Position numbers and translations under genes: made by a program. Of a DNA stretch of 33,282 bases, positions 1 to 33,282 are shown piece after piece. The stretch lies in assembly GCA_903829085.1 (NCBI GenBank), contig CAIKOL010000211.1, positions 1-33,282 on the forward strand, read 5' to 3'. Position 1 is the first letter of the stretch. Each line of letters opens with the position of its first letter. The notes beneath the pieces were generated by a model. It did not search any database. It was given only the letters and a program-made list of their open reading frames with translations, and was not told the origin of the DNA. The DNA comes from an uncultured Anaerolineales bacterium (GTDB lineage: Bacteria; Chloroflexota; Anaerolineae; Anaerolineales; Villigracilaceae).

Positions 1-307
1 AAAACTGTTCTTTGCAAATGCTTTACAAATGGAGGCAGGTGTTGGCAGACAGACTCGAAGGAAAAGAAAATACGTGAGATTGGCGATAGTTGAAGGTCGA
101 AGTTTGTGGTAAACTTTCCAATTGTGTGTTTATACAAGAATTCAGAGGAGCTTCGGTAAATTGAGGAGTATGGAGAGCGAACGTGTTGCTAAGAGTGCAG
201 CGCAACTCCATCCCCAGCAAATTGAGAAGCATCCAAATATAATTGTATTGTACTGCTTTCGAACGCAAACGAACGCAGACATCTTATTTTATTAGCAGGA
301 GGCCAAA

Positions 308-3073
308 ATGGCAGACAGCAAGAAATGGGTTTATCTTTTTGAAGAAGCAGCAGAAGCCGAGAAGTATTCCGGTTCATGGGAGGGCGTGCGCGGACTGCTG
401 GGTGGCAAAGGATCGGGCTTGGCTGATATGACGCGAGCCGGGGTGCCAGTGCCGCCCGGATTCACTGTCACAACCGAGGCGTGCAACGAATTCCGAAAGG
501 GCGGTCAATTCCCTGAAGGGCTATGGACACAGATGCTCGCATCCCTAAATGTGGTTGAGAAACAGGCTGGAAAGAAATTCGGCGATCCATCGAATCCATT
601 GCTGGTGTCATGCCGTTCCGGAGCGAAATTTTCCATGCCTGGCATGATGAACACGATCCTCAACATCGGTCTGAACGACACCGTAGTGGAGGGGATGATC
701 AAGCTAACCAATAATCCCCGCTTTGTATACGATTCGTACCGCCGGTTGGTAGAGATGTTCGGCACCACGGTCTTCAACCTTGATGACGAAGTATTTGAAA
801 ACCCCATGAAGGAATACAAGACCAAGAAGGGCTACAAACTTGATACCGAGATGACTGCAGATGATTGGAAGGCGCTGGTAGGCGAATACAAGACACTGCA
901 CAAGAAACATGCAGGCGTCGAATTTCCACAGGAAGTATTTACCCAGCTTGAATTGGCTACAAAGGCAGTTTTTGAATCGTGGAACGGCAAGAAGGCTGTG
1001 GATTACCGCAAGGCCACCAACATTTCCGACGATCTCGGAACGGCTGTCAATATTGTGACCATGGTCTTCGGAAACATGGGGGACGACTCTGGAACAGGAG
1101 TAGCTTTCACCCGCAATCCCTCCACTGGGGATAAGAAAATGATGGGCGAGTATTTGCTGAATGCCCAGGGTGAGGATGTGGTAGCCGGTATACGCAACGC
1201 AGATCCGATCGAGCACCTCGGTACGAAAATGCCGGAAGCGTATCACCAATTCATGGATATTACAGCCAAACTGGAGAAGCATTACAAGGATATGCAGGAC
1301 GTGGAGTTCACCATCGAGCACGGCAAACTTTGGATGCTTCAGACCCGCAATGCCAAGAGAACCGCGAAGGCAACAATCAAAATCGCAATGGAAATGGCAA
1401 ATGAGGGATTAATCTCCAAGGAAGATGCGGTGCTGCGCGTTTCTCCATCCGATGTGGATACGCTGCTCCATCCGCAGTTTGACGATACAGCACTGAAGGC
1501 GGCTGAAAAAGCAGGCTCCTACTATGTCAAGGGCGTAAACGCATCGCCGGGTGCCGCGGTTGGCCAGGTTTATTTTGATGCCAATTTGTCCGAGCGGATG
1601 GCCAAGGAAGAAAAGCAAAAAGTCATCATGGTACGTCCCTTCACCAAACCCGATGATGTGCACGGAATGATCGCTTCGCAAGGCGTATTAACCAGTGAAG
1701 GCGGAGCTTCCTCACACGCTGCAGTGGTGGCACGCCAATTTGGGATCCCCTGCGTGGTGGGAGCTTCCCAGATGAAAATTGATCTCGAGAAACGCACCAT
1801 GGAAGCAGACGGCAAAATCGTTAAGGAAGGTGAGTGGATCTCGGTCGATGGCACAACGGGAAAGGTATTCATTGGCAAGATCCCAACGGTTGAAGTTAAG
1901 ATCGAAGAGCAAACCGACTTGTTGACAATCCTTGGCTGGGCAGATGAAATTGCTGCGCGGAAAGAAATTCGTATCCTTCCAGACGGTCGCAAGGCTCCAG
2001 GATTACAAGTATGGGCCAATGCGGACTATCCTAAGGATGCCCGACGCGCCCGTTCGTACGGAGCAAAAGGGATCGGACTTTGCCGAACCGAGCACATGTT
2101 CTTTGAGACCGAGCGCCTGCCCATCGTCCAAAAGATGATCCTGGCTGAGACCAGCGAAGAACGCACTGGCTACTTGAATCAACTGCTCCCGACCCAGCGC
2201 AAGGATTTCGACGGCTTATTTGAAGCGATGAACGGTTACCCGGTCATCATCCGGTTGATCGACCCGCCTCTGCATGAGTTCATGCCCGACGAAGAGAAAC
2301 TCTTCGAAGAAGTTGTGACCATGCGGGTTAAAGGCGAGACGGAAGGCCTGAAGGAAAAAGAAGATTTGCTGGCCTCGATCAAAGCGCTGCACGAATCCAA
2401 CCCGATGATGGGTCTGCGAGGTGTCCGTTTAAGCATTGCCATGCCGGAAATCGTGGAAATGCAGGTGCGGGCGATATTCGAAGCAGCGGCAGATTGTACC
2501 CTACGGGGTATTGTGGTCAAACCGGAAGTCATGATCCCATTAACCGGCACGGTAAAAGAACTGGAATGGATACAGCCGCGTCTCATTCGCATTGCCAAGG
2601 CTGTCACGGAAGAAAAGAAGGTGGATTTCCATTATAAATTCGGAACGATGATTGAAATCCCACGCGCGGCTGTTACAGCCGGAGAGATCGCCACCCTGGC
2701 GGAATTCTTCTCATTTGGTACCAACGACCTGACTCAAATGACCTTTGGCTACTCGCGGGACGATGCAGAGCGGAATTTCCTGGTAACCTATGTGGCAGCA
2801 GGCATCCTGCCCAAGAATCCGTTCCAAACCCTGGATCGGGAAGGTGTAGGCAAGTTGATGCAGATGGCGATCAACGATGGCCGAAAGACCCGACCTGAGT
2901 TGGAAGTTGGCATCTGTGGCGAGCATGGTGGCGACCCCGATTCCATCGAGTGGTGCCATATGATCGGAAATAATTACGTGTCCTGCTCGCCATTCCGGGT
3001 TCCGATCGCCCGGCTGGCTGCAGCTCACTCAGCGCTGAAATACAGCGGTAAAAAGATTACCGAAGATAAGTAA
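308..3073 (+). CDS. ppdK: Pyruvate, phosphate dikinase
   Basis: 921 aa ORF; 'GGKGSGLADMTRAGVPVPPGFTVTTEAC' N-terminus, phospho-His region 'TSEGGASSHAAVVARQFGIPCVVG', C-terminal 'GICGEHGGDPDSIEWCH'; SD-like AGGAGG before ATG. Confidence 0.98.
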   Translation: MADSKKWVYLFEEAAEAEKYSGSWEGVRGLLGGKGSGLADMTRAGVPVPPGFTVTTEACNEFRKGGQFPEGLWTQMLASLNVVEKQAGKKFGDPSNPLLVSCRSGAKFSMPGMMNTILNIGLNDTVVEGMIKLTNNPRFVYDSYRRLVEMFGTTVFNLDDEVFENPMKEYKTKKGYKLDTEMTADDWKALVGEYKTLHKKHAGVEFPQEVFTQLELATKAVFESWNGKKAVDYRKATNISDDLGTAVNIVTMVFGNMGDDSGTGVAFTRNPSTGDKKMMGEYLLNAQGEDVVAGIRNADPIEHLGTKMPEAYHQFMDITAKLEKHYKDMQDVEFTIEHGKLWMLQTRNAKRTAKATIKIAMEMANEGLISKEDAVLRVSPSDVDTLLHPQFDDTALKAAEKAGSYYVKGVNASPGAAVGQVYFDANLSERMAKEEKQKVIMVRPFTKPDDVHGMIASQGVLTSEGGASSHAAVVARQFGIPCVVGASQMKIDLEKRTMEADGKIVKEGEWISVDGTTGKVFIGKIPTVEVKIEEQTDLLTILGWADEIAARKEIRILPDGRKAPGLQVWANADYPKDARRARSYGAKGIGLCRTEHMFFETERLPIVQKMILAETSEERTGYLNQLLPTQRKDFDGLFEAMNGYPVIIRLIDPPLHEFMPDEEKLFEEVVTMRVKGETEGLKEKEDLLASIKALHESNPMMGLRGVRLSIAMPEIVEMQVRAIFEAAADCTLRGIVVKPEVMIPLTGTVKELEWIQPRLIRIAKAVTEEKKVDFHYKFGTMIEIPRAAVTAGEIATLAEFFSFGTNDLTQMTFGYSRDDAERNFLVTYVAAGILPKNPFQTLDREGVGKLMQMAINDGRKTRPELEVGICGEHGGDPDSIEWCHMIGNNYVSCSPFRVPIARLAAAHSALKYSGKKITEDK

Positions 3074-3090
3074 GAGTAAGTTAAACAATA

Positions 3091-3120
3091 AAAAGTGCCC
3101 GACGCGGTCGGGCACTTTTT
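3091..3120 (+). terminator. Intrinsic terminator downstream of ppdK, possibly bidirectional
   Basis: AAAAGTGCCCGAC-GCG-GTCGGGCACTTTTT: 13-bp perfect stem, 3-nt loop, T-run; lies between convergent genes. Confidence 0.93.
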
Positions 3121-3150
3121 GCATCCTGGTGTTGTCGTTAATCCGAGCGA

Positions 3151-3993
3151 TTACCTATTCTGAGGCCAGGGAATGTCTTTTGGATTGGTATACCCGTGCT
3201 TCTCGACAGTATAGATTTGGCCGCCCGAATTCTCGGAGCAACCGGCCTCATCGGTGAATGTTACCGTTGTGCTATATTGATTTTCCATGTGAGTCGGCAT
3301 CCAAATGAGATTTCCACCCTGGCAAACCCAGACATCAAGGAAATAGCCATTGTCGTCGTCCTGAGTCATCCAGACCGCAGACCATGAGACCGTAACCTGA
3401 TCCCCCTGACGCTCAGAAGTAATATTCTCCGGCGCGGCGTAAAGATTATTTGCCCATGGCAGGTGTGCCTGGATAGACTCCACAATGACTGTATTGGGGT
3501 CACCGACCAAATCAACTACAGACCGGGCTATCCAACACCACTTACCGACCCTATCCATGTAAACATAAAGCCAAGTCCCGACCGGGGCGCGACCATAAAC
3601 TGTTCCAGTGTCACCAGCGCGCAGGTCCCAGCCATAAAGATAAGCCACCGATGGCCCCCACATGCAGGCCGCGGCAGTTTTGTTCACAGTGACTTTTGGA
3701 AAATTGAAAGTAGGGGAGGGGGAGAAAGTAGGCGTGGAGGTGATTGTAGGAGTGGATGTAGGAGTGGGAGTGGAGGTTGAAGTCGGCGTGGATGATGATG
3801 TGGGGGTAGACGTTGGAGTAGATGTGGAAGTTGGGGTGAGGGTGGGGGTATAGGTCCAGGAGAAAGCAGAGGCGGTAATGGCATTGGAAGTCATGGTGGA
3901 CTGTGCCTCTACGGAAGGGCCGCAGCCTGCCAGAATCAGGCCGGCTGAGAGAAAGAGAACCCAAAGGGCGAGGAAGTGTTGGGATGGACGCAT
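3151..3993 (-). CDS. Secreted lipoprotein with Thr/Pro/Ser linker and C-terminal SH3-like/Ig-like region
   Basis: Lipobox 'LILAGC'; linker 'TPTLTPTSTSTPTSTPTSSSTPTSTSTPTPTSTPTITSTPT'; C-terminal domain with Trp/Cys-rich SH3-like segment. Confidence 0.85.
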   Translation of the reverse strand: MRPSQHFLALWVLFLSAGLILAGCGPSVEAQSTMTSNAITASAFSWTYTPTLTPTSTSTPTSTPTSSSTPTSTSTPTPTSTPTITSTPTFSPSPTFNFPKVTVNKTAAACMWGPSVAYLYGWDLRAGDTGTVYGRAPVGTWLYVYMDRVGKWCWIARSVVDLVGDPNTVIVESIQAHLPWANNLYAAPENITSERQGDQVTVSWSAVWMTQDDDNGYFLDVWVCQGGNLIWMPTHMENQYSTTVTFTDEAGCSENSGGQIYTVEKHGYTNPKDIPWPQNR

Positions 3994-4025
3994 CGTTTTT
4001 CTATGGCAATGAAATAAGGATAGAG

Positions 4026-5510
4026 TTATGATATGGCACCCTGGATAAATTTAGCCAGTTCAGCCTTCAGAAGTTTAATCGATGGCATATGAATATACAT
4101 CATATGTCCAGCTTCATAGTAACTCATGGTGATATGGTCTTGCAGTTCTTTTTCCAAACCGAGGTGGTTGAAGGTGTAACGGGTGGCATAGTAAGGCGTA
4201 GCAAGATCGAAAAAACCGTTGGCCACATGAACTTTCAGATGAGGGTTGACACACATGGCGTGGCGCAGAGTCTCGGCAACGTTGACATAGCGATTTTCGT
4301 GATCGGCATAGGACCAAGGCCAGACTTTCCCGTTCATGATCTCGTAAGGCAGGTCGGACTCGAATCGGAGTTCATTGCGAACGTAATCGTACAAGGCGGC
4401 AGTATATGGACCAATGATTGCATCCATGCTGGGATCGGATTCCCAGATTTCGCCGGCTGCATCCCGATCCATGCCAAGAAAGCGGCTGTCGATCCGCCCA
4501 ATAGTTCGACGATTCGAGCGCAGAAGTTCCTTGCAGAACCGGAAGATGACCGGGCGCAGGTTGGTTTGCTCAATATACTCCTGACTCAGGCCCGTGAAGT
4601 GGGCCAGCTTTGATGCGACCAGATCATGTTGGCGTTTACTGAGGGTTGCTCCGCTGGAAAGGGCGGCAGCATATTCCCCAGAGGCAAACTTCTCTACCTC
4701 GGCCAGGAATTTCCGTATGGGTTTGCGGGTACGCAACTTCCCATGGTACCAGGCTGTCGCGGCGTAGGTTGGTAGGAAGAGAACATATGGAAGATCGTTG
4801 CCTGGTTCGAATTCCAAGGTACTAAAATCCAATACTGCCGAGATGAGCATGATGCCGTTCAGGTACAAGCCATGGCGTTCCTGAAGATACCCGGAAAGAC
4901 CAGCGGAACGGGTTGTTCCGTAACTTTCCCCAGCCAGGAATTTGGGAGAGAGCCAGCGCCCATAGCGGGTGGTATACAAACGAATAAAGTCTCCCACGCT
5001 TTCAATATCCTTTTTGAAACCGTGGTAATCAATGGCTTTTTGACCTTCCACCGGACGAGAATAGCCGGTGCTGACCGGATCGATGAAGACGAGGTCGGTC
5101 TGATCCAACAGGGAAAATTCATTGTCAGCCAATCTGTAGGGTGGAGGTAGGAGCGCACTGGCATCACCCATAATTACGCGACGGGGGCCAAGTAGACCAA
5201 GATGCAACCATACCGAAGAAGAGCCAGGCCCCCCGTTAAATGAGAAGGTCAACGGGCGCTTGGATCTGTCCGGCACATCATCCATTGTGTAGGCGACGAA
5301 GAAGAAGGCGGCTTTGGATTTCTCGCCCTGTGCCTCTTTTTCGCGATCTGAGGTCTCCTCTTTCATAATCATCGTGCCGGCAGTAACCGTGTACTTGATT
5401 TCCACCCCGTTAATAACAAGGCTATGTTTGGTCTCAACAAGATTATCTTTGGGCTCGGGTTTCTTTTCTTCGGTTATTTTCTCTTCGGGTTTCTTTTCTT
5501 CGTCGCTCAT
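4026..5510 (-). CDS. Peptidase S10 family serine carboxypeptidase
   Basis: 'FNGGPGSSSVWLHLGLLGPR' oxyanion region, 'GESYGT' nucleophile, 'ANGFFDLATPY' Asp, 'YEAGHMMY' His. Start taken at internal ATG (MSDEEKK...) with GGAG upstream, not the longer ORF from 5570. Confidence 0.93.
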   Translation of the reverse strand: MSDEEKKPEEKITEEKKPEPKDNLVETKHSLVINGVEIKYTVTAGTMIMKEETSDREKEAQGEKSKAAFFFVAYTMDDVPDRSKRPLTFSFNGGPGSSSVWLHLGLLGPRRVIMGDASALLPPPYRLADNEFSLLDQTDLVFIDPVSTGYSRPVEGQKAIDYHGFKKDIESVGDFIRLYTTRYGRWLSPKFLAGESYGTTRSAGLSGYLQERHGLYLNGIMLISAVLDFSTLEFEPGNDLPYVLFLPTYAATAWYHGKLRTRKPIRKFLAEVEKFASGEYAAALSSGATLSKRQHDLVASKLAHFTGLSQEYIEQTNLRPVIFRFCKELLRSNRRTIGRIDSRFLGMDRDAAGEIWESDPSMDAIIGPYTAALYDYVRNELRFESDLPYEIMNGKVWPWSYADHENRYVNVAETLRHAMCVNPHLKVHVANGFFDLATPYYATRYTFNHLGLEKELQDHITMSYYEAGHMMYIHMPSIKLLKAELAKFIQGAIS

Positions 5511-5576
5511 GGAAATCTCCAGGTTGAAGGGTGGCAAGTATTTCTCAATTATAAGCGCGAGATAACCCAAGTTGAG

Positions 5577-6044
5577 TTAACAGAATTGTTCGACCTCAAT
5601 TATTCCCAAGGCGCGCTGAAGGTCAGTAGATTTCATAATAATCGCCACCCCGCGCTGCCCGGAGCCAAGAGAAACTTCTTCCGGTTTAAATACACTCACA
5701 TCTGCGAGAATGCGAATCGGACGTAGTAAACCCAATGGGGATACTGTTCCAACCTTATAACCAGTGTTTGATAAAACTTCTTCTTCAGTAGCCATGGAGA
5801 TACGCGAAATTCCCATATAGAGTCGCAACTTTCGCCAGGTGATCTGTCCTGGTCCTGCCATCAGCGTCAGGAAGAATTTGTCTTTTTCGTACCGGAAAAG
5901 AATACTGCGGATAACCTGGTTGAGTGCCTGTCCACGCTGGTGGGCAGCTTCTTCCAGCGAGGCAGGAAGCGCAGAATGCTCGAAGATAGCATAGGGAATG
6001 GCAAGCAGGTCGAGAGCGCGGGTGGCAGGGGTCGTAATATACAT
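5577..6044 (-). CDS. YbaK/EbsC-family aminoacyl-tRNA deacylase-like protein
   Basis: 155 aa; YbaK-like pattern ('GQALNQVIRSILFR', 'TGYKVGTVSPLGL'). Confidence 0.85.
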   Translation of the reverse strand: MYITTPATRALDLLAIPYAIFEHSALPASLEEAAHQRGQALNQVIRSILFRYEKDKFFLTLMAGPGQITWRKLRLYMGISRISMATEEEVLSNTGYKVGTVSPLGLLRPIRILADVSVFKPEEVSLGSGQRGVAIIMKSTDLQRALGIIEVEQFC

Positions 6045-6051
6045 GGAAGAG

Positions 6052-6079
6052 AATATACCACAGTGGAAGAATGCTCCAA
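6052..6079 (-). promoter_or_regulatory. Extended -10 promoter of ybaK-like gene
   Basis: On minus strand TTGGAG-N16-TATATT preceded by TGG (TGn extended -10); -10 ends 7 nt before the ATG. Confidence 0.55.
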
Positions 6080-6145
6080 TAATACCTAAAGAAAATTATA
6101 AAAAATGGATATAATAAATCCGATACGAGCTGCTTGGAGAAAAAA

Positions 6146-7108
6146 ATGGATAATGCGAACCTTCTGGATTTCTATTATCAAATGGTACTCATTCGCAGGT
6201 TGGAAGAGAGAGGGGCTGAATTGTATCAAGCAGGGAAAATTGGTGGTTTCATGCACCTGTATATTGGACAGGAAGCCGTCAGTACCGGCTTGATCGGGGC
6301 ACGACAGCCGCAGGACAGGGTAATTACGGCTTATCGCGACCATGGAGTGGCAATCAACTGTGGCATCCCGGCAAACGAGGTTATCGCGGAGCTAATGGGC
6401 AAGGCCACCGGGATCTCGCAAGGTCGCGGCGGCTCGATGCACATGGCAGACAGAACCAGGAATTTCTGGGGAGGACATGCCATCGTGGGGGCACACCTAC
6501 CAATTGCGGCGGGTTTGGCGCTGGGGGACAAGTATGCCGGTCGAGACGGTGTGACCATCTGCATGTTCGGTGAAGGAGCCACCAATATAGGTTTCTTCCA
6601 CGAAGCAGTTAACCTAGCGAAGGTTTGGAACCTCCCTGTTTTATGGGTGTGTGAGAATAACAGATATGGAATGGGTACCACGGTTGAGCGCGCTTCAGCA
6701 GTGTCTGAGATCCAGCAGAAGGCTGAGGGTTACGGGATGGTGCATGAGCGCGTGGACGGGATGAATGTGCTGGCGGTTTATGACGCAAGCAAGAAAGCCA
6801 TTGAGGCAGTTCGCAACGGATCCGGGCCGCGAATGCTAGAAATCATGACCTATCGTTTCCGCGGCCATTCGATGGGCGATCCTGAACGTTATCGAAAACA
6901 AGCAGAAGTCAAGAAATGGGAAGAACAAGACCCATTGGGTGTTTTGCATAACCACCTGATAGAAAATCAAGTAACCTCCATTGAGGTTTTAGAGGAGATC
7001 GAAGAACGAGCGAACCTAGCAATTCAGAAAGCGGTCGAGTTTGCCGAAGCCAGCCCGGAACCCGGCCTGGATACACTTTTCAACAATATTTATGCGGAGG
7101 AGGTGTAA
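6146..7108 (+). CDS. pdhA: Thiamine-PP-dependent 2-oxo acid dehydrogenase E1 alpha (pyruvate/acetoin dehydrogenase)
   Basis: TPP motif 'GEGATNIGFFHEAVNLAKVWNLPVLWVCENN'; 'YRFRGHSMGDPERYR'. ATG at 6146 preferred over TTG at 6134 (GGAG upstream). Pyruvate versus acetoin not resolved. Confidence 0.93.
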   Translation: MDNANLLDFYYQMVLIRRLEERGAELYQAGKIGGFMHLYIGQEAVSTGLIGARQPQDRVITAYRDHGVAINCGIPANEVIAELMGKATGISQGRGGSMHMADRTRNFWGGHAIVGAHLPIAAGLALGDKYAGRDGVTICMFGEGATNIGFFHEAVNLAKVWNLPVLWVCENNRYGMGTTVERASAVSEIQQKAEGYGMVHERVDGMNVLAVYDASKKAIEAVRNGSGPRMLEIMTYRFRGHSMGDPERYRKQAEVKKWEEQDPLGVLHNHLIENQVTSIEVLEEIEERANLAIQKAVEFAEASPEPGLDTLFNNIYAEEV

Positions 7109-7109
7109 T

Positions 7110-8081
7110 ATGAGCCGCCTGACGATGCGAGAGGCCATATCCCAGGCCATGTGGGAGGAAATGGAAAAGGATCCTAGTGTTTTTATTCTTGGTGAAGAAG
7201 TGGGTGTTTGGGGAGGGTCCTACGCTGTAACGAAGGGCTTCTACGATCATTTCGGCGGGGAGCGCGTGCGGGATACACCCATTGCCGAGACTGCCATCAT
7301 CGGCGCGGCAATCGGATCTGCCATGACCGGCTTACGTCCGATCGCCGAATTAATGACCATCAATTTTGCCTTTGCTGCCATGGACCAAATCGTCAACCAA
7401 GCAGCGAAATTACATTATATGTTCGGCGGACAATTCGTCCTGCCGCTGGTAATACGGGCTGTGGGCGGTGGCGGACGCCAACTGGGAGCCACCCATTCGC
7501 AGACGCCGGACGCGGTCTTTGCTCATTTTCCAGGCCTGAAGGTTGTCTCGCCGGGCACGCCGGCAGATGCAAAAGGCCTCTTAAAAACTGCAATAAGGTC
7601 CAATGACCCAATTCTTTTCATCGAAAATGCAACCATGTACCAGGTGCGGGGTGAAGTTCCGGATGGGGATTACCTTGTCCCGATCGGGATATCCTGTATC
7701 CAACGCCCAGGCAAAGATGTGACCATCGTAACCTATTCGAAAGGTTTGGAAATTTCGTTGAAGGCGGCTGAGGAACTTGCCAAGGATGGGATTGAGGCTG
7801 AAATCGTCGATCTACGTACATTGCGCCCACTCGACATGGGACCGGTGATCGAATCATTTAAGAAAACCAACCGGGCGGTAATTGTTGAAGAGGGCTGGAA
7901 AAGTTTCGGCGTGGGGGCCGAAATTGCCAGCCGCATTTACGAGCAGGCCTTTGATTATGTCGATGCGCCGGTGGTAAGGGTGGCGCAGAAGGAAGTTCCG
8001 CTACCCTATAACCGGGCGCTGGAGCAGTCAGCTTTACCACAACCTTCTGATGTGGTGGCAGCTGTAAGGGAGGTGCTGTAA
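7110..8081 (+). CDS. pdhB: 2-oxo acid dehydrogenase E1 beta
   Basis: 'FILGEEVGVWGGSYAVTKGFYDHFGGERVRDTPIAE'; AGGAGG SD before ATG 7110, supporting this start over 7041. Confidence 0.95.
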   Translation: MSRLTMREAISQAMWEEMEKDPSVFILGEEVGVWGGSYAVTKGFYDHFGGERVRDTPIAETAIIGAAIGSAMTGLRPIAELMTINFAFAAMDQIVNQAAKLHYMFGGQFVLPLVIRAVGGGGRQLGATHSQTPDAVFAHFPGLKVVSPGTPADAKGLLKTAIRSNDPILFIENATMYQVRGEVPDGDYLVPIGISCIQRPGKDVTIVTYSKGLEISLKAAEELAKDGIEAEIVDLRTLRPLDMGPVIESFKKTNRAVIVEEGWKSFGVGAEIASRIYEQAFDYVDAPVVRVAQKEVPLPYNRALEQSALPQPSDVVAAVREVL

Positions 8082-9343
8082 TGGCTGAGACTATCAATAT
8101 GCCAAAATTAGGCTTTGATATGGCAGAAGGGAAACTTGTCCGCTGGATGAAGAAAGAAGGCGACAACGTCAAAGAAGGCGAAGTTCTGGCTGAGATCGAG
8201 ACTGACAAAGCGACAGTGGAGGTGGAAAGCCCCGCCAGCGGAGTGGTGCGCCGGCTAGTCGTGGAGGAAGGTGCCGTAGTGCCAGTTGGATCTCCCATCG
8301 CGGTCGTAGGGACGATGACTGAAACGATAGAAGAAGCAGGGCAGAAGACAGCAACGGTTCAAATGTCAAACGTTGAACGCCAGATCACGACTGCGATCAG
8401 CCAGAACCTTTCAACGCCTGTGCCTAACAATGTAATGGAGGTTGGATCTGTTCCAGGTGGAAGCCAAGTCAAAACAAGTCCATTGGCAAGAAAAATTGCG
8501 CATGAAAATAAAGTTGATCTAGCCAAGTTACATGGAACTGGACCGGGTGGTAGGATCGTAAAGCGCGATATTGAAGCTGCGCTTGTGAGTAGCAATGCGC
8601 CGTATACCGGTCGAACTGCATCCACTTTATCAGTTCCAGACTATTCGACAACGGATCTTCCTGACCAAGCTGTACCAATGAGCAAGTTGCGAACAGCCAT
8701 CGGCCGACGTATGGCAGAAGCAAAGTCGACCATCCCACATTTTTACATTACACATGAATACAAAGTAAATGGGTTGATGGACCTGAGAGCCCAGTTCAAC
8801 AAAATCGTCCCAGAGAATGAAAAACTCTCGATAAACGATTTCATCATCAAGGCTGCAGGATTAACTTTACGGCAGTTCCCGAACCTGAACACTTCGCTAA
8901 ATGCCAAGGCTGTCATTCGACACGGAAAGATCAACATTGGCGTGGCTGTCTCCGTCGAAGGTGGGTTGCTGACAGTAGTCTGTCAAGATGCAGACCAGAA
9001 GACCCTGCGCCAAATCGCAGCGGAAGTGAAAGCCATGGCTGGGCGGGCGCGGGAAGGTAAGGTAAAGCCTGATGATATTGAAGGTTCGACCTTTTCAATC
9101 TCCAACCTAGGCATGTATGAGGTGGAGAATTTCCTCGCCATCATCAATCCCCCCGAGGCGGCGATCCTGGCAGTAGGTTCAGTAATGGAAGTGCCGGCAG
9201 TGGAAAACGGGGCGGTCATTCCCAGCTGGCGGATGAAAGCTACAATCTCTGTGGATCACCGTGTCAGCGACGGGGTGGAGGGAGCCAAATTCATGCAAGC
9301 ACTGGCTGTATACCTGGAAGAGCCGCTAAGGTTATTTATTTGA
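8081..9343 (+). CDS. pdhC: Dihydrolipoamide acyltransferase E2
   Basis: Lipoyl domain 'EIETDKATVEVESPASG'; E3-binding domain 'TSPLARKIAHENKVDLAKLHGTGPGGRIVKRDI'; catalytic 'SVDHRVSDGVEGAKFM'. taATG overlap with pdhB. Confidence 0.97.
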   Translation: MAETINMPKLGFDMAEGKLVRWMKKEGDNVKEGEVLAEIETDKATVEVESPASGVVRRLVVEEGAVVPVGSPIAVVGTMTETIEEAGQKTATVQMSNVERQITTAISQNLSTPVPNNVMEVGSVPGGSQVKTSPLARKIAHENKVDLAKLHGTGPGGRIVKRDIEAALVSSNAPYTGRTASTLSVPDYSTTDLPDQAVPMSKLRTAIGRRMAEAKSTIPHFYITHEYKVNGLMDLRAQFNKIVPENEKLSINDFIIKAAGLTLRQFPNLNTSLNAKAVIRHGKINIGVAVSVEGGLLTVVCQDADQKTLRQIAAEVKAMAGRAREGKVKPDDIEGSTFSISNLGMYEVENFLAIINPPEAAILAVGSVMEVPAVENGAVIPSWRMKATISVDHRVSDGVEGAKFMQALAVYLEEPLRLFI

Positions 9344-9456
9344 AACAAAGAAAAAAACCTGTAGTCATCTGGATGTGTGAGTTGTGACCGGACACATGTG
9401 GTTGGATTGGTTCGAGAAAAGCATAAAAGCCTAAGAATTCTCGTCAAGAGGGTATT

Positions 9457-10266
9457 ATGACAATAGATGATCTTCAGAAAGCAAACGAGGAAACCCGTTC
9501 CGTCTGGGACGCTAACGCGGCTTTCTGGGACGAGAAGATGGGGGAGGGGAATGATTTTGTTAACACCCTCCAGTGGCCTGCGATCCTACGCTTATTGGAC
9601 CCGAAACCTGGCCAGCACATCCTGGATATTGCAACCGGAAACGGACTAACTGCGCGCCGCCTAGCAGCCCTTGGAGCGCAGGTGGCTGCCTTCGATTTTT
9701 CAGGCGAACTGATCAAGCTAGCTCAGAAAAAACCGAATCCCGAGACACGTATTGCGTATTCCGTCCTGGATGCAACTGATGAATCCGCTTTGCTCGCATT
9801 AGGATCACGCACATTCGATGCGGCCCTATGCAACATGGCGCTCTTCGATATGGCGAATATCGAACCACTTTTCCGCTCCCTGCCCAAAATTCTCAAAGTT
9901 GGTGGCGCGTTTGTTTTCACCCTGACCCACCCCGCCTTTAATAACGCTTCCTGCGTTCACGTAGCCGAAGAAATTGACGATCAGGGTGAAATTAAATTGA
10001 CCTATTCGGTTAAAATTTCACGTTATATTACACCCTTACACACCCATGGGCTTGCCATCCGGGGACAACCTAAAGCACAACTTTACTTCGAACGGCCGCT
10101 TCAGGATTATTTCAATCTTGGTTTCCAGAACGGTTTTTTCGTAGACGGATTCGAGGAACGATGTTTTCCGCCCGGCATGCCACAGAAGAACCCGCTCAGT
10201 TGGGGCGGAAATTTCAGCGAAATACCGCCGGTGCTGGTTGTACGGTTAAGATCAGGGGGCGGATAA
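9457..10266 (+). CDS. Class I SAM-dependent methyltransferase
   Basis: Motif I 'HILDIATGNGLTARRLAALGAQVAAFDFS'; AGAGGG SD. Confidence 0.88.
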   Translation: MTIDDLQKANEETRSVWDANAAFWDEKMGEGNDFVNTLQWPAILRLLDPKPGQHILDIATGNGLTARRLAALGAQVAAFDFSGELIKLAQKKPNPETRIAYSVLDATDESALLALGSRTFDAALCNMALFDMANIEPLFRSLPKILKVGGAFVFTLTHPAFNNASCVHVAEEIDDQGEIKLTYSVKISRYITPLHTHGLAIRGQPKAQLYFERPLQDYFNLGFQNGFFVDGFEERCFPPGMPQKNPLSWGGNFSEIPPVLVVRLRSGGG

Positions 10267-10334
10267 CTATGGATATTGGCAGGTGTAACTTATTTCCTTT
10301 TATTCGCAATTGCTTGAATCCGACTAAGTAACCA

Positions 10335-11501
10335 GTGGTACCCTTTATCTTCCTAGTTATCGAATTCTTGGACGAGCTAATCTTCGGTGTGACTGACGCG
10401 GCCTGGCCACTGATCCGCACCGATCTGCACCTGAATTACGTCCAGATTGGTCTGGCGTTGAGCTTGCCCGGAATACTCGGAAATATTATCGAGCCATTTT
10501 TTGGCATCCTGGGAGATGTCTGGAAACGGCGAACGCTTATCCTGGTAGGAGGAATTATCTTTTCCCTGGCTTGCTTCCTGACGGCAGTCAGCTATAATTT
10601 TGAGATTTTACTGCTTTCATTTATTATCTTCAACCCAGCCTCGGGTGCTTTCGTGAGCCTTTCGCAAGCCACACTCATGGACCTGGATCCATCCCGACAC
10701 GAGCAGAACATGGCGCGCTGGACGTTTGCTGGGTCGGTGGGGGTGGCAATTGGTCCGCTCATGCTGGGGGGAGCGGCATATATCGGATTCGGTTGGCGAG
10801 GCGTGTTCTTTATCCTGGCGGGGGTGGCGGTGCTGGTACTGGCAGGCGCCTGGCGTTTAGTGCCGTTCTCTTCGGTGAGCTTTCCAGAAACGCCGAATAT
10901 CACCCTGGTTAAGAAAGGAATTCGCGATGCTTTTAAAACGCTCAAGCGGAAGGCGGTAGTGCGCTGGCTGGTACTGCTTGAATTCTCTGACCTGATGTTG
11001 GATGTGTTTTACGGATACATGGCGTTGTATTTTGTAGATGTGGCGGATTTCTCGGCTTCAAAAGCCGCCCTTGCAGTGGCTGTGTGGACCGGCTTTGGAC
11101 TACTAGGTGACTTCCTGCTCATCCCATTGCTCGAAAAAATGCGCGGTTTGGATTATTTGCGGTTTGGCGTGGTAATAGAACTGATCCTGTTTCCCGCTTT
11201 CCTCATCTGCCCAAATCCCTGGGTAAAACTGGTGCTGGCTGGAATGCTTGGCTTGTTCAACTCCGGTTGGTATGCGATCCTTAAAGGGAATTTGTACTCG
11301 AGCATGCCCGGTCAGAGTGGCACTGTGATGGCTCTCGGAAATGTTGCAGGTTTTTTTGGAAAATTCATCCCCTTTGGGATCGGGTTGGCGGCGGAACGCT
11401 TTGGTCTTGGTGCAGCGATGTGGCTGCTGCTGGCTGGTCCGCTGGTGATGATTATCGGCCTACCAAATTGGAGACGAATGAGTATGGAAGAAAGAGGCTA
11501 A
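10335..11501 (+). CDS. MFS transporter
   Basis: 388 aa hydrophobic protein, 12-TM-like pattern; 'GILGDVWKRRTLILVGG' typical of MFS loop 2-3. GTG start tentative. Confidence 0.85.
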   Translation: MVPFIFLVIEFLDELIFGVTDAAWPLIRTDLHLNYVQIGLALSLPGILGNIIEPFFGILGDVWKRRTLILVGGIIFSLACFLTAVSYNFEILLLSFIIFNPASGAFVSLSQATLMDLDPSRHEQNMARWTFAGSVGVAIGPLMLGGAAYIGFGWRGVFFILAGVAVLVLAGAWRLVPFSSVSFPETPNITLVKKGIRDAFKTLKRKAVVRWLVLLEFSDLMLDVFYGYMALYFVDVADFSASKAALAVAVWTGFGLLGDFLLIPLLEKMRGLDYLRFGVVIELILFPAFLICPNPWVKLVLAGMLGLFNSGWYAILKGNLYSSMPGQSGTVMALGNVAGFFGKFIPFGIGLAAERFGLGAAMWLLLAGPLVMIIGLPNWRRMSMEERG

Positions 11502-11517
11502 ATAAACGTGATTACCA

Positions 11518-12702
11518 ATGACTGATCATCGTACACCCTATTCCGTGTATATTCACATCCCTTTCTGTGTGCATCGGTGCGCCTATTGTGATTTTAATAC
11601 TTATGCTGGAATGCAGTCTCTCATGCCTGCATACGTAGTTGCTATCTGCCGCGAGATTGAAATTGTTGCACATTCTGCACCGCAACTTCTGACAGCCCAT
11701 ACCATTTTCTTTGGTGGAGGAACTCCTTCGCTGCTCTCCGCGCGACAGTTTGAATCGATTTTGAAGGTAATTCAGGATTGTTTTACACTGACGGAAGAGG
11801 TAGAGATTTCCCTGGAGGCAAATCCCGGAACAGTGTCAATGGAATACCTGCGAAACTTACAAAGCCTAGGCTTTAACCGAATCAGTCTGGGGGTGCAGTC
11901 GATCCACACGGAAGAACTGCGCTTATTAGGGCGCATTCACGATACATATGATGTGATCGAAGCGGTAAATTGGGCACGCCAGGTTGGGTTCACTAATTTG
12001 AACTTGGATTTAATCTTTGGCTTGCCAGAACAAACCCTGGAACGGTGGCAGGCAACAGTGGAGTTTATCCTGGGTCTCAAACCGGACCATCTCTCTCTCT
12101 ACGCCTTGACCGTGGAGCAAGGCACGGCATTTGGACGCTGGGCCAAGCAAGGATTGTTGCCCATACCCGACCCTGACATTGGAGCAGATATGTATGAGCA
12201 GGCAGGGGAGACTTTAGAAAAAGAGGGATATAAGCAATATGAAATCTCCAATTGGGCAAAAGCGGGCCGGGAGTGCCAACACAACCTGCAATATTGGCGA
12301 GGACTGCCTTATCTTGGCTTTGGGGCAGGGGCGCATGGTTTCGCAAATAAAATGCGTATAGCCAATATAATAAGAATTAGGTCTTACCTTGAGCGCCTAT
12401 CCGTTAAAAATTCAAACAGAGATTTCCCTTTCCCGGTATCTCCCGCAACGGTAAGCAAGACAAAGATTTCCAAGTGGGTAGAGATGCAAGAGACCATGAT
12501 GACAGGACTGCGGTTAACGCGGGAAGGGGTATCAGCTGAAGAGTTCCTAAAGAGATTCGAAGTTGATATACGTGAAGTGTTTGGCAAGGAAATCGATGAA
12601 TTATATACTATGGGGTTATTGGTGTGGGATGGACAGGTGGTGCACCTCACCAAGCGCGGACGCTTATTAGGGAACCAAGCGTTCATGCGGTTTGTGGATT
12701 AA
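11518..12702 (+). CDS. hemW: HemW-like radical SAM protein
   Basis: 'YIHIPFCVHRCAYCDFNTY' CxxxCxxC; 'FFGGGTPSLL'; 'GVQSIHTEELRLLGRIH'; 'YEISNWAKAGRECQHNLQYW'. Confidence 0.93.
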   Translation: MTDHRTPYSVYIHIPFCVHRCAYCDFNTYAGMQSLMPAYVVAICREIEIVAHSAPQLLTAHTIFFGGGTPSLLSARQFESILKVIQDCFTLTEEVEISLEANPGTVSMEYLRNLQSLGFNRISLGVQSIHTEELRLLGRIHDTYDVIEAVNWARQVGFTNLNLDLIFGLPEQTLERWQATVEFILGLKPDHLSLYALTVEQGTAFGRWAKQGLLPIPDPDIGADMYEQAGETLEKEGYKQYEISNWAKAGRECQHNLQYWRGLPYLGFGAGAHGFANKMRIANIIRIRSYLERLSVKNSNRDFPFPVSPATVSKTKISKWVEMQETMMTGLRLTREGVSAEEFLKRFEVDIREVFGKEIDELYTMGLLVWDGQVVHLTKRGRLLGNQAFMRFVD

Positions 12703-12801
12703 TCAGGGTCTGGACGAAACGAAACCATTGAATAGGTTGTTTCAAATTGTGTTTGATGTTTTTATTTATGACTTGTGGGCCTGAAGAGAGGATAAATGAC
12801 T

Positions 12802-12830
12802 TTGACGGTTGGGGGAACTTCTCTTATAAT
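12802..12830 (+). promoter_or_regulatory. Sigma70-type promoter of EF-G paralogue
   Basis: TTGACG-N17-TATAAT; 40 nt upstream of ATG 12871. Confidence 0.85.
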
Positions 12831-12870
12831 CAGGCGGCTGGCATTATCCCATTTCAGGAAAGGTTATTCC

Positions 12871-14943
12871 ATGAAAGAATATACTGCAGAGTTCATCCGA
12901 AATATTGCGCTTGTTTCCCATGGTTCGGGGGGGAAGACCATGCTGGCGGAGGCATTTTTACACTCCACAGGAGCCATCACCCGGCTGGGTAAAATAGACG
13001 ACGGTTCGACCACATCCGATTTTGAAGATGAAGAAATTCGCCGAAAACTTTCCCTATCGACCAGTGTTATCCCAGTGGAGTACAAAAACCACAAGATCAA
13101 CGTTCTGGACACACCAGGATATACTGACTTTGTCGGCGAGGTGATTTCCGCTCTACGCGTGGCAGATGGCGCTGTCATCCTGGTTGATTCAGTTGCTGGC
13201 CTGGAAGTAGGTACTGAGATCGATTGGGGTTACTGTGAAACTTTTAAAGTACCACGTTTCCTGGTAATCAACAAAATGGACCGGGATAACGCAGATTTCA
13301 AAAAAGCATTGACTTCGGTGCAGGAATTTTCACCCATCCGCCTGATTCCCGTCCAGTTGCCATGGGGAGAACGAGCAGCCTTCAAAGGCGTGATCGATTT
13401 GATCTCGATGAAGGCCTACGCTGGGGACGGGAAAATTTCCGAAGAAATTCCAGCAGAGCTCAAATCAGCTGCTGAAGAAGCCCGTACAAAACTCGTTGAA
13501 GCTGCCGCAGAAGGTGAAGACAGCCTTCTGGAGAAATATCTCGAAAGTGGCGAATTGACCAACGAGGAACTAATGCGCGGCTTAAAGGCCATTGTACGTT
13601 CTGAAACTTATATCCCGGTCTTTGTGGCCGCCGGTGGGCACGAGAAAGGCGTTCTACCACTGTTGGAGGCAGTCATAAACCTGATCCCTTCTCCGAAGGA
13701 GAAAGAAGTGGTTGCCTTGGGGAAAGCTGGCGAAGAAAAACTCACCGCATCCGATACAGGTCCGTTAGCCATCTATGTCTGGAAAACAACTGCTGACCCC
13801 TTCGTGGGAAAGCTTACCTACTTCCGGGTTTATTCGGGCACGCTCCAAGGCGATACCCGCATTTGGAACCAAGGCAAGAGCGCTGATGAGCGCATGGCAG
13901 GCCTGTCCATCATGCGCGGGAAAGATACGACGCCGATCAAGGTGGTACACAGCGGTGATATCGGTATTGTCGCCAAGTTGAGTGTCACATCTACTGGCGA
14001 CACGCTAAGCGATAAAGGTCACCCATTGACCCTTCCAGTACCCAAATATCCGAATGCACTTTTCCGGGTGGCGATCAAACCTAAAACGCAAGCCGACGCA
14101 GCCAAAATCAGCCCAACCCTCACACGTCTGTGCGAAGAAGACATGACCCTCTCCTGGTACCAGGAACATGCCACCGGGCAAACTATCCTGCAAGGGATGG
14201 GTGACCAACACATTGATGTGGCAATCCGGCGCGCTGAAGGCAAGCTTCAAGTGGGGCTGACTACGGCAGAGCCGAAGGTTCCGTACCGGGAAGGCATCAC
14301 GAAGAAAGCCGATGCCATGTACCGGCACAAGAAACAATCCGGCGGTTCTGGTCAATTTGGTGAAGTCTGGCTGAGAATTGAACCATGCCCTGAAATGGAT
14401 TTTGACTTTACCGATGAACTCGTCGGAATGAACCTATCGAAGTCATACCTACCGGCAATCGAAAAAGGTATCCATGCCACCCTACAGACGGGTGTGATGG
14501 CGGGATTCCCGTTGAGTAACGTGCGCGTGATCGTTTACGATGGCAAAGAGCACCCAGTTGACTCCAAACCAGTAGCTTTCGAAATTGCCGGACGAGAAGC
14601 ATTCAAGCTGGCTGTGCGCGATGCCGGACCGGTTTTATTCGAACCAATCATGAACGTTCGAATTGTCATCCCGGATGTCAATATGGGAGATGTGATGGGG
14701 GATATGAACAGCCGCCGCGGGCGTGTTCAAGGGACCGAATCGGAACGTGGACGCACGGTGGTTGTGGCTCAGGTGCCACTCGTGGAGATGCTACGGTATA
14801 CCACGCAGTTGCGTTCCATCACCGGCGGACGAGGCGTCTTCACCATGGAATTCGACCGCTATGAAATTATCCCGAACCATTTAGCGCAAGATATCATTGC
14901 CGCACACCAAAAGGAACTGGAAAAAAGCAAAACAGACGAATAA
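12871..14943 (+). CDS. Elongation factor G-like protein (EF-G paralogue)
   Basis: G1 'SHGSGGKT', 'DTPGYTDFVGEV', 'NKMDRD', domain IV 'KKQSGGSGQFGEVWLRIEP'. Start at 12871 (AGGAAAGG SD) because the promoter lies within the 12796 extension. Confidence 0.93.
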   Translation: MKEYTAEFIRNIALVSHGSGGKTMLAEAFLHSTGAITRLGKIDDGSTTSDFEDEEIRRKLSLSTSVIPVEYKNHKINVLDTPGYTDFVGEVISALRVADGAVILVDSVAGLEVGTEIDWGYCETFKVPRFLVINKMDRDNADFKKALTSVQEFSPIRLIPVQLPWGERAAFKGVIDLISMKAYAGDGKISEEIPAELKSAAEEARTKLVEAAAEGEDSLLEKYLESGELTNEELMRGLKAIVRSETYIPVFVAAGGHEKGVLPLLEAVINLIPSPKEKEVVALGKAGEEKLTASDTGPLAIYVWKTTADPFVGKLTYFRVYSGTLQGDTRIWNQGKSADERMAGLSIMRGKDTTPIKVVHSGDIGIVAKLSVTSTGDTLSDKGHPLTLPVPKYPNALFRVAIKPKTQADAAKISPTLTRLCEEDMTLSWYQEHATGQTILQGMGDQHIDVAIRRAEGKLQVGLTTAEPKVPYREGITKKADAMYRHKKQSGGSGQFGEVWLRIEPCPEMDFDFTDELVGMNLSKSYLPAIEKGIHATLQTGVMAGFPLSNVRVIVYDGKEHPVDSKPVAFEIAGREAFKLAVRDAGPVLFEPIMNVRIVIPDVNMGDVMGDMNSRRGRVQGTESERGRTVVVAQVPLVEMLRYTTQLRSITGGRGVFTMEFDRYEIIPNHLAQDIIAAHQKELEKSKTDE

Positions 14944-14953
14944 ACCCACAGAT

Positions 14954-14987
14954 GGGGCGGAAACCAACCCGCCCCTTTTCTCTTTTT
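14954..14987 (+). terminator. Intrinsic terminator after EF-G paralogue
   Basis: GGGGCGG-AAACCAAC-CCGCCCC followed by TTTTCTCTTTTT. Confidence 0.85.
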
Positions 14988-14988
14988 G

Positions 14989-15627
14989 ATGAGCTTAATG
15001 ACTAATTTTACTCAACTCTTTCAGAGTTTTATTCAAGCCCTGCGCAGTGGACAATTGCCGCAGCTTGGTACCTGGACCTATTTCCTGCTAGCTGCGCTGG
15101 TAGCGGTGGAAGGACCGTTAGCTACCTTGCTGGGCGCCGCGGCGGCTTCAGCTGGATTGATGAAAGCTGTGTGGGTTTTTGCTGCTGCTGCTGCTGGTAA
15201 CCTGACAGCAGATGTAGTGTGGTATTCCCTGGGGTATATGGGCAAGGTGGATTGGCTCTTCAGATTTGGAAAAAGACTTGGGATCGATAGGCAGTTCCTG
15301 GAACACCTTGAGGCCGAAATCCTAAAGCACGCTGCCAAAATCCTCTTCCTGTGCAAATTGACATTAAGCATGATGTTGCCTGCCCTTATCACGGCTGGCC
15401 TTGTCAAAGCGCCTTTCAAACGCTGGTTTCCGGCACTATTTGCCGGCGAGATGATCTGGACCGGATCTCTGGTGATCATAGGTTATTACGCTACGGAAGC
15501 GATCAAGAGGGTGGAGCGGGGTGTTGAATACGCGGCTTTGGGGGCGACGGTAGTTTTCGTTCTTTTTATGGTACTGGTTGTTCGACGGAATTTTAAGAAG
15601 CGTTATGGGAAAGCCTCAGTCGAGTGA
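14989..15627 (+). CDS. DedA/SNARE-associated family membrane protein
   Basis: Hydrophobic protein, 'AALVAVEGPLATLLGAAAASAG', 'GNLTADVVWYSLGY', 'FLCKLTLSMMLPALITAGL'. Start 14989 or 14998. Confidence 0.78.
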   Translation: MSLMTNFTQLFQSFIQALRSGQLPQLGTWTYFLLAALVAVEGPLATLLGAAAASAGLMKAVWVFAAAAAGNLTADVVWYSLGYMGKVDWLFRFGKRLGIDRQFLEHLEAEILKHAAKILFLCKLTLSMMLPALITAGLVKAPFKRWFPALFAGEMIWTGSLVIIGYYATEAIKRVERGVEYAALGATVVFVLFMVLVVRRNFKKRYGKASVE

Positions 15628-15692
15628 GCGAGGAGCATAACCACGCTCTGGATCGTAAAGGCAAACAACGAAAAAGAACTTCGTCAAACCGT

Positions 15693-16517
15693 TTACAGCT
15701 CAGACAAAGTCTCTTCGGAAAGCACCTTCTTCACTATCCGGGAAAAATTACTATTGCTGTTAAGGACCTTCAGAGGGGTTAAATCCTTTAGATAGAGTTC
15801 CCACCAGAATTGCTCCCAGAGATGGGTGGCGTAGGCCTGGCTCAAGATGGCGAACTGCCTCTCTTTATAATTGGCAAGAAATCTCAGACTTCTGGTGATG
15901 TTGGGGAAACCGAGCGATTTCCAGAAAAAAAAGGTTTGTAAATACCGGTTGTACATTGGATAAAAAAAGGAAAACCCATCTTCTACATGGATTAGATTCG
16001 GATTCTTTTTTGCCAGTCGATGGGGTAATATCACTGAAAATTGATTCCAAGATAGATCATTAAATTTTCTATACCCCTCAAACCAGCGGGCAAGGAAAGG
16101 GGCACTTGCCTGGGAGAGAATAACAGCGTTGCACAGACCGACGCCGGGTTCCTTTCCCATTACAAAGCCATATTTCAACAAAGGTTTGAATGAATTAATG
16201 CAAAAGATATCGTTATCCAGATAGATCCCCCCTTGGTCTTGCAGAATCTCAAGCCTCAAGACGTCCGCCTGATGGGCAAAATGCTTAATAGGGCGGTCGA
16301 AAATGGAGTTGGGGGCTTTCACCTTGTTCAGTTGAAGATACGGCCTGGCCCGCTCCCACCAATATCCGGAGGGTTCGTATTCATAGTGATAGAACAGCGC
16401 GTCTGGCTGATTGATCTTCCAAGCGGATAGAATGGCCAGAAAATGAATAAATGAAAAATTCTTCCCGCCAAAATCCTTCCTTAGCCCATAAATAAAGTGG
16501 ATATTATTCGGTATCAT
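15693..16517 (-). CDS. DXD-motif sugar transferase (GT32-like)
   Basis: 'IPNNIHFIYG' N-terminus, 'HQADVLRLEILQDQGGIYLDNDIFCI'; SD AAGGA. Confidence 0.82.
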   Translation of the reverse strand: MIPNNIHFIYGLRKDFGGKNFSFIHFLAILSAWKINQPDALFYHYEYEPSGYWWERARPYLQLNKVKAPNSIFDRPIKHFAHQADVLRLEILQDQGGIYLDNDIFCINSFKPLLKYGFVMGKEPGVGLCNAVILSQASAPFLARWFEGYRKFNDLSWNQFSVILPHRLAKKNPNLIHVEDGFSFFYPMYNRYLQTFFFWKSLGFPNITRSLRFLANYKERQFAILSQAYATHLWEQFWWELYLKDLTPLKVLNSNSNFSRIVKKVLSEETLSEL

Positions 16518-16568
16518 TGTCCTTCACGGGAAAGATAAGAAGTTGACTTCATTGTGAGACGATATTGG

Positions 16569-16632
16569 AAAAAAAGGAGTGGCTAAAGTTATGGGCCAAA
16601 ATAGAGAGATAACCCACAAAGTTAGTCACTCC
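16569..16632 (-). terminator. Long imperfect intrinsic terminator of sucCD operon
   Basis: On minus strand GGAGTGACTAACTTTGTGGGTT ... GGCCCATAACTTTAGCCACTCC then T7; about 19 of 22 positions pair including G-U. Confidence 0.7.
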
Positions 16633-16686
16633 CGAAAAAAACATCTGCCTAAACCGGGTAGCGAACCGGCTTGGGGAAGCCTGGCG

Positions 16687-17550
16687 TTATTTCAGCAGGT
16701 CAGGGATTTGCTCGGGGTGCTTAGCAACCTTCACACCAGCCGCTTCCAGAGCTTTAACTTTATCAGCCGCGGTTCCGGCACCACCTTCAATGATAGCACC
16801 TGCGTGTCCCATGCGTTTTCCGGGAGGCGCAGTCTGCCCAGCGATGAAGGAAACAACCGGCTTGGTCATCTTGGATGCAATGAACTGGGCTGCCTTTTCC
16901 TCGTCGGTACCGCCAATCTCGCCAATCAAAACTACCTTCTCGGTGTGTGGATCGTCTTCAAACATCGACAAGCAATCGATGAAATTCGTACCGTTGATTG
17001 GGTCGCCTCCAATCCCAACGCAAGTGGTGGCACCCATACCCACCAACTTGAGGGCATAAAGTACTTCATATGTCAGAGTCCCCGAGCGCGAGACAACGCC
17101 TATATTACCAGGGATAGCGATGTCACCTGGAATAATACCAACCTTGGCCTCTCCGGGGGTTAATAGACCAGGACAATTGGGTCCGAGCAGACGGACCTGT
17201 TTCTGGTCAAGATATTCGCGAACCCGCATCATATCCTGGACTGCAACACCTTCCGTGATGCAAACGATAAACGGTATGCCAGCGTCTGCAGCTTCAAAAA
17301 TGGCATCCGGGGCGAAGGCTGCAGCGACGAAGATGATACTAGCGTTTGCACCGGTGGCTTCGATGGCCGCCTTGCAGGAGTCAAATACAGGAACTTTCCC
17401 ATCTAAGACCCATTCGCCACCTTTACCGGGGCGGGTTCCGGCAACGACCTTCGTCCCATAAGACAGCATCTGCTGAGTGTGGAACAACCCTTCATTCCCA
17501 GTAATTCCCTGCACCAGAAGACGGGTGCTCTTATCAACTAAAATGCTCAT
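16687..17550 (-). CDS. sucD: Succinyl-CoA ligase alpha subunit
   Basis: '[31 protein letters not shown]', '[17 protein letters not shown]' phospho-His motif. Confidence 0.98.
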
Positions 17551-17559
17551 ATCAAGCTC

Positions 17560-18693
17560 CTATGCCTTCGCCGCGGCGACAGATTTCCGAGCTGCGTCGA
17601 CAAGAGTCTCGGCAGTGATCATATTTGCGTCTGCGAGTAACTTGCGCCCTTCTTCCGCATTGGTACCCACCAGGCGCACAACCATCGAAATAGTTGGTTT
17701 TACTTCCTTGAGGGCAGCCAGAATGCCTTTAGCCACTTCATCACAGCGGGTAATTCCCCCAAACACATTGAAAAGGATCACTTTGACATTTTTGTCAGAC
17801 AGAATGATTCGCATTGCGGCTGCAACTTTGTCTGCACCGGCACCGCCACCGATATCCAAGAAATTGGCGGGTTCACCCCCGAACAATTTAACAATATCCA
17901 TAGTGGTCATTGCCAAACCAGCACCATTGACCATGCAGCCAATATTCCCATCCAATTTGATAAATGTAAGCCCATACTTGCGAGCTTCCGTTTCAGCGGG
18001 GGCTTCCTCATCCACATCACGCATTTCAGCCAGGTCGGGGTGGCGAAAGAGGGCGTTATCATCCAATAACATCTTACCATCCAGCGCGAGAAGGGACTTT
18101 TCTTTCAGAATGACCAGCGGGTTGATTTCTGCAAGAGTGGCATCACTTTCCATGTAAGCGCGCCAGAGTCCCCGGCAGATATCGCCAAACTGCTTCCAGT
18201 ATTCCTTTGGCAAGTCAATACCTATTGCAATATCGCGAGCCTGATAGTCGCGCAGTCCGAGAAGAGGATCAATATGAACCTTGATGATCTTTTCTGGATT
18301 GGTACGGGCGACCTCCTCGATTTCCACGCCGCCTGCCGCAGAGGCCATGAAGACCGGGCGACGCGCGGCCCGGTCATTGGTGATTCCCAAGTAGATTTCC
18401 TGTTCAATATTGGCCGCCGGGTCAACCAAGACTTTTCGAACCGACAGACCTTTGATTTCCATACCAAGTATTTGCGTTGCAACCTCCTCAGCTTCCTTGG
18501 CAGTTTTTGCAAGCCGGATTCCGCCAGCTTTGCCACGGCCTCCAACCAGCACCTGGGATTTAACAACAACACGACCACCCAGCTCTTCTGCTATTTGTCT
18601 TGCTTCGGTTGCAGAGGTCGCCACCCGTCCCTTTGGAATCGGGATGCCATACCTGGAAAAAATCTGTTTGGATTGGTATTCATGCAGTTTCAT
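17560..18693 (-). CDS. sucC: Succinyl-CoA ligase beta subunit
   Basis: '[22 protein letters not shown]', '[17 protein letters not shown]', '[19 protein letters not shown]', '[15 protein letters not shown]'. Confidence 0.98.
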
Positions 18694-18804
18694 GCTGAAG
18701 TTTCTCCCTTTGGAATGTCAAGCGGTGTCATCTCAATAATCGAGTATGAGTGCATGGGCAATGGGCCGTTGCCAGAGAATGGAGATGCTCCGGTAAACGA
18801 TTGC

Positions 18805-18813
18805 ATTATAGCA
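18805..18813 (-). promoter_or_regulatory. Extended -10 element upstream of sucC
   Basis: TGCTATAAT on minus strand about 110 nt upstream of sucC ATG; no clear -35. Confidence 0.45.
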
Positions 18814-18872
18814 TCATGGTTTTTATATATCATCTGTAATTGATAAGCAGAATAAAATGACATTTGGTCTGC

Positions 18873-21800
18873 TTAAGGCAATGTAAAGCGCATCACCCGG
18901 TTATTGGCTGCATCGCTCACCCAAACATGCCCGTAGGAGTCCACCGCTATGGAAGCAGCCAAACCGAAATTCCCTGCACCAATCCCATATTCGCCCCATG
19001 TGCGGACAAAAGCGCCGTTCGCAGAAAATTCGATCACGCGAAATGCTTCCGGGTCGGTTATAAATATATGGCCTTGATCGTCTGCGGCGATATAGGGTTT
19101 GTTATCCAACGATTCACCATACCAACCAGCGATATCCCATTGGTCAAGGGGACTATAGGTTGAGCCATCTTCGCTGGGGGCGAAAACCTGAACTCGTTGA
19201 TTCCATGTATCAGCCACATACAAGTAGCCGCGATGATCAAATGCCAAACCGACCGGCTCCTCGAACTGACCTATATCCAGTCCTTCGCTACCGATTTGCA
19301 TGATGAAATTCCCGTCAGCATCATAGACAACGATACGCTTGTTCCCTGTATCTGCTACAAAGACGCGCCCCTGTGCGTCCACAGCGATTCCACGTGGTCC
19401 CCATATTCCAAAGGGGTCGGTAGAAGTGGGATCATAAAGAGGCGTGCCCCACATTGCCACTGGAGTTCCGCTGGCAGTGAATTTCTGGATACGATGATTC
19501 CAGGTATCCGCCACATAGATGAAATCTCCTTCAGGCGAGACTGCCACAGCCCAGGGCTGGTTGAATGTACCCATGGGGGTATTACCAGCGGTGACATCGC
19601 TAAAAGAACCCCAGGAATTAAGGAACCGTCCATCAGCGGAGATGTGCTGAATGCGATTGTTGTTCGTATCGGCGATATAAAGAGTCCCGTCGGGAGCAAT
19701 GGCGATACCATGTGGGGTATTAAATTGATCATCTGATGTGCCGCTTACTCCGAAGGTCAGATCCGCAGGAAGGGATAGTTTACCTTGCTCATAGGGATCT
19801 GGTTGAACAGTCGAGGCAGTGATCACTCCATATTCCCAAATTTCAGCAGCCACGTCTTTACGAATAAAAAGGGCCATTTTATCGCTGGGACTCCAATCCG
19901 GAAGAGTCAGCCCGGTCTTTCCAGTCGCAGCAGCGTACTGTGAATAATCCCGATTGAACCAGATTTTCCAAAAGGCAGCCCGCATAGAAGGATCGGAAAG
20001 GGCCGTCTGGATGCGAGCCCAGGTAAGATTGAAATAATCCTGGTTCGGCCATACCATACGAATGTAATCAACCTGATAATAATCATTGGCAACAATCGGC
20101 TTGATGGCGTCAAAATTCTTCTGATCTACAAGAATCGCCGGGAGGCCAGCAAGATCCGGACCCGGTTTATCAAAGGAAGTCTTATTGAGGTAATGACGTA
20201 AATACCAGGTGAAAGGCCAGGCTACTCCCCCGTCCGGGGAGCTGTTATCGAACACCAGTTTAAGTGTCTGGTCTCCAGCAGTGCGGTCGGAGATCGCATC
20301 AATTTGGGCCATGACATCTTTGATACCAGTGGCGCCGTGTGCATAAACTAAATACTCGGTTGCGTCATTTGGATGGAGAAAAGCGGCGCGGAGGGCAGTG
20401 CGCATCGTAAGGATAGCCAACAAACCGAAAAAGACAAGCACAGCGGCTTTCAGGGTATTTCGAACCTGGCGGCCTTTCTGTAAATATACCAGCGTACCGG
20501 CGCTGGCGAGAGAGCTGAGAGCCGCGAATAGGAACGTTCCAGTGGCTGATAATTGAGCCAGCGACTTCCCCTGGAAGGGAGGGGCAACTCCCAGGACAAG
20601 CCCTATAGCGCCAGTCAGACCGACAAAGAAAACCACCAATAGAACGAAAGCCCAAACCCCGCGGCTACGAAACCAAGACCAGTCGAAACGCTCGAGCACC
20701 TGGCCAAGTCCCCAGCCGGTAAGGAGGATCATTGGCAGGGTGATGTGCACTGTGAGCCAAGGCATTTTTTCGCCGGCGATAGAAAAGGCAAACAAGCTGG
20801 ACAATGCCCACCAAAATAGCAAGCCGAAAGCGGGAGCTTTTTCCGGGGATACTTCAGACAGCGAGGCAGTTTCTGATGGATTTTCCTGAGAAAGGGGCTT
20901 TGGCGATTTTCGGCGCAGCCCAAAGAAGACTGCAATCCCGAGTCCAAGAGCGGGTAAAAATTCATAGACCGGAATTTGAATCAAAAGGTAGTAATACCAA
21001 GGTTGGCTTCCACGGTGGACACCCTGTTGTACCAGCCAGTAACCCAGCGACCCAACCACTCCGGTAGCAAGCCCGGGCCAATTGGTAAAGATGCTGGTGT
21101 AGAAAAGGATGTAAATGCTCCAGAATATGGCGGTATTTACCAACCAGTGTTTCCAGTCCCAAAGGAGACCAATACCAATGGCGAGGATAACCAATACGAT
21201 CAAGACCAAGGCGGTTTTGACCGGACCTTGCGCCCAAAGAGCAGGCCAATTCCAACCTGGCCAGGTAAATATGTAATCAAGCGGGTTCCAACCCAATGCA
21301 GTAACCGGAATGGGAGCCAATTGAGGCAGAACAAACGTTCCGAGCAGAATCAACAACCCAAAAGAGCGCTCGCGACACAGGTTTTTCCAACCATAACCGA
21401 TGATGAGAAGGGTGAGTGAGACGACAAAGATGATAGCTGCCAGAACCACCAAGGAGGTGACTGCGGGTAGGTGAGATGCAAGGGTGGAGGCCGTGAGCGT
21501 AGCCCCAGGGATAACCGGTGCAGAAGTCTGAGCCGCATCCGTCGCAGCCTGGGTGCGGGAATAGAGTGCGACTCCAAGGGCGGCACCAATGAGCAGGATG
21601 CAAATCGACAAACTCACGAAGAAACTATTCAATATTCCCTTATTTTTCCAAGGCGCACGCGTTACCCGGTTAACTAAATAGAATGTCAAAAAGAGCAGCG
21701 CCTGGGCTGTATAAATAAAGGCGGTTTCTTTAACAGTGAAGTGCAAGGCGGTGGCGACAGTCAAAAGGATTAAATAGCGCTTCTTTCCTGTTTCCAGGTG

Positions 21801-22292
21801 GCGCAAGATAACGTACAGAGTCAGAACCCCTAACAGCGCTACAAAAGCTTCATTACGCGCATATCGCCCGTAATAAAGCATGTAAGGCGAGATGAGTACC
21901 AATCCAGCGGCAATCAACATACCGGCACGGCCGAGGTAGCGTCGCCAATTCCAAAGCAAGACAACCGTCAGGATGCTGGCAAAAGCATGGGGAAGCCGAG
22001 CAGTGAAATCGCTGTCGCCGAACAAGATATATGTAAGCGCCAGCAAATGGAACTGGAGCGGTCCGTGCGTGGTGGGATTGTGTTGGTACCCCTGGCCAAT
22101 CGAAAAGAGCCAGGAATAATAGGCGTGAAGGCTTTCGTCATGACTTAGGGCCCGCGTTCCCAAATTGTACAATCGGCTGACAGCCATGAGGACAACAATG
22201 ATGACGAAAAGAAGCATTTCACCGGTAAAAGCTGGGATTGTATCAAAAAGGGGACGGTCAAGCCAGGAGCGTTGGTGTTGAAAATCATTCAT
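18873..22292 (-). CDS. Agl23/GT39-like multi-pass membrane protein fused to six-blade NHL beta-propeller
   Basis: N-terminal 'ALSHDESLHAYYSWLFSIGQGYQHNPTTHGPLQFHLLAL' and many TM segments; C-terminal repeats TLYIADTNNNRIQ, FIYVADTWNHRIQ, VFVADTGNKRIV, LYVADTWNQRVQ, IFITDPEAFRVI, VWVSDAANNRVM. Start at MNDFQHQ (AGGTG upstream). Confidence 0.88.
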   Translation of the reverse strand: MNDFQHQRSWLDRPLFDTIPAFTGEMLLFVIIVVLMAVSRLYNLGTRALSHDESLHAYYSWLFSIGQGYQHNPTTHGPLQFHLLALTYILFGDSDFTARLPHAFASILTVVLLWNWRRYLGRAGMLIAAGLVLISPYMLYYGRYARNEAFVALLGVLTLYVILRHLETGKKRYLILLTVATALHFTVKETAFIYTAQALLFLTFYLVNRVTRAPWKNKGILNSFFVSLSICILLIGAALGVALYSRTQAATDAAQTSAPVIPGATLTASTLASHLPAVTSLVVLAAIIFVVSLTLLIIGYGWKNLCRERSFGLLILLGTFVLPQLAPIPVTALGWNPLDYIFTWPGWNWPALWAQGPVKTALVLIVLVILAIGIGLLWDWKHWLVNTAIFWSIYILFYTSIFTNWPGLATGVVGSLGYWLVQQGVHRGSQPWYYYLLIQIPVYEFLPALGLGIAVFFGLRRKSPKPLSQENPSETASLSEVSPEKAPAFGLLFWWALSSLFAFSIAGEKMPWLTVHITLPMILLTGWGLGQVLERFDWSWFRSRGVWAFVLLVVFFVGLTGAIGLVLGVAPPFQGKSLAQLSATGTFLFAALSSLASAGTLVYLQKGRQVRNTLKAAVLVFFGLLAILTMRTALRAAFLHPNDATEYLVYAHGATGIKDVMAQIDAISDRTAGDQTLKLVFDNSSPDGGVAWPFTWYLRHYLNKTSFDKPGPDLAGLPAILVDQKNFDAIKPIVANDYYQVDYIRMVWPNQDYFNLTWARIQTALSDPSMRAAFWKIWFNRDYSQYAAATGKTGLTLPDWSPSDKMALFIRKDVAAEIWEYGVITASTVQPDPYEQGKLSLPADLTFGVSGTSDDQFNTPHGIAIAPDGTLYIADTNNNRIQHISADGRFLNSWGSFSDVTAGNTPMGTFNQPWAVAVSPEGDFIYVADTWNHRIQKFTASGTPVAMWGTPLYDPTSTDPFGIWGPRGIAVDAQGRVFVADTGNKRIVVYDADGNFIMQIGSEGLDIGQFEEPVGLAFDHRGYLYVADTWNQRVQVFAPSEDGSTYSPLDQWDIAGWYGESLDNKPYIAADDQGHIFITDPEAFRVIEFSANGAFVRTWGEYGIGAGNFGLAASIAVDSYGHVWVSDAANNRVMRFTLP

Positions 22293-22431
22293 GCGAAAGC
22301 ACCTGCACATATTTATAGGATGGAGAAGCTGAGGATACTGCAAAGCCAACAATCTGGCAAGCGCAGAAGAGACAAGAATATATAATGCGCATAGCCAATA
22401 GCATAATTAGAATATATTCACAATCTTTTTA

Positions 22432-23460
22432 TTAAGATTTACTAGCCAATTGACCACAACCAGCGCGAATATCCATCCCACGACGCAAGCGAATGGTGCA
22501 AGGAATACCAGAGAGAGAAAGGACTTCTTTGAATTTATCTGCATGCTGGCGCGTGGTAGCCAGGCCTGAATATCCTTCGGTGGGGTTGAGCGGAATGGCG
22601 TTAACGTGGCATAGTAATCCCTTGAGTTTCCTGGCAAGCAAATGGGCTTGCTCCGGAGTGTCGTTCACTCCATTGACAAGTGCCCATTCAAAAGTGATGC
22701 GACGCCCAGTGGCAGCAACGTATTCCTGGCAGGCTTGCAACAATTCATCAAGGGGATAGCGTTTATCGACCGGAAGCATGGAGGCACGCAAGGTATCATC
22801 CGCAGCGTGGAGTGAAATTGCCAGGTTCACCTGCCGCTTTTCAGATGTGAATTTGCGAATAGCCGGGATCAAGCCAACCGTTGAGATGGTAAATCGGCGC
22901 GCTCCGAAATTGTAACCGTCAGGGTCGTTCAACCGATCGATAGCAGCCAGGGTATGGTCATAATTGTGAAAGGGTTCCCCCATACCCATCACTACCACGT
23001 TGGTAACCACTTCTCCCTGATCGTAGAGAAGTCGAGCATAGTGCATGACCTGGGCAACAATTTCTCCGCTGGAGAGATGACGAGTGAAACCCATTTGCCC
23101 GGTGGCACAGAATACGCAACCCATGGCGCAACCCACCTGGGTGGAAATGCATAGGGTATTCCGCTTCTCATAGCGCATCAGTACCGCTTCGATGGCTTTG
23201 CCATCAGGCAAGCGGAAGAGAGTCTTAATTGTCTGCCGATCGGAGGACTGGAGAATGGTTGAAGGTATCAGGGGGGCGAAATTGAGTTCTGCCTTGAGAC
23301 GGGTGCGCAGGAGAGCGGGGATGTTGGTGAATTCTTCAGGAGCCTTCCAGAAATGTTGATACAAACCCTGCCAGATCTGGAGGGCGCGGTAGTCAGGTTC
23401 ATTCCACTCTTTTAATAGGGAAGCGAGTTCAGGAAAGGTAAGGTCTAAAATTAGATCCAT
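22432..23460 (-). CDS. rlmN: 23S rRNA (adenine-C2)-methyltransferase, radical SAM
   Basis: 'CISTQVGCAMGCVFCATGQMGFTRHLSSGEIVAQ', 'NVVVMGMGEPFHNYD', 'TFEWALVNGVNDTPEQA'. Confidence 0.97.
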   Translation of the reverse strand: MDLILDLTFPELASLLKEWNEPDYRALQIWQGLYQHFWKAPEEFTNIPALLRTRLKAELNFAPLIPSTILQSSDRQTIKTLFRLPDGKAIEAVLMRYEKRNTLCISTQVGCAMGCVFCATGQMGFTRHLSSGEIVAQVMHYARLLYDQGEVVTNVVVMGMGEPFHNYDHTLAAIDRLNDPDGYNFGARRFTISTVGLIPAIRKFTSEKRQVNLAISLHAADDTLRASMLPVDKRYPLDELLQACQEYVAATGRRITFEWALVNGVNDTPEQAHLLARKLKGLLCHVNAIPLNPTEGYSGLATTRQHADKFKEVLSLSGIPCTIRLRRGMDIRAGCGQLASKS

Positions 23461-23461
23461 C

Positions 23462-24247
23462 TCAATTTACCAAGGTGGTCAAATCCTTGACGATAAGGTC
23501 CACTGCGGGTCTCCAAGCCTGGGCCTGTGCACGGGTGCTTACTCCACTTAGAACCAGAGCAACCGGGCATCCAGCAGCCTGACCGCCGGCAATATCTGTT
23601 TCCAGACGGTCGCCAACCACAAGGGTCTCGTCTTTGCCGGTCTCAAGTCTTTCGCGCGCCAAATCAAGCAGGAATGGGGCTGGTTTGCCGGCGATAACAG
23701 GTTCGATCCCTGTTGCGGTTACGATTACCGAAATCCAGGCACCAGCACCAGGAATTTCACCGCGCGGGGTGGGGAATGTCTTATCAGGATTTGTGGCATA
23801 AAAAGGGACGCCACGCCGCACGAGCAAGGTTGCTTCGCTCATTTTGGCGTAGTTAATCCCGTGATCTACCCCCATGACCACTGCCTGAGCTTTTTCGGCT
23901 TCCTCAACGGACAGCAGCGCGAAGCCTTTAGCGCGTAAAGCTTGCAACATGCCGGATTCGCCAATCACGAAGAGAGGTGTGCCTGCAGGGAATTTTTGGC
24001 TGAGAAGGTGGGCCACCCCAAGAGCAGATGTCACAACCTGCCAAGGCTCGGCTTGCACGCCAAATAAAGCCAGTCGTTCAACATATTGTTCGGGCGTCCG
24101 AGTTCCATTGTTGGTGGCAAAAGCTACCTTTAACCCACGAGTGCGGATATGATCAAAGACGGCGGGAAGGTTCCCGATGGGGGCGTCGGCTTTCCACAAC
24201 ACGCCATCCATGTCTAGGATAAGGGATTTAATCTTGGGGGTGAGCAT
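23462..24247 (-). CDS. HAD-IIA family phosphatase, NagD-like
   Basis: 'LILDMDGVLWKADAPIGNL', 'FATNNGTRTPEQYVERL', 'GKPAPFLLDLA', 'VGDRLETDIAGGQAAG'. Confidence 0.92.
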   Translation of the reverse strand: MLTPKIKSLILDMDGVLWKADAPIGNLPAVFDHIRTRGLKVAFATNNGTRTPEQYVERLALFGVQAEPWQVVTSALGVAHLLSQKFPAGTPLFVIGESGMLQALRAKGFALLSVEEAEKAQAVVMGVDHGINYAKMSEATLLVRRGVPFYATNPDKTFPTPRGEIPGAGAWISVIVTATGIEPVIAGKPAPFLLDLARERLETGKDETLVVGDRLETDIAGGQAAGCPVALVLSGVSTRAQAQAWRPAVDLIVKDLTTLVN

Positions 24248-24254
24248 AGGCAAT

Positions 24255-24282
24255 AAAAAAGGGCGGACTCACAGGTCCGCCC
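24255..24282 (-). terminator. Intrinsic terminator downstream of clpP
   Basis: On minus strand GGGCGGAC-CTGTGA-GTCCGCCC-TTTTTT. Confidence 0.92.
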
Positions 24283-24289
24283 TTACAGA

Positions 24290-24895
24290 TCATTTCTTGG
24301 TTGGAATTTCAAGAACCTGGTCAACCAAGCCGTATTCGACAGCCTGACTAGCGTCCAGGTAGAAATCGCGTTCAGTATCCTGCTTGATAACATCCACCGG
24401 TTTGCCGGTATGTTTAGACATAATACCATTAAGCAAGGTGCGCAGGCGAAGGATCTGCTTGGTCTGGATCTCAATATCAGTGGCCTGACCCTGGGCGCCA
24501 CCCAAAGGCTGGTGCATGTGAATGGTGGCATTCGGCAGAGCGTACCGGCGGCCTTTCGAACCGGCGGTCAGGAGAACTGTCCCGAAAGAGGCGGTGACAC
24601 CAACCGCCACAGTGCTGATCGGATTTGATATCATCTGCATGGTATCGTAAATCGCCAGCCCAGAATAAATCACCCCTCCGGGTGAGTTGATATACATCTG
24701 AATTTCCTTTTCCGAGTCTTCCCGGCTAAGGAACAATAACTGTGCCACGATGACGTTTGCGACCTGATCATCAATCGCTGAACCGACAAAGATGATGCGC
24801 TCTTTGAGGAGCAGAGAATAGATATCGTAAGCGCGCTCTCCGCGACCTGACGATTCAATCACCATGGGAATAACGTTCTTCAAATCTTGATCCAT
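24290..24895 (-). CDS. clpP: ATP-dependent Clp protease proteolytic subunit
   Basis: '[30 protein letters not shown]', '[19 protein letters not shown]', 'TASFGTVLL', '[16 protein letters not shown]'; GGAG SD. Confidence 0.98.
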
Positions 24896-24962
24896 TTTTT
24901 ACTCCATTTCTGATAACGATCGCTCATTAAGTCTGAATATGAGCCAAAATACTTAATCGGAC

Positions 24963-26540
24963 TTATTCCCTGTGGGCTGATTTCTTCGCTTTAGGGGTGG
25001 AAGCCCGTTTGGGGGATGTTACTTCTCCTTCAGATTCTTTTACAGAACCAGCAGGGTGACTGGCTTTAGGCGAGGCAGATTTCGAAGCAGCTTTTTTCCC
25101 GGCTGTCCCTTTTTCAGAAACCTTTTTCTTACTCTTTGGCGAGGAGGCTTTGGGAGATTTTTTTGCAACCTGTTTTTTGATTTCTTCTTCCAAGGGGAGT
25201 TCAAGCGCCTGGCCAGTCGCAATATCCTTCAGCCGGTTCAACGTCAATTGAACATAGGCACGATTGGCGGATTCCATTGCCACGGCATTCATCAATTGCT
25301 TGGGAGGCTGGGTTTTACCACGCATGGTTTTTTGGAAATTAGCATCGCCCTGGTATTCGCCCCAAGTCTGCTCAAATGAAGACTGGAGCATCTCCTGACT
25401 GACTTCAATCTTCTCGACTTTGGCTAGTTCATCCATGATAAGTGATCGCTCCAACCGCTTCACTGCAATCGGTCTGGCTTCTTCGGAAGTAAATTTTTCT
25501 TCGTCCATCTCACGGGATTTCAGATAGGCCGCCATGTCCAAACCTTGCTGAGATAGGCGGGATTTTAAATCTTCCAGAACATGTTCCAGTTCATGGTCAA
25601 GAACCTGCGGAGGATACTTGATTACTGCATGCTCTTTGATCTTTTCCATAAGCTTGGCAAAATAATCATCATCATAATCGGCTTTTGACTGGGTAGCCAA
25701 GTTAGCCTTAACCGCATCACGGAGTGCCTGTAAAGTCTCGAATGGACCGGCTTGTTTAGCAAAAGCGTCGTTCAATTCCGGCAGGATGCTCCCGCGGACC
25801 ATCTTGATTTTCAAGTCAAACTTAACTGTCTTGCCTTGCAGTTTTTCATCCTTATCGTCTTTTGCAAACTTGTGGCTGAAGGATTTATTATCATCCACGT
25901 TCAAGCCGACCAGGTGTTTCGAGAATCCCTTGAAGGGGTACTCATCATCCCTATCATCTTCTCGTACAAAAACAGGCAGACCGGGCCGATCAATGATCGG
26001 GGCCTCATCTTCCGCAGCTTTTGCCTGAATGCCTTTCAGGTCGATCATCACAAAGTCGCCAGTTTCGACTGGACGGCTGACGGATTCGGTCTTAGCATAC
26101 ATGCGGCGCAGTTCACCAATCGCTTCCTCAGCCTTGTCTTCGCCGGGTTCCTTCCAGTCATAAGGTAGACGGATAGAACGGTAATCGCCGAGATCTGCGA
26201 TCGGAGCAAGCGGGACCGTAAAGGTGAACTTGGGGTTCTTATCCAAATCCTCAACTTTTTCCAGCGACCCGGCCGCGGCTGGTTCCAGTTTGGCCTCTTC
26301 CAAAGCCTTTGGATAAACTTCATCAAGGAGCAAATCCACAGCTTCTTCGGTAACAACGCTTTCACCAAAACTCCGCACCACCACTTCGTAGGGAGCTTTT
26401 CCAGGGCGGAAACCGGGGATGGATTTACGTTCGGAAATCTTGCGTGCTGAACGGTGCTTGGCGCCTACCATTTGCTCGGGTTCCAGTTCAACGATCAAGG
26501 TGACCTGATGGTCATCGCGGGGTTGGGTTTCGATTTTCAA
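24963..26540 (-). CDS. tig: Trigger factor with Lys/Ala/Ser/Pro-rich C-terminal extension
   Basis: 'SIPGFRPGKAPYEVV' ribosome-binding signature; FKBP and C-terminal domains; tail '...KKSPKASSPKSKKKVSEKGTAGKKAASKSASPKASHP...'. TTG start with AAGGA-type SD. Confidence 0.95.
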   Translation of the reverse strand: MKIETQPRDDHQVTLIVELEPEQMVGAKHRSARKISERKSIPGFRPGKAPYEVVVRSFGESVVTEEAVDLLLDEVYPKALEEAKLEPAAAGSLEKVEDLDKNPKFTFTVPLAPIADLGDYRSIRLPYDWKEPGEDKAEEAIGELRRMYAKTESVSRPVETGDFVMIDLKGIQAKAAEDEAPIIDRPGLPVFVREDDRDDEYPFKGFSKHLVGLNVDDNKSFSHKFAKDDKDEKLQGKTVKFDLKIKMVRGSILPELNDAFAKQAGPFETLQALRDAVKANLATQSKADYDDDYFAKLMEKIKEHAVIKYPPQVLDHELEHVLEDLKSRLSQQGLDMAAYLKSREMDEEKFTSEEARPIAVKRLERSLIMDELAKVEKIEVSQEMLQSSFEQTWGEYQGDANFQKTMRGKTQPPKQLMNAVAMESANRAYVQLTLNRLKDIATGQALELPLEEEIKKQVAKKSPKASSPKSKKKVSEKGTAGKKAASKSASPKASHPAGSVKESEGEVTSPKRASTPKAKKSAHRE

Positions 26541-26637
26541 TGCCTAATCCTTCTCAGAATAATTTTTTTGTGCCATCTCAATAATCAGGAATTCACCAGA
26601 CCTTGTTAATTGAAATGATACTTTTCTTGGTGAAGTG

Positions 26638-26719
26638 TGGGGAAGACGGGACTTGAACCCGTACGCCTTACGGCACAAAATCCTAAGTCTTGCGCGTCTG
26701 CCAATTCCGCCACTTCCCC
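26638..26719 (-). tRNA. tRNA-Leu (anticodon UAG)
   Basis: GGGGAAG/CTTCCCC acceptor, anticodon loop CTTAGGA on CAAGA/TTTTG stem, class II variable arm GCC-GTAA-GGC, T-arm ACGGG-TTCAAGT-CCCGT; CCA not encoded. Confidence 0.95.
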
Positions 26720-26730
26720 GGAACTGCAAG

Positions 26731-26759
26731 ATTATAAGCGTAAGGGAGATGTGCGTCAA
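26731..26759 (-). promoter_or_regulatory. Sigma70-type promoter of tRNA-Leu
   Basis: Minus strand TTGACG-N17-TATAAT just upstream of the tRNA 5' end. Confidence 0.88.
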
Positions 26760-26942
26760 TAAAGGGGGTGTGGTTGTTAATCTTTTGCTTACAGGGGATA
26801 AGTTTGCCAGAGATAGAGATGTGCAGGTTTACAACCAACCGATTCCCTTTTTATTCATAATCGATTCGGGCCAGCAAGTTATTTTCCCGTGCTGGAACCT
26901 TTGAAGTATAATCGGCCCATTCATTTTCTTATGGAGATCGCA

Positions 26943-27359
26943 GTGAGCCGCATTATCAATCCCGACAGCGCTGGAAAAGAACGAATCCGCCTGACCAAGG
27001 CCGTTGCACTGGCTGTGCGTGAACTGGCCCTGCAAACCGATCCAGGTGAAGAGTCCCGCGATCTGGCTGCATTTATAACCCTTGCGCTTGGCATCGTGGC
27101 AGAGACAATCGACGTATCGGTAGCCGCCTGGGAAAAACGCGGTTACTGGGTGAAGGCGGATAAATTTCGCATGGAATGGGCCTGGGCAGGGCCATTGGCT
27201 GATAAAATGCGCCTGGCACTCGCGGCAGATGATTGGGGAGGAGTTGCCCAGACTGCCGGGCAGGTTGCCGGGAGGCTGAACAAAACCACAATCCCAGCCG
27301 GTCACCGCCTGGGGCGACCCTGGGTAGGGGCGTGGGAAGAATTAAAGAAACGCCAATAA
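26943..27359 (+). CDS. Conserved hypothetical protein
   Basis: GTG start with GGAG 6 nt upstream; 'MSRIINPDSAGKERIRLTKAVALAVREL'. ORF continues to the stop before a terminator. Confidence 0.75.
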   Translation: MSRIINPDSAGKERIRLTKAVALAVRELALQTDPGEESRDLAAFITLALGIVAETIDVSVAAWEKRGYWVKADKFRMEWAWAGPLADKMRLALAADDWGGVAQTAGQVAGRLNKTTIPAGHRLGRPWVGAWEELKKRQ

Positions 27360-27396
27360 ACAGCCCCCGGTGTAATAAAACCGCCGGGGCTGTTTA
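27359..27396. terminator. Bidirectional terminator between convergent genes
   Basis: AACAGCCCC ... GGGGCTGTT inverted repeat with GC-rich inner stem followed by TTTATTTAT. Confidence 0.7.
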
Positions 27397-27406
27397 TTTA
27401 TGATCT

Positions 27407-28555
27407 TTATGGTGTCGTATAGGTTACGATCAGGCTCGGATTTGTGAAGGTAATCCTATCCTTTGTAGCGTCTCCATTCGAACCGGCAAATTGCAGGCGC
27501 AGTTGGAAGCGAGAGGTGCCCAATTTGGATTGCAGGCTCGTTTTGAATTCTGGAGAGGATTCAATCGCATTCAGAGCTGCGGTTGAATACCAATCAGCAC
27601 TATAACTGGAAGGAAAACCAGCTACGTAGTCTGCGGGTTCAAGCGTGGGACCATAATCTGTAATATAAGCAACCATCGGGCCCAGGCTCCCAAACGGATT
27701 CCCGGTGATCGAATATACCGAGAGATCAAACTTAACATCTGTAATTGTGGCATTGGAGGGAATGCCGGAAATATTGAAACTTAAGAATGCCTCACAGGTA
27801 CGGGTAATATCGGCATTGGACTCACCGGCTGTATAATCCGGTCCAGGGCCCCAATCGGAACGTACCGTTCCGCTTTCACCTACCACAGGCGAAAGGGTGA
27901 CAGAAACCCCGGCAATTACCACGATCTTCACGATGAAAGTCCCACCCAAGGGGGTGATACCGAAGACCACTCCACCTGGATCGCGCAGGCGCCAGGCACC
28001 AGTATAAGTTCCAGCAGTAGCAGGAGCTTTCAAATTGACGGTCAGGTCAACCCATTGGCCTGGGTTGACAACCCCGGTCGTCAGCTGTTGAGTGTAACCG
28101 GCTGCAATGCCCATCCCATCTCCGTGGTCAAAAACGAGCAGGTAGCTGGAATTCCAGGAACAGGTGCCCGCATTTTGAATACGCCAGGTCTTGGAAAGAA
28201 GCTGGTTAGGGAACACCTGGGTGTTATCTGGGATGGTTTGATCAATGGTAGCCGGGTCAAAAGTAGCCAGATTGCAGGGGATGGGTGTTTTAGTTGGTGT
28301 ATATATGGTTGTATTGGTTGGAACGGGAGTATCCGTGGAGGTCGGTGTAGGGGGTATATTGGGGGTAGCGGGTATATTGGGGGTCGGGGAGGCGAGCAAT
28401 GCGACGCGGGTCAACTCGGCCGCAACAGTTTGAGCGGCCTGGGTAAATACCGCCTCGGGTGCCAGGGTGCTCGGTTGAACATTCGTACTGGGCATATTAC
28501 AGCCAACCAGAACAATAACCAAAATCAAAGTAAGGGCAGATGGCAATTTTTTCAT
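27407..28555 (-). CDS. Lipoprotein with NBR1-like Ig domain and C-terminal DNRLRE-like domain
   Basis: Lipobox 'VLVGC'; Thr/Pro linker; 'DNTQVFPNQLLSKTWRIQNAGTCSWNSSYLLVF...VNPGQWVDLTVNLKAPATAGTYTGAWRLRDPGGVVFG' matches the NBR1 Ig-like pattern; C-terminal 'CEAFLSFNISGIPSNATITDVKFDLSVY'. Confidence 0.85.
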   Translation of the reverse strand: MKKLPSALTLILVIVLVGCNMPSTNVQPSTLAPEAVFTQAAQTVAAELTRVALLASPTPNIPATPNIPPTPTSTDTPVPTNTTIYTPTKTPIPCNLATFDPATIDQTIPDNTQVFPNQLLSKTWRIQNAGTCSWNSSYLLVFDHGDGMGIAAGYTQQLTTGVVNPGQWVDLTVNLKAPATAGTYTGAWRLRDPGGVVFGITPLGGTFIVKIVVIAGVSVTLSPVVGESGTVRSDWGPGPDYTAGESNADITRTCEAFLSFNISGIPSNATITDVKFDLSVYSITGNPFGSLGPMVAYITDYGPTLEPADYVAGFPSSYSADWYSTAALNAIESSPEFKTSLQSKLGTSRFQLRLQFAGSNGDATKDRITFTNPSLIVTYTTP

Positions 28556-28580
28556 GGGTTTCTCCTTCTCCTATGCTCCT

Positions 28581-28609
28581 AGTTTAGCAAGTTTGCCAGC
28601 CTAGGTCAA
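28581..28609 (-). promoter_or_regulatory. Promoter of NBR1-Ig lipoprotein
   Basis: Minus strand TTGACC-N17-TAAACT followed by GGAGAAGGAG SD. Confidence 0.75.
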
Positions 28610-28654
28610 TGGGTAGAAAGGGTGACCGGGAAGTATTGCCGAACCAAGGCAGGA

Positions 28655-29872
28655 TTAAAAAAGGACTGGTTGAATTGCAGCCCGCCGACCATCCAATAGC
28701 AGGAAGGGAGCGGCTTTTTCAGCCAAAACCCCCAATTTTCTCAAGGAGGTCACATCCCTGATGCTTGCCTGGCGACGTGCCTGCAGGATGATATCAGCGC
28801 CCTTTGGCCCAATTCCAGGGATGCGAAGCAACATATGACGGTCGGCGCGGTTAATCTCAATTGGCTGGTCCTTCAAATTCTGCTGCGCCCAAGCAAGTTT
28901 TGGATCACTCTGAACCGGGAGACTACCATCTGTTCCAAAGGGCAGTTCCTCCAAATCGAAGCCGTAATCCCGAAGCAGGAAGGAGGCCTGGTACAGGCGG
29001 TGTTCCCGGATGGGAGGGGTAGGCGCCTGGTTTTCCAGCGGGGTTCCGGGGATGGGGTTAAAACGTGAATAATAGGCGCGCTTGAGGCCGAGACGATGGT
29101 AAAGATAAGAGGTGGCAGTCAGCAATTCAAGATCCGATTCACCGGCACCTCCCGCAACAAACTGGGTCACAGAGGAGGGCCAGCGGCCGTTCCAGCCGCG
29201 AGAGGCCGGCTGGCTGCGGCGAATTTCGTCCATCCACTTTAACGGCTGGAGCAGTTCTTCAATAAACTGTTTGTGAGGAGCCAGGCGAAGAAGGCGTTCG
29301 GTGTTGGGCGCCTCGAGGTTGACCGACACCCGGTCAGCCAACTGCATGGCGCGTTCCACCTGGGCGCGCTCAGCCCCGGGCATCACCTTGAGATGAATAT
29401 AGCCATGGAAACCCAGTTTATGACGCAAAATGTCAGCGGTATCGATGAGTTTATCCTGTGAACGGACCCCGCCCCCGGCAACGCCTGAGCTGAGAAACAA
29501 TCCCTCGGTGAGACCTTTGCGGGTGAGCATGAAAAACAGGCGGGCGAATTCCTCCGGTTGGAAGGTGGCACGCCGGAAATCCCGTCCAGCGCGGAAGGGG
29601 CAATAATAGCAATCACGCTCGCAGACGGAGGAGAGCAGGGTTTTCAGGAGCTTGATGTGTTGGCCGTTTGGTAGAACAGCGGGATGTACAAAGACAGAGT
29701 CGGGGCAGTTGTCAGTCCGGTCAAGATAGGGACCTTCGCTTGCAAGCAGCCTGGAGGATAGATCCGGCTTCCTGCCCAACCCAAAGGGCCGGCCGGCGAC
29801 AAAACAACGCTCTTCATCTGTTTCGAAGGACATCTGTTCTGACAGGGTTTTCAAGCGGACAAGAGCATCCAT
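28655..29872 (-). CDS. Radical SAM protein with C-terminal HhH domain (putative DNA modification/repair family)
   Basis: 'SSVCERDCYYCPFRAGRDFRRATFQPEEFA' CxxxCxxC; C-terminal 'INRADRHMLLRIPGIGPKGADIILQARR' HhH. Matches my recollection of the rSAM_link_UDG family. Confidence 0.9.
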   Translation of the reverse strand: MDALVRLKTLSEQMSFETDEERCFVAGRPFGLGRKPDLSSRLLASEGPYLDRTDNCPDSVFVHPAVLPNGQHIKLLKTLLSSVCERDCYYCPFRAGRDFRRATFQPEEFARLFFMLTRKGLTEGLFLSSGVAGGGVRSQDKLIDTADILRHKLGFHGYIHLKVMPGAERAQVERAMQLADRVSVNLEAPNTERLLRLAPHKQFIEELLQPLKWMDEIRRSQPASRGWNGRWPSSVTQFVAGGAGESDLELLTATSYLYHRLGLKRAYYSRFNPIPGTPLENQAPTPPIREHRLYQASFLLRDYGFDLEELPFGTDGSLPVQSDPKLAWAQQNLKDQPIEINRADRHMLLRIPGIGPKGADIILQARRQASIRDVTSLRKLGVLAEKAAPFLLLDGRRAAIQPVLF

Positions 29873-29878
29873 ATCCCC

Positions 29879-29906
29879 ATTATAGGACAGATGTTCTAAT
29901 TGTCAA
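29879..29906 (-). promoter_or_regulatory. Promoter of radical SAM gene with embedded LexA-like dyad
   Basis: Minus strand TTGACA-N16-TATAAT-N6-ATG; spacer contains AGAACATCTGTCC. Confidence 0.8.
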
Positions 29907-29940
29907 GGTTGTTACCTAATGACCAGAAAAGAAATAACCG

Positions 29941-31932
29941 CTACACATTCACCCATACTGTCATCTGTGATTCACCGCGATTGGCCCACAGGAAGTAGGG
30001 AATAAAGGTAATATCCTTACCAGAGGTTGTTCTTCCGGTAATCACATCCGTTCCACCAAGCAGGGCGGGGTTGTTGGAAAGACTTAGCGGGTGTTGCAGA
30101 TCCAGACAATCTGCCAGAATATCCACACCCGGGTTATCCTTGCTTTCCAGACAAAAGACCAACGGGCCGCGGGTGAGGGCAATTTTGTTCTGATGACCGC
30201 GAAGACGAGGAGAAGCGCGCCGCAAGGTAAATTGCAAATCAAATTCCACTTCCAGTATATCACCCGGGGACCACACCCGCCGGATAGGAAGGAACCAGGC
30301 CAGGCGGGGGTCATATCCAGAAGCTGGCGTCTCTTTTGATCGGCTTGGCGAGCCGGGTTGTTGGGTCGGAAATGGATCTCCATTGATACAAACATGAAAA
30401 TCACCGGCCCAGGAAGGTATGCGCAAGTGGACAGTGAAATCCATGACGCTCGCGGGATACAGAACGATACGGACCTTGCCATCCCATGGGAAACCGGATT
30501 GGAGGTCAATTTTGACCGGAGAGTCAAGGTTTATTTCCGCCTGGCAACCGATGTACTGATGAACCCAGAGTTGGTTGGCTTGGGATGAAAAGATATATTT
30601 GCCAAGAGAGGCCCAGGTGCGCGATAGATTGGATGGGCAACATGGAACCTGGAACCAGACACGCCGCATAATCCCACCCCGTGAAAGAAGAGGGTTATTG
30701 TAGAGATAGGTATCGCCGCCCAGCCCCATACCAACTGCGGCAGCATTATAGAGCTGCCATTCGAATAAATCGCTGTAACAAGCGTCGCCGGTGATGAGCA
30801 CCATTTCCCAGTTCCAAAACAAGCTGCCAAGGGCAGCACAAGTCTCAGCATATGCAATTTCAGGGTCGAGTTCATAATCCCTTCCAAACCCTTCCAGTTC
30901 AGGGAGCGACCCAATCCCGCCGGTGATATACATGCGGCGGGTGACCATGCGTTCCCAGGCTTTCTGCAAAGTCGAAAGGAGAGTCGGATCTGCATCCTGA
31001 CGATACAACATGGCGAGCGCAGTTTCGAGATAGGTGAACCGGACAGCGTGCCCAACCGGCACTGTCTGTTTGCGAATGGGAGTATGCATCTGGAAGTATT
31101 TACCGGACAGTGCGCTGAGCTGCCAGCGGAGTCTGGCGGTGCGGGGAATTATGGCATGGTTATTGGCAGGCAATTGAAAGGAGGCGTAATCCGGGTGATC
31201 GTCAAGGTAGACCTGTCGCATGGCTTTGACAATTTGATTGCGCACATTCACACGCTCATTTTGAAGGAATATGAGCGCGGAGAAAGGGTGGATCCGGCCG
31301 CGAAGTTCAAGAAATTGGCGGGCAAGTTCCAAATAATGCCAGCGTCCAGTTACCTGGTAGAGACGCAGCAAGGCGATCTCTATCTCCTCATGACCGGAGG
31401 TCCTGCCTAAAGTGCCTTCAAGAAATTCCATCACAAGCAGGTCGGCAGCGCGTCGGGCAATGTTCAGAGCTGAAGCCTCACCGGTGGCTTCATAGTGAGA
31501 GACGCAGGCTTCGATGAGGTGACCGTGGCAATATAGTTCGTGCTCGATCATCAGGTTATCCCAGCGCGAATCGGGAAAGTGAACCTGGTTGTAGGTGAAC
31601 AGGTAACCATCCTTCATCTGGGTTCGGGCAAGGAGGGCGATGAAATCATCCATATGGGACTTGAGGGATCGAATATCGAACGTGGAATGTTGAACATTCA
31701 ATGCGTACACCCATGCAGCTGCATCCAGCCATTTATAAGCATCAGAATCAGCGAAAAACCAGCCTTCGCGGAAACCTTCCTGTTCTCCACAAGCGATACG
31801 AAAATTGTCGATGCAACCGGAGGATTCAAGCATCTGCCATTGGTGAAAGATGGCTTTTTCGGCGTTTATTCTTAAGCGATGAGACCAGAAGGAATCCTGA
31901 ATGAGAACCTGGCGAGGAATGAGTTTGTTCAT
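29941..31932 (-). CDS. GH127-type glycoside hydrolase (beta-L-arabinofuranosidase-like)
   Basis: 'DSFWSHRLRINAEKAIFHQW' N-terminus; 'LEGFGRDYELDPEIAYAETC' and 'QVPCCPSN' match the GH127 acid/base Glu and Zn-Cys motif layout. Confidence 0.9.
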   Translation of the reverse strand: MNKLIPRQVLIQDSFWSHRLRINAEKAIFHQWQMLESSGCIDNFRIACGEQEGFREGWFFADSDAYKWLDAAAWVYALNVQHSTFDIRSLKSHMDDFIALLARTQMKDGYLFTYNQVHFPDSRWDNLMIEHELYCHGHLIEACVSHYEATGEASALNIARRAADLLVMEFLEGTLGRTSGHEEIEIALLRLYQVTGRWHYLELARQFLELRGRIHPFSALIFLQNERVNVRNQIVKAMRQVYLDDHPDYASFQLPANNHAIIPRTARLRWQLSALSGKYFQMHTPIRKQTVPVGHAVRFTYLETALAMLYRQDADPTLLSTLQKAWERMVTRRMYITGGIGSLPELEGFGRDYELDPEIAYAETCAALGSLFWNWEMVLITGDACYSDLFEWQLYNAAAVGMGLGGDTYLYNNPLLSRGGIMRRVWFQVPCCPSNLSRTWASLGKYIFSSQANQLWVHQYIGCQAEINLDSPVKIDLQSGFPWDGKVRIVLYPASVMDFTVHLRIPSWAGDFHVCINGDPFPTQQPGSPSRSKETPASGYDPRLAWFLPIRRVWSPGDILEVEFDLQFTLRRASPRLRGHQNKIALTRGPLVFCLESKDNPGVDILADCLDLQHPLSLSNNPALLGGTDVITGRTTSGKDITFIPYFLWANRGESQMTVWVNV

Positions 31933-31938
31933 ACCATT

Positions 31939-31944
31939 ATTATA
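31939..31944 (-). promoter_or_regulatory. -10 element of GH127 gene
   Basis: TATAAT on minus strand 6 nt upstream of ATG; no clear -35. Confidence 0.5.
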
Positions 31945-32037
31945 TCTCGAGCCGGTATTTCACGGCTTCGGGGTGGGTGAGGGGACTTGTTGGCAGGGTA
32001 TTAGCAGCAGAAAATAAGATATAAGAGCGATTTTTAG

Positions 32038-32065
32038 AACGCCGAAGTCTCCAGACTTCGGCGTT
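32038..32065. repeat. 28-nt perfect palindrome (REP/MITE-like)
   Basis: AACGCCGAAGTCT-CC-AGACTTCGGCGTT, 13-bp arms, 2-nt spacer, in a divergent intergenic region. Confidence 0.85.
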
Positions 32066-32101
32066 CGTTGTTCCATGGACTGGCTTTCTCTGGAGGGGGA
32101 C

Positions 32102-32130
32102 TTGACAGGGGGTAGATTGGAGTATATAAT
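32102..32130 (+). promoter_or_regulatory. Full-consensus sigma70 promoter of the Xer-type recombinase
   Basis: TTGACA-N17-TATAAT. Confidence 0.88.
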
Positions 32131-32136
32131 CATTAT

Positions 32137-32164
32137 GATTTCGATAAGTATTATTATCGATAAC
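32137..32164. promoter_or_regulatory. dif-like / operator-like dyad in recombinase leader
   Basis: GATTTCGATAA-GTATTA-TTATCGATAAC (11-6-11); inner arms TCGATAA/TTATCGA perfectly inverted around a 6-nt centre. Confidence 0.5.
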
Positions 32165-32177
32165 ATAGGAACAGCTC

Positions 32178-33155
32178 ATGGAAAACCCTACGATCGCCCA
32201 AGTCATTAATAAGTACCTGGATACCGTCAAAATGGCCCGCAGCGTGAATACTAGTCGTGCATATGCCAATGGGATGCATGTGTTCACGGCTGTGTTGAAG
32301 GAAAACCAGGTTGACCCGGAGCACTCCCCCGCTTCCATTTTGACAGAAGATTCCGCCTCCTGGATGGCAGATGCACTTAAAGATTATGCACCTTCCACCG
32401 AACAACTTTACCTGGTGGCAACTGTGCGTTTATACGAATACCTGGCAGCTGAAAGGCTGGCTGAGATCAACCTACCCCGGCTACGCCTGCTGCTCCGACA
32501 ACGCAGCCGGAGACCAGGCCAACGGTTACCCCAATTCCCACGAGATGAGATCGAGAAGGTTCTGGAATATGTGAATAGCAGCCTTTACAAATTGTCTGAC
32601 AACTCAGATGAACGGTTACGCGCATTAAGAGATCGCGCCTTCCTACAGACACTAGCGGATACAGGGTTGCGTGTGCATGAGGCGTGCAACTTGCGCCGTG
32701 GAGACGTTGATTGGAACGAGGGGCGCGCCATCGTCATCGGTAAAGGTAACAAGCAGGCTGTTGTGCGCTTCTCCAGACGCAGCATGGCTGCAATCAAAGA
32801 ATATCTTGCCGCCCGAGCCACCCTGGACGGCAGTTCCGGACGCCCGCTGACCTCCCTGCCCCTCTTTGCGCGGCACGACAAGGGCGCCGGGAAAAAGGTA
32901 AAGCCGATCACAACCACAACAGGACGCAACATTGTCAATGAGCGTGTGCGCCAGGCTCTCGGCGACAAGGCGGAAGGCCGCATTACACCGCACTCCTTTC
33001 GTCATTATTTTGTGACCACTGTTCTCCGCTCTTCAGGTAACCTAAAACTCGCCCAGGAGCTGGCGCGGCATGCGAGTATCCAGGTCACTCAACGCTATGC
33101 GCACCTTTCCGATGATGAGCTGGACAAGGGTTACCACGACATTTTCGAGGATTAA
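32178..33155 (+). CDS. Tyrosine recombinase, XerC/XerD-like
   Basis: 325 aa; catalytic set 'DTGLRVHEA', 'GKGNKQAVVRF', 'PHSFRHYF', 'LARHASIQVTQRYAHLS'; SD AGGA. Confidence 0.93.
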   Translation: MENPTIAQVINKYLDTVKMARSVNTSRAYANGMHVFTAVLKENQVDPEHSPASILTEDSASWMADALKDYAPSTEQLYLVATVRLYEYLAAERLAEINLPRLRLLLRQRSRRPGQRLPQFPRDEIEKVLEYVNSSLYKLSDNSDERLRALRDRAFLQTLADTGLRVHEACNLRRGDVDWNEGRAIVIGKGNKQAVVRFSRRSMAAIKEYLAARATLDGSSGRPLTSLPLFARHDKGAGKKVKPITTTTGRNIVNERVRQALGDKAEGRITPHSFRHYFVTTVLRSSGNLKLAQELARHASIQVTQRYAHLSDDELDKGYHDIFED

Positions 33156-33282
33156 GACCAAGTATATGAGCAGGGCTTTCTCAAAGTCTACTGCAAATAG
33201 CGCAGGTTCTTGAGAGAGCCAGGGTATCCCCGCCCCAGGGCGGGGGAAAAGAGGGTCTTGGGGTGTTTCAGGGCGGCTTTGC

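Follow-up and report, generated by a model that had tools for sequence, protein, structure and literature searches.

A conserved LexA-type operator is predicted to control a partnerless radical-SAM gene in Anaerolineae

The window analysed here, a stretch of 33,282 nucleotides from an uncultured Anaerolineales bacterium, carries on its minus strand a gene for a radical-SAM protein with two LexA-like 12-mers at its start. A sequence-only reading had proposed that the two form paired LexA operators, which raises the question of whether this gene belongs to the SOS response and, if so, through which of the two sites. Both 12-mers were found on the minus strand as reported, GAACATCTGTCC at 29885-29896 and GAACAGATGTCC at 29828-29839, and the counts given for their agreement with the Gram-positive SOS box GAACRNRYGTTC, 10/12 and 11/12, are correct. 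The features of the locus are as follows.

29901..29906, minus strand: -35 element TTGACA of the radical-SAM gene promoter; TTG(A) is kept in most orthologues
29885..29896, minus strand: putative LexA operator GAACATCTGTCC, within the 16-nt spacer between -35 and -10; supported by orthologue conservation and by the motif of the genome's own lexA and recA
29879..29884, minus strand: -10 element TATAAT, conserved among orthologues
29872..29878, minus strand: 6-nt gap and first base of the ATG, the transcription start predicted from the sequence
29828..29839, minus strand: second LexA-like 12-mer GAACAGATGTCC, codons 12-15 (E-Q-M-S), not regarded as an operator
28655..29872, minus strand: lone radical-SAM protein of 405 aa with CX3CX2C and a C-terminal helix-hairpin-helix (HhH), related to TIGR03916

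On the minus strand (29879-29906 plus the start codon), the promoter reads TTGACA-ATTA-GAACATCTGTCC-TATAAT-GGGGAT-ATG. Its two hexamers match the consensus at 12 of 12 positions with a spacer of 16 nt, and the first box lies entirely within this spacer, as had been claimed, where binding would block the promoter. Across the 78 orthologues, the gap between the -10 element and the ATG is 6 nt in 60 and 7 nt in 10; with the usual distance from -10 to +1, transcription would start at the ATG. Given this spacing in 70 of the 78, the mRNA is predicted to be leaderless, with its start at or beside the ATG.

The LexA motif of this lineage was then taken from the genome itself (G000, 3.24 Mb, 80% complete), in which the profile models used find a single full lexA and a single recA. 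Its LexA has the LexA_DNA_bind and Peptidase_S24 domains and, read by eye, the Ala-Gly site, the GDSM serine and the TLK lysine. The lexA promoter reads TTGACA-TA-GAACGAGTGTTC-GTAT-TATAAT and that of recA TTGACG-CTTC-GAACATTTGTGC-TATACT. Hence, when the lexA and recA promoters are checked for the motif, as the sequence-only reading had suggested, they carry the same one as the radical-SAM gene: the palindrome lies between -35 and -10 in all three promoters, and in recA and the radical-SAM gene it is in identical register. The right half of the radical-SAM operator is imperfect (GTCC), and so is that of the recA box (GTGC). GAACN4GTTC is also used by Dehalococcoides.

Among 30 lexA loci collected from relatives, GAACN4GTTC occurs without mismatch upstream of the gene in 28, nearly all beside TTGAC. 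Of 30 recA loci, 17 have a spacer box with no more than one mismatch, almost all from the same family as the window; this tally counts promoter-spacer boxes, the raw script count of 19 having included two spurious ones. In many families other than the window's own, recA has no recognisable box in these 30 loci. One further recA box (L247) is visible just beyond the scanned range. A second recA-like promoter, TTGACGCATCGAACATTTGTGC, is found in G000 at C81:25-46 (L093), where it is ended by the contig end; it perhaps comes from another strain in the bin.

The palindrome could in principle be the operator of another, LexA-like repressor, since the genome holds a second, weak TIGR00498 match (C371, 22 bits). 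This match is confined to an HTH-only region, however, the protein giving no match to the protease half, and the same motif stands at the same promoter position before lexA itself in nearly all relatives and before recA in the same genome. We regard a repressor other than LexA as very improbable.

Conservation among orthologues was the other genomic check that had been named, and the promoter box is kept in close and distant relatives alike. Of 78 Anaerolineae orthologues, 69 carry GAACN4GTTC, allowing one mismatch, within 45 nt upstream of the ATG, as opposed to 0.97% of 10,776 control windows; these orthologues form a separate collection, which has some genomes in common with the 30-locus set of relatives and whose sequences are related by descent. 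In 73 orthologues a box could be placed, and in 69 of these its start is 24-25 nt upstream of the ATG; most of the 30 relatives' radical-SAM loci show the same promoter/box block. Outside the order, 8 of 20 radical-SAM loci have an exact upstream box (three of them within the class but in other families, five in the rest of the phylum, other classes included) and one has a box with a single mismatch. No box was found upstream of the remaining 11 of these 20, which belong to several other Chloroflexota families, so LexA control is not universal. It should also be noted that the operator overlaps the promoter, and part of the box conservation is therefore promoter conservation. In five orthologues (L047, L049 and L177-L179) an AGAACA(T/C) half-site stands behind the -10 element and extends into the start codon, as though the operator were displaced downstream.

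The box might also be a chance likeness, the promoter being strong and constitutive and its spacer resembling a LexA box by accident, and a count restricted to the window, one mismatch allowed, indeed shows only mild enrichment of the pattern (9 matches versus 3.9 expected). Against this, chance would have to account for 69 of 78 orthologues when 1.0% of control windows carry a box, as well as for the conservation in other classes; it is thereby already refuted, and we leave it practically no weight. Over the whole genome, GAACANNTGTYC has 18 exact strand matches versus 1 when the pattern is reversed as a control; for the promoter-embedded form TTGAN{4,7}GAACNNNNGTNC the counts are 23 versus 4 in the own genome and about 49 versus 1 across nine relatives. 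A perfect GAACN4GTTC 12-mer elsewhere in the window, GAACAAACGTTC at 21329-21340, has the window's top PWM score; it lies within a gene for 1159 aa (18873-22352) and is probably due to chance.

The second 12-mer is, as had been described, a near copy just inside the coding region, where it spans codons 12-15. When the fetched DNA, a pool of 116,364 positions in which boxes are already enriched, is scored with a PWM trained on the relatives' lexA boxes only, both radical-SAM boxes come within the best 33; since the two score equal, the PWM alone cannot separate them, but conservation does. The coding copy is kept with at most one mismatch in just 1 of 78 orthologues. At residues 12-14 the orthologues have SQM in 43 and EQM in 8 of 78, and the DNA looks LexA-like where this Gln-Met, conserved as protein, has Glu before it and Ser after it. 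Hence, the pairing of operators is not supported. If both boxes did cooperate, with LexA dimers on the promoter and coding boxes 57 bp apart giving stronger or cooperative repression, the near identity and equal score of the 12-mers would be explained, and several members of the same genus do retain GAACAGATGTC- at the place of the coding box. Beyond the genus, however, this box is gone and only the Gln-Met codons that supply its core persist, and a distance of 57 bp does not correspond to an integral number of helical turns; such cooperation appears unlikely. The coding copy may bind LexA in vitro, although nothing indicates selection for such binding.

Taken together, the proposal of LexA-like control through the promoter box has come through both genomic comparisons, with the lexA/recA motif and with the relatives, and LexA/SOS control of the radical-SAM gene by way of this single box is well supported at the level of sequence. 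DNA damage very probably induces the gene, given the conserved LexA site built into its promoter. In the undamaged cell, LexA sitting between -35 and -10 would stand in the way of RNA polymerase; once DNA is damaged, self-cleavage of LexA, set off by RecA filaments, would free the promoter to fire, yielding a leaderless mRNA for the radical-SAM/HhH protein. This protein would then probably act by radical chemistry on damaged or modified DNA, and would do so without the DUF4130-type partner that its relatives elsewhere have. The joint explanation, in which 29885-29896 is a LexA operator, the leaderless mRNA is induced by damage and the product is a partnerless DNA-acting protein, is one that we hold with high confidence. 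It draws on the identity of the motif with that of the own lexA and recA, on its position in the promoter, on its deep conservation and on the absence of the partner family; from these, LexA binding, induction by damage, the leaderless start and the enzyme's activity and substrate are predicted.

The assignment of the gene to a DNA modification/repair family was right in kind. The best NCBIfam match is TIGR03916 (rSAM_link_UDG, 'putative DNA modification/repair radical SAM protein'), which we equate with COG4277, but its score of 277.3 bits is under the curated cut-off of 343.5. Of the hallmarks of TIGR03916, the CX3CX2C motif with a C-terminal HhH is present, while the curated score and the linked partner are both missing. 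Cys84, Cys88 and Cys91 of CX3CX2C are invariant; the Radical_SAM domain match is above its cut-off and that of HHH_3 below. An AlphaFold model built from 48 alignment rows has a mean pLDDT of 89.3, and its best PDB matches in Foldseek are radical-SAM enzymes (HydE first, followed by HydG, biotin synthase and PylB), whose TM-scores relative to the query are near 0.45. The radical-SAM core is common to the model and these matches, which does not imply their function. Matches by sequence to solved chains are limited to the HhH part (ComEA HhH chains).

The partner was looked for with TIGR03915, which we take to be DUF4130. A search for TIGR03915 alone found it in 0 of 61 genomes, although it did find it in 2 control genomes, and next-gene checks of the radical-SAM loci gave no DUF4130-type partner. 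When the neighbours of 80 loci were clustered, a SET-domain gene was found downstream in 25 and an NBR1 Ig-like gene in 10, with no conserved repair-gene operon partner among the recurrent downstream clusters identified. The radical-SAM gene is directly followed by uvrB in one genome and by recO in another, both of other classes. A reading as phage defence is unsupported, PADLOC having given no match for the radical-SAM protein.

SOS regulation of related genes has been described in other phyla. The COG1573-COG4277 operon, which encodes a uracil-DNA glycosylase (UDG) and an HhH/radical-SAM protein, is SOS-regulated in Bacteroidetes (PMC8565304), and work cited there (its references 7 and 65) is given for such operons in Verrucomicrobia and Alphaproteobacteria. 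These operons likewise have a LexA-type operator before a gene thought to be of the same family, with a predicted role in base repair after damage; in contrast, the gene described here stands alone, without a DUF4130/TIGR03915 partner, its operator is of the GAACN4GTTC type and its promoter looks leaderless. GAAC-N4-GTTC is the Gram-positive SOS box, or LexA motif, of B. subtilis and M. tuberculosis (PMC3323433), and the palindrome is identical here, although the host belongs to Chloroflexota and the recA and radical-SAM boxes have GTGC and GTCC right halves. SplB-type radical-SAM photolyases are also SOS-regulated in several species (PMC8565304), which is likewise a radical-SAM enzyme under LexA (predicted, in our case); SplB (COG1533) is nevertheless a different family from the HydE/biotin-synthase-like barrel plus HhH found here, and no spore photolyase lyase is among the best 50 fold matches listed. 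DUF4130 has been linked with SplB-like radical-SAM proteins and uracil-DNA glycosylases (PMC3765255).

The SOS control of COG4277-UDG operons being already known in other phyla, it is the partnerless Anaerolineae gene that is new, and the literature searched gave no published LexA regulon for Chloroflexota, Anaerolineae included. Tentatively, and with the odds somewhat against it, the radical-SAM/HhH protein might be a core SOS effector in Anaerolineae that repairs or edits DNA alone, by an undescribed radical chemistry, without a uracil-DNA-glycosylase/DUF4130 partner and from a fused operator-promoter-start-codon unit. The analysis yields a genome-derived LexA motif and candidate targets for Anaerolineae, a large and mostly uncultured group; furthermore, it assigns to the DNA-damage response an enzyme of undescribed chemistry that lacks its usual partner, so that the function becomes directly testable.

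Other candidate LexA-box promoters were met in the regulon, which was sampled through pattern searches and fetched loci. In G000, promoters of the form TTGACAA...GAACNNNNGTTCTA gave 6 matches versus 0 for the control (L090, L092, L026, L094, L099 and L107; also L097). No gene start is evident immediately after them; a gene for a SAM hydroxide adenosyltransferase begins about 400 nt downstream in L026. The DNA after the promoter in L092, L094, L099, L107 and L026 has common repeats with paired hairpins (GTTTGATTTGCnnAAAAAC; CTATTCGTTTGTTTCC...GGAAACAAACGAATA), for which Rfam gave no credible match, and these may possibly represent an SOS-driven non-coding repeat element.

In 7 of 9 relatives, a LexA-box promoter precedes a hydrophobic, membrane-like protein of about 250 aa with the signature ..FNYSTTEFAL.D.LGDL.FAG.RWATILA.AFCGIDFAGIAR.. 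(L192, L207, L194, L195, L197, L215, L198, L199 and L200). The first 120 residues of one member gave no Pfam match, and the family is a candidate core SOS gene. A small AAA/FtsK-like ATPase gene lies behind tandem LexA boxes in G000:C388 (L110/L111), with a possible counterpart behind one LexA box in G048 (L201). In G000:C379 (L109), an excisionase-like protein of 65 aa (HTH_17) is encoded behind a promoter with a perfect box, GAACAAATGTTC, and a transposase-like ORF comes next. Finally, four loci from relatives (L203, L206, L208 and L210) encode small proteins, DUF4287-type or similar, behind LexA-box promoters, the DUF4287 match itself being to L210 only.
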